Positions 1 to 64,000 of a stretch of 64,000 nt of DNA are shown piece by piece. Origin of the DNA: Thermoplasmatales archaeon (GTDB lineage Archaea > Thermoplasmatota > E2 > DHVEG-1); contig CP070724.1 of the NCBI GenBank assembly GCA_020350825.1, positions 1,888,607-1,952,606 on the forward strand, given 5' to 3'. Made by a program: the position numbers and the translations under genes. Positions within the stretch are counted from its first letter, which is position 1; every line of letters begins with the position of its first letter. Below the pieces are notes generated by a model. That model ran no database searches. It had not been told where the DNA came from and saw nothing but the letters and a program-made list of their open reading frames with translations.

Positions 1-669
1 AATTCAAACGGTATTCTTTTATTCAATAACGCAAATAATAATACTCTTATTGGAAATAAAATAATAGGTTATAATGGTATTGATATTTATTCTACTGGGA
101 ATATCATATCATCGAATTTTATTGGTTATGTGAATTATGGTATTTTAATAAGAAGAAATAATAATACTATCTCGGAAAATACTATACTTGAGTGTGATTT
201 TGGTATTAAGATAAATTCTCATAGTAACATAATTAAAAATAATAATATCCATGAGAATGCTGAAGGGATATACCTATCAAGTAGAGATAATACTATTCAA
301 GGGAATATAATAACCTATAATTCGATTGGTATAGAGATAGTAGCATCTGATAACATAATAAAATTAAATAGAGTTGCTATAAACAGAATAGGATTTCTTA
401 TTGAGCAAGTTTCAGATAATATCATCACTAAAAACAATATTTATCTTAATTATTTCATGACAGCACATTTTTCATATACTGGACCTCGTCATGACAATGA
501 TTGGATTAGTAATTACTGGGGAAGACCAAGATTTCTCCCAAAAATAATCCGAGGAGTTACAGGAATACCATTTAGGCAGGGTTATTTAATGATTATACCT
601 GTTTTTGATTTTGATTTCTCTCCTGCAAAAGAACCTTATGACATCTCGTCACCAGAGGTGTATAGTTAG
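1..669 (+). CDS. NosD-like right-handed beta-helix protein, 5' end cut by window
   Basis: The frame is open from base 1, so the 5' end lies outside the window; the GTG at 130 is only an internal codon. The product is a string of about 22-residue rungs rich in Asn, Ile and Gly (NNTI, NNIH, DNTIQGN), the pattern of NosD/parallel beta-helix (CASH) domains found on archaeal surfaces. The end shares with the protein at 1490-2458 a tail with NYWGRPR, LPKII and a PAKEPYDI-like finish, so the two are paralogues. It ends one base before the small membrane-protein gene at 671, which suggests co-transcription. The ligand is unknown. Confidence 0.8.
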   Translation, partial: NSNGILLFNNANNNTLIGNKIIGYNGIDIYSTGNIISSNFIGYVNYGILIRRNNNTISENTILECDFGIKINSHSNIIKNNNIHENAEGIYLSSRDNTIQGNIITYNSIGIEIVASDNIIKLNRVAINRIGFLIEQVSDNIITKNNIYLNYFMTAHFSYTGPRHDNDWISNYWGRPRFLPKIIRGVTGIPFRQGYLMIIPVFDFDFSPAKEPYDISSPEVYS

Positions 670-670
670 A

Positions 671-1276
671 ATGAATAAAAAGATACTATTAGTTTCTATT
701 ATATCCGTAGTTATACTTATTCTTGTATCATTCACATCTGTAATTGGATATAGAAGCATAAGTTCTGATGTGAAGGTTTCTCCATTGTTCAACATGAGAA
801 TAAGTAGAGCAATAGATAGAGATAGTAAGGATATAGTTTGTGATTATGTTGGAAAAGGAGAAGAAGGCAATTTATTCATTTCAAAACGAAATGTTAGAAT
901 GGCATCATTTCAAAAGGGTATAAATATCATTAATAAAATGGATGACAAGGTATTCAACGAATTCGTTATACGAATTATCCTACGCCTGAAAAACCAAGAG
1001 GGAATGACTGGTAAAGAAACATCAAATATATCACAGGCTCTACAGAATATTAGAAGGAATCCAAATGATTTAAAGTATGATAATACGAAGAATATTCTTA
1101 ATACAATTATAACCTGTGTAGACACTTTAGATTTTATTACATCTTTTCAATTTCCATGTATTATTTTAACTATAATTTCAATTTTATGGGAACTTTATAG
1201 TTCTATATTTGCATGGATTACGAGTTATACTTGTTATAACCTTCCTACCGAAGGATGTTATTGCATTGCAGTCTAA
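671..1276 (+). CDS. Small N-anchored membrane protein, SPLF/RAI family copy 1
   Basis: I do not recognise a described family. The ATG at 671 follows the beta-helix stop by one base; an upstream in-frame start at 605 would lie inside the beta-helix gene and is less likely. The 201-residue product has one N-terminal hydrophobic segment (about 5-27, ending FTSVIGY), a conserved SPLFNMRISRAI block (37-48), KDIVCDYVGKG (53-63) and a KMDDKVFNEF helix. Its C-terminal tail (about 147-201) is hydrophobic with six Cys (149, 163, 188, 196, 198 and nearby) and unlike the tails of the two copies downstream. It is most divergent of the three copies. Function unknown. Confidence 0.7.
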   Translation: MNKKILLVSIISVVILILVSFTSVIGYRSISSDVKVSPLFNMRISRAIDRDSKDIVCDYVGKGEEGNLFISKRNVRMASFQKGINIINKMDDKVFNEFVIRIILRLKNQEGMTGKETSNISQALQNIRRNPNDLKYDNTKNILNTIITCVDTLDFITSFQFPCIILTIISILWELYSSIFAWITSYTCYNLPTEGCYCIAV

Positions 1277-1300
1277 AATACCTTCTTTAGATTCAAAACA

Positions 1301-1320
1301 GATTCTTCTGGGCTAAAAAC
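1301..1320. repeat. Intergenic repeat, copy 1
   Basis: GATTCTTCTGGGCTAAAAAC lies 24 bases after the stop of the small membrane-protein gene. Near-identical longer copies follow the two other members of that family (3082-3108, 3812-3838). It has no obvious dyad, so it is not an ordinary hairpin terminator. Confidence 0.7.
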
Positions 1321-1489
1321 CAAAAAAAATATTAGCAGTAAATATTATTTTAATCACTCTCTAACGCATTTTCTTTTTAATTTCTTTTTGTTACAGTTGT
1401 TGCAATAAAATTCTTACAGAAAGATTTAAACCTAGAAAGTATATATTTACTTAATCTTATTTTATTACTTAAGGGAGGTAAAGCAGGAA

Positions 1490-2458
1490 ATGAAAGATAA
1501 TATAGGAAGGAAAGGACTTGTTCTTGGAATAATATTATTGTTTGTTGGAGCTGGTGTCATTCCATCAACTGTTAGTGTTATAGAGGAAAAGATAGCCTTT
1601 ACTAGTTCAATCTCTCCTGGGTATATTCAGGGTTTAATAGATAATGCATCAGATGGCGATACAATATATATCCCTAATGGTACGTATTATGAGAATATTA
1701 TTATCAACAAAACAATTAGTCTTATTGGAGAAGATGAGAATACCACAATTATTGACAGTGGTGGGACTGTTGGAGATGTTGTATACATTTCTGCTGATTG
1801 GGTGAACATCAGTGGATTTACAATACGAAATGGTTTGAATGGAATTGAAATAGAATCAAATTACAGCACTATTCACAACAATATGATTTTTAACAACTAT
1901 TGTGGGATATACCTTGTTGGTACCAGTTATAACAATATCAAAGAGAACAGTATCACTTCTAACAAGGGTAATGGTATATCTGTAGTTAATAGCTATTATA
2001 ATACAATTAAAGGAAATACTATCACCTCTAACACTGATAATGGTATATCCCTTCGCCTTTCTGATTACAACACTATCATTGGTAACACAATATCTAATGA
2101 AAATAATGGTGTATATGTTGGTGGTTCAAATGAGAACAATATATCAGGTAATATCATCTCGGACAATAAATATGGTGTGTTAATTAGGTTTTTAATAATT
2201 TGGCAACATGCTTTTTTATCTCGTAATAACACAATAACAAAAAATAATTTTCTTGGAAATAGACCACACGCTTATTGTGGAGGTGATTGGAGTAATAAAT
2301 GGATAGGGAATTATTGGAATAGACCTAGAACATTACCAAAACTCATTTTCGGATTAATTTTTATAGGTTTTTACGGTTTTGTAGGTATAGTAATTGCTAT
2401 ACCATGGATTAGTTTTGATACAAAACCAGCAAAAGAACTATATGAAATAGGAGTGTAA
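1490..2458 (+). CDS. NosD-like right-handed beta-helix surface protein
   Basis: The 322-residue product has an N-terminal hydrophobic signal or anchor (about residues 9-31), then the classical start of a NosD/beta-helix domain: IQGLIDNASDGDTIYI, PNGTYYENIIINKTISLIG and TTIIDSGG. Asn-rich rungs follow to about residue 250 (YNTIKGNTITSN, YNTIIGNTIS). The tail carries WIGNYWNRPR, LPKLIFG and PAKELYEI, shared with the gene at 1-669. GGGAGG about 12 bases upstream of the ATG is a possible ribosome binding site. It is followed after 6 bases by another small membrane-protein gene, so the two-gene unit at 1-1276 is repeated here. An extracellular role is likely; binding partner unknown. Confidence 0.85.
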   Translation: MKDNIGRKGLVLGIILLFVGAGVIPSTVSVIEEKIAFTSSISPGYIQGLIDNASDGDTIYIPNGTYYENIIINKTISLIGEDENTTIIDSGGTVGDVVYISADWVNISGFTIRNGLNGIEIESNYSTIHNNMIFNNYCGIYLVGTSYNNIKENSITSNKGNGISVVNSYYNTIKGNTITSNTDNGISLRLSDYNTIIGNTISNENNGVYVGGSNENNISGNIISDNKYGVLIRFLIIWQHAFLSRNNTITKNNFLGNRPHAYCGGDWSNKWIGNYWNRPRTLPKLIFGLIFIGFYGFVGIVIAIPWISFDTKPAKELYEIGV

Positions 2459-2464
2459 TAGAAT

Positions 2465-3079
2465 ATGAAAAAGAAAATAATTATTGGAAGTATAATAGCA
2501 GTTGTAATACTCATTTCAGTGTCGTTTACAGGCGTAGTAGGATATAGTAGTGTTAAATCTAATTCTAGAAAGGCATCACCATTGTTTAGTGTGAGAACCA
2601 ATAGGGCGATAGGTGAAGAAAGTAAGGATATTGCTTGTGATTATGCTGGAAAAGGAAAAACAACTCTGATTACAATTCCAAAAAGGGATGATAGAGTGGT
2701 ATTGACACAGAGAGTTATTGATAGTATAAGAACGATGGATGATGAAACATTAGAGAGATTCATTGCATCTGTTATTGACTCTGCAAAAAAGGACAAAAAG
2801 TTTAATGATATAAACCCCAGTAGAATCAGAGAAGCACTCTTTCAGGTTAGAAATAACGATAAACCAATACCAATATTAGATATGCATACAGATAACAAAT
2901 ATCCATCAATCGCAAATTGTAGTACATTTGGTGGTGGGCTTAATGGTTTTCTTAAATGTATATCACAGCTATTATTCTTAATCTTATTTCCATTCATATT
3001 CATCGTAGAGATATTGTGTGCAATTGTACCTCCACGTCCTGGAACATGGATCCTTTGTCCTTCTCAACCCACCATTTAA
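2465..3079 (+). CDS. Small N-anchored membrane protein, SPLF/RAI family copy 2
   Basis: This 204-residue paralogue of the 671-1276 and 3148-3723 products starts six bases after the beta-helix stop. It has an N-terminal TM (5-27), SPLFSVRTNRAIGEESKDI (38-56), CDYAGKG (58-64), a helical part with DSIRTMDDE and FNDINPSRIREAL (about 86-125), and NDKPIPILDM (131-140). From about 141 the sequence no longer matches its paralogues: a Gly-rich hydrophobic tail with Cys 152, 165, 185 and 198. Two of the three copies are very alike up to the KPIP block. Function unknown; possibilities are a surface partner of the beta-helix protein or a secreted-peptide precursor. Confidence 0.75.
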   Translation: MKKKIIIGSIIAVVILISVSFTGVVGYSSVKSNSRKASPLFSVRTNRAIGEESKDIACDYAGKGKTTLITIPKRDDRVVLTQRVIDSIRTMDDETLERFIASVIDSAKKDKKFNDINPSRIREALFQVRNNDKPIPILDMHTDNKYPSIANCSTFGGGLNGFLKCISQLLFLILFPFIFIVEILCAIVPPRPGTWILCPSQPTI

Positions 3080-3081
3080 GG

Positions 3082-3108
3082 AATCATAGATTCTTCTAGG
3101 CTAAAAAC
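3082..3108. repeat. Intergenic repeat, copy 2
   Basis: A 27-base element with core ATAGATTCTTCTAGGCTAAA begins two bases after the stop of the small membrane-protein gene. It differs from copy 3 by one base in the core (TAGG for TGGG). An AT-rich TATA-like stretch (3109-3119) separates it from the next gene at 3148, so it sits at the boundary of two gene units. Confidence 0.75.
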
Positions 3109-3147
3109 ATTTATATTAGAACATATATAGAAATATGAGGGAAGGTA

Positions 3148-3723
3148 ATGAATAAGAAGATATTAATAGGTAGTATTGGAGCCGTTATTATACTCGTTCT
3201 GGTGTCATTTACAGGTGTAGTTGGTTATCAAACCACTAAATCTACTACTATTACTAGAGTATCACCATTGTTTAAAGTAAGAACTAATAGGGCTATAGGT
3301 GAAGAAAGCAAGGAAATTAGTTGTAAGTATGTTGGTAAAGGAAATACGTTACCATTTCCAGAACGGGATGATAAAACGGTAGTGGTTCAGAAAGTTGTTG
3401 ATAGCATTAGAAAAATGGATGATGAAGCATTTGAGAAATTCATTGCATACATAATTAACCATGTACAAAAGGATAAAAGATTTAATGATATAAATCCTGA
3501 AGAAATAAGAGAAACATTTAATCTACTTAGAATTAGTGATAAACCAATACCAATGTTCGATGCTGAAACTAATAGTAGACTTTCGGTCCGTACTTGTTTT
3601 ACATGTACGTGTCCATTTACATTTGGTCATGGGATTAAAGGGATTCTTGTCTGTTTTATTATTATTCCACTCTTAGGCATCTATATTCAACTATTACAAT
3701 TGTTTACGGCAGCATTATGTTGA
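3148..3723 (+). CDS. Small N-anchored membrane protein, SPLF/RAI family copy 3
   Basis: This 191-residue protein has the same plan as its two upstream paralogues: TM 5-27, SPLFKVRTNRAIGEESKEI (39-57), CKYVGKG, a helical part with FNDINPEEIRE and SDKPIPMFDA (130-139). GGGAAGG lies just upstream of the ATG. Its tail (about 145-191) is again different: Cys 150, 153, 155, 169 and 191 among hydrophobic residues. Unlike the other two it has no beta-helix gene directly before it, so the beta-helix partner was lost or this copy arose alone. Function unknown. Confidence 0.75.
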   Translation: MNKKILIGSIGAVIILVLVSFTGVVGYQTTKSTTITRVSPLFKVRTNRAIGEESKEISCKYVGKGNTLPFPERDDKTVVVQKVVDSIRKMDDEAFEKFIAYIINHVQKDKRFNDINPEEIRETFNLLRISDKPIPMFDAETNSRLSVRTCFTCTCPFTFGHGIKGILVCFIIIPLLGIYIQLLQLFTAALC

Positions 3724-3811
3724 TAAATCATAGAAAATGGCATTTTTACCATAGTGTGTGCGACATGAATTCATTATTATGTTGAACAGCCATGAATTAA
3801 AAATTATTACA

Positions 3812-3838
3812 AATCATAGATTCTTCTGGGCTAAAAAC
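3812..3838. repeat. Intergenic repeat, copy 3
   Basis: A 27-base copy of the element (contains GATTCTTCTGGGCTAAAAAC), 88 bases after the stop of the third small membrane-protein gene. A short fragment of its left side (AAATCATAG) is also present at 3725-3733, directly after that gene's stop. Confidence 0.7.
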
Positions 3839-4213
3839 CAGATAGATGATGATTTCCCTCAGTTTCTCACGTTAAGGATTTGTCACTATATGTAGTGATT
3901 CTTAGACTATCGAATAACTATATATGACGTATAATGAAGGAAATGGGTATTCTGCGTGCGTTACCCCTAGATATATAGCCACATAATAGGTCTTACACAC
4001 ACTAATCTATCACACACATCTATTTATGCCCCTAGATGTGATGTTATTATATATAATACGAAAACCAGATTGCCCCTCCTGTTGAGTTTTGTCCTGTTCA
4101 CTTTTATGGCACTTTTCTCCTTATAATCCGTTCACTTTTCTATGGGGGTATCTAATTTACCAGAAATATTTAAGATATCTGTTGTGTTTGAGATGATTAG
4201 ATTAGGTAGGTAA
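3839..4213. other. Non-coding stretch with short direct repeats
   Basis: About 375 bases without a convincing gene. It holds short imperfect direct repeats: ACCCCTAGATATATAG (about 3962) and GCCCCTAGATGTGATG (about 4028); ACACACACTAATCTATC with CACACACATCTA; and two TTCACTTTTNTATGG-like segments (about 4098 and 4131). No ORF or RNA structure stood out. Repeats in an element-borne spacer could be replication or regulatory sites. Confidence 0.4.
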
Positions 4214-4654
4214 ATGATTAGAAGCAAGACTATTCGTAAACTGGGAATTATTACCTTGATAATAACATCTGTTTTAGTATTTCTGTTTATCATCCTACCT
4301 ATGATGATTCTACCCCCTTATCCTGCACCTTTGTTTAGAATTATTAATTTCGATGATATGAATCACACCGTTAGTGTTGAAATATTTGATTCTAATAATA
4401 CCTTGCTTTACAATGAGACGTTTGATGTTAGTGCCGATGATTCAATTAGTATTGACAGAGGTTTTGATTGGTGTCCAAAGAGTAGATTCTGGTTTTATTC
4501 AATGAATGAAGGGAATTTTACCTTCAACGTCACGCTAGATAATGCCTATAATGTTTCTCATTTTACTGTATTGCAGCCATCTAAATCAGTTTGGATAGAT
4601 GTGTTTTTGAATGATAGAGCTCCTTTAGAGGTTGGTGATGTCTATCGAGATTAA
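4214..4654 (+). CDS. Unknown protein, one TM plus predicted extracellular beta domain
   Basis: The 146-residue product has a strong N-terminal hydrophobic segment (about residues 13-35, ending LPMMILPPYPAP) and then a Ser/Asn/Asp-rich part with alternating hydrophobic residues (HTVSVEIFDSNN, NFTFNVTLDN, SVWIDVFLND). That looks like an Ig-like beta sandwich outside the membrane, with several N-glycosylation sequons. I recognise no family. The stop overlaps the convergent integrase stop by four bases. It sits inside the inferred integrated element between the beta-helix array and the integrase, so it is probably accessory. The ATG lies about 5 bases after AGGTAGG. Confidence 0.65.
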   Translation: MIRSKTIRKLGIITLIITSVLVFLFIILPMMILPPYPAPLFRIINFDDMNHTVSVEIFDSNNTLLYNETFDVSADDSISIDRGFDWCPKSRFWFYSMNEGNFTFNVTLDNAYNVSHFTVLQPSKSVWIDVFLNDRAPLEVGDVYRD

Positions 4655-5532
4655 TCATCTTTTAGTATTAATATCCCCATGACTTTGTCATATATCTGTT
4701 TAAGATCCTCTGGAGATTGAGCGTTATAGTGCATGAGGTCCACATCATTTCTAAGGCTATGCCCCATGAGGATTTTCTTGATGGATGTTGGTCCTCCACG
4801 CCTGTCCCACTCCTGACTGAAGAACTTGCGGAGGTCTTTTACTCTCAATGGTATCTTAAGAAAGACTCGTTTGATACTTGTTTGGGCAAATAGTGTAGTA
4901 ATTGTATTATCATTTTCAAAGTGAGTAAGATATTCAGATAGTGCCTGTTGTGCTTGCTCCGTAATAAAGGTGATTCTGCTCTTCTTTGTCTTTGTTGTTT
5001 GTCCATTTTCTGGATTGTGATTAATGTAGATAATCCTATTTTTAACATCAATATCGTTTGTAGTTAACTGATATATTTCTTGTGGTCGCATTCCGGAAGA
5101 GGTTCCAAGGAGTATCATTGCTTTATATTGTAAAAATCTATTATTTCCTCTAAGTTGTCGAATTGTTTCATGTATAAGTTCTTGTGATATTCTTTTTGGA
5201 TAATAAATAGGGTCTGCTGGTGGTTTTATATCTTTTGACCAATCTATCTTTAGGTAGGTAAGAAACTTAAGTATTTGATAGAGTTGTTTTCGATAATACG
5301 ATATTGAATTATTTTCTTTTATTTGCTTAAAGTATTGGAGACTTTTTCCTTTATCTATTGAATAATCAAGGTGTGCTAGATAATTAGTCAGAAATCTTTT
5401 TACTTCTTTGATGTGCCCATATGTAACACCACTCAATTCAACAGTATCAAGATATTCATTTAGTCTATCATCAGGCACATTGATAACCCTTGACATGGCG
5501 GAGGTCGAGAGTTCAAATCTCTCCGAGCCCAC
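4651..5532 (-). CDS. Tyrosine recombinase (integrase) starting inside a tRNA fragment
   Basis: This is a full-length 293-residue lambda-type integrase. Residues 20-105 resemble a SAM-like core-binding domain; the catalytic part shows R149 (GMRPQEIY), a beta-hairpin Lys region (TKTKKSR, 180-186), box II KDLR (232-235, Lys instead of the usual His), H258 (MGHSLRND) and the nucleophile Y269. The first residues, MGSERFELSTSAM, are the translation of the complement of a tRNA T-arm and acceptor, a signature of integrases that recombine at tRNA 3' ends. The GTG start (5530-5532) or the ATG at 5496 both fall in that tRNA segment. It probably catalyses integration and excision of the element to its left. 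Confidence 0.9.
   Translation of the reverse strand: MGSERFELSTSAMSRVINVPDDRLNEYLDTVELSGVTYGHIKEVKRFLTNYLAHLDYSIDKGKSLQYFKQIKENNSISYYRKQLYQILKFLTYLKIDWSKDIKPPADPIYYPKRISQELIHETIRQLRGNNRFLQYKAMILLGTSSGMRPQEIYQLTTNDIDVKNRIIYINHNPENGQTTKTKKSRITFITEQAQQALSEYLTHFENDNTITTLFAQTSIKRVFLKIPLRVKDLRKFFSQEWDRRGGPTSIKKILMGHSLRNDVDLMHYNAQSPEDLKQIYDKVMGILILKDD
5490..5531 (+). other. attR-like 3' fragment of tRNA-Val(GAC)
   Basis: The bases read as a tRNA from the anticodon loop onward: TTGACAT (loop, anticodon GAC), GGCGG (anticodon stem 3'), AGGTC (variable), GAGAG-TTCAAAT-CTCTC (T arm), CGAGCCC (acceptor) and A. Upstream bases do not complete the anticodon stem and no D arm or 5' acceptor is present, so this is a fragment, not a tRNA gene. 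Integration at a tRNA 3' end leaves an intact tRNA at one end and a 3' copy at the other. With this orientation the element lies to the left and the intact gene should be left of the window. Confidence 0.85.
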
Positions 5533-5619
5533 TTTTGAGGACGGGTTTTTATGACATTATTTTATTGTATATCTTCTAAAAGCCCTCACCATGTTTTACT
5601 ACACTTATACTTAGATTTC

Positions 5620-6048
5620 TTACATCTCGTTAAAAGGTGATTTTTCGCCTCTGCTTGTAGTATAAATTGCAACGGCCCAACAAGATGCCTTTGATGAGTT
5701 GCAACTACATTTATTCTTTATATAGATGTTCATCTTGTGAGTTTCTGTAATTGGAAGTACCTTAATACTTTCATGATTGCAATCAATTTTATAGCAATTC
5801 TGTTCTGATTTTAGATAAAAACTCGGTAAACTCTTATAACCTTCGAAGTAGACTATGTGCTTATCCCTCCCAGATTCATCATAAATATCCCAATGATGCT
5901 CCCTGCCATTTAGAATAATGTGTAAACTAGATGGAGTTGATGATTGAGTTATAGGAACGACTTTTATCCAACACTTACCGTCTTTTCGAATCATCCCGAA
6001 ATCTATGTCATTTATTGTGATATTGAACCTAGTGTATTTTTCAGCCAT
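5620..6048 (-). CDS. Unknown soluble protein, Cys-containing
   Basis: The 142-residue product has no signal peptide or membrane segment and I recognise no family. It looks mostly beta (FNITINDIDFGMI, CWIKVVPIT, LHIILNGREHHWDIYD) and ends with a Cys-rich part (CYKIDCNHES, NKCSCNSSKASCW) that could bind metal. GAGGAAAAG lies directly upstream of the ATG. It is the first gene to the right of the att fragment and stands alone between that and the protease gene. Confidence 0.55.
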   Translation of the reverse strand: MAEKYTRFNITINDIDFGMIRKDGKCWIKVVPITQSSTPSSLHIILNGREHHWDIYDESGRDKHIVYFEGYKSLPSFYLKSEQNCYKIDCNHESIKVLPITETHKMNIYIKNKCSCNSSKASCWAVAIYTTSRGEKSPFNEM

Positions 6049-6195
6049 CTTTTCCTCAAATTACAATTTCATTTATTATTTTCTTAATTTTTCCTCCTCC
6101 TCTTTTCTAGATGCTCCCAACCTTTTTCATCACACATCTACAATTACCTTCCTAAACCATAATTTTATAACACATATCTCTTTAACAAAGGTACA

Positions 6196-8631
6196 TCATG
6201 TCTCAGATCGCAAAAGTGTGCAGTTGTAATAGGCGTACATCCAGCATCCTTTTCCTGGATGTAAAATGTCTGTATTTTCATAGTTTTGATTGGTTGCATT
6301 CCATTCATAAATAAAACCAAGAATAATACTATTGTTTATCGCTTCCTGACAGGTATATTCCGTTCCATTATAGCATACTGTAAGATTTCCTTTGTGCACC
6401 GGGTTATCATCAGGTAATCCTACAATATTCCAATTGATGAGAAGATCTGTAATGTAGTTATCATTTTCAAAGTTGCTAGTTCCTTGTGTTAAAAGTTCAC
6501 AATCATAATATGCGTACATCCAGCAACCATATCCAGGATCAATTGCATCTATTGATTCATAATTCTGGTTACTTCTGTTCCATTGATAGATATATCCAAG
6601 AATGATATCATCGTTTTCTGCCTCCTGCCAAGTATACTCAGAATCATTATACTTCACAATAATATCTGTTTTATTAACTGATTGATTAAATGGCAACGAC
6701 ACAAAATTCCATTCTGATTGTACATTTGATATTTGTAAAAGATCTGAACATTTTTGTATAGTGGCACGAAAATCATCAATACCTGCTTCAACAACAGATG
6801 CGTCATTGAGATCTGAGGCTTCGAATCGAACTTTAACCTGACTCGTTGGTGCGACAAAATTTCCAATCATAAAGCTATATTCGTTCCATCCTACAGGAAT
6901 TGGAGTTTGAGGTCCAATTGTCTCAACCAACGTCCAATTTGTACCATTATCGTTTGAGACATAGACTTTAAATAGATCGTTGTTTGGATCGGCTCCAAAG
7001 TTGTTAATATACCATAAGGCATATTCAATTTTAGCGTCGATGCCTTCACTAAGATCCATAGATGATGAAATCAACCACGTGATCCCACCATCAACATCAG
7101 AATTACCGTCTTCATTGTCTGTTAGATAACATTTGCCAGAGCCATCGTAATCGGTTGGTGGATCACCACGATCTCCACCGCCGATCGGAACCCCTCGCTC
7201 CCACTCCCCATCAGTAAGATTTGGATCATTTAGTACAGTCCAGCCAAGATCAGTCTCAAAATTATTAGCAAATACAGGATTAAATTCTCCAACAAGAGAA
7301 GAGTAATTATAAATAGGTGCCAAGGTTGGATTGTATTTTGCTCCACTAGAGTTACCTGCTGCACTAAAATAATATTCAGGAGTGTCACCACAGGCTGCTG
7401 GTGGCAATGTGGCCTCATACAGATCACCACCCACGGATACCAGTGTTGAGTTGAAATACATTCCATCATCATAACGATAATGAAGTTTTCCTGTCCCTGG
7501 AATATAAGTGTCATTGATTTCTTCAATCTGTACCGTGATATTTGTAGATATGCCTGGAGTAATGATCTCTGGAATACCATCGGGCAGATTTATCTTAATT
7601 AATGAACTGGCGGAATAATTAACATAGCAGGCAGCATAACCAATACCAGAACAACCATATGGAATACGCATATACCCTCCATCTTCCCCCCAATTAGTAC
7701 CCCATGAGTTACGCATGAACCAGACACCGTTAGCACCTTGGTTATCATCCCAACCTACTAGTACGACTGCATGATTGATTTCGCCGCTTACGCATCCGTT
7801 GAAAATCCCACCAATATAACTTTGCATAGCTGAATTTGCATGTACTGCAACAGACACCGGACCATAGTCCATGATCGCTTGCTTTATGTTGCTAACAGGT
7901 GGGATACTGTTGTCATCGCCAATATAAGCCCAGTCGTCAATCAAATAATCGTGCGGATATGGGCAATTACATGGGGCAGTAGTTGCTGTATATGAAAAAT
8001 ATTGTTCTAACACTGCTCCAGTACCGCCACAAGGATCTGTCTTCCACAGATGATAGTCGTGGGCCCACCAGCCTCCATCACAGTCCCATCCATCAGAATT
8101 GCAACTGACAAGCCACTGTTCGGATAGATTCGTTTCTACACCATCCTTTATCAGTATGTTACATTCAAGCGGACCAACTGTGCCGAATGCCCAGCAGCTT
8201 CCACAAGAAGCTTGATCCTTAACGGGAGTACAACCATTAAAATCACGCCAATCAAAATAATCTGGTAGATTGCGATTGGGTGTACATGGATCAAATTTAG
8301 CCTCAATCCACCAGTTTTCTGGTTCTACTAATCCACATAGTTCATCTAACGAATACTTTGTAGCAGAGTTCTCACCCACAGTGAATGTCCATTCTTCGAT
8401 TTCTACTTGTTTACGTAAAGCAGTAATATCTGCACTAGAAAGCCCCTCAGAGGGAGTTCCTCCATCAATATCCATCTTGATAAGGCTCACAAAATGATTA
8501 AACCTTTCATGTACATTCATAGATAGCTCAGGTATGTTACAATCGCAAGCGCTTACGTTGTTTGCCATTATAAGCGAAATAATAACCAACGTAACCGTTA
8601 AAAAGTTCACAAAGAAATTATTTTTCTGCAT
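6196..8631 (-). CDS. Secreted papain-family (C1A) cysteine protease with C-terminal repeats
   Basis: An 811-residue exoprotein. The N-terminal hydrophobic segment (about 7-28) ends in VSAC, which may be a signal peptidase site or a lipobox. The mature protease begins near [13 protein letters not shown] (121-133) and has oxyanion Q140, catalytic C146 (CGSCWAF), H287 ([10 protein letters not shown]) and N308 ([14 protein letters not shown]): the full papain set, with disulfide-type Cys. A beta-rich middle follows (about 345-635, a jelly-roll-like part with [19 protein letters not shown]). Two repeats of about 80 residues end the protein (639-718, 732-811), each with WN-V-LP, EYT-QEA, ILG-IY-WN, NQNYE and GCWMYAYY. 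Probably degrades external protein. Confidence 0.93.
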
Positions 8632-8710
8632 GTTTTTTCTTCATGTATCAAAATGTTATCAGATAATTTAAATGTTTTGTTAAAAATATAAAGAATGTGG
8701 ATTTTTTAGA

Positions 8711-9661
8711 TTATACATTGAATTGGTTCATCAATGGATATCTATCCTGATTGTTTCCACCAGATATGTTATATGGAATATCCCCTATTCCATCACTATC
8801 ATTATCTAGACCTGTGTAATCATCCCAATAATTTCCAAAACTACCATTATCCCATTGATTAACGACATCATCGCGTGCGTTCCATTCACTATTTTGTTTA
8901 AATGTATTATAATATATAATGTTATTTCCTGCCCCACAGCATAAATACATCCCTCGTTTGTTCATAGCTACTATATTATTAAAAACCTTATTATTATCTG
9001 AAGCTTTTATTCGCATACCATAAAAATCACAATAAGAAACAGTGTTACCAAAAATGATATTAGTTTCTGAAACAGATAAATAAATGCCGTATAAACCACT
9101 TAATGATATGTTATTTTTTGAAATATTATTATTATCTGAGTGACGTGTAGCAATACCATACCAATTATTTGAAACAGTGTTCCAAGAAACATCATTATTT
9201 TTTGTATCCTCCCCGATATTGACACCTTTATAATTATTCAAGATGATATTATTTGAAATGGTGTTATATGACGCGTTGATGCTAATTCCTACTGTATCTG
9301 AATCAGTGGTACCAATACCAATTATTTTTAACTCTTTGATTGTACAGTTATCTGCCTCAATAAAAACTATATTATTTTGATTGATTTTATTGGTATTTTG
9401 AAAATCAATAATTGTTTTATCTTTGCTTGCACCTATGAGATTTATTGATTTGTTAATTATCAGTGTTTCATAATAAGTTCCATTATGTACAAAGATTGTA
9501 TCTCCATCAGATGCATCATCAATAGCTTTCTGTATTTGCGTATAATCTGCTCCTCCATCATCATCAACATAAATCAACTTTGGGTTCTCTTCAATGCACC
9601 CACTAAACATTACAATTAATAATAAAACTGTAAATCCTACTGTTAATATTCTTACTTTCAT
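8711..9661 (-). CDS. NosD-like beta-helix lipoprotein
   Basis: The 316-residue product has a lipoprotein signal (hydrophobic 6-20, lipobox FSGC with Cys22) and then a NosD/CASH beta-helix: IYVDDDGGADYTQIQKAID, DASDGDTIFVHNGTYYET, ISINASYNTISNN and further Asn-rich rungs. The end, NQWDNGSFGNYWDDYTGLD with DSDGIGDIPYNI, is the common C-terminal cap of NosD-like archaeal proteins. That tail differs from those of the two beta-helix proteins at 1-2458, so this is a different subfamily. It is probably anchored on the outer face of the membrane; the ligand is unknown. Confidence 0.85.
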   Translation of the reverse strand: MKVRILTVGFTVLLLIVMFSGCIEENPKLIYVDDDGGADYTQIQKAIDDASDGDTIFVHNGTYYETLIINKSINLIGASKDKTIIDFQNTNKINQNNIVFIEADNCTIKELKIIGIGTTDSDTVGISINASYNTISNNIILNNYKGVNIGEDTKNNDVSWNTVSNNWYGIATRHSDNNNISKNNISLSGLYGIYLSVSETNIIFGNTVSYCDFYGMRIKASDNNKVFNNIVAMNKRGMYLCCGAGNNIIYYNTFKQNSEWNARDDVVNQWDNGSFGNYWDDYTGLDNDSDGIGDIPYNISGGNNQDRYPLMNQFNV

Positions 9662-9976
9662 ACTTTTTACAATTCCGAAATAAATTCTTATCTTATAAGC
9701 CTACTTTTATTATAAATAATTAACTTATGATAAATCCATTTTAAATCGTTCCTTCCCTAAAAATATATATGATATCTCCTCACCACACAATAAATATATA
9801 ATCTAAAATCCTTATAATTTATGGTACAAAACTTTTATAATAAAATTTAGTACTAACGAAGTTGTTAAGTTATTTTAAATTTCGCTGAAATTTTTCATTA
9901 AGATCCCTCATTTTATTTGCTATGTGTTCGATAGTTATCACAATGTTGAAATAGAACTCACTATTACCCCCCCTTC
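9662..9976. other. Divergent AT-rich spacer
   Basis: About 315 bases between the divergent lipoprotein and MATE genes. It has several TATA-like runs (AATATATAATC near 9794, CTTTTATAATAAA near 9832) that could serve either gene. I see no ORF, hairpin or repeat of note. Confidence 0.4.
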
Positions 9977-11431
9977 GTGAACGACAGCGCTTTATTTAAA
10001 ACTGATACATTATCAAAGCTCGATATGCAAACTCAAGGTGTTAAAACACTACTTGGTGAACCAAAGAAAGCTGTCATTAAGCTTGCTATCCCAATGATAA
10101 TAGCAATGTCTGCACACACCATATATAATCTTGTTGATGCCCTATGGGTTTCCGGTTTTGGTGCAGATTTTTTTTCTGCAACTGATGTTCCAGATATTGG
10201 CACTGGTGCACTCGCTGCAGTTGGTTTTGTTCTGCCTTTTTTTATGATGATCATGTCAATTTCTACAGGAATTGGCATAGGGGGAGGATCTGCAATATCT
10301 AGACGAATTGGTGCTAAGGATAAAGAAGGCGCAGATAATATTGCAATACATTCGATCATAGTTATATTGTTAATTGCAATAATTTTTTCAATTCTGCTTT
10401 ATATTTTTGCAGATAGGATCTTTATTTCGATTGGCGCTGAGCAAACTGCTAACATGGCAATATCCTATGGTAGAGTAATTTTCGCTGGCGGTATTGTTAT
10501 ATTTTTCACAAATGTTGCATATGCAATTCTTAGGGGAGAAGGGGATGCAAAAAGAGCTATGTATGCTATGATGTTTGGCGCTGGTTTGAATATTGTATTG
10601 GATCCGATATTTATTTACATATTTGGCCTTGGTGTTACAGGTGCGGCTTATGCTACTGTTCTATCGATGGGTATAACTTCAACAATACTGATATATTGGT
10701 TGTTCTTCAGAAAGGACACATATGTATCATTCAAATTTCATGATTTCAAGTTCAGTAAAGATATTTTAAAGGATATTTTTAGGGTCGGTCTACCCGCATC
10801 ATTTCAACAATTATCCATGTCATTCACGATGCTTGTTATCATTATCATTATCAATATTGCGGGCGGCGGTGAAGATGGAGTTGCGATTTATAATACTGGT
10901 TGGAGAGTAGCAATGATTGCAATACTGCCTCTTCTAGGTTTAGCAACTGCTGTAACATCTGTAACGGGTGCGGCTTATGGGGCACGTTCATATGAAAAAT
11001 TAAACACGACATATATGTATGCTATTAAGATCGGTCTTATTATCGAAATCTTTATAGGAATAACAATATTTGTAATAGCACCTTTAATAACAGCAGTTTT
11101 TACAACGACTCCTGATGCAGTTAGAATTCAAAGCGATCTTGAAATTTTTTTAAAAATTACCTGTTTATTTTACCCGGGGGCTGCCTTTGGTATTGCATCA
11201 TCAGCTATGTTCCAAGGAACAGGAAAAGGAATTTACGCTCTCATTACAACCCTGCTAAGAACTATAGTACTTTCCATTGTTCTTTCATTGATATCCACCT
11301 ATTACTTTAACGCAGGGATCATAGGAATATGGTGGTCCCTAGTAACTGCTAATCTAATTGGATCAGTCATATCATTCGCATGGGGAAAGATTTACATTCA
11401 CAAACTCCAGATTTTAAGACAATCTACCTAA
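9977..11431 (+). CDS. MATE-family multidrug/cation antiporter
   Basis: A 484-residue membrane protein with about 12 hydrophobic segments and MATE hallmarks: LLGEPKKAVIKLAIPMII at the start, the IYNLVDALWVSGFG motif in TM1-2, GIGGGSAISRRIGAKD, a second-half repeat FRVGLPASFQQLSMSF, and TGAAYGARSYEKL. The family exports drugs or metabolites in exchange for Na+ or H+. The GTG at 9977 gives the longest product; the ATG at 10024 (MQTQGVKTLLGEP) is about equally likely, and neither has a clear SD. Length is normal for the family. The substrate cannot be told from sequence. Confidence 0.9.
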   Translation: MNDSALFKTDTLSKLDMQTQGVKTLLGEPKKAVIKLAIPMIIAMSAHTIYNLVDALWVSGFGADFFSATDVPDIGTGALAAVGFVLPFFMMIMSISTGIGIGGGSAISRRIGAKDKEGADNIAIHSIIVILLIAIIFSILLYIFADRIFISIGAEQTANMAISYGRVIFAGGIVIFFTNVAYAILRGEGDAKRAMYAMMFGAGLNIVLDPIFIYIFGLGVTGAAYATVLSMGITSTILIYWLFFRKDTYVSFKFHDFKFSKDILKDIFRVGLPASFQQLSMSFTMLVIIIIINIAGGGEDGVAIYNTGWRVAMIAILPLLGLATAVTSVTGAAYGARSYEKLNTTYMYAIKIGLIIEIFIGITIFVIAPLITAVFTTTPDAVRIQSDLEIFLKITCLFYPGAAFGIASSAMFQGTGKGIYALITTLLRTIVLSIVLSLISTYYFNAGIIGIWWSLVTANLIGSVISFAWGKIYIHKLQILRQST

Positions 11432-11470
11432 GGATAAATATTAAATCATTAAACGTTGATTATCGATATA

Positions 11471-11527
11471 GTGATGAACGAACCTTTTCTGAGCTTATAA
11501 GGCTATGATGAAGATCTTGAGTGCTGA
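11471..11527 (+). ncRNA. C/D-box guide sRNA, D guide fitting tRNA-Leu(CAA)
   Basis: All four boxes of an archaeal C/D sRNA occur in order with normal spacing: C GTGATGA (11471-11477), D' CTGA (11489-11492), C' ATGATGA (11505-11511), D CTGA (11524-11527). The guides are 11 nt (ACGAACCTTTT) and 12 nt (AGATCTTGAGTG). By the box+5 rule the D guide selects the C of target ACUCAAGAUCU, which fits an anticodon loop CUCAAGA, i.e. C34 of tRNA-Leu(CAA). 2'-O-methylation of that wobble base by an archaeal C/D guide has precedent (recalled, not checked). The D' guide would select a G in AAAAGGUUCGU, target unknown. It lies between convergent genes, where short guide genes are common. Confidence 0.85.
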
Positions 11528-11541
11528 AAAATCATTATCTA

Positions 11542-11988
11542 CTAGATATGCTTACTAAGCATATTGGCAATTTTCTCTAAAAAAACAGCGTCCTGAGTGT
11601 CAAACGCATCTGTAATATCAGAATCTATATCAATTTCTCCTATTATTTTATCATTCTTCTTTATTGGAACGACAATCTCAGATCGTGTTGAAGCAAAACA
11701 TGAAAGATATCGGTTATCTGTAGAAACATCAGTAACTAATTCAGTTTTACCAGTTTTGGCAGCAGCTCCACAAATACCTTTTCCTATAGGTATTTTCGTA
11801 TGTTCTGTAGGATGCATACCTTTCCAAGGACCAAGTATCAAATTATTTCCTTTTACGAGATAAATACCGATCCAGCTGTATTTAGCAAATTTTTCATATA
11901 GAAACTCTAGACAATTCTGTAACAAGTGAGAAGGATCGCTTTCCGAAATAATTTTTTTAATTTTCTGTTCTGCAATATCGTAATCCAA
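11542..11988 (-). CDS. GAF-domain protein, free methionine-(R)-sulfoxide reductase type
   Basis: The single GAF domain of 148 residues matches the fRMsr group: WIGIYLVKGNNLILGPW, IPIGKGICGAAA, YLSCFASTRSEIVVPI and IGEIDIDSDITDAF. Two Cys (in GICG and YLSC) lie where the family has two of its three redox Cys; the third, more variable one is not seen. The family reduces free Met-(R)-sulfoxide with thioredoxin. It starts 12 bases after the EndoQ gene's end and shares its strand only loosely. A general GAF sensor role is possible if the Cys pair is not catalytic. Confidence 0.75.
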   Translation of the reverse strand: MDYDIAEQKIKKIISESDPSHLLQNCLEFLYEKFAKYSWIGIYLVKGNNLILGPWKGMHPTEHTKIPIGKGICGAAAKTGKTELVTDVSTDNRYLSCFASTRSEIVVPIKKNDKIIGEIDIDSDITDAFDTQDAVFLEKIANMLSKHI

Positions 11989-12000
11989 AAAACATCACCT

Positions 12001-13230
12001 CTAATAATCCAAAAGACTTGTTTGTGTGTCTTCTGGACCTAAAGATACAGTAATTGCTTCTCCTTCCTTTGGAAGTTTTATTGTTCCGTATTGCCCCCCG
12101 CCACCTGGTTGAATGATGACTTTGTTTTCACGAAATGCTTGTATTGCCTCAGTAATAGCTGGCGCGGTAACCCTAGCAATATCATCAATATTTACATCAA
12201 GTAATACGTTTATCTCACTCCCAAACACAGATATTAGCTCATTCCATCGTTTAGTTACTGATTGTGTAAACGGGTTATGTTGCCCCACAGCTTTCGTAAT
12301 GATCTCAGCCAGGGGAATAAGATGAACATATAAAGGTCTGTGATCAGGATGTTGTAATTCTTTAAAGTTAGCTCTCTCATTGATTCTATCTTTTACTCCT
12401 TTCTTTATTCGTTTCCCGCATCTGCACTTCCATCGTCTTCGCTGTGCTTCTTCAAGCGTATAATGGGTATAACACGAGCTGCATGCTGACTCATGGTATT
12501 TACCTTCCTGAGGTGGCAAACCAACATTTAAAATAAGTTTATTTTCTCCTGTTCTAAGAATGGCTTTCTTAATTTCATCAAACGTAGCGTCGTTTACTTC
12601 GAATCGATTAAATTCTCGTGCTAACCTCACTGGATGTGGGCTATGGCAATCAGAATTGGTTAAAAATGTTAGGCGGTGTAATTCTTGTATTTTATCTGCA
12701 AAGTCAGTATCAGCACTAAGCCCTAACTCAACAAATGATACATAATCAGCAAGATCACCATAGCATTCCTTTAGAGAATCATAATATGCATACATGGCAG
12801 TCCATGGAGTAAACGCATGAGCAGGACCAATCAGGGCATCAACATCCCTTGCAAGTTCTGCTAGTTCCTCCCCATTCATGTCAACATTTGGCCTGCCATC
12901 ACTTTCAAGATTTTTTGATTTGGGCTTAATTCTTTCTTTGAAATCCTCAACGGTAGAAAAACTAGGAAAATACATCAGGTGATGAACTCTACGTAGACCT
13001 TCTATTTCGGTGCTGAGTATAAAACGTGGGCCATTAAACTCAAAAGTACCTTCTTCAACGACACTGCACTGTTTTATTTCTCTTATCCAACCACTATGCA
13101 AACAATCCCCGGTAGCTAAAAGCTGTATTCCTTTGAGAGGAGCTTTCAAAGAGAGTGATTCGATATTCATTTTTTCACTTGTAGCACCTGAAAAACGAGA
13201 ATGAATGTGCAAATCAGCGTTAATAATCAT
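12001..13230 (-). CDS. Endonuclease Q (TIGR00375 family), PHP-domain DNA repair nuclease
   Basis: The protein combines a PHP metal site (DLHIHSRFSGAT at 6-17, TGDCLHSGW, EIEG, GPAHAFTPW, NSDCHSPHP) with a Zn ribbon (CSSCYTHYTLEEA then WKCRCGKRIKKG) and a helical C-terminal part, the layout of EndoQ. EndoQ of Thermococcales nicks DNA 5' of deaminated bases (hypoxanthine, uracil, xanthine) and AP sites. I chose the ATG at 13230 because GAGGAG sits five bases before it; the upstream ATG at 13242 overlaps that SD. Length (409) is normal. It is next to the Met-sulfoxide reductase-like gene, a loose damage-repair pairing. Confidence 0.88.
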   Translation of the reverse strand: MIINADLHIHSRFSGATSEKMNIESLSLKAPLKGIQLLATGDCLHSGWIREIKQCSVVEEGTFEFNGPRFILSTEIEGLRRVHHLMYFPSFSTVEDFKERIKPKSKNLESDGRPNVDMNGEELAELARDVDALIGPAHAFTPWTAMYAYYDSLKECYGDLADYVSFVELGLSADTDFADKIQELHRLTFLTNSDCHSPHPVRLAREFNRFEVNDATFDEIKKAILRTGENKLILNVGLPPQEGKYHESACSSCYTHYTLEEAQRRRWKCRCGKRIKKGVKDRINERANFKELQHPDHRPLYVHLIPLAEIITKAVGQHNPFTQSVTKRWNELISVFGSEINVLLDVNIDDIARVTAPAITEAIQAFRENKVIIQPGGGGQYGTIKLPKEGEAITVSLGPEDTQTSLLDY

Positions 13231-13301
13231 AAAACTCCTCATTTCTTATATGCAGAAAACTGTTTTAGTATTAACGAATGTAAATATAGTTAAATCAATA
13301 T

Positions 13302-15062
13302 TTACTTTTCTTTCCTCTTCTTATCCTCTTCGGTTACGAGCTCTTCTAACTTTGGTTTTTCTTCAGGTTTCTCAGATTTATCCTTTATTTCTTTACGTTT
13401 TTTCTCAATGATTTTACTTTCGAAAAAGGATGTGTTAGCATTAAACTCCAAAAGACCAGATATGATCAGTATGATACCAGAAATAATGAGCAAATATCCG
13501 CCTAAACTAAAACCCCATTGCAGCTCTACCTGACCTTCGACTTCAGGAATTGAAACAATTTGTTGTCCTACAAAAGGAGATCCTGAAATAGCACCTATAA
13601 CTTCTCCAATATCTATGCTTGCATCACCAGTATCTGCAAAAGATTCAAATGGAATCGCACTCAAAGCTAATATGATAATAACTATTAAAATAATAGGTAT
13701 GAAAAGTCTGATTCCACGATATACATACTTTTTACCCAAATTTTTACTGTGCGCAACCCCTATTGAAGCGATTATGAGAAATAGTAGACTTATAGCAATT
13801 AAAAGTGAAAAGGGAACGGTAAATGAACCCATAGGAATAGTACCTGTTAAACCTGGAACTTGCACCTGAATACCATTTATTCCATCAATTGTCATCATAT
13901 TTGCCATACCATGAGTTTCATAACCACTAATTCCAATGTCGGTAGAAATTTCATACCATGGATTAATAAGTGAAAATATCGCAATGATTATACCAACAAT
14001 ACAAAGTATATTCCCTATACTCTTTGCATTAAGACCATCGATATAAAGCATTGAAAGAATTCGTGGGCCAAGACCTGTTTTTTTATGACGTCTATAAATG
14101 CGAAACAGAAGTACACAAAGAATCACAATAGTTAATATGATAAAAATAATAACAAAATTGTAAAGTATCAATTCCAAAATAAATATATTGTTGTCCGCCT
14201 GCACAAGACCATCTCCCCAACCAAGAGGATCACTCCACATAGCTCCATCTTCCCGAAACATAGGGCCATTTGGGCCGGCCTGCCCAAGAAGTGCTGCCTC
14301 TGCTGCCTTATCTTCAGTGGTACCATACTCTCCCCATCGACCTGCAAAATTAAGCCATGATTGATTCGTAAGCATAACGAGATTATAATCTGTTAAAGTA
14401 ATTATTTTCCCGTTATCTCCGACAAGGTCATTTGCAACTCCAACTACTCCCGAATATGATCGGAGATAATTTGCATGACTGCCACGTGAAACATATACAT
14501 TTATACTATCGCCATTTTTTTCCACTTGGTCCCATGTTGCTTTCTGTCCACCATGATGTTGACTGTACATAACATGCGTTGGTGTCCCAGCAGCGAGAAC
14601 AACCTGAACCATCTCCCAATCGCCTTCATGTTGATTCTGTGTTCCTTTATTAAAAGCATAAAACATCCAATATTGTATAATCGTTCTAGCACCAGTTGGA
14701 TATACACGAACATATACTGTATAGCCTATGGTATTCATTTTGCTCTGATAATCATTAATGATGTTATCATCACCCACTGAACCTATCTGGTTATCGAGAT
14801 AATGGTTCTCTGATGTATTCATTGCAATGCTCTCAGCAGTAGGTGAGGTTTCATAATTGTCAGAATCAACTTCATAGAGATACGAATTTTCAATATGATA
14901 TGATATATCAACAGGAAAACTTTTTTCATCTTTTTCAAAATAAAAGGTTGGGGCATATTGTTGTGCGATATCCTCATCAGCTGCATCAGCTATTTCGACA
15001 AAATTTCCAAATAATAGGGAAACGACAAAAATCGCAATAATAAATACAATTTTATATTTCAA
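13302..15062 (-). CDS. Membrane protein with extracellular VPS62-like domain
   Basis: The start is a TTG at 15062 with GGAGG five bases upstream, giving 586 residues; an upstream TTG at 15089 has no SD. A signal peptide (about 3-26, ending IADAADE) precedes a VPS62/DUF946-type domain with YWMFYAFN, QHEGDWEMVQVV, SQHHGG and VYVSRGSHANYL, the HEGDWE and SRGSHA motifs being typical. About five hydrophobic segments follow (near 300-330, 350-375, 430-450, 465-485, 555-575), then a Lys/Glu-rich cytoplasmic tail. VPS62-like domains are best known from fungi, plants and bacteria; the activity is unknown. Confidence 0.75.
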   Translation of the reverse strand: MKYKIVFIIAIFVVSLLFGNFVEIADAADEDIAQQYAPTFYFEKDEKSFPVDISYHIENSYLYEVDSDNYETSPTAESIAMNTSENHYLDNQIGSVGDDNIINDYQSKMNTIGYTVYVRVYPTGARTIIQYWMFYAFNKGTQNQHEGDWEMVQVVLAAGTPTHVMYSQHHGGQKATWDQVEKNGDSINVYVSRGSHANYLRSYSGVVGVANDLVGDNGKIITLTDYNLVMLTNQSWLNFAGRWGEYGTTEDKAAEAALLGQAGPNGPMFREDGAMWSDPLGWGDGLVQADNNIFILELILYNFVIIFIILTIVILCVLLFRIYRRHKKTGLGPRILSMLYIDGLNAKSIGNILCIVGIIIAIFSLINPWYEISTDIGISGYETHGMANMMTIDGINGIQVQVPGLTGTIPMGSFTVPFSLLIAISLLFLIIASIGVAHSKNLGKKYVYRGIRLFIPIILIVIIILALSAIPFESFADTGDASIDIGEVIGAISGSPFVGQQIVSIPEVEGQVELQWGFSLGGYLLIISGIILIISGLLEFNANTSFFESKIIEKKRKEIKDKSEKPEEKPKLEELVTEEDKKRKEK

Positions 15063-15312
15063 AGTCTCCTCCAAAAAAGTTAATCCCAATATATTATTTA
15101 ATTGTTACCAAAAAAAGTAAAAAATTTCATTGTGTAAGGTATTTCAATGGGTAATAATATCCCTTTAAAATTTATAGTTTTTTTACCTTCAAACAGTAAC
15201 ATTTATTAGCATCTACTCCATATGAATAATAACTAAATTTCAAGTTGGAGATGGGATAAAAAAATTCCTGAAAAAATTAGGCGAATTAGTGTATGTTTTC
15301 AATCATAAGTGA

Positions 15313-17235
<1,923 letters not shown>

Positions 17236-17245
17236 GTGACATGTA

Positions 17246-19711
17246 ATGACTGAAGATGAATCCGTTAAAAAAGAATACATTCGTGCGATTGAATCTGAGA
17301 TGAAACGTGCATTTATTGATTATTCAATGAGCGTTATAATGAGTCGAGCTCTTCCGGATGCACGAGATGGGTTGAAACCTGTCCATAGGCGAATTTTGTA
17401 TGCGATGAATGACATGGGTTTAATCCATGAAAAACCTTATAAAAAATCTGCAAGAGTTGTCGGTGAAACACTTGGTAAATATCACCCACATGGAGATCAA
17501 GCAGTCTATGATTCTATGGTGCGAATGGCACAAAATTTCTCTTTGAGGTATCCGCTTATTGATGGTCAAGGGAATTTTGGCTCTGTAGATGGAGATGCAG
17601 CTGCAGCTATGCGCTATACAGAAGCACGGATGTCAAAGATTGCAAAACTTATGCTTCAAGATATCGATAAAGATACAGTGGAATGGATTGATAATTTTGA
17701 TGGCTCATTAAAAGAACCTGTGATGCTGCCAGCCAAACTACCGAATCTGCTAATCAATGGAGCATCAGGGATAGCAGTTGGTATGGCAACAAACATGGCC
17801 CCACACAATATCTCAGAAGTAATAGAGAGTACTATTGAATTGATAGATAATCCAGAAATATCTCCCGCAGATTTGATGAATACTATCCAAGGTCCAGATT
17901 TTCCGACGGGTGGGATCATCTATGGAAAAGGGGGGATATTAAGTGCTTATTCAACAGGTAGAGGACTTGTACGCATTCGTGCACGAATGCATATCGAAGG
18001 AGAAGAAAAGAAGAAAATTATTGTAACTGAGTTGCCTTACCAGGTAAACAAATCAAATCTTTTGAAAAATATTGCAGAATTAGTAAAAAACAAAAAAATC
18101 GAAGGAATTTCTGATCTTCGAGATGAAAGTGACAGAAAAGGTATGCGCATTGTAATCGATCTAAAACGCGATGCTATTGAGGATGTCGTAACTACTCAAT
18201 TGTTTAAACATACTGACCTTCAGACAACATTTGGAATTCTGAACCTTGCTATAGTTAAAGGAGAACCAAAGATACTTACGTTAAAAGAAATCATTCAGCA
18301 ATATATTGAATACAGGATAGAAGTCATCACTCGCCGTACAACTTATGATCTTAATAAGGCTAAGGAGAAAATGCACATACTTGAGGGATTGATGATTGCA
18401 CTCAAAAACATTGATGAAATCATTAAGATAATCCGGGGAAGTAAACAACCTGAAGAAGCTAAAGAACAGCTTATGAAACGCTTTAATTTTTCTGATAAAC
18501 AAGTGAAAGCAATTCTTGATATGCGGTTACAAAAGCTAACCGGCATGGAAATAGAGGCTGTTGAACGGGATCATAATGAAACAAAACAATTAATAGAACG
18601 ACTGGAAGAACTTCTTAGCGCCAAACAAAACATCCTTAACGAGATTAAGCGAGAACTTCTTGAGATCAAAGAAAATTTTGGAGATGAACGTCGTACCGAG
18701 ATTGTTGAAGGCGAAATAGATATTGAGGTTGAGGATCTTATCCCTGTGCAAGATGTGGTTATAACTATTACTGACAGCGGTTACATTAAACGCATTCCAA
18801 CTGAAGCATACAGGACACAACATCGAGGTGGAAAAGGACTTATAGGGATGAAAACAAAGGAGGAGGACATCGTTGTTGACTCGTTTATCACCTCTACACA
18901 TGATAATATCATGTTTTTCACAAATCACGGAAAAACATTCTGGTTAAAGGGATATAAAATTCCAGAAGGGGGTAGACATTACAAGGGTAAAGCAATAATA
19001 AACCTCCTGCCACGGTTAGAAGAGGGAGAACTTGTAGAAACAGCTATACCAATTCATGAGTTTGACGATGAACATTACCTTGTATTTTCTACTAAAAAAG
19101 GCTTGATCAAAAAAACGGCTTTATCTGCATATAAGCATATTAGAGTTAACGGAATCAAAGCAATTAACTTAGATGAAGACGACGAACTTATTAATACCAA
19201 GTTATCAGATGGGAAACAAACTATTATGATAGCTTCAGCAGATGGCCAAGCATGTCGATTCGACGAAGGAGAAGCAAGGCCAATAGGACGTTCGACACGA
19301 GGTGTCCGAGGCATTCGTCTAAATAAAGGCGATAAAGTCGTTTCCATGGCAGTTGTAGGTGAAGAAGGGAATCTACTTACAATAACAGAAAATGGATTTG
19401 GGAAACGATCACCTATTCAACAATATAGAAAAACACATCGGGGAAGCAAGGGAGTAAGAACTATAATTACAAATGAGAGAAATGGGAAAGTTCTCTTTGT
19501 GCGAGAAGCAACTGATGAGGATGAAATTATGCTAGCAACCAAGAATGGGATGATAGTAAGGGTTCCTGTAAAGGATATTCGTATACAAGGAAGAAATACG
19601 ATGGGCGTTAGAATAATGAGACTTAATGAAGGAGACAAGGTCGTTTCTGTAGCAAAGATAATTGAAAGCAACGAAGAGGATGGAACAGAAGGAAATATCG
19701 AAGGGAAATAA
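17246..19711 (+). CDS. gyrA: DNA gyrase subunit A
   Basis: The 821-residue cleavage-religation subunit. The winged-helix region holds catalytic Y124 ([12 protein letters not shown]), preceded by [17 protein letters not shown] and GKYHPHGD. A coiled-coil tower and C-gate follow (about 330-500). The C-terminal beta-pinwheel carries the GyrA box QHRGGKG (about 526), which marks gyrase rather than topo IV, and repeats such as [14 protein letters not shown] and [14 protein letters not shown]. It is translated with gyrB. The next gene, topA, converges on it, so the two supercoiling enzymes sit side by side. Confidence 0.98.
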
Positions 19712-19718
19712 AAGATCT

Positions 19719-21734
19719 TTACTTTTTATTAGTTGGACAATTTAGATTTAAGCACGGCTCCCATGTCTTTTTACCTTTCATTATAACCTTGATAATAGGT
19801 GTTCCACATGTATTACATACTTTGTCAGTCGTAATAATTTCCCCTTTTTGAGGTAAAGAATAGGTGTTTTTACAATTAGGAAATCCGGTGCATCCTACAA
19901 AACGTTTTGCTTTTTTAGAGGTTCTCGTAATCATGTCCTTTCCACATTTAGGGCATTTTCCTACAGTATTTTGCTCCTTATGGGCGTTTTGAATACTTGT
20001 TTTGATTTTGTCTTTATCTTTTTCTAAAGATTTCATTACTTTTGTAAGCATTCGTCTAGATTCTCTTACAGTATCTTCTAGAGTTCGCTTTCCCTCAGCT
20101 ATTGCACTCATATCATTTTCTAATGCAGACGTCATCTTTGGTTTAATTACATCACAATCTGCTAAAGCTCCAATTACTGCAAACGCTGTGGATGTTGGTA
20201 CTGGCGGCGAACCTGAAATATATTTTCTTCCATACAATTTATTAATAATTTCATGACGTGTTGATTTTGTACCAAGAGAAAGTTGTTCCATTTTAGCTAT
20301 TAGGGAACCCTGAGAATATCTTTTTGGAGGTTTTGTTTTATCTTCTTTTAGCTTGATTTGAGATATTTCTATTATCTCTCCATTTTCTAATTCAGGAAGT
20401 TGTTTTCTTTTTTCTTTGAAATAGGTATATATTCCTCTCCAGTTTGGTTCAATCAACCTATAGCCACTGGTTTTAAAGCTTTCTCCAGAGATATCAACTA
20501 AAACATCACAAGTTTCTGAAATGGCATCCTTCGACAGTGTTGCCAAAAACCTCCTACAAACAAGCTCGTATATCTTTTCTTGACCACCAGATAGTTTCTT
20601 ATTAGAAGGTACTCCAACAGGATGTATTGGAGGATGGTCCGTTGTTTGTTTTTTACCCCGCGTAGGTCGTTGTCTACCATTATCGATGACTTCTTGTACT
20701 TCTTTATAAAAAGAAGATTTTGATAACTTTTCCAAAATACCCTTAATGTTCAATGAAGGTGGATAAACAGTGTTATCTGTTCTAGGATAAGAAATCAAAC
20801 CAGCTACATATAATTCTTCAGCAATACTCATAGCCTTAGTTGCTGAAATTCCAAGTGAAGATACAGATTGAAGAAAAGTGGTGGTATTGAAAGGTGTAGG
20901 CGGAATTTCTTTATTTATAGTTTTTTTTACGGTGTTAATGTTTGCTTTTTTGCTATCTTTTATCTTATTGTAAATACCTTTTGCTTGTTTTTCTTTCCAG
21001 AATTGCCCTGCGCTATGGATTGTATCAAATTCCTTTTCCTTTTTTAAAGTAGCAATAATTTTCCAAAATATTTTTGGTTCAAAATTTTTAATTTCTTTTT
21101 CTCTTTCTACGAGAAGTGACAAAGTTGGTGATTGAACTCTTCCAATTGATAGAAAATCCTTTCCTAAGCGATGAGAAGTTAAAGAAATAAATCTTGTTAA
21201 AACAGCGCCCCAAACAAGATCTATACGCTGTCGTGCTTCTCCTGCATTAGAGAGGTTGTAATCAACTTCTACTAGCCTGTCAAAAGCAGTTGTAATTTCC
21301 TGATTTGTTATTGCACTAAATTTAGCGCGTTTTATTTTATCGATGTTTTTATTAGAATTTTTAATGAGGTTTATGGCTTCTACACCAATTAGTTCACCCT
21401 CACGATCAAAATCTGTTGCAATAATTAGAAATGGATTTTTATCAACAAGTGATTTTAATGATGATGCGATACTACTTTCACTAACTTTTTTACATGGTTC
21501 CACATTAATGAGATCGTGTGGGGATATTTTTGTCCATTTGTTGTACCCTGCAGGATAATCAAGAGATATAATATGTCCCCTTAAACCTACCACTTTCCAT
21601 AGTTCATCATCTTTTGTGAATTCATAAATTGGTGTTTTTCCTATCATTGTACTTTTTGCTTTTCCATTGGAAAGAAAATAAGCGATTCTTTTCGCAGCGA
21701 TATTTTTTTCACATATTATTAGAGTCTTTGACAT
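19719..21734 (-). CDS. topA: Type IA DNA topoisomerase I
   Basis: The 671-residue enzyme relaxes negative supercoils. It shows the TOPRIM acidic set (ATDFDREGE, D108 and D110), SIGRVQSPTL (197-206) and catalytic Y316 in GLISYPRTDNTVYPP. Two zinc-binding segments close the protein: CPKCGKD with CTGFPNCKNTY, and CNTCG with CLNLNCP. Archaeal topo I often keeps such fingers. There is no helicase domain, so it is not reverse gyrase, which fits a non-hyperthermophile. It is convergent with gyrA, separated by seven bases. Confidence 0.95.
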   Translation of the reverse strand: MSKTLIICEKNIAAKRIAYFLSNGKAKSTMIGKTPIYEFTKDDELWKVVGLRGHIISLDYPAGYNKWTKISPHDLINVEPCKKVSESSIASSLKSLVDKNPFLIIATDFDREGELIGVEAINLIKNSNKNIDKIKRAKFSAITNQEITTAFDRLVEVDYNLSNAGEARQRIDLVWGAVLTRFISLTSHRLGKDFLSIGRVQSPTLSLLVEREKEIKNFEPKIFWKIIATLKKEKEFDTIHSAGQFWKEKQAKGIYNKIKDSKKANINTVKKTINKEIPPTPFNTTTFLQSVSSLGISATKAMSIAEELYVAGLISYPRTDNTVYPPSLNIKGILEKLSKSSFYKEVQEVIDNGRQRPTRGKKQTTDHPPIHPVGVPSNKKLSGGQEKIYELVCRRFLATLSKDAISETCDVLVDISGESFKTSGYRLIEPNWRGIYTYFKEKRKQLPELENGEIIEISQIKLKEDKTKPPKRYSQGSLIAKMEQLSLGTKSTRHEIINKLYGRKYISGSPPVPTSTAFAVIGALADCDVIKPKMTSALENDMSAIAEGKRTLEDTVRESRRMLTKVMKSLEKDKDKIKTSIQNAHKEQNTVGKCPKCGKDMITRTSKKAKRFVGCTGFPNCKNTYSLPQKGEIITTDKVCNTCGTPIIKVIMKGKKTWEPCLNLNCPTNKK

Positions 21735-21843
21735 TTTTTATACTTAAAGGATCAACATAAGAAGCTTATATAATTAATTTACGATATTCAAATTGTTAAA
21801 TTGAAACTATATATACGTTAACAACATTTCAAGATTTGAGAAC

Positions 21844-22290
21844 ATGAAAATTCAAATAATAATGGGATCGAAATCAGACATGCAGGTTGCCGAAAAAGCA
21901 AAGAAAATTTTTGATGAGTTTGGAATTGAGTATAATATAAAAGTTGCATCGGCCCATCGAACACCTGATGTCTTAAGGGATGTTGTTGACAAAAGCGATG
22001 CAGACGTATTTATTGGCATAGCAGGTCTTGCTGCAGCATTGCCGGGAAGTATAGCAGCACATACAATAAAACCTGTAATTGGGATTCCTGTTAGTGGAAA
22101 GGTAAATCTTGATGCCATACTTTCAATTATTCAAATGCCTCCAGGAATACCGGTTGGAGCAGTTGGGCTTGACAGAGGAGATAATGCAGCAATACTTGCA
22201 ATCGAAATACTTTCATTAAAGGATACGAAATTAATGAAAAAACTTAAGACATATAGGGAGAAAATGAGAATTAAAGCACTTTCAAAATAG
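21844..22290 (+). CDS. purE: Phosphoribosylaminoimidazole carboxylase catalytic subunit PurE
   Basis: The 148-residue protein begins with the PurE phosphate site ([14 protein letters not shown]), followed by [25 protein letters not shown] and IGIPV with the flexible [12 protein letters not shown] loop. PurE moves or adds the carboxyl group of AIR to give CAIR in purine synthesis. No PurK is near, so I cannot tell the class I mutase from the class II carboxylase. It starts a purine run with the two GMP-synthase subunits, 11 bases downstream. Confidence 0.95.
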
Positions 22291-22301
22291 GAGTTTAAAT
22301 A

Positions 22302-23249
22302 ATGTTTGATGCCGAGAAATTCATTGAAAAATCTATTGCTAAATTGGCGAAGGAAATAAAAGGTAAAGCATTAATTGCCTTCTCTGGAGGAGTAGACAGT
22401 ACTGTTTGTGCAACTCTTGTCAATAAAGCAATTGGTGATCGGTTATTAACAGTTCATGTAGATACTGGGTATATGAGGAAAAATGAGTCACTAAACGTTA
22501 AAAAATTGATGAAACAATTAGGATTAAACTATCGATTAATCGACGCTAGTAAAGAGTTCTATAATTCTTTAAAAGATGTAGAGGATCCTGAGATAAAACG
22601 TAAAATCATAGGAGAGAGATTTATTCGGCTGTTTGAAAAAGCTGCTGATGAAGAAAATATAGAATATCTTGTACAGGGCACTATTGCACCCGATTGGATT
22701 GAATCAGGAGATAATCTTAGAGATACGATTAAATCACATCATAACGTCGGTGGTCTACCAGAGGAAATGAAGGTAAAGCTGATAGAACCACTACGAGATT
22801 TGTATAAAGATGAAGTAAGAAAGGTCGCACGGGCATTGAAATTACCTGTTTCAGAACGCCAACCGTTTCCAGGTCCTGGTTTAGCAATTAGAATTATAGG
22901 TGAGGCAACACCTGAACGGACAGAGGTTGTCAGAGAGGCATGTTATATCGTAGAAAACGAGATTGAAAATGCCGTAGAAAAAAAGCTTATGGAGAAACCA
23001 TGGCAGTATTTTGCAATTCTTATCCCTATAAAAACTGTTGGAGTACATGGAGATCAAAGAGCCTATGGATATACGATAGCAATTCGTGCAGTTCAAAGCA
23101 TTGATGCAATGACGTGTGCATATAGCAATATTCCTCATTCAGTGCTTGACAATATTTCAACTAAAATTACAAACGTCCTTGGAAAGAAAATTAACCGTAT
23201 CGTATATGACGTTACAAATAAACCTCCAAGTACTGTAGAATGGGAATGA
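22302..23249 (+). CDS. guaAB: GMP synthase subunit B (ATP pyrophosphatase)
   Basis: The 315-residue synthetase half of the archaeal two-subunit GMP synthase. It has the PP-loop SGGVDSTV (about 29-36), DTGYMRKNE, GTIAPDWIE, SHHNVGGLPE, PLRDLYKDEVR, PFPGPGLAIRI and the dimerisation end RAYGYTIAIRAV to KPPSTVEWE. It adenylates XMP and uses ammonia from the amidotransferase subunit encoded 32 bases downstream. Archaeal GMP synthases are usually split in this way; the order here is synthetase first. Confidence 0.96.
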   Translation: MFDAEKFIEKSIAKLAKEIKGKALIAFSGGVDSTVCATLVNKAIGDRLLTVHVDTGYMRKNESLNVKKLMKQLGLNYRLIDASKEFYNSLKDVEDPEIKRKIIGERFIRLFEKAADEENIEYLVQGTIAPDWIESGDNLRDTIKSHHNVGGLPEEMKVKLIEPLRDLYKDEVRKVARALKLPVSERQPFPGPGLAIRIIGEATPERTEVVREACYIVENEIENAVEKKLMEKPWQYFAILIPIKTVGVHGDQRAYGYTIAIRAVQSIDAMTCAYSNIPHSVLDNISTKITNVLGKKINRIVYDVTNKPPSTVEWE

Positions 23250-23281
23250 AAATAAATAAGAATACATTATAGAATGACAGC

Positions 23282-23857
23282 ATGGTACGAATTTACGTTA
23301 TAGATAATGGGGGACAATGGACTCATAGAGAATGGCGTACTCTTAGAGATATTGATGTTGATACAAAAATAGTTCCAAATACATCATCTTTAAATGAAAT
23401 CGTCAAAGACAATATTGATGGCTTGGTCTTATCTGGTGGTGCCCCTCGGATAGGATTATCGAGCAAACTAGGTAATTGCGCGGAATATCTTGAAAAAGCA
23501 GATTTTCCAATTCTTGGCATTTGTGCCGGACATCAATTCATGGCACGTTTTTTTGGTGGAGAAGTAAAAATTTCAAAAATACCTGAGTTCGGCAAAATAG
23601 AACTAACATTGTTTAATGAAGACGACCCTCTTTTTGAAGGAGTGCCCAGAGAATCGATTGTTTGGGAATCACATAACGATGAGGTATCTGTATTGCCTAA
23701 AGAATTTGAATTACTAGCCGAAAGCGAAAGTTGTAAAATACAGGCAATGCGTCATAAAGAAAAACCTTTCTATGGTCTACAATTTCATCCAGAAGTTGAA
23801 CACACTGAATATGGTGAACAAATATTCAAAAATTTTGTTAACATATGTATTATATAG
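23282..23857 (+). CDS. guaAA: GMP synthase subunit A (glutamine amidotransferase)
   Basis: The 191-residue class I amidotransferase subunit supplies ammonia to the synthetase subunit encoded just upstream. The nucleophile Cys is in GICAGHQ, and the catalytic His and Glu are in FHPEVEHTEYG. IYVIDNGGQWTHREWRTLRD at the start and LSGGAPRIG are typical of the archaeal GuaA A subunit. It ends four bases from the convergent ubiX gene. Confidence 0.96.
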   Translation: MVRIYVIDNGGQWTHREWRTLRDIDVDTKIVPNTSSLNEIVKDNIDGLVLSGGAPRIGLSSKLGNCAEYLEKADFPILGICAGHQFMARFFGGEVKISKIPEFGKIELTLFNEDDPLFEGVPRESIVWESHNDEVSVLPKEFELLAESESCKIQAMRHKEKPFYGLQFHPEVEHTEYGEQIFKNFVNICII

Positions 23858-23861
23858 GGCA

Positions 23862-24413
23862 TTATCCCCATCTTTTAAACAGATTATGTTTTAAACCAAG
23901 TTGATCGAAGATTTTACCCATGATAAAATCAACCAATTCTCTGATTTTCTTCGGTTTATGATAAAATCCCGGCATTGCAGGAAGAATAACAGCCCCACTT
24001 TGTTTAGCTAAAAGCATGTTTTTGATCCCTGGTAGATCTAAAGGTGTTTCCCTTATAACAAGAACGAGCTTTCTTCCTTCTTTCAAACAACAACTAGCAG
24101 CCCTAGATGTGAGCGTATCGACATAACCATTCGCAATAGCAGACAACGTTTTCATACTACAAGGAATAATGACCATGGCATCCAGTTGAAAACTTCCACT
24201 TGCCGGAGGAGCGAACAGATCGTCATTATCATAACAAAAACTCGCTTTCTTTTTCAGATCTTCATAGTTGTATCCTGTTTCAAATTCCAATATTTTTTTT
24301 GCACCCTTAGATACAATTAAATGCACTTCAACATCAGATTTAATCAATTCCTCAAATAATCTAATACCATAAATGCTTCCAGAAGCCCCTCCTATACTCA
24401 ATATAACTCTCAT
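23862..24413 (-). CDS. ubiX: UbiX-family flavin prenyltransferase
   Basis: The 183-residue flavoprotein shows the UbiX pattern: IGGASGSIYGIRL (Rossmann-like FMN site), SKGAKKILEFE, APPASGSF, VIIPCSMKTLSAIANGYVD, CLKEGRKLVLVIRETPL and LPAMPGFYHKPKKI. UbiX makes prenylated FMN, the cofactor of UbiD-type decarboxylases; no ubiD is in this window. It is the last gene of the minus-strand run that begins with aglB, six bases after the GGGP synthase gene, and may share lipid-linked context with it. Confidence 0.93.
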   Translation of the reverse strand: MRVILSIGGASGSIYGIRLFEELIKSDVEVHLIVSKGAKKILEFETGYNYEDLKKKASFCYDNDDLFAPPASGSFQLDAMVIIPCSMKTLSAIANGYVDTLTSRAASCCLKEGRKLVLVIRETPLDLPGIKNMLLAKQSGAVILPAMPGFYHKPKKIRELVDFIMGKIFDQLGLKHNLFKRWG

Positions 24414-24419
24414 GAAAAT

Positions 24420-25157
24420 CTAATCCTCCATAGCATTTATTATATTAGCTAAACCCTGTTTCAAATTTTTTTCTTCCTCCAGCTTTGTACCGGTAATAAT
24501 AATATCTGCTCCAGCTTGCGCTTTTTGTCTTGCCGTTTTTACAGCTCTAATACCACCACCAACAATAAGAGGGATATCAATACTTTTTTTGACGGCTCTA
24601 ATCATTTTATTAGACACAGGGAAAGACGCCCCAGATCCTGCCTCAAGATAAAACAATTTCATACCTAGATATTGAGACGCAAGGGCATATCCAACTGCTG
24701 TTTCGATATCATCTTTTTTTATTAAATCTGCTTCGCCAATTTTACCTGCAGTCATACCTGGTTCAACAATAACATATCCCATCGAGATCGGTTCAACGCC
24801 GGTATGTTTCACAAAAGGCGCCCCTTTGACATGCTCCCGGATAACATAATCCAAGTTCCTAGAATTCAAAAGACTCATAAAAAAAATAGCGTCAGCATAT
24901 TTACTCAAAAACCTAGCACCAGATGGGAACAAAATAACAGGTAGATCAGTGTTCCCTTTAATCGCTTTAACTGTATCATCCACTTGCCTCTGTGAAACTA
25001 ATGTAGAACCTCCAACCATGATAGCGCTACTGCCTGCCTCCTCCGCTGTCTTTGCGATAGAGCCGGCAATTTCAGGACTCTGTTTATCTGGATCTAGCAA
25101 AGAAAAATGTAACTTTTTTTTCTTCGTCATCTTAACAATATATTCAGCGATGGTCAT
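24420..25157 (-). CDS. Geranylgeranylglyceryl phosphate synthase
   Basis: This TIM-barrel prenyltransferase makes the first ether bond of archaeal lipids from geranylgeranyl diphosphate and sn-glycerol-1-phosphate. Visible motifs are HFSLLDPDKQ, AIMVGGST, VILFPSGARFLSKYADA, YLEAGSGASFPV, PLIVGGGIR and GADIIITGTKLEEE. I prefer the ATG at 25157 over the TTG at 25178, which adds seven residues and has no SD. It lies in the run with ubiX and the IMPase gene; the two geranylgeranyl reductases that act later in the pathway are at 35862 and 51341. Confidence 0.94.
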   Translation of the reverse strand: MTIAEYIVKMTKKKKLHFSLLDPDKQSPEIAGSIAKTAEEAGSSAIMVGGSTLVSQRQVDDTVKAIKGNTDLPVILFPSGARFLSKYADAIFFMSLLNSRNLDYVIREHVKGAPFVKHTGVEPISMGYVIVEPGMTAGKIGEADLIKKDDIETAVGYALASQYLGMKLFYLEAGSGASFPVSNKMIRAVKKSIDIPLIVGGGIRAVKTARQKAQAGADIIITGTKLEEEKNLKQGLANIINAMED

Positions 25158-25196
25158 TTGTACCGAAATTGAACTCAACCATATTAAATGTTTACG

Positions 25197-26000
25197 TTAA
25201 GAAATAATCTTTTGAACTAATTCTTCATTACAAGCTGCGATAACACTTGTTCTCTCATCTAAATTAAGAGGCATGTCTAGCTTTTCACCATAGATGTTTG
25301 TAACAACACCACCTGCCTCACGTACAATAAGAGTAGAAGCAGCGATATCAGTCACACGCATATATTCCCTACCAACAACATAATAATCCAACGCACCAAT
25401 AGCAACCATACACATCTCAAGAGAGGCAGAACCAAGAGAACGAACAATATTTCTCTTAGCTAAAGAAAGTGTTAATTTATCAAAATTTTTACCTAGAGAG
25501 AGGGATGAGAGAAGATCAGTTGAAGGTAAATCTGGAACGCCAACACATTTATTGTTCAGAAAAGCACCATGGTTTTTCTCAGCAATAAAAATATCTCCGG
25601 TTGGGATATTTTGAACAATACCATATTCAACATCACTAAGTATCGACTTACCAACACCCAAGGAAACAGAATAAAACGGTATATCTCGATACGCATTACG
25701 GGTACCATCAACAGGATCCAAGACAAAAGTATAATTACCACCGTAATTTAAAAAACCAGACTCCTCACTAAGAATATTCACCTTTGCATCTGATTTTCTG
25801 ATAACTTTCAATGCTACATCGTCGGCAACCTTGTCAACATACTTCGTAGGAGTACCATCAGCACCTATGCCGATATTAGTTCCCAACCGATGGAACTCAG
25901 TTAAACAGGTCCTTCTAACTTTTCTATAAATTTTATCAACGGTTTTATGAGCCAGCATCTTTATTTTTTCATCCATAGACATGCCTTTCTCTATATTCAT
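25197..26000 (-). CDS. Inositol monophosphatase / fructose-1,6-bisphosphatase family enzyme
   Basis: A 267-residue Mg2+-dependent phosphatase of the FIG superfamily. Metal and substrate sites are visible: KYVDKVADD, ILSEESG, FVLDPVDGTRNAYRDIPFYSVSL and the third-metal Asp in YMRVTDIAASTLIVREAGG (WD replaced by TD). Archaeal members often hydrolyse both inositol phosphates and fructose-1,6-bisphosphate. The start could also be Met7 or Met9, as MSMDEKIK is closer to the family norm. It lies five bases after the PF06695 gene, in the aglB-to-ubiX run. Confidence 0.9.
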   Translation of the reverse strand: MNIEKGMSMDEKIKMLAHKTVDKIYRKVRRTCLTEFHRLGTNIGIGADGTPTKYVDKVADDVALKVIRKSDAKVNILSEESGFLNYGGNYTFVLDPVDGTRNAYRDIPFYSVSLGVGKSILSDVEYGIVQNIPTGDIFIAEKNHGAFLNNKCVGVPDLPSTDLLSSLSLGKNFDKLTLSLAKRNIVRSLGSASLEMCMVAIGALDYYVVGREYMRVTDIAASTLIVREAGGVVTNIYGEKLDMPLNLDERTSVIAACNEELVQKIIS

Positions 26001-26005
26001 TATTC

Positions 26006-26485
26006 TTAGCCGTTAAATGAAAACCAAATATATTGCCCAGTTAGAGTAAGAAACGTCATTACAGAGGCGGCAATAATAACTCCAATAAATATCGTAAGCA
26101 AGGACTTAGAAAATTTCAAATCAAAAAGATATGCAATTAAAGAACCAGTCCAAGCACCTGTAAACGGTAACGGTATAGCCACAAACAAGATTAAACCAAG
26201 ATACTCATATTTCCGAATCTTACTGTCTGCTCTTATTCTAGTTCTTGAAAAAAGCCAATCCATAATCCTCGCCCAAAATTTATAATTCCGTAAAAACTTC
26301 TCAGCAAATTTAAAAAACAGTAGAATAAACGGAACAGGAAGCATATTACCTGCTACAGCAATAGGAAAAATCTGCCACCACTCCCAATCAAAACTAGATA
26401 TAGCCAATGGAATAACATATCGAGATTCAAGCCAAGGTATCATAGATAAGAAAAATATCTGAAACCACTGAGGTAGACCTATCAT
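26006..26485 (-). CDS. Small integral membrane protein, PF06695/COG2426 type
   Basis: The 159-residue protein has about four membrane segments and the family's recognisable WLESRYVIPLAI near the start, NMLPVPFILLFF and a re-entrant IPLPFTGAWTGSLIAYLF. The family was labelled small multidrug export proteins; it resembles the DedA/VTT fold by topology, and its substrate is unproven. Its ATG overlaps the pyrC stop by four bases, so the two are translationally coupled. Confidence 0.8.
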   Translation of the reverse strand: MIGLPQWFQIFFLSMIPWLESRYVIPLAISSFDWEWWQIFPIAVAGNMLPVPFILLFFKFAEKFLRNYKFWARIMDWLFSRTRIRADSKIRKYEYLGLILFVAIPLPFTGAWTGSLIAYLFDLKFSKSLLTIFIGVIIAASVMTFLTLTGQYIWFSFNG

Positions 26486-27774
26486 GTTTTATCACCAACA
26501 AATCTGCCGAAACCTTGCTTCACCTGGATTTCATGCTCTTCTATAAGTTTTACTCCTCTAATAAAAACACAGGTTGGGAATATTGCTGGCCAACCATCAA
26601 AAAGAGACCAACCACATTTAGAATGAAGTTTTTCGGAATTAACCTTACATTTCCCCTTAAGATCTACAATAACAAAATCTGCATCCCTCCCAACCTCTAT
26701 CTTACCTTTTGATACGCCAAGCAAATTAGCAGGGTTCTCACAAAATAGCGTAACTAACCGTTGAAAAGATAACTTTCCTTTTTTAGCTAAGAATAAAAAC
26801 AAAGGAAAAACTGTCTCAACACCGGGATTGCCAGAAGGAGCAGAATTAAATTCCCCCGCTTTATCCTCCAAAGTATGAGGAGCATGATCTGATTCCAGTA
26901 TATCAACAAAACCATTTTTTACTCCTTCAAACAAGGCATCTCTATCGAAACTTGTTCTAATTGGTGGATTCACTTTATACAATGTTTGGGATTTTAGATT
27001 TTTATCTACGCTAAGCAACAAATGATGAGGTGTAACGCCAACGCTGATATTTTTTGATCTGTTTTTTAGCACATCCAGTCCTCCAAATGAAGAAAGATGA
27101 CATATGTGAATTCTTACGTTACTACAGTCTTTCGCTGTTTTTAATATGCTTTTTATAGAATTTTCTTCACACGCAGCTGGACGAGAACGAAGATGATCAA
27201 TGAGATTATTTTCCCACATCTTATGCATGTTAAGACATGTAATATCTTCAGCATGTATCAAGACAGGCTTGCTAGTAGAGTTAATCTTTTTGAATGCTTG
27301 TTTTAAATTATTTTCATCTAAATTTAAAGAATTTGTAGTGTTCCCCATGAAAATCTTGAATCCGCTACATTTTTTGTATAACCTTTCAATATTGTCTACA
27401 TTGCTATCTGTAATGCCAACATAGACGCCGAAATCTACATATGCTTTTTTATCTGCAGATATAATTTTATTTGAGAGAGTCTGCAAAGACGTAGTCTGTG
27501 GAATTGTATTAGGCATATCAAAAACACATGATACGCCTCCAAATGCAGCAGCTAGTGATCCTGTAGAAAAATCCTCTTTATATGTCATACCAGGATCACG
27601 AAAGTGGACATGAATGTCAATACCTGCAGGAAGAATTAGCTTAGAATTAAATTTATAATGCAGGTCTCCCTTCAGTATCTTTTTGATGGCAGATATCCTG
27701 CCATCTTCAATCCCTATACAACAATCCACGAAATCGGCGTCTATGTAGGCTTTGCCTTCAATTGTTACTTCCAT
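26482..27774 (-). CDS. pyrC: Dihydroorotase
   Basis: A class I amidohydrolase of 430 residues that closes N-carbamoyl-aspartate to dihydroorotate in pyrimidine synthesis. Metal ligands are in ILPAGIDIHVHFRDPGMTYKED, LIHAEDI, IHICHLSS and ILESDHAPHT, followed by GNPGVETVFPL. I chose the ATG at 27774 (MEVTIEGKAYIDADF); an upstream in-frame start at 27870 would add a tail read from inside the AMMECR1 gene. The gene overlaps AMMECR1 by 17 bases, and its stop overlaps the next start, a tightly packed operon. Confidence 0.95.
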   Translation of the reverse strand: MEVTIEGKAYIDADFVDCCIGIEDGRISAIKKILKGDLHYKFNSKLILPAGIDIHVHFRDPGMTYKEDFSTGSLAAAFGGVSCVFDMPNTIPQTTSLQTLSNKIISADKKAYVDFGVYVGITDSNVDNIERLYKKCSGFKIFMGNTTNSLNLDENNLKQAFKKINSTSKPVLIHAEDITCLNMHKMWENNLIDHLRSRPAACEENSIKSILKTAKDCSNVRIHICHLSSFGGLDVLKNRSKNISVGVTPHHLLLSVDKNLKSQTLYKVNPPIRTSFDRDALFEGVKNGFVDILESDHAPHTLEDKAGEFNSAPSGNPGVETVFPLFLFLAKKGKLSFQRLVTLFCENPANLLGVSKGKIEVGRDADFVIVDLKGKCKVNSEKLHSKCGWSLFDGWPAIFPTCVFIRGVKLIEEHEIQVKQGFGRFVGDKT

Positions 27775-28420
27775 CCAAGTTTTTCTCCCTAATTTTCCCT
27801 CTTGGTTCAATCTCTGTAAATATTTGCCCACTAAATTTGAATATTTTTGTATTTTTATCGGCCCATGCATCCGGGAGTAAACCTGCCTTCATACAAGTAT
27901 GAGATAAGAACTCTTCTTTTTCCCACCCTTGTTCTATAGGAACCTGAGGCAAAAGTAATCCTTTATAGAATCCTTGTTCAACTATAAGTCCATCCCTTCC
28001 TATCTCAATGTTTGACAAATAATCTTGCGGTCGATCTACATTAATAAGTTCAGGTTTCGTTAAAATGGTGACTTCTATAATTATATTATCGATCTCATTT
28101 TCCTCTAAAGGAGGGAAACGAGGATCTCTAGTGGCTGATTTAGCTGACTCGATTATAGCCTCTTTCAAAGACATTATCGGAAGAGGAAGCCCTATACATC
28201 CTCGTAGGTCGTGCTCAGGAAATGTATGAAGAGTGGTAAATACACCTTGTTTTTCTGAAAAAATTCCCGTCAATTCAGGGGCAGGTGAAGTATTATTCTT
28301 TACATATTGTTCTATGACGTTCCTAGCTAACTTCACTGCTTTAATTCCATCATCTAAGCTAAGCATGATAAAAAGTATTTGCAATGGTGTTAAATAAAAT
28401 TTGGTGGAGATTTTTTTCAC
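27758..28420 (-). CDS. AMMECR1-domain protein
   Basis: The product of up to 220 residues carries the AMMECR1 signature GCIGLPLP (LRGCIGLP) with FPEHDLRGC, SATRDPRFPPL, EVTILTKPELI and GRDGLIVEQG, LLPQVPIEQGW, TCMKAGL. The function is unknown; in archaea it often travels with MEMO and radical SAM genes. The GTG at 28420 lies three bases after the aglB stop; Met19 (28366, MLSLDDGIKAVKLARN) fits the family's usual N terminus better but has no SD. It overlaps pyrC. Confidence 0.93.
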   Translation of the reverse strand: MKKISTKFYLTPLQILFIMLSLDDGIKAVKLARNVIEQYVKNNTSPAPELTGIFSEKQGVFTTLHTFPEHDLRGCIGLPLPIMSLKEAIIESAKSATRDPRFPPLEENEIDNIIIEVTILTKPELINVDRPQDYLSNIEIGRDGLIVEQGFYKGLLLPQVPIEQGWEKEEFLSHTCMKAGLLPDAWADKNTKIFKFSGQIFTEIEPRGKIREKNLDGSNN

Positions 28421-28423
28421 TGT

Positions 28424-31400
28424 TTATAGTGATTCTTCCCTAGCCAATGCAATATCAAATAATGTTGCAGCCTGTATTTCTAACGGTCCAGTGAAGGTAT
28501 ATGTTACATCTTGACCGCTTTCATTAACTAATTCATCCACTGTTACATTATATGATCCTGGGAGTAGTTCAACGATGTACGATCCATTTTCATCTGACGT
28601 TGTTTGAGCGAATACCGCTGTATTGTTTTCAACGGCTGTATCAGTTGAAAAACGAATTGTAATATTACCAATTTTAGTACCATCGTATGTTGTACTTCCA
28701 GTTGTAGTAAAAGAATGTTTTGTTAGAGAAATATCATAAGATTTTTTACCTTCACCCAATTTAAGATGCAATTGATCTTCAAACGAAAAGGTTCCCTGTT
28801 CTGCACTTACATCTACTGAAACATTGTAATATCCAGGCATGAGTTCAGCGATATACTGCCCATCCTCCTCAGAGGTAGCTGAAACTCGTTGTGCGGTGTT
28901 ATTTGCAACAGATTCATCCGGATTGAATGTTATAAAGATGTCTTCAATGACTTGGTCCTCGTGTTCTGTATATCCACTTACAACGATTGGAGCGTATCTA
29001 ATTGAAACATTAAATGTCGTTGTTTCATTTTCCGTTAATGTTACTTCTTCCTCAATAGTATAATCAAGATATCCTGTTGTAGTATTGGTTTTCGATGCAT
29101 TAATAAAATAATTACCTGGAATCAATGATGAAAATGAATATGTTCCTGTTTCATCAGTTGTAATTGAATCCACATGTTTTTTGTCCCCGTCAACTTTCGG
29201 ATATAGAATTTCAACATCTACATTATTCATCTCTTCTCCAATATTGAATTCGTTATTTTCATTTTCATCGAAATAGATTGTACCTTTAACTGATGCTGGC
29301 TTTGGTTTTGAAATATTATAACTATTGTTTCCAGAGTAAATAAATAAGTAGTTCTCATGAATAACGAAATCATCGAGTATGGCTTGTATGAGGTAAATAC
29401 CTGGCTTTAAGTCAGAAGTGTTATAATATCCCATTTCGTCTGTGGTCAATTCATTAAAACTACCAAATTGTGATGGTTGCCCTGTTTCTGGATCAAATTC
29501 TTCCATTTCTATTAAACTTATTTTTGCATTTGCTAAGGGTTCATCACTTGAAGTATTGTAATCATCATTATTGTCGTTGTTCTGATACACATAGCCTTCA
29601 ATGTCAGCAGGATCTATTGTAATATTGACAACACGTTCATAGTTGGTGCCTTCGGTACGCATTGCCTCATCTTCTGTAATGGGTGCTAAATCAAGATCAG
29701 TGGTGCTGTTGAAGGTTATAGTTTTCATGACAAATGCATTTGCTCCTAGTTCTGTATTTCTCCGAATTTGTAATGTAATATTACCAGCAGGTGCTATTAA
29801 ACTAAATGTTCCATTTTCGGTATCAGTTAAATCGTGATCTATAGGAAAAGAAGTGCCGTATATAGAAATGTCTTTTTGTACAATCACTTGACCTTGTAAT
29901 GGATCCCCCCTAAACTCCAATGATCCATTGATTTTTGCACCTTCATAGTATTTAGCTATTACAACTGCACTTCTCCCGGATCCATAATATGGGTATTCTG
30001 AGATATATTCAGCGGAAAAATGTTTCATACCCCAACAGGGTAACTGTGAAATTTGATTTTGTAGTTCTTCAGGTATGTTTCCAATGTATGTTCTATAAAA
30101 CATAGTTTTAAAATAATCTGGTTTATTCACAGATGGAGTGTCCGTAATAGCAATACGATCTCTGTCCTCCTTAGACATCTCATTTAGTTCTTCAGCAGTC
30201 CATTCTCCATCTTGCCCCTGTGAACCATCTGGATTAATATAATAGCCGGCCCATTTAACCTGAACAAAATCATCCTCAGGATTGGGGAACTGTGTTCCAA
30301 CTCCTGATCTAAGAGCATGCAAAACAAGACTTTTATCTCCTAAAAATGCAAATATATTAAAAATATCTCGGTCGTAACCTTCAACACCATAATAGCGAAT
30401 ACTATAACCAGTTGCCTCTTGAATGTCGTGATAAAGCCAAGTAATACCATCATCGTCTAATGTATTATTCAACCGTTCAGTAATATCATGATAAACTGCA
30501 TTTTCTACCCATTGTTCTCCTACAAAAAGATCTTTACTTAGTTCTTCGTCGTATTCTTCACCTATAGGAGTATTATATGATGGAGAGGTAGTTGGATTTT
30601 CTATCCATGTTACAATATCATTGGTGTCATTTTCACCTATATTTTTCTGGATTGCATGTACAACCTCGGTTGAAAGCTCTCCATTGTTGTCTCTTCTATT
30701 TCCTTCTAACAATCTAACTATCATAACTGCTACTGCTTCTTTCTCACTTTTCGCAGTATGGAAATTGGCTGCTGGAGGTATACCATCCTGGAAATTATCT
30801 GCCACTGTCGGATGTTCACCAACAGCAACTTCATAGAAACCATAGTCCCACCATGAAATAAAAGCAGGTCTTTTAGCAGGGTCCTCGATATCAACATCCT
30901 GATTTTTTAACCAAGCATAAGCGTCTATCCAGTATTGTTCTTTATATGAACTCGATCCAAATGCACTAGAGTGATCTTCACCAAAATAATCAATTTTCAT
31001 ATTACTTGTACCGTTTTTTGTAACTGCTGATGGCACCGCTGCATCGAGAGCAAGAAATGCATTAGGCAATATAACCAACAATGAAACAAAAAAGATACCT
31101 AAAGCATGGTATATTTTTATTCCTCTTCTAAATCCTCGCAAACCTCCTCCCGCATTTCTTATGTTTCTCAACATTTGTTTATAATCAACTTTAGCTACAA
31201 CAAACCATATTATCCATCCTGCTAGTATAGCAATTAATGGAACCATATCATTTAAAAACCGACCCGCCGTTCCAGCAAGCCAAATATTTATTATGAATAC
31301 TGTGATAATAAAAAGATAATCCCTTCGTCCCTTTTGTTTGAAATAATAATAAATCAGAAATACGAGACCAGCCCATGCAAGCCAATAAAGAGCGGGGCCG

Positions 31401-32611
31401 TATGACATAACAGATCTACTAATACCATACGTACCTGCCTCTGCAATGGTTAAGTCAACTTTATTTCCATAAATTCCAGAACCATATAAAATCTCCGAAA
31501 TTTTCCTAAGGGGAGAAAGAAATGAAAATAAGGATACTAAATTATTGATAAAATATAAGGCTGCTGCAGCAATGCCCCCTACACAAAAAATAGCGGGCAA
31601 TGATACGATCCAAGGAATCTTCTTTCTGTCTAGAACAATATATACTAACCCAAACAGTGCCACCCCAATACCTAGTAACAATGGGAGATCAGGGGCAAAT
31701 CCACCAAATCGACTCCACAAAACCGGCAAAGAAACAAAATAACCTGTAAACAGAATAATAGTTAAATTTCGAACTACGCTCGAGTTCATTTTGTTATTGA
31801 ATATATCAAAAAGAATTTGTACAACTGCATAACCTGCAATAACCACAAATAGAAAAGATCCCTCCACCCACACCATATAAAGAGCAGCCAAAGAAACTCC
31901 TGACAGGAGAGCATATAATATCGATCTTTTTGGATTTTTATCTTTAACGCTTTTAATTAAAAATAAAAATGTTAGTAAAAATAATAAAAGGTTGAAAGAA
32001 TCGTGGTCGAACAATCCATATGCTGAGCCGTGTCCTGAACCAATATGAATTGGGACTATTGCAACTAACAGTGCCCCAACAAGTCCCTCCTTCCTACCAA
32101 AAAGTATTTTTCCAATAAAATAGACAGGGAGCACAAGTAAAGCACCGAATAATGCAGGTACGAACTGCATGGAATAACCTAATGCATCCATTTCACTCAT
32201 AAATGGCGTAAGGACTCTACTAAAACCAATAGCCAGCATATTTAATAGCGGCGCTCTTCCACCCCCTGACCGACCAACAGGATAGTTGAGAAGAGGATCA
32301 AGTTCACCGTATGTATAAAACGGATAACGTCCTGTTTTAACAGTTTCTTCGACTAACCTCATGTTGTAATAAGGGTCTGGACCAGATAGATAGAACTTAG
32401 TATTAAGAGAGTCCCCCTCTGGATTAATTGCTACGTCTGAGATAATATTAAAATATGAATTTAGAAACAGTACTATAAAAAATATAGCAACTAACGAAAC
32501 TGCAATCCACCAATTCTTCTTAAATGTAATCTTTTTTTTCTCTGGTTTATCTCTTTTTGCTATTTGTGTTGTTTCTACTAAAGGTGTTTTTCTTTGTGCT
32601 CTTTTTCGCAT
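28424..32611 (-). CDS. aglB: Oligosaccharyltransferase AglB (STT3), with C-terminal Ig-like extension
   Basis: AglB moves lipid-linked glycan to Asn of NxS/T sequons outside the cell. About 13 TM segments lie between 35 and 530 (numbering from the GTG at 32620), with GPDPYYNMR (80-88), FDHDSFN, the TIxE motif TIAE (391-394) and the catalytic WWDYG (590-594). The soluble part runs to about 980. From about 1006 to 1398 there are four beta-rich repeats of 90-100 residues (e.g. TTDEMGYYNTSDLKPGIYLI, TSDENGSYIVELLPGSYNV), like Cna-B/carboxypeptidase-regulatory domains. The total (1395-1398) is several hundred residues above the usual 850-1000. Start: ATG 32611 with GGTGA upstream. Confidence 0.95.
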   Translation of the reverse strand: MRKRAQRKTPLVETTQIAKRDKPEKKKITFKKNWWIAVSLVAIFFIVLFLNSYFNIISDVAINPEGDSLNTKFYLSGPDPYYNMRLVEETVKTGRYPFYTYGELDPLLNYPVGRSGGGRAPLLNMLAIGFSRVLTPFMSEMDALGYSMQFVPALFGALLVLPVYFIGKILFGRKEGLVGALLVAIVPIHIGSGHGSAYGLFDHDSFNLLLFLLTFLFLIKSVKDKNPKRSILYALLSGVSLAALYMVWVEGSFLFVVIAGYAVVQILFDIFNNKMNSSVVRNLTIILFTGYFVSLPVLWSRFGGFAPDLPLLLGIGVALFGLVYIVLDRKKIPWIVSLPAIFCVGGIAAAALYFINNLVSLFSFLSPLRKISEILYGSGIYGNKVDLTIAEAGTYGISRSVMSYGPALYWLAWAGLVFLIYYYFKQKGRRDYLFIITVFIINIWLAGTAGRFLNDMVPLIAILAGWIIWFVVAKVDYKQMLRNIRNAGGGLRGFRRGIKIYHALGIFFVSLLVILPNAFLALDAAVPSAVTKNGTSNMKIDYFGEDHSSAFGSSSYKEQYWIDAYAWLKNQDVDIEDPAKRPAFISWWDYGFYEVAVGEHPTVADNFQDGIPPAANFHTAKSEKEAVAVMIVRLLEGNRRDNNGELSTEVVHAIQKNIGENDTNDIVTWIENPTTSPSYNTPIGEEYDEELSKDLFVGEQWVENAVYHDITERLNNTLDDDGITWLYHDIQEATGYSIRYYGVEGYDRDIFNIFAFLGDKSLVLHALRSGVGTQFPNPEDDFVQVKWAGYYINPDGSQGQDGEWTAEELNEMSKEDRDRIAITDTPSVNKPDYFKTMFYRTYIGNIPEELQNQISQLPCWGMKHFSAEYISEYPYYGSGRSAVVIAKYYEGAKINGSLEFRGDPLQGQVIVQKDISIYGTSFPIDHDLTDTENGTFSLIAPAGNITLQIRRNTELGANAFVMKTITFNSTTDLDLAPITEDEAMRTEGTNYERVVNITIDPADIEGYVYQNNDNNDDYNTSSDEPLANAKISLIEMEEFDPETGQPSQFGSFNELTTDEMGYYNTSDLKPGIYLIQAILDDFVIHENYLFIYSGNNSYNISKPKPASVKGTIYFDENENNEFNIGEEMNNVDVEILYPKVDGDKKHVDSITTDETGTYSFSSLIPGNYFINASKTNTTTGYLDYTIEEEVTLTENETTTFNVSIRYAPIVVSGYTEHEDQVIEDIFITFNPDESVANNTAQRVSATSEEDGQYIAELMPGYYNVSVDVSAEQGTFSFEDQLHLKLGEGKKSYDISLTKHSFTTTGSTTYDGTKIGNITIRFSTDTAVENNTAVFAQTTSDENGSYIVELLPGSYNVTVDELVNESGQDVTYTFTGPLEIQAATLFDIALAREESL

Positions 32612-32651
32612 CACTATCACCTAGGGGTAAACACAACCGTAAATCTATAGT

Positions 32652-32660
32652 CTTATAAAT
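32652..32660 (-). promoter_or_regulatory. TATA-box-like element upstream of aglB
   Basis: The minus strand reads ATTTATAAG about 40 bases before the aglB start, the right distance for an archaeal TATA box with a short leader. It could drive the whole aglB-to-ubiX run, since the gaps downstream are tiny or negative. Confidence 0.5.
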
Positions 32661-32694
32661 AACTTATCTCCAATATTGTATCTATATTCTCAAT

Positions 32695-33558
32695 TTAATG
32701 AAGATTTTTCAATAAAACTTCTGAAATACAAGGTGCAGCTCTAACTTTGCTAAATTCATTTTTGATGGTATCAGTAGAGATAATTTCATTACAACCTGCT
32801 GAAATGATTTTTTCTTTTGCTCCGCCCACAAATAAGCCATGAGTGCATGCTACTGATATTTCTTTGGCCCCTTGTCTTTTTAGCTCTTTTATTGCTTTAG
32901 CCATTGTCCCGCCTGTTGAAATAATGTCGTCTATTATTGCTACTTTTTTATTACTGGCATCTAGGTTCTTTGGTTTTATTTTTACTGTTTTGCCATCTAT
33001 GCGTGTCTTCTCCATATAATCATATTCACATCCAATAATATCAGATGCATGTTGTGCCCGTTCCATTGCTCCCTTATCTGGTGCAAGCACGAAATCTATA
33101 TCTTTCTCTTTAAGATATTTTGCTATTTCTGAGACAGCTGAGCAACTATAGGCAGGTATATTAAAAAATTTAAGTAAGTGTTCTTTGTGTGGATCTACAG
33201 TGATTATACAACCAGCATGTAAACTAATATGTTCTGCAATAGCTCTTGCACTTATTGGCTCTCCCTCTTCAAATTTCTTATCTTGTCTACTATATCCAAA
33301 GTAGGGAAGGATAACTGTAGCCTTTTTCGCACCTGCCTCATAAACAGCATCTTGGATTAGTAGAAGTTCAACAATATTTTTATCAGGGTATGTTGTTTGA
33401 ACAATGATTACTTCTTCACCTTCAATGTTATCCAAAATACGAACATAGAGCTCGTCATCAGGAAAACGTTTGAGCGTTGTCCTTGCTAAAGGTTGATCTA
33501 ATTCTTTAGAAAGATCTTCTGTTATTGCTTTAGAAGAGGTACCACCAAGTATATACAT
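32695..33558 (-). CDS. prs: Ribose-phosphate pyrophosphokinase
   Basis: The 287-residue enzyme makes PRPP from ribose-5-phosphate and ATP for nucleotide, His and Trp synthesis. Motifs are RFPDDELYVRI, ILPYFGYSRQDKKFEEGEPISA, TVDPHKEH, VLAPDKGAMERA and the PRPP loop VAIIDDIISTGGTMAKAI. Length and order match the short archaeal (class III-like) enzymes. It stands alone, with its start about 95 bases from the divergent gene at 33654. Confidence 0.95.
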   Translation of the reverse strand: MYILGGTSSKAITEDLSKELDQPLARTTLKRFPDDELYVRILDNIEGEEVIIVQTTYPDKNIVELLLIQDAVYEAGAKKATVILPYFGYSRQDKKFEEGEPISARAIAEHISLHAGCIITVDPHKEHLLKFFNIPAYSCSAVSEIAKYLKEKDIDFVLAPDKGAMERAQHASDIIGCEYDYMEKTRIDGKTVKIKPKNLDASNKKVAIIDDIISTGGTMAKAIKELKRQGAKEISVACTHGLFVGGAKEKIISAGCNEIISTDTIKNEFSKVRAAPCISEVLLKNLH

Positions 33559-33653
33559 AGTTTAACAATCGTAAATTGTTAATGTATTTTTAGTGGTTTC
33601 GTAAGAAAGTTTTTATAAGAGTTTTTGCTTATTTTTTGGAAGGATGTGGATGT

Positions 33654-35858
33654 GTGCATTTAAGTAAAGCGTTGTGTAGATTAATAGCTATATATATTGG
33701 TGTATGCTTTATCTTTTTGATTCTTTTTGTCACCAATACATCTGCAGAGGATAATCTAGATAGCTTGGTTGACGCAAACTTTGATATTGAATTTATAACA
33801 GGGACTGATTTGAAAATAAGTGTTACTATGGATGTCAGTGAGATAACAGCTTTTGAAACTACATATGGCACTAACGAAATACAAGATCTGGCGGCAAGTG
33901 TGGAATATGATGACATAATAATCATGGGGGGGATAATGCAAACTCTACATGATTTATTAAAAAATCAAATAGTAATGACGTTTGAAAATGCAAATGTTGT
34001 TCCATTAAACACAAGGCCCACATATGAAGATACAGTATTTTATGAAGATTACGGCGTAAATCTTACTTCTCCATTTTTTAGCATAAACGAAACAGTAAAT
34101 TCCCATGATCTAGTCAACGGTGTTTTAGATATGGATGCCATTGTATATTATGTGTTTAGTCTTCATGCAGCGCATGGATGGAATAACACATATACTATAA
34201 TTCTACCAGAATTTATGAAGTACAGATCAACGACAGGATCTGCAGAAAATAATAGAATCCTTTGGGAGGTGAAAAATAGAGATGGGCAACATCCTGAATT
34301 ACCAGCAGAAATATCAATTCAGCTGACTGAACCAACAACACCTAAATTAACGGTTGACGACATTCGTCTGGAATTTGAATTAGATACAAGCAATATTAAC
34401 AGCATTGCTTTAAACACTATCATTATAACAAAAAATGTAGATTTACAAGAACATGATATTTTGCCTGATTTTATTAATGGATTGGATTTTGTCTCGTCCG
34501 ATGGTATAAGATTATTTATCGATAACGGACTTCTTTCATGGGAGGATCTTTATCAAAAAACAATAAAATCCATAGAACAAAATACAATAACAACGATTGA
34601 AAGCTCATCATTTAACCAGTCATTAGAAATGTCGTTTAACTGGAACCTTGAGACCACAATTAATTGTTCAACTCCGTATAATATAACCAGCATGGATGAT
34701 GATCCGCCGATAAAAGCTGAATTGATAGATATAGATGTAAACCTGTTGATTTGTGACATGTCATCTAGAGCTTTTTTTGGTCTTGTTAACGCAGGTGCAA
34801 CAGCAAATATTTCTACTGGGGATATTAATTTTGGAGACAGGCTTGGTGAGATAGGATATCCTTATGATGTATTTTTGCATCTTCCAAACAATGTTTCTTT
34901 AGAAGGAAAAAATATTTACAGTTGGAATTCAAGTAATCCCCTTTCTGGGGAGTTTGTTTCTGATCTCCGACCCATTCCAGAATATTCAAAGGAAAACATA
35001 GATACGCTAATTGAAATTGATATAAGCAACATGGATTTGGATATTACCAGTTTTTTTTCTGGAAAAACTAAATTAACTGCAACTTCTTATTTGAATGAAG
35101 AGAATTATATTTATGTATCAAGTTTTCCTCAAGAATTTAAAATTTCTGATAAGATCAATTTAACATACTTTAACTCCGATGCTTTTAGGTTATGTGCTGA
35201 AGAAGATGTTTTTAATGAGGAGGATATTGATGTTTTTTTAACAAATAAAAAAGATATTTTTGAATTAAGGCTCTCTGATATATTAAATAATTTGGAAGTA
35301 AAAGGTGTTGTCGATAAAGACGTATTTTATAACTCATTAAATTGGGACGGAGATATTTCTAATATGGACAATGTGGTCCCTATTACTATTTCGACATATG
35401 CCCATAATATATATCCTGTTGCTTTTAATCTATCTTTTTGGCCTCCTGAAATTAGTATCTCTAATCAGTTGTTTAACCTTAAAGGTTTAGAAAAACAGAG
35501 TGTGACATATCGCATAACCTTCCCAAAGGGAATATCCGTAAATGCAAAAGATACTTTAAATAAATCATTGATAAAAGGAAAAACAAACGATGGAAGAGAA
35601 TATGTGGAACTTTCATTTGACGTTGATGAGGAGACAAAAAGAGATGTTGTTTTATGTGAAATTTATGCCTCTTCAATTTATATATTGGGGTTGTTTTTAC
35701 CTTGTATACTTAGCTTGGTGCTTGTAGTGATTCTCATCATAATAGTATATTTAATTAGAAAAAAGAAGAAAGGAAGAAAAATCACAAAAGACGATACAGA
35801 ATCAACAGGATATGAGGATCAAGATTATTATGTTCCACCACCTCCCTCAACCAAATAG
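33654..35858 (+). CDS. Large extracellular protein with C-terminal membrane anchor, unknown
   Basis: I recognise no family. From the GTG at 33654 (GGAAGG ten bases upstream; a TTG at 33636 is the alternative) the product is about 734 residues. It has a signal peptide or anchor (IAIYIGVCFIFLILFVTNTSAED), then roughly 640 residues of Asp/Asn-rich, probably beta structure, with FPKGISVNAKDTLNKS near the end. A TM segment (LGLFLPCILSLVLVVILIIIV) is followed by a Lys-rich stop-transfer and a short acidic tail ending PPPPSTK. It is probably a surface protein with a long ectodomain and many N-glycosylation sequons, a possible AglB target. Confidence 0.7.
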   Translation: MHLSKALCRLIAIYIGVCFIFLILFVTNTSAEDNLDSLVDANFDIEFITGTDLKISVTMDVSEITAFETTYGTNEIQDLAASVEYDDIIIMGGIMQTLHDLLKNQIVMTFENANVVPLNTRPTYEDTVFYEDYGVNLTSPFFSINETVNSHDLVNGVLDMDAIVYYVFSLHAAHGWNNTYTIILPEFMKYRSTTGSAENNRILWEVKNRDGQHPELPAEISIQLTEPTTPKLTVDDIRLEFELDTSNINSIALNTIIITKNVDLQEHDILPDFINGLDFVSSDGIRLFIDNGLLSWEDLYQKTIKSIEQNTITTIESSSFNQSLEMSFNWNLETTINCSTPYNITSMDDDPPIKAELIDIDVNLLICDMSSRAFFGLVNAGATANISTGDINFGDRLGEIGYPYDVFLHLPNNVSLEGKNIYSWNSSNPLSGEFVSDLRPIPEYSKENIDTLIEIDISNMDLDITSFFSGKTKLTATSYLNEENYIYVSSFPQEFKISDKINLTYFNSDAFRLCAEEDVFNEEDIDVFLTNKKDIFELRLSDILNNLEVKGVVDKDVFYNSLNWDGDISNMDNVVPITISTYAHNIYPVAFNLSFWPPEISISNQLFNLKGLEKQSVTYRITFPKGISVNAKDTLNKSLIKGKTNDGREYVELSFDVDEETKRDVVLCEIYASSIYILGLFLPCILSLVLVVILIIIVYLIRKKKKGRKITKDDTESTGYEDQDYYVPPPPSTK

Positions 35859-35861
35859 TTT

Positions 35862-37055
35862 TCATTTTTTCTTTTGTTTAAAAGCCGAGGGCAGAAGTTT
35901 TAAAAGCGAGGGAGAGTTTTTTAATAATGGAATGGCAAGTTTTGATGGATAATCAATATCCCCATACTTATTTATAGTATCAATTGTTTTTTTATTGTTA
36001 AACTTTTTAATATATCTATCATGTTGTTTATCGTTAAAATTTTTAAATATTGTTCTAAATTTCATACCTAATGATAATTCTTTACCTATTTCTTTAGACC
36101 ACGACTTATGATATTTATTAAGAACTTGTTTGTTAAAGTCATTAAGCTCTAACGCTTCCAAAGCTACAGAGGAACAACATTGGGCACATAATAAACCAGG
36201 ATATATGCCCCCTCCTGAAGTCGGTTTTACTTGCGCTGCAGCATCACCTACAAGCATGATGTTTGATTCAACGGTTTTTTTAAGGGGACCCAAGGGTATG
36301 TATCCACCAATATGTTTTGTAATCTTTACGTTTTGTAATTGTTTGACTTTTAATAAACGGTTAAAGCATTGTCTTAATGTATTTTTTGAGTTGCTATCAA
36401 TGCATAAACCGATTCGGGCCTCTGATCCGTCTTTATTTATAGGAATGATCCAAGCAAATAATCCTTGGGCGATATTTTGTCCTAAAAAAATTTCTACAAA
36501 TTTAGGATTTAAGTTAGTGTTTGTTACCTCTGCACCTATCCCTTTTAAAAATTCGGTTGGTTGGGGAAATCTAAAAACTTCTCTTATTTTTGATTTTGAA
36601 CCATCTGCACCAATAAGTAGAGAGCAATTTATTTGATTTGTTTTTTCTTTTTTTAATATATCTAGTTGAATAGTATTATTTCTTTTTTTGGCATATGTTG
36701 TTCTGCTCTCTAAATAAATTTCAGCACCATTTTTTATAGCGTTATTGATGATCTCTTCATCAAATTGCGAGCGGTTGATAACAAGAGCATGAACTTTATT
36801 TCCACCTATTGTTATTACTTCTCCAGAGGGAGAATAGATATGAGCACCATAGATTTCGTTTTGAACAACCTTTGTTTTAGGAAAATTTAAAATTCTAAAT
36901 ATCCTCGATGTTACTAAGCCAGCGCATTTCAGAGGCAACCCTATTCTTTTATGTTCTTCAAATAAAGCGATTTTAAATCCTTCTCTGGCTATTCTTTTTG
37001 CTATATAACCACCAATCGGCCCACCGCCAATAACAGCTACGTCGTATTTTTCCAT
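35862..37055 (-). CDS. Geranylgeranyl reductase family flavoprotein (paralogue 1)
   Basis: A 397-residue FAD enzyme with VAVIGGGPIGGYIAKRIA, FEEHKRIGLPLKCAGLV, VINRSQFDE, IGADGSKSKIRE and LVGDAAAQVKPTSGGGIYPGL, typical of the digeranylgeranylglycerophospholipid reductase family. The substrate motif YxWxFP reads FAWIIP here, so its substrate may differ from the canonical enzyme, which the paralogue at 51341 resembles more. The ATG at 37055 (MEKYDVAVIGGG) is the clear start; the open frame upstream is not family sequence. Confidence 0.88.
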   Translation of the reverse strand: MEKYDVAVIGGGPIGGYIAKRIAREGFKIALFEEHKRIGLPLKCAGLVTSRIFRILNFPKTKVVQNEIYGAHIYSPSGEVITIGGNKVHALVINRSQFDEEIINNAIKNGAEIYLESRTTYAKKRNNTIQLDILKKEKTNQINCSLLIGADGSKSKIREVFRFPQPTEFLKGIGAEVTNTNLNPKFVEIFLGQNIAQGLFAWIIPINKDGSEARIGLCIDSNSKNTLRQCFNRLLKVKQLQNVKITKHIGGYIPLGPLKKTVESNIMLVGDAAAQVKPTSGGGIYPGLLCAQCCSSVALEALELNDFNKQVLNKYHKSWSKEIGKELSLGMKFRTIFKNFNDKQHDRYIKKFNNKKTIDTINKYGDIDYPSKLAIPLLKNSPSLLKLLPSAFKQKKK

Positions 37056-37110
37056 CGCATAATAGAATGCCACCAAAGATTTATAACAAAAACGGTGATT
37101 TAGTGGCCTA

Positions 37111-37491
37111 ATGATTACATTGTCTTGTATTTTGCTAGTCACGTTTGAAATTTTAGATGGAATATTCTTTTTTACTAGGAAAAAAAGCAAGAAAATAGAA
37201 GAAGAATCTGATCAGGAGCATAATAACTTATTATGTAGATTTGTAAAAGACGGCACTGGAAGGAAAATTGGAGAGAGCGTATCTTTAGATGGGGACATAA
37301 TTATTATAAAATCCGATGATAACTTTCTTGGTGTTCCTCTCAAACATATAGAAGATGATGGAAAAACCATTTTAGTTAAGGGATTGGTAGATTTTGATAA
37401 GGCATATGAAATGGGGGAAAAGTGGCGAAAAGAATCTTTTCGCGAAATTAATCAAAAAGACAAACCCAAAGGACAGAAAGATGGATTTTGA
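37111..37491 (+). CDS. Small archaeal protein of unknown function
   Basis: The conserved part has a PRC-barrel-like feel: CRFVKDGTGRKIGESVSLDGD, IIIIKSDDNFLGVPLKHIE and ILVKGLVDFDKAYEMGEKW. I cannot assign a family with certainty. The N terminus is unclear: the ATG at 37111 gives a hydrophobic leader with no SD, an in-frame ACG at 37141 would give MFEILDGIFFFTRKK, and an ATG at 37157 in the next frame would join the conserved frame only if the A7 run near 37180 were one base longer. It overlaps pth2 by 11 bases, so the two are probably co-translated. Confidence 0.7.
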   Translation: MITLSCILLVTFEILDGIFFFTRKKSKKIEEESDQEHNNLLCRFVKDGTGRKIGESVSLDGDIIIIKSDDNFLGVPLKHIEDDGKTILVKGLVDFDKAYEMGEKWRKESFREINQKDKPKGQKDGF

Positions 37492-37840
37492 ATATAAAAT
37501 GGTAGTTGTTACTAGAGAAGATTTGAGCCTTTCTTTAGGAAAACTCGCTGTACAAGTAGCTCATGCTGCAGTTATATGTACATTGCTAACAAAGAAAACC
37601 AATCCTAAATGGTTTAATAACTGGCAAAACGAGGGTGCTAAAAAAGTGATTGTTAAGGTCGAATGTTTAGATGCTTTTTCCTCACTCAAAGAAAGAGCAG
37701 AGCGTCTTGGGATCACGTCAAATATTGTTGAAGATGCAGGTCATACTGAAATACCTCAAGGAACTAAAACAGTTCTTGGGCTGGGTCCTGCCCCAAATAA
37801 TTTGATTGATCAGATAACAGGCGATTTACCTTTATTATAG
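37481..37840 (+). CDS. pth2: Peptidyl-tRNA hydrolase, Pth2 type
   Basis: The 119-residue enzyme frees tRNA from prematurely released peptidyl-tRNA. The archaeal/eukaryotic Pth2 pattern is clear: YKMVVVTREDLSLSLGKLAVQVAHAAV, KVIVKVECLDAF, DAGHTEIPQGTKTVLGLGP and the final ITGDLPLL. I chose the ATG at 37481 (MDFEYKMVVV); the upstream in-frame start at 37394 would be read within the preceding gene. It ends 17 bases before the convergent orc1/cdc6 gene. Confidence 0.96.
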   Translation: MDFEYKMVVVTREDLSLSLGKLAVQVAHAAVICTLLTKKTNPKWFNNWQNEGAKKVIVKVECLDAFSSLKERAERLGITSNIVEDAGHTEIPQGTKTVLGLGPAPNNLIDQITGDLPLL

Positions 37841-37856
37841 TTCCTGAAGTGTAATC

Positions 37857-39116
37857 CTATATCATTAGCTTTGTTTGGCCTTTTATACTATAGTTTGCGA
37901 ATTCCTTGAACATTTCATCTTCCTGCAATACATTTATCAGATCTTTAGAAGATGATGACATTTGGATTTCTCTAGTTCTTCCATGTCTTCCCTTTGAAAT
38001 AACTCGTGCAGTAATTATCCCTAACATATCGAGCTCAGAAATCAGATCGGCAGTTCTTCTCTGAGTTAAACAATTGTATCGTGTTTTTTTACATAGCTCT
38101 TTATATATCTCATATACTTCTCCTGTGGTCATCGCCTGGGTCCCGCCTGCTTTTTTGTTTTGTTTATCGAGCAATATTATTGAATAAATTATTAATTTAG
38201 ATTGACTTGGTAAGGTACGTACAACTTCAATTATTCGGTCTATCTCAATTTTATTTTGAGCTGTTTTTACATGATGTCTCGTTATTTTTAGAGATTTACT
38301 ACGTTCTGCCATCTCTGCTGCCACCCTCAGAAGATCAAGAGCTCTCCTTGCATCACCATGTTCTTGAGCAGATAATGCTGCACATAATGGAATTACTTCT
38401 CCTTCTATCAAGCCTGGCTTTAACGCCCTCTCTACACGATCATGTAATATGTCCTGCAATTGCTCAGCATCATATGGGTAAAAAACCATGTTTTCTTCAC
38501 CCAAGCTTGATTTTACTCTTGGATCTAAAAATTCCGTGAACTTCAAATCGTTTGAAATTCCGATAACGGAGACTTTGGCATTTTCAAGCTCACAATTAAT
38601 ACGAGATAAGTTATATAACGCTTCATCGCCCTTGAGCTTATCAATTTCATCAAGCACTATAACAGTCACGCTTTTCTCTTTATCCATCATGGATTTTACT
38701 TTTGAATATACCTCATCGGTTGGCCAACCCGTAAAAGGGATGTGGTCGTTCCACTCATTAATAAAATGATTAGCAATATTTTGAAGTAGGCGATATTGCG
38801 TATCCACAACTTCACAATTAATATAAATAAAATTAACGTTTGTATGGGTGTCTTCACCTTTCTTTAAAAGTTCTTTCCCTACAAATTTTGCTACTGCCGT
38901 TTTACCTGTTCCAGTTTTACCATAAATGAATACATTTGATGGGGTTTCTCCTCTCAAAGCAGGTACTAATACGGTTGCAAGGTCATTTATTTCTTTTTCT
39001 CTGTGAGGTAAAATCTCTGGCGTATATGATGGTCTCATTACCTCCCTGTCGATGAATACCCCTTCAGACTTTAGCAAATAACCAAATATGTCTTCGTTTG
39101 TGTTGTCTTCTATCGT
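37857..39116 (-). CDS. cdc6: Orc1/Cdc6-family replication initiator, probable ACG start
   Basis: An AAA+ origin-binding protein with YIYGKTGTGKTAVAKFVGKE (Walker A), VIVLDEIDKL (Walker B), LEDAKVS-like sensor I, HGDARRALDLLRVAAE (sensor II) and a C-terminal winged helix (LISELDMLGIITARVISKGRHGRTREI). The first ordinary in-frame start, TTG 39077, has no SD and cuts into the conserved N terminus. AGGAGG at 39125-39130 stands 8 bases before an in-frame ACG (39114-39116), which gives MIEDNTNEDIFGYLLKSEG. No ATG, GTG or TTG lies between SD and 39077. It sits beside a candidate origin. Confidence 0.93.
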   Translation of the reverse strand, partial: TIEDNTNEDIFGYLLKSEGVFIDREVMRPSYTPEILPHREKEINDLATVLVPALRGETPSNVFIYGKTGTGKTAVAKFVGKELLKKGEDTHTNVNFIYINCEVVDTQYRLLQNIANHFINEWNDHIPFTGWPTDEVYSKVKSMMDKEKSVTVIVLDEIDKLKGDEALYNLSRINCELENAKVSVIGISNDLKFTEFLDPRVKSSLGEENMVFYPYDAEQLQDILHDRVERALKPGLIEGEVIPLCAALSAQEHGDARRALDLLRVAAEMAERSKSLKITRHHVKTAQNKIEIDRIIEVVRTLPSQSKLIIYSIILLDKQNKKAGGTQAMTTGEVYEIYKELCKKTRYNCLTQRRTADLISELDMLGIITARVISKGRHGRTREIQMSSSSKDLINVLQEDEMFKEFANYSIKGQTKLMI

Positions 39117-39214
39117 AAAACGAGCCTCCTCATTTTTTGGTAAGTGATAACTATATAATAAATTTTGTGTAAAAATTTTTATAGATAGTTATATCCGTTG
39201 AGAAGGGAAATAGC

Positions 39215-39403
39215 AGGGGGGACCATTTCGTGTGGAGATTTTTGAAAATGATTTTAAATCTTAAAATTTTTCTATATTTATAATTTTAAAAATCGAAATA
39301 TTCAAATATTGTAAATCAAATAACTATAAGGAAATACTACATCTTTTCATTAAATAGACTAATAATACCTATTTTATATATTTCCAAACGAAACAAAGGG
39401 GTC
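39215..39403. other. Candidate replication origin (oriC) beside cdc6
   Basis: Upstream of cdc6, two ORB-like elements face each other across about 140 very AT-rich bases. On the plus strand at 39381-39403 the element reads TTTCCAAACGAAACAAAGGG(G); on the minus strand at 39238-39215 it starts TCTCCACACGAAATGG. Both share TCCANACGAAA, close to the archaeal origin-recognition-box pattern TTCCANNNGAAAC-GGGG (recalled). The stretch 39239-39380 is almost all A and T and could unwind. Origins beside cdc6 are the rule in archaea. The G-tract side of the second element is poor, so this is a candidate. Confidence 0.55.
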
Positions 39404-39489
39404 TGTCTTTATTAAATCATCAATTAGTTTTAACATATAAAATACTATAAAATAAGATGAAGTCATTTCAAAAACGGTATCTAAGACTC

Positions 39490-39726
39490 TTAACTTCCAA
39501 CTATTACAACATCTTTTACTGATCTTATGCTTTCAAATGGAAATATAAGATGTCCCATATCATCTAAATGATACAATCTTGGATCTATGTCTTCAGAAGG
39601 TTCTATAAGAATACCTAATAACGATCCTGTTTTTTCATCAACTAAAGAATTTCTTAAGATACCAAGATACAATCCTTCCTCACTCATTACAGTTTTTCCT
39701 CTAAGCTCACTTTCAAGAACTTTCAT
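39490..39726 (-). CDS. PRC-barrel domain protein
   Basis: The 78-residue product is a single PRC barrel: LRGKTVMSEEGLYLGILRNSLVDEKTG, LGILIEPSED and HLIFPFESIRSVKDVVIVG. AGGAGGGA stands just upstream of the ATG. In archaea such proteins include the FtsZ-ring-linked CdpB group of haloarchaea; here only the domain can be claimed. Its position between a likely origin and cdc48 is compatible with a cell-cycle role but does not prove it. Confidence 0.85.
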   Translation of the reverse strand: MKVLESELRGKTVMSEEGLYLGILRNSLVDEKTGSLLGILIEPSEDIDPRLYHLDDMGHLIFPFESIRSVKDVVIVGS

Positions 39727-39794
39727 TATATATCCCTCCTTTTTATTATAAACTTACATATATTGTATGTATCTATCTTTTTTATCCTTTTTGG

Positions 39795-42518
39795 CTATGC
39801 GTATTCGGTTCCGCCTTTGTCATCTCTCATTATGTCCGTAGTTCGGCTTTCTTTAAGTCTTTCATAATGATTGATTAAGTCTTTTGTTATGCTAGGACTT
39901 ACACCTTTCATGGCCTGCTCGAAATGACTTTTTGTAACTTCGCCTGTTCTGATATCGCTACGTAATGCAAGCATTGCTGCCTCTCTACAAAGGCCCTCTA
40001 TGTCGGCACCGGAAAAGCCTTCGGTTTTATTTGCTAGGAAATATAACAACTTTTCTTTATCTGACAAATCTATAATGTTTACCGCAGATTTAGAATCCTT
40101 TTTATTTACCTTTTCCAAATCCGACGAAGACAAATTATCTCCATTGCCACTTCTTTTAATTATTACAATTTTTTCTTTTTCGAATTCTTTAACAATTTTT
40201 CTAGCATCATCTTCTGTCAAAGTTATCGGCATTTCCTTAGTATGGATTTTAAATATTTCAAATCGGGATTTTTCATCTGGAGCTGGAGTTAATAACAACC
40301 TGTCAAACCGTCCAGGTCGTAACAAGGCAGGATCTAACATATCGGGTTTGTTACTTGCCCCAATAACAACTACGCCTTCCATACTTTCAAGGCCGTCAAT
40401 GCTTGTTAAAATTTGGTTTACCACACTTTCAGTAACATGAGAGCCCGCATATGTCCCCCTCCTAGGGGCAATGGAATCAAGTTCGTCAAGAAATACTATG
40501 GTTGGTGCTACTTGACGAGCTTTTTTAAATAATTCACGAACAGCCTTCTCACTCTCACCTACCCATTTACTAAGAACTTCAGGTCCTTTTATGGAAATAA
40601 AATTTGCATTTGACTCGTTAGCTACAGCTTTTGCAAGTAATGTTTTTCCCGTACCGGGCGGTCCATACAATAAAATCCCTCGAGGCGCTTCAATTCCCAT
40701 TCTTTTAAAAACTTCAGGTTGTGTTAGCGGCCATTCTACCGCTTCTCTGAGGTTCTGCTTTATTTCATCTAATCCGCCAACATCCCCCCATGTAACTTTT
40801 GGAACTTCGATGAAAAATTCTCTGATAGCAGAAGGTTCAATTCCTCGGTGTGCATTTTTAAAATCTGTCAACGAAACTTCCATTTTTTCTAGCAGCTTAG
40901 GAGGTATCGGTTTTTCTAAATCTATTTCTGGCAAATATCTTCTTAGTGCATTCATTGCAGCCTCTCGTGCAAGTGCTGCAAGATCTGCTCCAACAAAACC
41001 ATATGTTATATCTGCTGTCTCATCCAGAATAATTTCCTTGGCGATACTTTTTACGAAATCTTCAGAGTTATTTTGTATTGACGTTAGTCTTTCTTCTATT
41101 TGATGCTCTGCTCTTAATCCCAGTTCCGAATCTTCTGCGTCATAAGGCAATAAATTGGTTATTTCATCAGTAAGCAGCTTTATTAATTTTTCATAAAATT
41201 CAGCAGGGAGCTCATCCTTAAATCTATTAAAAATGATCTTTATATAATCTCCAACAGCCTCCCTTCTGTTTTTACCTTTTTGTTTCAATAGGTTTCCTAG
41301 AAGATCAGATACCTGAATTTTTTTGATACCTTGTTTAATTAAGCCCATTATCTTTTCTGTATCTACTTTTTGTCCTGTATAAAATTCATCTATGTTGGAA
41401 TTAATGGGCATGCCCCTCGTATGAATTTGTAAAATTTCTTTCCTGCCTTCTCTATCTGGAACATCTATTCTAATTTCCCTATCAAATCTTCCTGGCCTCC
41501 TTAATGCAGGATCTAAAATATCAGGTATATTTGTAGCACCGATAACTATCAATTTTCCCCTGCCTTTTAGCCCATCCATCAAGGTTAGAAGCTGTGATAC
41601 AACACGTCGTTCAACTTCCCCATGTACTTCACTTCTTTTTGGGGCTATTGCATCAATCTCGTCTAGGAATACTATTGATGGCGCATTTTTCTGTGCCTCT
41701 TCAAAGATTTTCCTAAGATTCTCCTCACTTTGTCCATAAAACTTACTCATGATTTCTGGGCCATTGATAGTGTAGAAATTTGCACCAGATTCATTGGCAA
41801 CGGCTTTTGCAATGAGAGTCTTTCCCGTTCCGGGTGGACCATGAAGCAAAACACCTTTAGGTGGATCAATACCAAGCCGATTAAAAACTTCGGGATGTTT
41901 TAGCGGAAGTTGAATCATCTCCTTAACTTTTTCAAGTTCATTATAAAGGCCGCCAATATCTTCGTAGCTAACTCTTGGGCCTTCTTCTTCTGCGATTTTT
42001 GCGGCTTCTTCTTTGACACGAAGCATTGTTCTTTCATTTATTGAGACGATCCCATGGGGATTTGTATCAACAATTACAAAAGGAAGTGCATTTCCAAAAA
42101 AAGCGATACCCGGTATAGTAATTTCATCACCTTTGGTTATGGGGCGTCTTAACAGATTCTTTCTAATTATTGTGTCTATCCCCATTCCAAATTCAATTCG
42201 CTGTCCTTCGGGCATTAAAGGAGCTAAAACAACTTCTCTTGCCTCTTTCACCTCTGCTCGTCTTATTTTTACACGATCCCCCAAACCTGTTCCAGCGTTT
42301 TTTCTCGTCAAATTATCAATACGAATTATTTTTTTGCCCTCATCTGATGGATGAGCCCTCCAAACAGAAGCGGCAGTTGTTTTTGCACCTTCAATTTCGA
42401 TAATATCTCCAATAGATAAATCAAGATCAATGCGCGTTTGATGGTCGATACGGGCTCTACCGTACCCAACATCTTGTTGGAAAGCCTCAGAGACTTTTAG
42501 AACTATATTTTGCTGCAT
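39795..42518 (-). CDS. Cdc48/p97-type AAA ATPase with two insertions
   Basis: A 907-residue unfoldase. The N domain (double-psi barrel, 1-180) has [21 protein letters not shown]1 has GPPGTGKT (227-234), FLDEIDA and [11 protein letters not shown]2 has GPPGTGKT (619-626), FLDELDS and [10 protein letters not shown]. Usual archaeal Cdc48 is about 730-760 residues. The excess is in the same place of both domains, between the IHT-MPI strand and the G-F-GAD helix: about 115 mostly helical residues in D1 (about 376-500) and about 45 in D2 (about 768-825). It extracts or unfolds proteins, often for the proteasome. The C terminus lacks an HbYX motif. Confidence 0.95.
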
Positions 42519-42638
42519 CTTTACATTCCCACCATATTAATTAAGTTTGGCAGAAGAATAAATGCATTATAAATTTTTCTACAAGTTCAGTAGTTCCGAA
42601 AGTAGATTTAAAGTTTGATCATATAAAAAACAATCTCT

Positions 42639-42818
42639 TTGTTAGTTAATCTTACCGTTGCGTTAATTGTGATACTTGTATTCGTATTTACTGGTATAAT
42701 GGGTGTTTTAATTCTTATTACCGCGACACGTATTGGTTTCCTACCTATATTTTGGGGAATAAGAAGAAGTCATTGTATGGGTTTACTTTTAATTCCTATT
42801 CTTCTTCATTTTCTCTAA
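42639..42818 (+). pseudogene. Possible remnant of a TctA-like (COG1784) permease C terminus
   Basis: A 59-codon open stretch (first possible start TTG 42639, ATG 42702) gives a hydrophobic peptide with VLILITATRIGFLPIFWGIR, RSHCMGLLLIP and a final HFL. In my memory the pattern of a small Gly-Leu-Pro turn, then RRSH-MG-L-IP, ends archaeal TctA-type transporters. No SD is seen, and nothing of the other 350-400 residues is upstream, so this looks like a leftover rather than a gene. A free-standing small membrane protein is the alternative. Its end overlaps the convergent DUF2240 gene. Confidence 0.4.
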
Positions 42819-43293
42819 GTATTTTGTTTTCGATAAGCTCAAAACTATCTTTTATATCAATATGGTATTTTTTCCCAATTAATAATGCAGCCACCTCTGG
42901 AAGAATATTCTTTTCCAATGCGATATGTGTTATCTTTTCGATAATTTCTTTGCGATCTTGATTTTTCTTTTCGATAATGTGGTATACAATTGTGTCGATT
43001 ACATTGGTTTTATTATGCATTATTTCGTTTTTTTCTTCTGCAAAAATCTTTTTTGACGGATAAAAACCAATAGGAATGCTAATTTTTCCAATATCAAAAC
43101 TTGGAATTAACAAATCCTCTTTTTTTATCAAAAGTTTTTGTTTTAATGCATTATTTACAAATTTATGGGCCTCTTTAGTAGAAAACCACCCCAATTCAAT
43201 AGATAAAGGAAGATATATCTCTGACTCTGTTAACTGATTCTTTCCGCTGCGATTGAACAAAAAAGAAATGATGATTTTCGCCTCAGTATTCAT
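42796..43293 (-). CDS. DUF2240-family protein
   Basis: The 165-residue product looks like the archaeal DUF2240 family: a helical N-terminal part with IIISFLFNRSGKNQLTESEIYLPLSIELGWFS-type order, then LIKKEDLLIPSFD-like and a C-terminal ALEKNILPEVAALLIGKKY helix pair. Its function is unknown; the shape suggests winged helices. I chose the ATG at 43293 (GGAG about ten bases upstream) over 43320. It overlaps the end of the HisA/F-like gene by 11 bases, so the two are co-translated. Confidence 0.75.
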   Translation of the reverse strand: MNTEAKIIISFLFNRSGKNQLTESEIYLPLSIELGWFSTKEAHKFVNNALKQKLLIKKEDLLIPSFDIGKISIPIGFYPSKKIFAEEKNEIMHNKTNVIDTIVYHIIEKKNQDRKEIIEKITHIALEKNILPEVAALLIGKKYHIDIKDSFELIENKILRENEEE

Positions 43294-43885
43294 TTCTTTT
43301 AAACTCCTTTGTCTTTCCAATATCTACCAACAAACCTGCAACACCAAGAGTTTCCCAATAAGAAAAATTTTTTGGATTTGGATCGTATGCAAATATTTTA
43401 TATTTTAAACATAAATTTTTAAGATAACTACCATATTTAAAGTCTGTCTCTATCTTATTTTTATTTTTGAAGATTACTAAACCATCGATGTTATTTAATA
43501 AAAAAAATTCAATTCTTTGCATATTCTGATTTTCAGAGTCAATGCCAACATATATCTTGCATTCGGTAATCTCTTTTATACTAGAAAGATCTGGCTCAGG
43601 CCATATTTTTTGCCTAATAGTAATTTTATTTGCACCTGACATAATTGAATCAACAACATCACCAAGAACACGGGGTCCCGCATCAATCCATATTTTATGA
43701 TTTTCTAATAATTTAGGATACAAACATAGATTTGGTTTATTTTTATCTATCCCGTCAATATCTAAAACGTAGATTTTCTCATCTTTATAAACTTGCTCCA
43801 ATATCTCATTAATAGATAGCCCTTTCTCTTCTTCCTCTGTAACTATTTTTCTTTTTTTTAGATGGATTAAAGGGATGATTTCCAT
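43283..43885 (-). CDS. HisA/HisF-family (beta/alpha)8 protein
   Basis: The 200-residue protein starts MEIIPLIHLKKRKIV (HisA-like first strand) and has YVLDIDGIDKNKPN (the Asp of strand 2), IWIDAGPRVLGDVVDSIMSGANKITI and a last strand WETLGVAGLLVDIG. It resembles the archaeal HisA/HisF-related family (TIGR00734-like) rather than true HisA: it is short, and no other his gene is near. Its reaction is not established here. The ATG at 43885 is better than an upstream in-frame start at 43951. Confidence 0.72.
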   Translation of the reverse strand: MEIIPLIHLKKRKIVTEEEEKGLSINEILEQVYKDEKIYVLDIDGIDKNKPNLCLYPKLLENHKIWIDAGPRVLGDVVDSIMSGANKITIRQKIWPEPDLSSIKEITECKIYVGIDSENQNMQRIEFFLLNNIDGLVIFKNKNKIETDFKYGSYLKNLCLKYKIFAYDPNPKNFSYWETLGVAGLLVDIGKTKEFKRNEY

Positions 43886-43975
43886 AAATCTATAAACTAA
43901 TATCACCAATAAAAATCTTTCAGAATGCTCATCATATAAAATTAGAAGCAAACTTGAATAAATATTTAGGTTTTT

Positions 43976-46378
43976 TTATCTTCCAAGGCGTTTTTCTGTT
44001 TCAGCAATATTTAGTCTCGTTTTTATAACGGTATCTGGATTAAGTGATATGCTGTCGATACCACATTCCACAAGGAATTCTGCAAATTCAGGAAAATCAG
44101 ATGGTGCTTGTCCACAGATACCAACTTTTCTCATTGGATCATGATTGTGTGCAATGTTAATCACTTGTGAAACAAGTCGTTTTACTGCATCATTTCTCTC
44201 ATCAAAAATATGTGCAACAAGGTCCGAATCTCTATCAAGACCAAGTGTAAGCTGCGTCAAATCGTTTGATCCAATGCTAAATCCGTCAAAGATGTCCGCA
44301 AATTGATCTGCAACCACAACATTTGAAGGAATCTCACACATTACATATATCTCTAAGCCATTTTCTCCCTGTTTTAAGCCAAATTCATTCATTATTCCAA
44401 TGACCTTTCGACCTTCCTCAGGGGTCCTACAGAAAGGAATCATAGGCTTTACGTTCGTAAGCCCCATTTCATCTCTAACTTTCTTTAATGCTTTGCATTC
44501 TAATCCGAAAGCTGGTTTGAATTTCTTATCATAATATCGGGATGCACCCCTCCATCCTATCATGGGATTATTTTCATCAGGTTCGTAGAGATATCCTCCG
44601 ATAAGATTGGCATACTCATTGGTTTTAAAATCAGACATACGCATAATGACCTCATTTGGATAGAAACCAGATGCTATCTTTGCAATGCCTCTCGCTAATG
44701 TGTCAATAAAGAATTCTACTTTGTCGTCATAGCCAATACTTCGTTCATCAATTTTCTGGATAACTTCTGCAATTTTTGGGTCGTTATGCGCTCTCTTTTT
44801 TAATTGGTTATATTCTATTAGTGCAAGAGGGTGAATACCAATATGCGAGTTAATAATAAATTCCTCTCTTGCAAGTCCAACACCATCATTAGGTAATTGT
44901 CCCTGTTGAAATGCTTTTTCAGGAACACCTACGTTCATCATAATTTTTGTTTTTGTTTCTGGAATGTCATCTAATTTCATCTCATCAACTCTGAAATTCA
45001 ATAAACCTTTGTATATCCTGCCAATCCCCTCAGAACAATCAATAGTCACATGCGATCCACTTGCAATTCTTGAAGTACCATCCCCTGTACCTATGACACA
45101 AGGAATTCCCAATTCTCTGGAAATTATTGCAGCATGACAGGTACGACCGCCCCTGTTAGTCACTATTGCTCCAGCTATTTTCATTATGGGCTCCCAATCA
45201 GGATCTGTCATATCAGTAACTAAAACTTGTCCTTTTTGGAATTTACTAATGTCTTTTGCGTTTTTAATTACATTGACTTCTCCTTGACCAATTTTGCTGC
45301 CTACTGCTTCTCCTTCAACAATTAGCTTTCCTTTTTCTTCCAATACGTAAGTTCTTAACAATGCCACATCTTTTTGGGAATGAACAGTTTCAGGCCGTGC
45401 TTGCACGATAAACAGCTCTCCGGTATTTCCATCCTTGGCCCACTCGATGTCCATTGGTTTATCATAGTGCTCCTCAATTAAGTGCGCCCATCTTGCAAGT
45501 GTGAGTATTTCATCGTCATTAATGACGAATTTCTTTTTATCTTCATCGCTAACCTTCTGCTGTTCAGTTCCTTGTTCTCCGTATATCATACGGTTCTCTT
45601 TTGAACCAATTTTTTTCTCAATTATGGGTTTAAATCCTTCTTTTAATGTTGGCTTGAAAACATAAAACTGATCTGGATTTACTGCACCCTGAACAACATT
45701 TTCTCCAAGACCGTACGCTCCAGTAATGTAAATAGCGTCCTGAAAACCACTTTCTGTATCTATAGAAAATATAACACCAGATGACGCAAGATCAGAACGC
45801 ACCATCTTTTGCACACCAACAGAGAGATATACGCTAAAATGATCAAATCCCTTATCCACTCTATATGATATTGCTCTATTAGTAAACAGAGATGCAAAAC
45901 AATCTCTCACCTTCTCTAGAAGTTCATCTTCACCTCTAACATTTAGATATGTTTCCTGTTGCCCCGCAAAACTTGCATCTGGTAAGTCCTCAGCAGTTGC
46001 ACTACTTCTCACTGCAACGTCCGTATTTTTTCCATAGCGTTCTTCCATTTCCTGGTATTGTTTACGAATCTCGTCTTCTAATTCAGGTGGTATGGGAGTA
46101 TTTTTTATAAGATTCCTTATTTTTTTACCTCGTTTCGCAAGATTATTAACATCATTAGTATCAAGATCAAATAGGATATCTCTGATTTTTACATCAATTC
46201 CTGCTTTTTCAATCATATATTTGTATGCATAGGCGGTTATTGCAAAACCAGAAGGGACATTAACACCTTTTTTATCAAGACTCCTTATCATTTCTCCTAA
46301 AGATGCGTTTTTCCCTCCAACTGATGGAACATCTTCAATTTTAAGATCTTCAAACCATTTTACGAAATCTTTTATCAT
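43976..46378 (-). CDS. ppsA: Phosphoenolpyruvate synthase
   Basis: An 800-residue PEP synthase (pyruvate, water dikinase), a gluconeogenic enzyme. It has the ATP-grasp start VPSVGGKNASLGEMI, VRSSATAEDLPDASFAGQQETYLN, the phospho-His segment GGRTCHAAIISRELGIPCVIGTG and the PEP/pyruvate barrel with GWRGASRYYD, VMCEIPSNVVVADQFADIFDGFSIGSNDLTQL and VGICGQAPSD. The ATG at 46378 has AGGAGT upstream; the longer start at 46453 adds a non-family tail. A TATA-like box is 45 bases upstream. Peptide-fermenting archaea need this route to make sugars. Confidence 0.97.
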   Translation of the reverse strand: MIKDFVKWFEDLKIEDVPSVGGKNASLGEMIRSLDKKGVNVPSGFAITAYAYKYMIEKAGIDVKIRDILFDLDTNDVNNLAKRGKKIRNLIKNTPIPPELEDEIRKQYQEMEERYGKNTDVAVRSSATAEDLPDASFAGQQETYLNVRGEDELLEKVRDCFASLFTNRAISYRVDKGFDHFSVYLSVGVQKMVRSDLASSGVIFSIDTESGFQDAIYITGAYGLGENVVQGAVNPDQFYVFKPTLKEGFKPIIEKKIGSKENRMIYGEQGTEQQKVSDEDKKKFVINDDEILTLARWAHLIEEHYDKPMDIEWAKDGNTGELFIVQARPETVHSQKDVALLRTYVLEEKGKLIVEGEAVGSKIGQGEVNVIKNAKDISKFQKGQVLVTDMTDPDWEPIMKIAGAIVTNRGGRTCHAAIISRELGIPCVIGTGDGTSRIASGSHVTIDCSEGIGRIYKGLLNFRVDEMKLDDIPETKTKIMMNVGVPEKAFQQGQLPNDGVGLAREEFIINSHIGIHPLALIEYNQLKKRAHNDPKIAEVIQKIDERSIGYDDKVEFFIDTLARGIAKIASGFYPNEVIMRMSDFKTNEYANLIGGYLYEPDENNPMIGWRGASRYYDKKFKPAFGLECKALKKVRDEMGLTNVKPMIPFCRTPEEGRKVIGIMNEFGLKQGENGLEIYVMCEIPSNVVVADQFADIFDGFSIGSNDLTQLTLGLDRDSDLVAHIFDERNDAVKRLVSQVINIAHNHDPMRKVGICGQAPSDFPEFAEFLVECGIDSISLNPDTVIKTRLNIAETEKRLGR

Positions 46379-46418
46379 GATATTACTCCTTTGCATATCA
46401 AGGTTAATGACAATAGAC

Positions 46419-46427
46419 ATATAAATT
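46419..46427 (-). promoter_or_regulatory. TATA-box-like element upstream of ppsA
   Basis: The minus strand reads AATTTATAT about 41-49 bases before the ppsA ATG at 46378, followed by AGGAGT seven bases before that ATG. The gap from the dys gene is about 95 bases, so ppsA may have its own promoter. Confidence 0.45.
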
Positions 46428-46473
46428 CTTTTTAAAAGATTAACTAGGGCCAAAACTCCTTTGTTAAAAATAA

Positions 46474-47538
46474 TTATTTATTATACCTGTCTTTAAGATT
46501 TTCTAAATGCTCCTCTCTTTTTGTATATAATCGTTTTAAATTTCTTTTATGTTTTTTTGATAAAATATATGAGAAAATAAGTGGAGCAGCGATAGATACA
46601 TCACAGTATACAACAACATCATTTTTAACATCATTTGGTTTGATCTTTTTCCACGAAATCGCTTCAGATGGTGTTGCACCTGATAAACCTCCCCAATGGG
46701 GAGCATCTGAGGTTATTTGAATAAAATAATCATGTCCGCCCTTTTCAATATTCATAATCTGACTTAACATAGGTTGAGCCTGCATATAGAAATTCTTGGG
46801 AGCACCACCACCCAACTCAACTGCCCCTGTTTTTTTGCTATCAAACACTATTGCTGCAGTCTCTAGAGTATCTAAATCAGTATCTATAACCAATTCATTA
46901 TTCAACATTTTAAGGAGAGCAAGATTCATACCAATAGAAGAATCACCTGGTGATGGGGTATATATTGGTACGTCATGTTTTGCAGCAGTAACAAGTATAG
47001 AATAATCAGATTTTGTAACTTTTGCTGTTAGTTCATCCCCAAGGAAACGATGGAAACATGCTGTTGAAACTGTTTCCCCAGGAGAAAAATCTTTACTAAC
47101 TTTTTGAACAAATTCATCTGTTTTAAGTAATGTTTCTTCAGGCAAAAATATATCATAAATCCTTACAATTTTTTCTTTCAACAAATCCACATCATTAACT
47201 CTAAAATCTCCTTGATGAACGGGCAGATCAAGGGCAAAATGCACATCATGATACAAATTTGCACCTGTAGAAATTATAAAATCTATCAGCCCATTTTTTA
47301 TAAGTTGATTGATAAAACCACCAAGTCCAGTGGGAGTTAATGCACCAGACAGGGTTAGACAAATCGTAGCATCTTCTTCTATCATTTTTTCGTATATCTG
47401 ACATGCTTCAGCAAGCCTTCCTCCATTGTATGCTCCTGAGTAAGTATAATATTTAAACAAATCTATTACGCTTGTATTTGGTTGTCTTGGTAATTCTGGA
47501 TAAATTCTTGTTTTTTGTAAAAACCTACTTTTTTTCAT
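46474..47538 (-). CDS. dys: Deoxyhypusine synthase
   Basis: The enzyme attaches the aminobutyl part of a polyamine to a Lys of aIF5A. The 354-residue product has YSGAYNGGRLAEACQIYEKM, CLTLSGALTPTGLGGFINQLI, VSTGANLYHD-type ISTGANLYHDVHFAL, VELGGGAPKNFYMQAQPML and the active-site segment SGATPSEAISWKK with its Lys. The ATG at 47538 follows GAGGAG; an upstream in-frame start at 47589 lies in the pdaD gene. It starts nine bases after pdaD ends, so polyamine synthesis and use are in one operon. Confidence 0.95.
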   Translation of the reverse strand: MKKSRFLQKTRIYPELPRQPNTSVIDLFKYYTYSGAYNGGRLAEACQIYEKMIEEDATICLTLSGALTPTGLGGFINQLIKNGLIDFIISTGANLYHDVHFALDLPVHQGDFRVNDVDLLKEKIVRIYDIFLPEETLLKTDEFVQKVSKDFSPGETVSTACFHRFLGDELTAKVTKSDYSILVTAAKHDVPIYTPSPGDSSIGMNLALLKMLNNELVIDTDLDTLETAAIVFDSKKTGAVELGGGAPKNFYMQAQPMLSQIMNIEKGGHDYFIQITSDAPHWGGLSGATPSEAISWKKIKPNDVKNDVVVYCDVSIAAPLIFSYILSKKHKRNLKRLYTKREEHLENLKDRYNK

Positions 47539-47546
47539 ATCAATTT

Positions 47547-48092
47547 TTACTCCTCTAAAAAAACTGCGGCAGCTATTACTGTCGTCCATAGACCATTTTT
47601 ATCTCCCCTTGCTGTTTGTGCGACGCTTTGTGTTCTTACAAATCTTCCACTCATTTTATATTCTTGTTTTCGTTCATCCCATGCCTTATCGGGGTCGAAG
47701 TCCAGACCCAAGGTCATGGCAAGCATTGTCGCTGCTAGATCTTCGGCATGATCTCCTAATTTCTTGTTTATTTCACCATAACTATGATGCTCAGATATAT
47801 ATCCATATGAATCTTTTTCTCTTGGAGTGGCGGCACCTATTGCCGCGCCGATCAACCTATTCGGTTCATTTGTACTATTTCGGGATATTACACAATATAT
47901 TATTTGACCTGGTTTGAGCAAATCCATCCCCTTCTCCCGTGAAAAAATTTTACAATTTGGTGGAATTATACTGGAAACACTAACAATATTGCATTTTTCT
48001 ATTCCTGCGTCACGCAAAGCTAATTCAAAAGCTTGCAGTTCATGTTTATGTCTTCCTACGCCCTTTGTGAAAAATACCTTTTTTGGTACCAT
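47547..48092 (-). CDS. pdaD: Pyruvoyl-dependent arginine decarboxylase
   Basis: The proenzyme of 181 residues self-cleaves at the Ser-Ser in SVSSIIPPN (Ser40/Ser41), making a pyruvoyl group on the larger chain. Other family parts are [40 protein letters not shown] and [11 protein letters not shown]. It makes agmatine from Arg, the first step of archaeal polyamine synthesis. It directly precedes deoxyhypusine synthase, which needs the polyamine product. Confidence 0.95.
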
Positions 48093-48133
48093 ATTTCTTT
48101 AGAAAATAAATTTTAGATTATAAATATACCTAT

Positions 48134-49021
48134 CTATGATTCAGGTCCTTCTTCTTGCTCCTCTTTTGACCCAATCTGTTTCTTAAGGAGATCTCTCATT
48201 TGTTTTTGTACATCTACCTGTTCTTTCTGAAATTCAACTTGTTCTTGTTGATAGGGAGTAATTACGTTGCTCTGAACCATAGTTTCAATCAGGTTTTTTA
48301 TTTCTTTGTAAGGATGAACACCATGCAACTCATAATAGCTTCTTGCTCTTGGAGTTTGCACTTCTTTACCACCGCCAAATAACCCTAAAAATCCAGCTTT
48401 TTTTGTACCTAACTCCACTCCTCCAGCAGCAAACGATTGATCGCTACCAAGACCAAAACCAGATTGACTGATAGGAATAATAGTACCAAAACCAAAAATT
48501 TGTCCCAATATTCCTTGTTTCGCATTGATATCTGTTATCTTATCATATCTAAGAGTTCTTTCCCTTTTTGTCACAATTCCTCCTTTAAAGATTACACGGA
48601 GATTAGATATAATATATTTGTGTGACTTACGATATAATTCAACAATTAAAAAACCAATAATCGAGATAGCCACCGAATAAAATGGAATGAAAACACCAGA
48701 GTCAGCTAGCCATCCCTGCGATAACATAAGACCAAGACCTCCAGCAAACATTCCTAGATAAAAAAAGAAAATACTCCATTTAATAGTGAGTAAGGACGCG
48801 ATAACACCAACTAACAATAACACAAGGCCCCATGCCAGTACTGGAAACCATTCATTGCTACTAAACAAATCTTTATACTCTGAAAAATTAACCAACCATC
48901 CAACTAAAACACCCCATATTATTAAAAATAAACAGAGCGATTGAAGTTTCATAAAGGAGAGCGGATGTGGTGATAGTATCTTCTCAACTTGTTCATTTTC
49001 TAATAGGTCGTTTTGAATCAT
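48134..49021 (-). CDS. Membrane protein with bacterial PH-like domain
   Basis: The 295-residue protein begins with MIQNDLLENEQVEKILSPHPLSF, has about four TM segments (roughly 28-48, 62-82, 88-106 and 114-132) and then a bPH2-type domain: YIISNLRVIFKGGIVTKRERTLRYDKITDI-like order, in which the strand pattern and the GILGQIFGFGTI segment are typical. The C terminus is a Gln/Glu-rich coiled coil (QVEFQKEQVDVQKQMRDLLKK). Its role is unknown, probably membrane-surface assembly. Its start lies inside the 3' end of the preceding membrane-protein gene (29-base overlap). Confidence 0.75.
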   Translation of the reverse strand: MIQNDLLENEQVEKILSPHPLSFMKLQSLCLFLIIWGVLVGWLVNFSEYKDLFSSNEWFPVLAWGLVLLLVGVIASLLTIKWSIFFFYLGMFAGGLGLMLSQGWLADSGVFIPFYSVAISIIGFLIVELYRKSHKYIISNLRVIFKGGIVTKRERTLRYDKITDINAKQGILGQIFGFGTIIPISQSGFGLGSDQSFAAGGVELGTKKAGFLGLFGGGKEVQTPRARSYYELHGVHPYKEIKNLIETMVQSNVITPYQQEQVEFQKEQVDVQKQMRDLLKKQIGSKEEQEEGPES

Positions 49022-50054
49022 CCTCAACCCTCAATTGTTTCATCTTTGCTATGGTTTTAAGTTTATTGGTCTTGTATCTTAACATAAGAAAAAGTACTAC
49101 AATTGTTGATAATACCATGATTAGTAGGGAGACACTTTTTGAAAAATCAACTAGGAAAAAGAAAAATACAATTCGCATAAAAATATAAGAAATTGGAATA
49201 GTTAGATATAGTAACAATTTCCGATAAGTTGCCATTCTGTCTGTAGTTTTTATTAGCAATATAATCATATGTGCAATCAATAACGAGACTATGGCAATGA
49301 TTGACAACCAGCCAAATATTGAAAACAAGGCTACATACCAGTTCTGCTGAAAAAGGAATGAGACATAGAAAAACAGGTATGCTATAAAAAACAAGAGTAT
49401 TAGATATAAGGGTTTATGCATTATATGGGATTTTATGTTTTTCAGATCATATATCATATCGACTTTTATTCGTTCTTCTCGATCAATGTAACTTGGCCGT
49501 ATTCCCATTCCAAGAAATATAAGCAAAATCAAGAATCCTAAATGGGCGGGATGTAATAAATCGATGCTTATTAAGAAACTAAAAAGATATTCCGAGAAGG
49601 CATAGAGGTTTGTACCAAAGTTAATCATTCCTTCTGCAAAGGTATACTCTATAGATTGTGCAATATCAACGCCACTACCTATTATCAAAAAAAAGCAGAT
49701 GAGAAGGAGTAATGCAGGTATAAAAAAGGGCCCCATGAAAAGAAAGGAATTCGACATCCATTCAAATATCCCTTTTTTTTCTTTTTTTGGCACGACTTTT
49801 CCATAATTTATACTAACATAAAAGTTTGATATACCACTTTTTGTCACTGTATATCCAAGAGCATGACATATTGTCTGGTATAATATCCCCAAGAAATTTG
49901 TGAATCTGCATAAAGGTTTATGTCGATCCCATATTTTTGAAAGTAGATATTTTTGACTTTCGATAAACACTAATTGAATAAACCAAAATAGTAATAAGCC
50001 AAATAAAGGTGCTAGTGGCGCAAAAATCACAACATCTACCGGTGAAACAGCCAT
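48993..50054 (-). CDS. Multi-pass membrane protein, unknown
   Basis: The 353-residue product has about seven hydrophobic segments; the first half has ILYQTICHALGYTVTKSGISN followed by NYGKVVPKKEKKG, the second half MGIRPSYIDREERIKVDMIYDLKN. The first half recalls M50-like membrane proteases in layout, but I see no HExxH, so it would be inactive if related. No family can be assigned. It overlaps the PH-domain gene and is 43 bases from the JAMM gene, so the three are probably one operon with nadK. Confidence 0.65.
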   Translation of the reverse strand: MAVSPVDVVIFAPLAPLFGLLLFWFIQLVFIESQKYLLSKIWDRHKPLCRFTNFLGILYQTICHALGYTVTKSGISNFYVSINYGKVVPKKEKKGIFEWMSNSFLFMGPFFIPALLLLICFFLIIGSGVDIAQSIEYTFAEGMINFGTNLYAFSEYLFSFLISIDLLHPAHLGFLILLIFLGMGIRPSYIDREERIKVDMIYDLKNIKSHIMHKPLYLILLFFIAYLFFYVSFLFQQNWYVALFSIFGWLSIIAIVSLLIAHMIILLIKTTDRMATYRKLLLYLTIPISYIFMRIVFFFFLVDFSKSVSLLIMVLSTIVVLFLMLRYKTNKLKTIAKMKQLRVEDDSKRPIRK

Positions 50055-50097
50055 ATCTCTCCACTTTTGATAGATAATCTAATGTATAAAATCTTTT

Positions 50098-50514
50098 TTA
50101 AACAATTGCAACTTCTATTTCATTACCTAAATAATCGTATGCATTCCATGATGATTCGTTAAATGGATTTGCTGCAATAATGTGTACTTTCCCATATTTA
50201 TTAAAAAGTGCCAAATCCGCTTTAGAAGGTCTTGTATTTGGAGTTGGATGACTATGAACAGTACCAACTATGCTAAAATCTATTGGTAACATATGCAACT
50301 TAAATATTGCATGAGAATCACCAGAAATGGTCCCGGGTAAAATTATAACTTCAATTATTGTATGTTTCGATAAGCTATCAACTCTTAATAATCCGCCGAA
50401 TTCATTTGGAAAATTTGATTTAGCACACTCAAAAATAAGGTCTAGACATTTTTTTTTAATTTTCCATTCAATTGATGCATAATCATTTTCTTTTTTCCGT
50501 CTAAAAACAGACAT
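50098..50514 (-). CDS. JAMM/MPN+ metalloprotease family protein
   Basis: The 138-residue protein has a complete JAMM zinc site: E38 (NEFGGLL), H87 and H89 (VHSHP), S97 and D100 (PSKADLALF). Archaeal JAMM enzymes remove ubiquitin-like SAMP modifiers from proteins, or act on small substrates. No SAMP or E1-like gene is near, but Cdc48, its common functional partner, is encoded 8 kb away. The gene begins two bases before nadK's end region, i.e. it follows nadK at a spacing of one base. Confidence 0.9.
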   Translation of the reverse strand: MSVFRRKKENDYASIEWKIKKKCLDLIFECAKSNFPNEFGGLLRVDSLSKHTIIEVIILPGTISGDSHAIFKLHMLPIDFSIVGTVHSHPTPNTRPSKADLALFNKYGKVHIIAANPFNESSWNAYDYLGNEIEVAIV

Positions 50515-50515
50515 T

Positions 50516-51328
50516 TTATCGTATTAGTTTTAACCGAACCATCTGATAAAAGCTTTCACCAAATCTTATAAATCGTACTTTTTTTTCTGAGCCAGTTACG
50601 ACGATATCACTTTCTGGTGTAACAACCTTTGCAACTCTTCCATCAATCACAAGCTTAGTTTCCTTACTCTTAGCTAATAGAGTTATTTTTATATTTTTAT
50701 TTAAGGGGACAATCCATGGGCGAGCAGATAATTTAAAAGGGGCAAGTGGTGCAATAATCATAGCGTTAACTGTTGGATCCATTATCGGCCCTCCAACACT
50801 TAGAGAATAGCTGGTTGAACCTGTTGGGGTGGCGACTATTATACCATCTGCTCCCATCGTTTCAATCAACTCTTCATCTACAAAAAGTTTTAAGTAGAGT
50901 ATTTTTGCAATCCTGTCTGTCTGCACCGTAACTTCGTTTGTAGCATCGGTGAGTCTTTTCCCGTCTAAAGTTATTTTCAATTTTGCTCTCTCCTCGATGT
51001 TATAGTTGCCTTCTATAATCCTCCTTAGTCCATCTATTGCATATTTTGACTCAACTTCTGCAAGAAATCCCATACCACCAGAATTTATTGCAAAGATGGG
51101 TTTTTCTATTTCTTCAAGAGCCATGAGTATTGTCCCATCTCCACCTATAGTCACAACAATGTCTGCTTTTTCGTTGATTTCTTTTAAGTTGTAACTTTTT
51201 AAATCTGCATAAGTTGCATAACTTTTTTCAGCAAAAACTTTTCCATTCTCACTTAAAAACTCGTTGACACTAACTGCTAGTGAAACAGCTTTTTTTGCGT
51301 TTGGTTTGCAAATAATTCCCCAATTCAT
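50516..51328 (-). CDS. nadK: NAD kinase
   Basis: The 270-residue enzyme phosphorylates NAD(H) to NADP(H). The family's GGDGT (62-66), NSGGMGFLAE, TDRIAKILYL, GADGIIVATPTGSTSYSLSVGGPI and LAPFKLSARPWIVP are all present. It lies between the JAMM gene and geranylgeranyl reductase in one minus-strand run. The neighbourhood is a plausible supply of NADPH for lipid hydrogenation, though archaeal geranylgeranyl reductases may use other donors. Confidence 0.95.
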   Translation of the reverse strand: MNWGIICKPNAKKAVSLAVSVNEFLSENGKVFAEKSYATYADLKSYNLKEINEKADIVVTIGGDGTILMALEEIEKPIFAINSGGMGFLAEVESKYAIDGLRRIIEGNYNIEERAKLKITLDGKRLTDATNEVTVQTDRIAKILYLKLFVDEELIETMGADGIIVATPTGSTSYSLSVGGPIMDPTVNAMIIAPLAPFKLSARPWIVPLNKNIKITLLAKSKETKLVIDGRVAKVVTPESDIVVTGSEKKVRFIRFGESFYQMVRLKLIR

Positions 51329-51340
51329 GATTTTTATCTC

Positions 51341-52531
51341 CTACAATCTAGATAGTTTAATAAAAGGTTTTAATTTTATAAGGAGTGATGGATGTTTTGA
51401 AACCAATGCCTTTACAAGGCTTAATGTGCTAAGATCATCAAATTTGTAATCCTTTAGCGAATCAGCAAGCATATTTAATGTTTTATCTTCCATACCAAGC
51501 AAGATTTCTTTTACCGCATAGTTTCTCTTTAATTTTTTATATAATGTGTTTTTTAGTTTTTCTTCATATGATACGAGCATTTCCTTGTCAAATCTTTGTT
51601 CATCAATTGCTTTTCCGATTGTCTCTCCAGCTGTTTTCCCAGCTTCTATCGAGGCCATCAGTCCGCCCCCTGTTATGGGATCAACTTGTCTTGCTGCATC
51701 ACCTACAAGAAGCAGATTATCTCTTACTGATTCAATTGGTTCGCCAACCGGGACTGCGCCAGCAAGAAAGCGGAGCGGGTCTCCGTTTCTTAAATCAGGG
51801 TGAGAATTAATAAATTTATCAAGAAGTTTTAATGACATACCTGGTTCACTTAGACTTGCTAGAATACCAATCCCTACATTGGCAATATCTTTGCCCTTTG
51901 GAAATACCCATACATAACCGCCTGGTGCAATCTTTTTTCCAAGGTAAAAATCACAGTACGTTCTATCGAACTCAACATTTGTTAGTGTATATTGGGCACA
52001 GGTTTCTAGGTCATATGGTTTTAATGTTGTTTTCATTCCGGCCCATCTGCCAATATTCGATTCAACTCCATCGGCACCAACAACGATATCTGCTTCAATG
52101 TCAAACTCCTCACCAAATTGTTTGGCTTTTACACCTTTGATCTTATCGTTTTCTTTAAGTATGTTAACAGCATAGGTATTAAGCATGAGTTCTGCACCAG
52201 ATCTAATTGCACCACGCGCCAGTTCTTGATCAAAAATATCTCGATAAAGTACATAACCTGTTTCATCACCAGCTATATCTGCAGCCAATTTTACCATTGT
52301 TCCATCTGGAGAAACTATACGAGCACCATCCATGTTATTTGCGATCCATCTTTTTCCTTCTAGAACATTAAACTCGTCAACTCTTTTACTAATGCCTTCA
52401 CCACAAAGAACAGGAACACCGACTTCTTGCCTTCGTTCTATGATTAGAACACTAGCTCCTGACTCTGCCGCAAATCTTGCAGATATACTCCCTGCTGGTC
52501 CACTTCCAACCACGACAACATCATACTTCAT
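51341..52531 (-). CDS. Digeranylgeranylglycerophospholipid reductase (paralogue 2)
   Basis: This 396-residue FAD enzyme saturates the isoprenoid chains of archaeal lipids. It has VVVGSGPAGSISARFAAESG, IERRQEVGVPVLCGEGI, VVGADGVESNIGRWAG, the substrate motif YVWVFPKG and GDAARQVDPITGGGLMASIEAG. This is closer to the canonical enzyme than the paralogue at 35862. The ferredoxin gene three bases upstream is a natural electron donor: such pairs are known from archaea. It is 12 bases upstream of nadK. Confidence 0.93.
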   Translation of the reverse strand: MKYDVVVVGSGPAGSISARFAAESGASVLIIERRQEVGVPVLCGEGISKRVDEFNVLEGKRWIANNMDGARIVSPDGTMVKLAADIAGDETGYVLYRDIFDQELARGAIRSGAELMLNTYAVNILKENDKIKGVKAKQFGEEFDIEADIVVGADGVESNIGRWAGMKTTLKPYDLETCAQYTLTNVEFDRTYCDFYLGKKIAPGGYVWVFPKGKDIANVGIGILASLSEPGMSLKLLDKFINSHPDLRNGDPLRFLAGAVPVGEPIESVRDNLLLVGDAARQVDPITGGGLMASIEAGKTAGETIGKAIDEQRFDKEMLVSYEEKLKNTLYKKLKRNYAVKEILLGMEDKTLNMLADSLKDYKFDDLSTLSLVKALVSKHPSLLIKLKPFIKLSRL

Positions 52532-52533
52532 GT

Positions 52534-52722
52534 TTAATACTCCTCATTATCGATTGCTCCAACAGGACAAGTTTGAATGCAAATGCCACAGTCAATACAA
52601 TTTTCTTTGCTTACAATTGCTTTACTGGAGCACATCACAATTGCATCTTGTGGGCATACTGAAATACATCCCCCGCAAGCCAGACATTTTCCTTTATCTA
52701 CTAGTGCTTTAGGCTTTCCCAT
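52534..52722 (-). CDS. 2[4Fe-4S] ferredoxin
   Basis: The 62-residue protein has two cluster motifs, CLACGGCISVCP and CIDCGICIQTCPVGAI, each supplying three Cys to one cluster and one to the other. The ATG at 52722 stands six to seven bases after AGGTGA, better than an upstream in-frame start at 52731. It probably gives electrons to the geranylgeranyl reductase encoded three bases downstream. Its start overlaps the DUF99 gene's end. Confidence 0.93.
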   Translation of the reverse strand: MGKPKALVDKGKCLACGGCISVCPQDAIVMCSSKAIVSKENCIDCGICIQTCPVGAIDNEEY

Positions 52723-53281
52723 AAGATTCACCTCTTGTAATTCCAGAAGCTATTACATGAGCTACTCGTATTGGTTCAGGTATCACACCTCGTATCGTCG
52801 AGAGATTTATTATTTCTTTTGCATCCTCAATATCGATGCCTACACATTTTACATAGATTGGATTATGATTCGTTTCCACCGTATACATTTCCCCTTTTTT
52901 TATAGTCTTCCATCGTTTCTCCCAATCATTAAAATTCTTATGTAATGCAAGTTTGATTTTATCAAAATCGGGTTTGTCTCTTGTGATTGTAATTATTGGT
53001 AAATTTGTAGATTCATATAATTCATTAACGTCGACTATATTGAATCCACCCAGAGCCACCCCATCAAGCATCACCACTTTTAATTGTTGTCTGTGTTTTG
53101 TATTTTGTATCATTTCTTTACATATGGCGGTGGCTTCGTTTCCATCGATTGCTACACGATCACTTAAAACGCATTCTAGATATTCCCCTCCTCGCATTAC
53201 TGCGCCAATTACTATACAATATTTATCATAAAACGTAAATGGGGAATCATCGATTCCAAGAATTCTGATTTGTCTTTTCAT
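52709..53281 (-). CDS. DUF99-family protein (endonuclease V-like fold)
   Basis: The 190-residue protein matches DUF99: ILGIDDSPFTF, IVIGAVMRGGEYLECVLSDRV, VVMLDGVALGGFNIVDV, PIITITRDKPD and EPIRVAHVIASGITRGES. The family is archaeal and thought to share the RNase H-like fold of endonuclease V; its activity is unproven. It is the first gene of the long minus-strand run that holds ferredoxin, geranylgeranyl reductase and nadK. Its end overlaps the ferredoxin start by about 14 bases. Confidence 0.88.
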   Translation of the reverse strand: MKRQIRILGIDDSPFTFYDKYCIVIGAVMRGGEYLECVLSDRVAIDGNEATAICKEMIQNTKHRQQLKVVMLDGVALGGFNIVDVNELYESTNLPIITITRDKPDFDKIKLALHKNFNDWEKRWKTIKKGEMYTVETNHNPIYVKCVGIDIEDAKEIINLSTIRGVIPEPIRVAHVIASGITRGESYGKA

Positions 53282-53455
53282 TCAAGAAAACAAAACCCTC
53301 AAACTGCTAAATAATGTTTCGACAAAATCTAGTAAGATAACCTTTTGGTGGAGAAGATAAAAAGGTAATCTGAATCGAGCCATTTTTTTCTACATCTATC
53401 CTATAATCATTTAGAGGGAGGTTGTGAGGGGCCTATGTGAGGAAAGGAGGAAAGG

Positions 53456-53512
53456 ATGGAAAATAATTTGTTTAGAAATCTTTCTTGTATTAGACCCCCC
53501 ATTACAATATAA
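53456..53512 (+). CDS. Very short ORF with strong SD, doubtful
   Basis: An ATG follows GGAGG by five bases and opens an 18-codon frame (MENNLFRNLSCIRPPITI). The SD spacing is ideal, but in a purine-rich block such matches arise easily. It could be a leader peptide, but no gene follows on this strand. Confidence 0.2.
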   Translation: MENNLFRNLSCIRPPITI

Positions 53513-53801
53513 AATATGTAAAAATAGTATAAAAACTTTTTGCAACATTTGTTTTGTTTAATACTACTTCATAAAATATCTAATGATATGTTATTATTAC
53601 ATTTATTCCTTATTAAATTCTTTTTACATTTTCTACTTTGATAATAACCCTTGGATTTGTGGTAAAATATACCGGTATTGAAAACGAAGATAAATTTTTT
53701 ACTTGGAAGCATACTATTTTGTGCATATTAAATATTTTAGGACACTACTATCTCACCTGTGTGTTTAAGGTAAATCCTATTATTATATCAATTATATAAC
53801 A

Positions 53802-53811
53802 AAATATATAT
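53802..53811 (+). promoter_or_regulatory. TATA-box-like element of the structured RNA gene
   Basis: AAATATATAT lies 24-33 bases before the first base of the long stem at 53835, the normal archaeal TATA-to-start distance. The area is AT-rich, so the element alone is weak; the spacing to the stem gives it weight. Confidence 0.45.
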
Positions 53812-53834
53812 ACTAATAATTTCAATATATATCT

Positions 53835-53940
53835 GGGAAGGAGGGTAGCGCGAGATTTTTTTCAAATCTCCTCACCACCTCACCGCTCCCTTCTTCCTAT
53901 AATTTAAATACTTAAAATACTGTTTTTTAAGTATGCTTTT
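53835..53940 (+). ncRNA. Probable orphan structured small RNA
   Basis: A 14-base-pair stem joins 53836-53850 (GGAAGGAGGGTAGCG) to 53884-53897 (CGCTCCCTTCTTCC), with one bulged T and one G-T pair. Inside it is a 7-bp hairpin, GAGATTT (53852-53858) with AAATCTC (53864-53870), loop TTTTC. The 13 bases between, CTCACCACCTCAC (53871-53883), stay single-stranded and contain CACCTC, the anti-Shine-Dalgarno core. A TATA-like box is upstream at the right distance and a terminator-like hairpin follows. No described class fits: it lacks an H/ACA pocket and C/D boxes. The fold is seen directly; that it is transcribed is inferred. Confidence 0.6.
53908..53940 (+). terminator. Terminator-like hairpin of the structured RNA
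   Basis: A perfect 10-bp dyad, ATACTTAAAA (53908-53917) and TTTTAAGTAT (53925-53934), is followed by GCTTTTGACCTTTTT. T-rich tracts after weak hairpins act as terminators in archaea. It ends the candidate RNA at about 53940. Confidence 0.5.
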
Positions 53941-54108
53941 GACCTTTTTATAACTTCTCAAATTTTCGAGAAAGTGTACGTTTTAAAATTTTTATTTAGT
54001 TTCTACCCAGTATAAATTCTACCATAATCTCCTTTTTTGTTTTTGGATTTAAGGGGAGATAAAAAGTTAATTAGAAATGAATTATTTTGCGAGATTAAGT
54101 AGAGAAAC

Positions 54109-54702
54109 CTAATATTTTTTAATGGCTTTCATACCACCTTTAAAAGATCTTTTGTTTATATCCTTGTAATTTGAAGGAACATTATCTAAAATTGTTTCTA
54201 AAAGAATTTCAGATTTGAAAGGTAAAACATCAGTAGCTGCAAGGGCGCCAAGCATTACAATATTTTTTGAAATTACGTCCCCCGATTTTTTCGCTATTTC
54301 CGTAGCATCTATCAAGAATAATTCAGCATAGGAACTAATCTCTTGAAACACATCGTCTAGATTTGGATATTCTTCACATCCTGTAGCAACTGTAAAAGGA
54401 ATAACAGGATTAATGTCAGTAATGACCTTTGTTTTTTTACTAGCATACATTATATTGCGTAATGCTTCAATCGGCTCTGTACTTAAAATAACGTCAGCTG
54501 TACCGGTCGCAATCATTGGACCAAAGACATCACCAATTCTTACTGTGCAGATAACGGCTCCACTACGTTGTGCCATCCCATGGACTTCAGAAACATAGAC
54601 GTTTATTTTTCCTCTCACTGCAGCTTTTCCTAGAGCATTTGCTGCTGTAATTATGCCTTGTCCACCAACACCTGTTAATACAATACTTGTTTTATAGTTC
54701 GT
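54109..54702 (-). CDS. iorB: Indolepyruvate:ferredoxin oxidoreductase beta subunit, probable ACG start
   Basis: IorB carries the CoA/gamma-type domain of the enzyme that decarboxylates aryl pyruvates to aryl-acetyl-CoA. KINVYVSEVHGMAQRSGAV and PIEALRN are family sequence. The first ordinary start, GTG 54618, omits the expected N-terminal TGVGGQGIITAANALG, which is encoded in the same frame upstream. That frame is closed by TAA just before ACG (54700-54702), and GGAGGG stands six bases before this ACG. The ACG start gives MNYKTSIVLTGVGGQG and 197 residues, the normal length. It overlaps the end of iorA by 28 bases. Confidence 0.93.
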   Translation of the reverse strand, partial: TNYKTSIVLTGVGGQGIITAANALGKAAVRGKINVYVSEVHGMAQRSGAVICTVRIGDVFGPMIATGTADVILSTEPIEALRNIMYASKKTKVITDINPVIPFTVATGCEEYPNLDDVFQEISSYAELFLIDATEIAKKSGDVISKNIVMLGALAATDVLPFKSEILLETILDNVPSNYKDINKRSFKGGMKAIKKY

Positions 54703-56579
54703 TTATTTCCCTCCTTTTTAAAGATGGCATCAAACGGACAGATTTGCACACAATTCCCACAATCATTACATTGTAAATCATCAATACGTATGCTACCCTC
54801 TTCTGTATAGTAAATTGCCGGACATCCAAATCTAACAATGCACTCTCTACACTGGTTACATTTTTCTTGGTCAATATAATAAATAGATTTTTTTTCTTTT
54901 GACTTTCTTTTTCTCTGAATCTCTAGATGAATACAAGGCGATTTACTTACAACAACTGCCGGTCCTCTAAAATCCAACGCTCTCTTAAAAGCGGCTGTTG
55001 TATCCTTAATATTGTTAGGATCAACAATCTCAATGTGTTCTACACCCAATCCTTTAACGACGTCCTCCACGTTAATGAGCTTGGCTGGTCTTCCCATACC
55101 ATCATATTCTGTTCCTGGATGTGGTTGAAGACCTGTCATCGCTGTAGTTCGATTATCAAGAATAGTTATAACAACGTTGTGATTATGATGTACAGCATCC
55201 ACAATTGGTGGAATGCCCGAGTGGAAAAAAGTGGAATCCCCCATAAAAGAAACGATTTTTTGTTCAGTAGAAATGGAAAGCCCACATGCAATCCCTGCAT
55301 TTGAACCCATACATAACAATAGATCTGCTATCTCTAATGGAGGGGCCTTGCCTAATATATAACAACCAATATCTGTCGGATAAATGGTTCCTTTGGGCGC
55401 TGCTTTTTTAACTGCATAGTATGTTGCTCGATGCGGGCATCCTGGGCAAAGGGAAGGCGGACGGCTAGGGAGCTTTAATTTTGGTTGTACTGGCTTTTGG
55501 TATGGATTTTTAACCTTGAATATTTTTGAAAATGCATCAGCAACAATATCTAGTGAGTATTCATACAATCTGGAAAAATGATCTGTTGATTTTCCATATA
55601 TTTTCATGTCGGAATAGATATCATAGGCAATTGTTTTGAATTGCCACTCTAGTATCGGCTCAAGTTCCTCTACCACAACTATGACATTACATGATTTGAT
55701 AAATTGTTCACACATTTTCCGCGGAATAGGATGAGTCATACCTAGTTTCAAAATTTTAACATCAAGCTTCAAGACTTCTGCTATTTCTATAACATAATTA
55801 ACTGAAACTCCTGATGCGACGATTCCTATATCAGTCGGTTTTCCAATTTTAAGAATGGTGTTAAATGGTGATTTTTCTGATATTTTTTTTGCCTGTTCCA
55901 TTTTCTTTAACAAGGCCGGATGTTTTACTCTTGCTGTAACAGGTATTAGAGCAAATAACGGATCTTTTTCAAAATGTCCTTTCCCTCGCTGTTTTTGTAG
56001 ATTGTCTAAGATAATAGAACCTCTTGTGTGATTTAATCTAGTGGTTGTTCTCAGTAAAATAGGAAGTTGCAGTTCTTCAGAGATATCAAACCCTATTCTC
56101 GTCATTTCTTTTGCTTCTTGAGGTGTTGCAGGTTCAAGCATAGGTGCATTTCCAAATAAAGCAAAGTATCTATTGTCCTGTTCGTTCTGGGAAGAATGAC
56201 AATATGGATCATCTGCTGAAACAATAATGTGCCCTCCTTTACAACCCATGTAAAGATATGTCATAAATACATCACTAGCTACGTTAAGTCCAACGTGTTT
56301 CATGCAAGTTAGTGCTCTTAAGCCACAAAATGAGGCAGCAGCAGCTACTTCTAATGCAACTTTTTCATTGGTTGAATATTCAAAATAAAATCCAGGATTT
56401 TTGTTTTGTTTTGTAGCTTGTTTTGCAATTTTTGAAAATGTATCTGCTATCTCAGAAGAAGGTGCTCCGGGGTATGTCGTTGCAACATCTATTCCTGCCT
56501 CAAGTGCTCCTCTTGTAATAGCTTCATTTCCCAATAGCAGAATTTGCTTTCCTACTTTATTTTCAGTTAAATCTATCAT
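54675..56579 (-). CDS. iorA: Indolepyruvate:ferredoxin oxidoreductase alpha subunit
   Basis: The 634-residue TPP enzyme oxidises aryl pyruvates from Phe, Tyr and Trp to aryl-acetyl-CoA with ferredoxin. The N-terminal part has LLGNEAITRGALEAGIDVA and TYPGAPSSEI; the TPP site is GDSTFFHSGIPPIVDAVHHN with DNRTTAMTG and LCPGCPHRATYY before it. The C terminus holds two 4Fe-4S motifs, CNQCRECIVRFGCP and CNDCGNCVQICP. GGTG six bases before the ATG at 56579 supports that start over 56591. With iorB it is an amino-acid fermentation operon. Confidence 0.97.
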   Translation of the reverse strand: MIDLTENKVGKQILLLGNEAITRGALEAGIDVATTYPGAPSSEIADTFSKIAKQATKQNKNPGFYFEYSTNEKVALEVAAAASFCGLRALTCMKHVGLNVASDVFMTYLYMGCKGGHIIVSADDPYCHSSQNEQDNRYFALFGNAPMLEPATPQEAKEMTRIGFDISEELQLPILLRTTTRLNHTRGSIILDNLQKQRGKGHFEKDPLFALIPVTARVKHPALLKKMEQAKKISEKSPFNTILKIGKPTDIGIVASGVSVNYVIEIAEVLKLDVKILKLGMTHPIPRKMCEQFIKSCNVIVVVEELEPILEWQFKTIAYDIYSDMKIYGKSTDHFSRLYEYSLDIVADAFSKIFKVKNPYQKPVQPKLKLPSRPPSLCPGCPHRATYYAVKKAAPKGTIYPTDIGCYILGKAPPLEIADLLLCMGSNAGIACGLSISTEQKIVSFMGDSTFFHSGIPPIVDAVHHNHNVVITILDNRTTAMTGLQPHPGTEYDGMGRPAKLINVEDVVKGLGVEHIEIVDPNNIKDTTAAFKRALDFRGPAVVVSKSPCIHLEIQRKRKSKEKKSIYYIDQEKCNQCRECIVRFGCPAIYYTEEGSIRIDDLQCNDCGNCVQICPFDAIFKKEGNKRTIKQVLY

Positions 56580-56638
56580 TATAAACACCAAATAAGTAGA
56601 TTATGCACAATTTCCCCAGATGGGAGTAAAAGAGTATA

Positions 56639-56650
56639 GAATATAAATAT
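56639..56650 (-). promoter_or_regulatory. TATA-box-like element upstream of iorA
   Basis: The minus strand reads ATATTTATATTC about 60 bases before the iorA start. Otherwise 56580-56880 holds nothing I can support: AT-rich sequence with only short chance ORFs. Confidence 0.4.
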
Positions 56651-56880
56651 AACGAACTCCTCCTACCTTTAGAAATTCCATTATTTGGTAAAAAGTTTTC
56701 ATAATTTTTCCTATAATGAAATTTCTATATGTCATTCTAGAGTTTCTTTCTGTTCTTAATGTTACTTTATTTAAGGTTATAATTTTTATATAAAATATCA
56801 ACAAAATAACAACAAATTTCCTTAAATTTATAGGTATCTTTTAATAAGAGTTGCTTTTGTTTTTCCCTAAAAAAATTCAA

Positions 56881-57030
56881 TTAATAATCCCTAAGTTTTT
56901 GGATTAAAAAGCATAATGATAATAGTTTATCTACATATCTATTTACATATTCATCTGCGAAAAAGGTACTTAAAACATTAATTATTTTATGGCAATCGGA
57001 AGGAATTGAGCTGGTAGTTTTTGATTGCAT
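56881..57030 (-). CDS. Small protein of unknown function, 49 residues
   Basis: The ATG at 57030 is five bases after AGGGAGG-type SD (AGGAGGG, 57036-57042). It opens a 49-codon frame, MQSKTTSSIPSDCHKIINVL followed by STFFADEYVNRYVDKLLSLC and a basic helix end. The second half looks like an amphipathic helix. A rival ATG at 57033-57035 in another frame gives only a 16-residue tail. I recognise no family. It stands alone on the strand between iorA and the divergent small ORF at 57255. Confidence 0.45.
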   Translation of the reverse strand: MQSKTTSSIPSDCHKIINVLSTFFADEYVNRYVDKLLSLCFLIQKLRDY

Positions 57031-57254
57031 CCCATCCCTCCTAGTGAGACCAGCCTTCCTTCTTTTTCTAAATAACTATATTGTCTTTTAATCAAAATAT
57101 TGTAAAAATAATAAAGTATTTGTACCAATTCCACAATTACTGCAAAGTCTGGAGAGAAAAACAAAGGTTTAATGGCCGTTATGACGACTATATTTGCACT
57201 TTTTCCAGATGGCATTGCTTTTTAAAAATCAGAAAACCCTGAGGGATAAATGAA

Positions 57255-57368
57255 ATGGAAGCACAAAATAAAATGATGCATAATGAACCAAAATCAGTGC
57301 CAAAACAAATTCCATTATTTGAAGAGCAGGATGATGGTAATCTTATACCATATGTGAAAGAAGAATAA
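57255..57368 (+). CDS. Small protein of unknown function, 37 residues
   Basis: GAGGG stands about nine bases before an ATG that opens a 37-codon frame beginning MEAQNKMMHNEPKSV and ending DGNLIPYVKEE, very acidic with PKQIPLFEEQ in the middle. No TM segment. The composition (hydrophilic, ordered charge) is not that of chance AT-rich ORFs. It lies 85 bases before thiDN on the same strand. Family unknown. Confidence 0.45.
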   Translation: MEAQNKMMHNEPKSVPKQIPLFEEQDDGNLIPYVKEE

Positions 57369-57453
57369 CTGATTATCTCTCAATCCACGCGATTGAATCA
57401 TATTTTTTTGAGAAAGGAATGAATATAAATTAAAAATAGTATATGAAGTACAA

Positions 57454-58803
57454 ATGAAAAACAAAATTGCACTTAGTATTGCAGGATCTGATCCATCAAG
57501 CGGGGCAGGAATTCAAGCAGATTTGAAATCCTTTTCTCTTCTTGGACTACATGGAACAACGGTAGTAACCTGCATAACCTCACAAAACACTCAACAAGTT
57601 AAAAAGATACACAAATTACCTGTTGAAATAATTGAAAACCAAATTGATGTTTTGTTTGAAGATTTTAATATTGATGCAGTAAAAACAGGTATGTTATTTG
57701 ATGAAGAGATAGTCAAGTGTGTTGCTAAAAAAATTTCAGAATATAAATTATCCCCGGTTGTAGATCCTGTTATGGTAGCCACAAGTGTAGACACGTTATC
57801 TCAAAATGATTTCATTAATTCATTTAAAAAATATCTTTTACCAAAAACTTATATGTTAACAGCAAACCTCCCAGAATCCTGTGAACTTACGGGTCTCAGC
57901 ATAAATTCAATTGAAGATATCAAAAAAAGTTGTCAAAAACTACTTTATTTTGGCCCAAAATATGTGCTTATTAAAGGTGGGCATCTAGATAATAAAAACG
58001 CAATCGACATCTTGTATAATAGTAAAAAATTTTATGAGTTTTCTCTTCCACGCATCCCAAACAAAAAAGCACATGGTTCTGGGTGTACTTTATCAGCTAT
58101 TATAACTGGTTTACTTGCCCTAGGGGTAACACCTGTTGAAGCAGTTAGAAAAGCTAAATATATTATTTGGGATATGATAAATCAAGGGTATATACCAGGT
58201 AAAGGATCAGATGTACTAAACCATTCTTGTGAACCGATAATACCGGCCACTTTTCCCCATAATACGTATTTTGATGTATGGTTTGAGTTAAAAAATGCTA
58301 TTCAAAAACTTGTTTCAATTTTACCACCTACTTTTGTTCCTGAAGTGGGAATGAATTTTGCATATGCAATAAAAAATGCACAAAAACTGCAAGATATCTG
58401 TGCTATCAATGGCAGAATTTTAAAAACCAAAGATAAAACAAGATTTTGCGAGGATATCAACTTTGGAACATCAAAACATGTTGCCTCTATTGTTCTTGCG
58501 GCAATGTCTGTTGATAAGAATGTTCGATCTGCATTAAATATCTGTTATTCAAAAAATATTATGGAGATGTGTAAAAAAGCAGGTTTTAGTATTGGTTCTT
58601 TTAACAGAAAAAATGAACTAGCAAATGCTACCTCAACCATGGAATGGGGTACAAAGCATGCTATTTCAAAACTAGGTTTTGTGCCTGATATTATATATGA
58701 CACAGGCAGCATAGGAAAAGAACCTATGATACGTGTGTTGGGAAATAATCCGGAAAACGTGCTAAATAAACTAAAAAAATTGCTAAAAATAAATGAAAAA
58801 TAA
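57454..58803 (+). CDS. thiDN: Bifunctional HMP(-P) kinase / thiamine-phosphate synthase ThiDN
   Basis: A 449-residue fusion of thiamine synthesis. Residues 1-260 are ThiD: IAGSDPSSGAGIQADLKSFS, TVVTCITSQNT, VKTGMLF, VDPVMVATS, LIKGGH and AHGSGCTLSAIITGLLA. Residues about 270-449 are ThiN, which joins HMP-PP and thiazole phosphate: FVPEVGMNFAYAI, INGRI, INFGTSKHVASIVLAAM, NRKNE, STMEWGTKHA and IYDTGSIGKEPMIRVLG. This fusion is common in archaea, which lack ThiE. The product TPP is the cofactor of the IorA enzyme encoded nearby. No SD or TPP riboswitch is visible. Confidence 0.95.
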   Translation: MKNKIALSIAGSDPSSGAGIQADLKSFSLLGLHGTTVVTCITSQNTQQVKKIHKLPVEIIENQIDVLFEDFNIDAVKTGMLFDEEIVKCVAKKISEYKLSPVVDPVMVATSVDTLSQNDFINSFKKYLLPKTYMLTANLPESCELTGLSINSIEDIKKSCQKLLYFGPKYVLIKGGHLDNKNAIDILYNSKKFYEFSLPRIPNKKAHGSGCTLSAIITGLLALGVTPVEAVRKAKYIIWDMINQGYIPGKGSDVLNHSCEPIIPATFPHNTYFDVWFELKNAIQKLVSILPPTFVPEVGMNFAYAIKNAQKLQDICAINGRILKTKDKTRFCEDINFGTSKHVASIVLAAMSVDKNVRSALNICYSKNIMEMCKKAGFSIGSFNRKNELANATSTMEWGTKHAISKLGFVPDIIYDTGSIGKEPMIRVLGNNPENVLNKLKKLLKINEK

Positions 58804-58822
58804 GATATGAAAATACGAAATG

Positions 58823-58831
58823 TTTATAAAT
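58823..58831 (+). promoter_or_regulatory. TATA box upstream of albA
   Basis: TTTATAAAT lies 56 bases before the albA ATG, with CGAAATG before it as a possible BRE. GGGAGG follows at 58872-58877. A good promoter and SD fit an abundant chromatin protein. Confidence 0.6.
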
Positions 58832-58886
58832 AATAATGGTGATAGTAGGGTATAAAAACAATGAATCAACAGGGAGGCAAAAGTTT

Positions 58887-59177
58887 ATGACAGCAAAAGA
58901 AGAAGCACAAGAAGAAAACGTCATATATGTTGGAAACAAACCGCCAATGAGTTATGTACTTGCAGTAGTAACACAGTTTAATAGCGGTTCAACTGAAGTA
59001 GTAATAAAAGCTAGAGGCAGAGCCATTAGTAGAGCGGTAGATGCAGCAGAAATCACAAGAAATAGGTTTGTAACAGATGCAAAAATCAAAGAAATAAGAA
59101 TAGGAACAGAATCAATTACAAACGAAGAAGGAAGATCATCAAACGTCTCATCAATTGAGATAGCTCTATCAAAATAA
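58887..59177 (+). CDS. albA: Alba-family DNA/RNA-binding chromatin protein
   Basis: The 96-residue protein shows the Alba fold: [40 protein letters not shown] and the flexible hairpin [24 protein letters not shown]. Alba coats DNA and RNA in most archaea; the Lys of PPMSYV-K type acetylation site is not at the usual place. The ATG at 58887 has GGGAGG ten bases upstream; an in-frame start at 58836 would lie before it. The strong promoter and a stem-loop right after the stop suit high expression. Confidence 0.96.
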
Positions 59178-59205
59178 AGAAGCATTATTTTCTTATAATA
59201 CTTCT
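59178..59205 (+). terminator. Stem-loop directly after albA
   Basis: AGAAGCATTAT (59178-59188) pairs with ATAATACTTCT (59195-59205) with one mismatch, loop TTTCTT, starting on the base after the albA stop. It may end the transcript or protect its 3' end. Confidence 0.55.
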
Positions 59206-59358
59206 AATTCACTATTTTTAATCTTTTATATTAGAGGATACTGTAAATCACATTTAAATGAGAAAGCAATTTTTTGTTGTTTTTATCCTATTAATCGAGT
59301 TATTTTGAGTAAAAAATTATGCAAAAATACTTATACTAAAAATCTATTCCGGCACCCT

Positions 59359-59417
59359 CTCACATAAGGTAGGATAACCAAGGAGAACTTCAGATTTTGA
59401 GGTATTCTTAATGTGAG
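59359..59417 (+). other. Imperfect long hairpin between albA and acs
   Basis: CTCACATAAG (59359-59368) pairs with CTTAATGTGAG (59407-59417) with one bulge, and inside it AACTTCA (about 59386-59392) pairs with TGAGGT(A) (about 59399-59404). A TATA-like TTTATATAA follows at 59418, so the hairpin is upstream of the likely acs promoter and is not part of that leader. It could be a small RNA or protein-binding site. 59206-59358 otherwise shows nothing. Confidence 0.4.
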
Positions 59418-59489
59418 TTTATATAATACGTTCAATATAAGGGAGATAAAAAGCTGGAGCTAATTAAACTATAGGCGGATTTGAAAAAT

Positions 59490-61445
59490 ATGTCGGATGA
59501 AAACATATCTGTGTTTTTGGACGAAAAACGAGTTTTTAAACCATCCAAAGAATTTGTGAACAAAACAAATGTGAAGAAGTGGATGGACAAACAAAATATA
59601 AAAAGCCTAGAGGAACTTTACAAAAAAGCAGAAGATTTGGAATGGTTTTGGAAAGAAATTTCTAGAGATCTTATCGAGTGGTACAATCCATATGACAAAG
59701 TTGTTGAATGGGATGCACCATGGGTTAAATGGTTTGTTGGTTCAAAATATAACATTGTTCATGATACGTTGGATAAACATGTTAGGACTTGGAGGAAAAA
59801 CAAGGTTGCTTTTATTTTTGAAGGTGAACCTGGTGATGTACAAAAGTTAACCTTTAATGACCTGTATGTTGAGGTCAATAAGCTTGCTAATGCGCTGAAA
59901 AAATTGGATGTTAAGAAAGGTGATAGAGTTGGTATTTATATGCCAATGATTCCTGAACTTCCGATTGCAATGCTTGCTTGTGCAAAGATAGGTGCTATCC
60001 ATTCCGTTGTATTCTCTGGTTTTAGTGCACTTGCATTCAGAGATAGAGTCAATGATTGTGAGGCAAAGATTGTTATCACGTGTGATGGTTTTTGGCGGCG
60101 TGGGCGAAAGGTATATCTTAAGGAGCAGAGTGATGAGGCATTAGAGAAAGCTTCAAGTGTCAAGCATGTCATAGTTTTTAAGCGTACTGGTGATCCGGTT
60201 CCTTGGAAACCAGGTAGGGATGTCTGGTGGCATGACCTTGTTTATGGTATGCCTAAAGAATGTAAGACAGAGAAACTTGATTCTAATGATCCTTTGTTTT
60301 TCCTGTATACTTCTGGTACAACTGGTAAACCGAAGGGGATAATACATGGACATGGTGGTTATGCTGTTGGTACAGCGTATAGCCTTAAATGGGTGTTTGA
60401 TCTAAAAGATGAAGATATTTGGTGGTGTGCTGCCGATATCGGTTGGATAACTGGTCATAGCTATATCGTATACGCTCCTTTGATTCTTGGTGCAACATCA
60501 GTAATTTATGAGGGTGCACCTAATTATCCTCAGCCTGATCGATGGTGGGAGATCATCGAAAAATACAATGTAACAGTCCTATATACTTCACCTACAAGTA
60601 TCAGGTTGTTTATGAAATATGGGGAGGATTGGGTTAAGAAACATGATCTGAGTACTCTTAGACTTCTTGGATCTGTTGGTGAGCCGATAAATCCTGAAGC
60701 ATGGATATGGTATTACAAACATATTGGTAACGAGGAATGTCAGATTATGGATACTTGGTGGCAAACCGAAACAGGACACATTGTCATATCGCCACTTCCA
60801 ATTACTTCGTTGAAACCCGGATCTGCAACAAAACCATTACCTGGACATTCTGCAGATGTTTTTAATGAGGAAGGAACGCCCGTTCAAAACGTTGGAGGAA
60901 ACCTGGTACTAACACGTCCATGGCCAGGCATGCTCAGAGGCATCTATAAGAATCCAGAACGATACATAGACACATATTGGAGTAAATTCAAAGATATATA
61001 TCTCGCTGGTGATTTAACTCGAAAAGACAGTGATGGTTACCTCTGGATCCAGGGAAGAGCAGATGATGTACTTAACGTATCTGGACATAGAATTGGAAAC
61101 TCTGAGATAGAATCTGCTCTAGTAAGCCATCCACATGTTGCCGAAGCTGCAGTTATTGGTAAACCACATGATCTCAAAGGAGAATCCATTACAGGATATG
61201 TTGTATTAAAAGGCAACATAAAACCAAGTGATGAGCTTCGTAAAGAACTTAGAAGTCATGTTGGTCATGAAATGGGGAAAATAGCCCGTCCCGATGAGAT
61301 ATGGTTTGTCTCTGACGTTCCAAAGACACGAAGTGGAAAAATCATGCGACGAGTAATCCGAGCAAAAATACTAGGTAAAGAGGTCGGCGATATTTCAACA
61401 CTTGCAAACCCAGAAGCGGTGGATGAGCTTAGTAAAGCAAAATAA
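59490..61445 (+). CDS. acs: Acetyl-CoA synthetase (AMP-forming)
   Basis: A 651-residue adenylate-forming ligase that makes acetyl-CoA from acetate, ATP and CoA. It has [21 protein letters not shown], the P-loop [39 protein letters not shown] (acetate pocket Trp), [36 protein letters not shown] and the regulatory Lys in [11 protein letters not shown]. The ATG at 59490 is preferred over TTG 59481. It begins with no clear operon partner. It may assimilate or recycle acetate from amino-acid fermentation; related acyl substrates cannot be excluded. Confidence 0.95.
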
Positions 61446-61541
61446 ATTTTCTCTTTTTCTTTTAATCGTATTTCAACAGTTAAATATAAAAGCCAAACAT
61501 GATATTGCTCTATCAAAATTCATGCGAGACGTACATAAATT

Positions 61542-62528
61542 ATGATGTGGATAATCTTCGGTGTTTTAACTATTGTTTTTCTTATTATTGTTTCTGCGTT
61601 TTTTTCAAGCTCAGAAATGGCCTTTGTATCGATAAACAAGGCAGTTATTATAGATAAGGCTAGAAAGGGAGATAAAAAAGCAAAGATCCTTGAAGAACTA
61701 TTAAAAAATCCTGATAACGTGATAAGCGCTATTGTTATTGGAAACAATCTTGTCAACATTTTCGCTTCAATTCTTGCTGGAATTATTACCACTACAATTT
61801 TTGGAAATATTGGTATTGGTATTGCAACTGTTGTCATGATGTTTTTGATACTTATTTTTAGTGAGGCAACTCCAAAAGCATTTGGTATAAAGAATGAGAA
61901 CTTGGCATTGAAGGTAGCTAGATCTCTTTCTATAATTACAAAACTGTTTCATCCAATGGTTGTCTTGCTAAATTCTATTTCTAGCGGATTGATCTCCCTC
62001 GTTGGCGGAAAAAAAAGAAGGACAGTTGTTACAGAACATGAGATAATGGCGATGATGAGACTAGGAGAAGAAGAGGGAACTATAGAAAAGGACGAAAGGG
62101 AGATGGTCAATGATGTTTTTGAGTTTGATGAAACACACGCATATGAGATTTACACTCCCAAGGATAAAGTAGAATTTATCCGTGAGAATGAGGCCATTGA
62201 GAATCTTATTCAAAAATCTATTAAAACAGGTTTTTCCCGATTTCCGGCATATAGGAAAGATTTGAATGATATTGTTGGCATGGCTCATGTGAAAGATTCA
62301 CTAATTATTGAGGATACTTCTTTGCATGTAAAATACATTATGAGGAAGATTTTAAAGATTGATTCAAGTATGAAGGCAGATGATGTTCTTCGGGAGATGA
62401 AACGAAATAAAACACATCTAGCATTACTTCAGGATCAAGAAGGCAAGACCCTGGGTTTGATAAGCATGGAAGACCTTATTGAAGAGATTTTTGGAGAGAT
62501 TTCAGACGAACATGATATGAAGGTGTAG
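61542..62528 (+). CDS. CNNM/CorC-type membrane protein (DUF21 plus CBS pair)
   Basis: The 328-residue protein has a DUF21 domain with four hydrophobic segments (1-140: SAFFSSSEMAFVSINKA, IVIGNNLVNIFASILAG, IFSEATPKAFGIKN) and then a CBS pair (about 190-320: VTEHEIMAMMRLGEEEGTIE, TPKDKVEFI, TGFSRFPAYRKDLNDIVG, LISMEDLIEEIFGEI). The C-terminal CorC_HlyC domain of bacterial relatives is missing. The family moves Mg2+ or senses it, as in CNNM/MpfA. It stands alone behind acs. Confidence 0.9.
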   Translation: MMWIIFGVLTIVFLIIVSAFFSSSEMAFVSINKAVIIDKARKGDKKAKILEELLKNPDNVISAIVIGNNLVNIFASILAGIITTTIFGNIGIGIATVVMMFLILIFSEATPKAFGIKNENLALKVARSLSIITKLFHPMVVLLNSISSGLISLVGGKKRRTVVTEHEIMAMMRLGEEEGTIEKDEREMVNDVFEFDETHAYEIYTPKDKVEFIRENEAIENLIQKSIKTGFSRFPAYRKDLNDIVGMAHVKDSLIIEDTSLHVKYIMRKILKIDSSMKADDVLREMKRNKTHLALLQDQEGKTLGLISMEDLIEEIFGEISDEHDMKV

Positions 62529-62662
62529 ACTCTTTGTTTTAAGGTTAGTTTTTTGATTCCAAGAGAAACACAATTCCGGTAACAACCGTAAAGAAACTAG
62601 GTAACACTTGTACAACAAATCCTTTTAAAGGTAACTTACAAAAGTAGGGTTAAGGATTTAAA

Positions 62663-62779
62663 ATGACTGATAAAGAAGAGCAAATAAGGAGTCTCTACGA
62701 AGAAGCAACTTACTTGCATCTTGAACATACCGGGCATAAGGTGAGAAGAGATCAGTTTATGCTAGTCTGGTATGATTAA
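62663..62779 (+). CDS. Small protein of unknown function, 38 residues
   Basis: A 38-codon frame begins MTDKEEQIRSLYEEATYLHL and ends RRDQFMLVWYD; AAGGA stands seven bases before the ATG. It is charged and helical. A second ATG at 62772 overlaps its stop and opens a 35-codon frame rich in Lys and Cys. No family is recognised, and this could be part of a decayed locus. Confidence 0.35.
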   Translation: MTDKEEQIRSLYEEATYLHLEHTGHKVRRDQFMLVWYD

Positions 62780-63012
62780 AAAGAGTTTTATTTTTTGTTG
62801 TGAGATTGATGTCAGAATTAATATGGTGCTGGAGAAAGGGAAACAAGACGATTTAAACAAAAAGTGTAGATGTCGCTAAACAAGCAATGAAAGAAGGTTA
62901 TATCGTTACGGTTTTAAGTAATAGATCTCATATTTTCAGATAGTAGAATTTTTTGATACAAACATTTAAAATGCATCTGTTTATTTGAGAATATAGGTGG
63001 ATGGGGTAGAAA
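62780..63012 (+). other. Possible decayed coding sequence
   Basis: Coding-like fragments in different frames follow each other: a 35-codon frame starting at 62772 (GKQDDLNKKCRCR at its end) and then VDVAKQAMKEGYIVTVLSNR (about 62866-62925) with stops between. The last looks like protein, as if a frame shift broke an older gene. A plain spacer is the alternative. GGGG ten bases before 63013 is the SD of the next gene. Confidence 0.3.
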
Positions 63013-63975
63013 ATGAGTCGAGAGGTAGTGATTCCGAGTCTTGATGCTGCTGAGATTGATGTTCTTTTGCGACTGTATTATCACGGGGAATGTGTTGTTG
63101 ATACGTTATTTAAGTCCCTTTCTGAGAAGGAGATTCTGCAGCGGTTGTCTGGAGAAACCCTTGTGAGTACATCTCTTGCTTCTGGTGAAACTATCGTGTC
63201 GCTTACAGAGGAAGGACTTAATGTTTGCGGATCTATAATGGCAAATATAGTACAGGAAAAAGTCTTGTTGTTTAGAGAAAAGATTAAAGCGATACCAGAG
63301 AAGGCTGTGGCTTGTTTGATTAATCATATACTGTGCAGAGAGGATAGTAGTGAGAAAAAAGTTTTTCTTGTTTCCTATGAAAAACCATATGCATTGGATG
63401 AAAATCTTTGGTTTGAAAAAGTTTTATTAAAAGATGAACGAATAACTAAGATGCTTGGAAGATTTTATAGTATCCTAGAATCGCTCGGTTTTATCAAAAC
63501 TATGAATAGTCAATATCTGTGCTCTTCCGAAATAGAAATGTTTCTTAAGAATGAATACAAAGACGTAGAAGATCTCTCTTGGATGGAGGAAGATTCATTA
63601 AAGTATTATTATTTCTTCTATGTGTATGCCCAGGATCAGAAAAATTTGATAGATTTCTCAGGAGATGGAGAAGAATTTCGTTCTCAGTTTTTTGGTGATT
63701 ATTCAACTCCACCAGATTACTGGTTTTCATCTAACCGACTTAATCCTCGTTCTCTTCTTTCTAACCTCGGAATTAATGAAGGCAGAATATTAGAATTCTT
63801 AGAATCAATGCAGCGAGCTGGGATTGTTAGTGAGAGAAATTATCCGCTTACATCCCTTTCGTTCTTCACAGAAGGCGATAAAATCTATGCTATTAGAGAT
63901 GTAAAGGAGTATATGCATTTTATTACACTACAGTTTCTTACTCCTGTTGTTGATTCATTATTAAAAATAAACTAG
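63013..63975 (+). CDS. Unknown soluble protein, 320 residues
   Basis: I do not recognise the family. The product is acidic and mostly helical, without signal or TM segment. The first 100 residues (SLDAAEIDVLLRLYYHGECV, VSLTEEGLNVCGSIMANIV) read like a winged helix with an effector part; the middle has YSILESLGFIKTMNSQYLCS and the end DKIYAIRDVKEYMHFITLQF. GGATGGGG lies about eight bases before the ATG. It is complete: the stop is 25 bases before the window end. A transcription regulator or nucleic-acid-binding role is a guess only. Confidence 0.6.
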   Translation: MSREVVIPSLDAAEIDVLLRLYYHGECVVDTLFKSLSEKEILQRLSGETLVSTSLASGETIVSLTEEGLNVCGSIMANIVQEKVLLFREKIKAIPEKAVACLINHILCREDSSEKKVFLVSYEKPYALDENLWFEKVLLKDERITKMLGRFYSILESLGFIKTMNSQYLCSSEIEMFLKNEYKDVEDLSWMEEDSLKYYYFFYVYAQDQKNLIDFSGDGEEFRSQFFGDYSTPPDYWFSSNRLNPRSLLSNLGINEGRILEFLESMQRAGIVSERNYPLTSLSFFTEGDKIYAIRDVKEYMHFITLQFLTPVVDSLLKIN

Positions 63976-64000
63976 AATTATTTGAGCTTAAAGTCTACAT

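Follow-up and report, generated by a model that had tools for sequence, protein, structure and literature searches.

A multi-copy family of structured small RNA genes with a nearly invariant pyrimidine-rich loop, predicted from Thermoprofundales genomes

Within the window (the whole stretch of 64,000 nucleotides of a Thermoplasmatales archaeon contig that was analysed), positions 53802 to 53940 hold a TATA-like box, nested hairpins and a T-rich tail. Do these letters encode an RNA, does that RNA have relatives, and what might its open pyrimidine strand bind? The original prediction described an orphan structured RNA gene with its own promoter, falling into no known RNA class and exposing an anti-Shine-Dalgarno (anti-SD) core through which it might control translation widely or mimic the ribosome.

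Layout and fold of the locus

The TATA-like box, stem, internal hairpin, open strand and AT-only hairpin were all found where they had been predicted. The stem is present as claimed, although the fold gives it 16 bp with one bulge rather than 14 bp. The surrounding 830-base gap was said to be free of protein genes, and between 53281 and 54109 there is indeed no open reading frame of 60 aa. The features of this gap are listed below.

53802-53813, plus strand: TATA-like box AAATATATATAC, about 26 nt 5' of the stem
53832-53903, plus strand: predicted small RNA gene (class I, subtype A), with its extent given by covariance models R1 and R2
53834-53850, plus strand: 5' arm of the closing stem (16 bp), with a single bulged base at 53846
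53884-53899, plus strand: 3' arm of the closing stem, from fold and covariation
53852-53870, plus strand: 7-bp hairpin GAGAUUU/AAAUCUC, from the fold, which shuts the first bases of the conserved motif
53866-53883, plus strand: family motif AUCUCCUCACCACCUCAC, kept in all 19 type A/B sequences
53871-53883, plus strand: 13-nt open strand CTCACCACCTCAC, single-stranded in the window copy
53908-53940, plus strand: AT-only 10-bp hairpin (53908-53934, from the fold) followed by GCTTTT
53396-53510, minus strand: second, related RNA-like element (class II), with a TATA-like box, a G-rich stem GGGGGGUC/GGCCCC and the loop AUCCUUUCCUCCUUUCCUCAC; it folds

Folding of positions 53831-53940 gave a minimum free energy of -35.8 kcal/mol, where 200 dinucleotide shuffles gave -16.5 ± 2.9 (z -6.6, 0/200), and the closing stem alone reached a z of -5.2. 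The reverse strand of the locus folds too (z -4.2), so fold energy alone cannot assign the strand. The plus strand is indicated instead by the side on which the TATA box lies, by the paralogs and by the comparative alignment. The AT-only hairpin and T-rich tail at 53908-53940 probably mark the end of the transcript. L056 and L072 have a similar arrangement, and TTTT occurs within 45 nt downstream in 64 of the 94 family copies. The 7-bp hairpin is restricted to subtype A (seen in L001, L040, L056 and L072), the other subtypes being without it.

The view that the RNA belongs to no known class agrees with the searches made here. No Rfam 15 family matched at gathering score in the window or at seven paralog and ortholog loci, and the sub-threshold matches near the RNA were at chance level (E>2; the best, at E 2.2, being a miRNA model). 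ARAGORN found no tRNA or tmRNA gene in the window.

Covariation, copies and genomic neighbours

The description of the locus as an orphan proved wrong. A DNA search of its own genome (one contig, 2.32 Mb) recovered a second copy at 97691, which has a different stem (AGAGAATGGGG/CCCCATTCTCT) and shares with the window copy 18 bases (ATCTCCTCACCACCTCAC) and the distance to the TATA box. Model R1 gave at least five clear copies in this genome (97724 plus, 401817 plus, 592999 minus, 930817 minus and 1942438 plus). The window copy itself matches R1 with an E of 2.1e-14, being one of the 19 sequences on which that model was trained, and the refined model R2 with an E of 1.2e-11.

Across a wider range, an exact 16-mer scan of 84,980 prokaryotic species returned 90 loci, about 20 of which are Thermoplasmatota or Euryarchaeota MAGs with both stem and TATA box. 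Most of the other matches are GC-rich and apparently coding, and those that were folded had no stem; the non-archaeal ones were set aside as chance. Carriers include SM1-50 and 3300003432D, which are listed as Thermoprofundales (MBG-D) (PMC6461988). R2 detected the RNA in 44 of the 45 genomes that belong to the same archaeal family (Thermoprofundales/MBG-D, Thermoplasmatota), in 3 of 7 from elsewhere in the order and, as one weak match each, in 9 of 338 genomes outside the order. There are up to eight copies per genome.

The original prediction implied that relatives would carry compensating changes in the stem, and these are decisively present. Among 95 distinct sequences, 11/11 modelled stem pairs have compensatory double changes, with 96 double-change cells against 21.6 ± 3.8 in shuffles (0/500) and at most 34 when the partner was slid; the covariation was repeated on a reduced set of 61 sequences, both alignments having been fitted to the model and thus leaning towards structure. 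Compensating stems can also be picked out by eye, as in GAAUGGGG/CCCCAUUC, GGAUGGGG/CCCCAUCC, GAACAGGGA/UCCCUGUUC and GAAUGAGGG/CCCUCAUUC.

Conservation is higher in the loop than in the stem, with stem sequences and loop lengths both variable. The loop sequence, AUCU(Y)UCCUCACCACCU, hardly varies and is almost G-free: the aligned motif UYUC(C/U)UCACCACCU shows near-zero variation in 81/94 copies, G occupies 5 of 1539 positions in the motif window, and a U-run of at least four is present in the loop of every one of the 94 copies. Compensatory changes around an invariant loop are, as judged from these alignments, the mark of purifying selection. A strict pattern finds the TATA box in 81/94 copies, mostly some 21-30 nt upstream, and inspection adds 11 copies with a variant box (CTTATATAC, ATATATATAC and similar), giving about 92/94. 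This layout, with its nearly fixed distance, is that of an independent archaeal transcription unit, from which we infer transcription.

The claim that the locus is a gene for a structured RNA and carries a promoter for it is supported, and we are highly confident that these loci form a conserved structured RNA gene family. The window gene is one member of a multi-copy family of small RNAs in Thermoprofundales (MBG-D), each predicted from its promoter to be transcribed independently.

The subtypes differ in their surroundings. Subtype A, that of the window, stands against iorB-iorA (Pfam). Subtype B lies 3' of an aldehyde ferredoxin oxidoreductase gene and faces a zinc carboxypeptidase gene (Pfam), subtype D faces an HD-type phosphohydrolase gene in 25/27 cases, and subtype F sits between L37Ae and a small Pcc1-like gene (gene names for D and F by eye). 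These neighbours are orthologous across genera; going by gene order, the subtypes are old and hold different fixed places. Such subtype-specific conserved neighbours point to independent trans-acting RNA genes, and neither to leaders nor to mobile repeats. A cis-acting leader or riboswitch, which should lie in the 5' UTR of a co-directional gene, was also rejected because the genes that follow subtypes A, B and D run towards them and the copies have no common downstream gene.

The same neighbours bear on two further explanations. A DNA-level inverted repeat, acting as a boundary or as a terminator where two genes converge, would fit the placing of subtypes A, B and D before convergent genes, as well as an inverted repeat that covaries. 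However, the TATA box lies on one fixed side in nearly every copy, the loop motif is conserved in a strand-specific way, and some subtypes, F among them, have no pair of convergent genes around them, all of which makes this reading very improbable. The presence of several copies per genome would suit a dispersed mobile repeat (MITE-like), the alternative being a functionless chance hairpin. Here the comparative data stand in contradiction: each subtype keeps its orthologous neighbours across genera, no copies occur on viral contigs, and the compensatory changes and the invariant loop speak for purifying selection. We give this explanation a close to negligible chance. Matches in IMG/VR (10 and 27 by pattern) were rejected, none having the stem or a TATA box and most looking coding.

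Guide RNAs were considered as well. For the C/D box type, the C box (RUGAUGA) occurs in 0/94 copies, as do C and D (CUGA) boxes together; for the H/ACA type there is no conserved ANA column, ACA occurs in 30/94 copies over an 18-nt span, and the conserved strand lies on the 3' side only. Both were set aside. Some loci show related architectures: at about 5950-6060 on the minus strand of L058 (CP070798) a copy of the loop motif is enclosed by a different and far longer stem (GGGGAGUUG../..CAACUCC), which makes a third architecture, and L265 and L329 have long stems around CAUCCUUUCCUCC..CUCACC loops and appear to be related stem-loop RNAs.

Candidate partners of the conserved loop

Our tentative preference, held with somewhat less than even confidence and drawn from analogy, is that these are trans-acting sRNAs that would regulate translation by SD pairing in the manner of alpha-r14. 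It is preferred because a conserved pyrimidine loop with variable stems resembles both the alpha-r14/'cuckoo' sRNAs and the C-rich seeds of Staphylococcus aureus. In the alphaproteobacterial alpha-r14/'cuckoo' sRNAs (NfeR1), three hairpins each carry an unpaired CCUCCUCCC, and this anti-SD blocks ribosome binding sites (PMC10746234). The likeness lies in a multi-member family with an ultraconserved, unpaired, pyrimidine-rich motif and stems of differing sequence, whereas the present RNAs have a single hairpin, UCCUCACCACC in the loop, an archaeal promoter, a U-run and a motif of which half is not anti-SD. Membership of alpha-r14 itself was rejected, since there is one hairpin and not three, and CCUCCUCCC occurs in 5/94 copies, all of one subtype. 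In those five (L154, L155, L167, L181 and L192) it lies at the loop/stem border with the letters of the alpha-r14 anti-SD motif, which is probably convergence. The S. aureus C-rich (UCCC) sRNAs, such as RsaA, bind the SD of mRNAs through a common short unpaired seed (PMC3961350), but there the seed is 4 nt long in otherwise unrelated RNAs, while here one homologous archaeal family has a longer invariant motif. From archaea, the trans-acting sRNA162 of Methanosarcina mazei masks a ribosome binding site with a single-stranded region and has homologs only in two close relatives (PMC3510493); its single-stranded linker is its most variable part, the reverse of what is seen in the present family.

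The commonest SD 5-mers in the genome are AGGAG, GGAGG, GAGGA and GGTGA. Against the start regions of the single genome, the loops did not outscore their own letters in shuffled order (P 0.13-0.75), a test in which the true 16S tail does beat shuffles. That tail was taken from the relative G036 (L247), no complete 16S being readable in the genome itself, where 16S/23S can be read as fragments (G000:C1:64382-64594 and 1523606-1523841) and a nearby stretch of L221 is N-masked; this probably reflects withheld sequence or the assembly, and not fragmented rRNA. We then compared 191 orthologous start-region pairs from the genome and G020, counting pairs scoring at least 14, with P values uncorrected. 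Conserved SDs were matched beyond expectation by the loops of subtypes A/B (42 against 26.5 ± 9.2, P 0.05), D (55 against 35.6 ± 8.9, P 0.02) and E (60 against 38.5 ± 8.8, P <0.004), and by the true 16S tail (26 against 9.8 ± 6.2, P 0.02); subtype F and the consensus core were not significant on these pairs.

When the motif was divided, the 5' half AUCUCUCCUCA scored 41 against 16.4 ± 7.7 (0/400 shuffles) and the 3' half CUCACCACCUC scored 4 against 13.7 ± 7.4, giving no SD signal, although this split was chosen post hoc, after k-mer counts on the same data, and is thus a lead rather than a test. The anti-SD idea survives in part, for the 5' half, which complements conserved ribosome binding sites better than shuffles do, and not for the exposed half CACCACCUC. 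It was the CACCTC of the exposed strand that had been expected to bind SDs, and CTCACCACCTC, to which the 4 pairs just given belong, does not exceed its shuffles on conserved ribosome binding sites. Nor did the suggested targets GGTGAGG and GAGGTG hold up, GTGAGG and GAGGTG being rare in start regions, and with GGTGGTGAGGA as the anti-SD, 0/31 non-self genomic sites (at most one mismatch) proved to be an SD at a start codon. The ribosome-mimic reading is unsupported.

No start region anywhere in the genome is complementary to the 11-nt core or to the whole motif. The sole perfect non-self match, at 2282030, was rejected as a target, as by eye it seems to code for the SGGE signature found in ATPases of the ABC/Rad50 type. 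The sequence UGAGGAGAU, the exact complement of AUCUCCUCA, is conserved before the start codons of the orthologs A293/B419 and A451/B918, which are the best candidate targets.

In each RNA the closed stem holds open a loop composed of the U-run and a nearly G-free pyrimidine strand. If SD pairing is correct, the UCUCCUC part of this strand would pair over 6-9 nt with the SDs (AGGAG, GAGGA) of several mRNAs. A second contact, with either a protein or a further RNA, may be made by the invariant CACCACC part, and an Sm-like (Lsm) protein may bind the U-run. Paralogs with different stems and promoters could exert the same action under different conditions. In subtype A the 7-bp hairpin takes up part of the 5' anti-SD-like half, so the window copy may be weaker or need opening.

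A close second is that the RNA binds protein, its G-free motif and U-run being recognised by an Sm-like/Lsm or KH-domain protein and the RNA serving as scaffold, sponge or store. We regard this as only a little less likely than SD pairing. It ranks so near because SD pairing leaves the CACCACC half unexplained, although conservation there is no lower; in addition, the motif is conserved base by base, stems and loop lengths vary freely while the U-run is always there, and no full-length antisense target exists. Set against this, each RNA has a single motif and no array, the 5' half complements conserved SDs beyond expectation, and the CU-rich loops differ in other subtypes and in the second class, which fits pairing equally. 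CsrB, for example, titrates CsrA as a protein sponge RNA. Should protein binding be right, a protein-binding loop motif would be shared with CsrB/CsrC, but here there is no tandem array and no GGA motif.

The loop might also be directed at rRNA, with CACCACCU pairing to the conserved 16S sequence AGGUGGUG (near E. coli 1046) in 30S assembly or sequestration. In the one complete 16S available, that of L247 from G036, the segment AGGUGGUGCAUGG matches exactly over 8 nt, and nearly all subtypes carry CACCACCU. However, within 4.5 kb of rRNA a chance match of 8 nt is not unusual, this one ends inside the invariant core, and a search of 16S and 23S gave no better rRNA duplex common to the subtypes. 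We consider this option quite improbable.

A second element and the wider reading

The class II element occupies the same 830-base gap on the opposite strand. Two homologs in G020, at L337 16399-16538 and L334 19849-19987, match it at 79% over about 140 nt, and less close relatives lie in L217 (4158-4182), L265, L329, L344 and L365. It may be a second class with several copies. In the archaeal family, the 12-mer ATCCTTTCCTCC of this element is about 10 times commoner than a reversed control, a part of which may be explained by SDs on the opposite strand. A broader and distinctly speculative proposal, which we think unlikely on balance, is that Thermoprofundales have an anti-SD sRNA repertoire made up of class I, with up to eight genes in a genome, and class II, with the loop AUCCUUUCCUCC. 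Each RNA would be a stem presenting a pyrimidine strand with hardly any G, and together they would set translation globally and redundantly. If true, this would be a bacterial-style sRNA regime unknown from archaea.

A search of open-access literature gave no account of such an RNA family, and the Thermoprofundales paper does not mention non-coding RNA (PMC6461988).

Thermoprofundales are a globally abundant, uncultured sediment lineage. To our knowledge, the regulatory RNAs known from archaea are few, and the ones on record (sRNA162, for example) are limited to few species. The family predicted here is found in practically every genome of that lineage, in multiple copies, with strong covariation and a near-invariant motif of 14-18 nt. 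For work on post-transcriptional control in Thermoplasmatota it supplies a model, an alignment ready for Rfam and a motif that can be tested.
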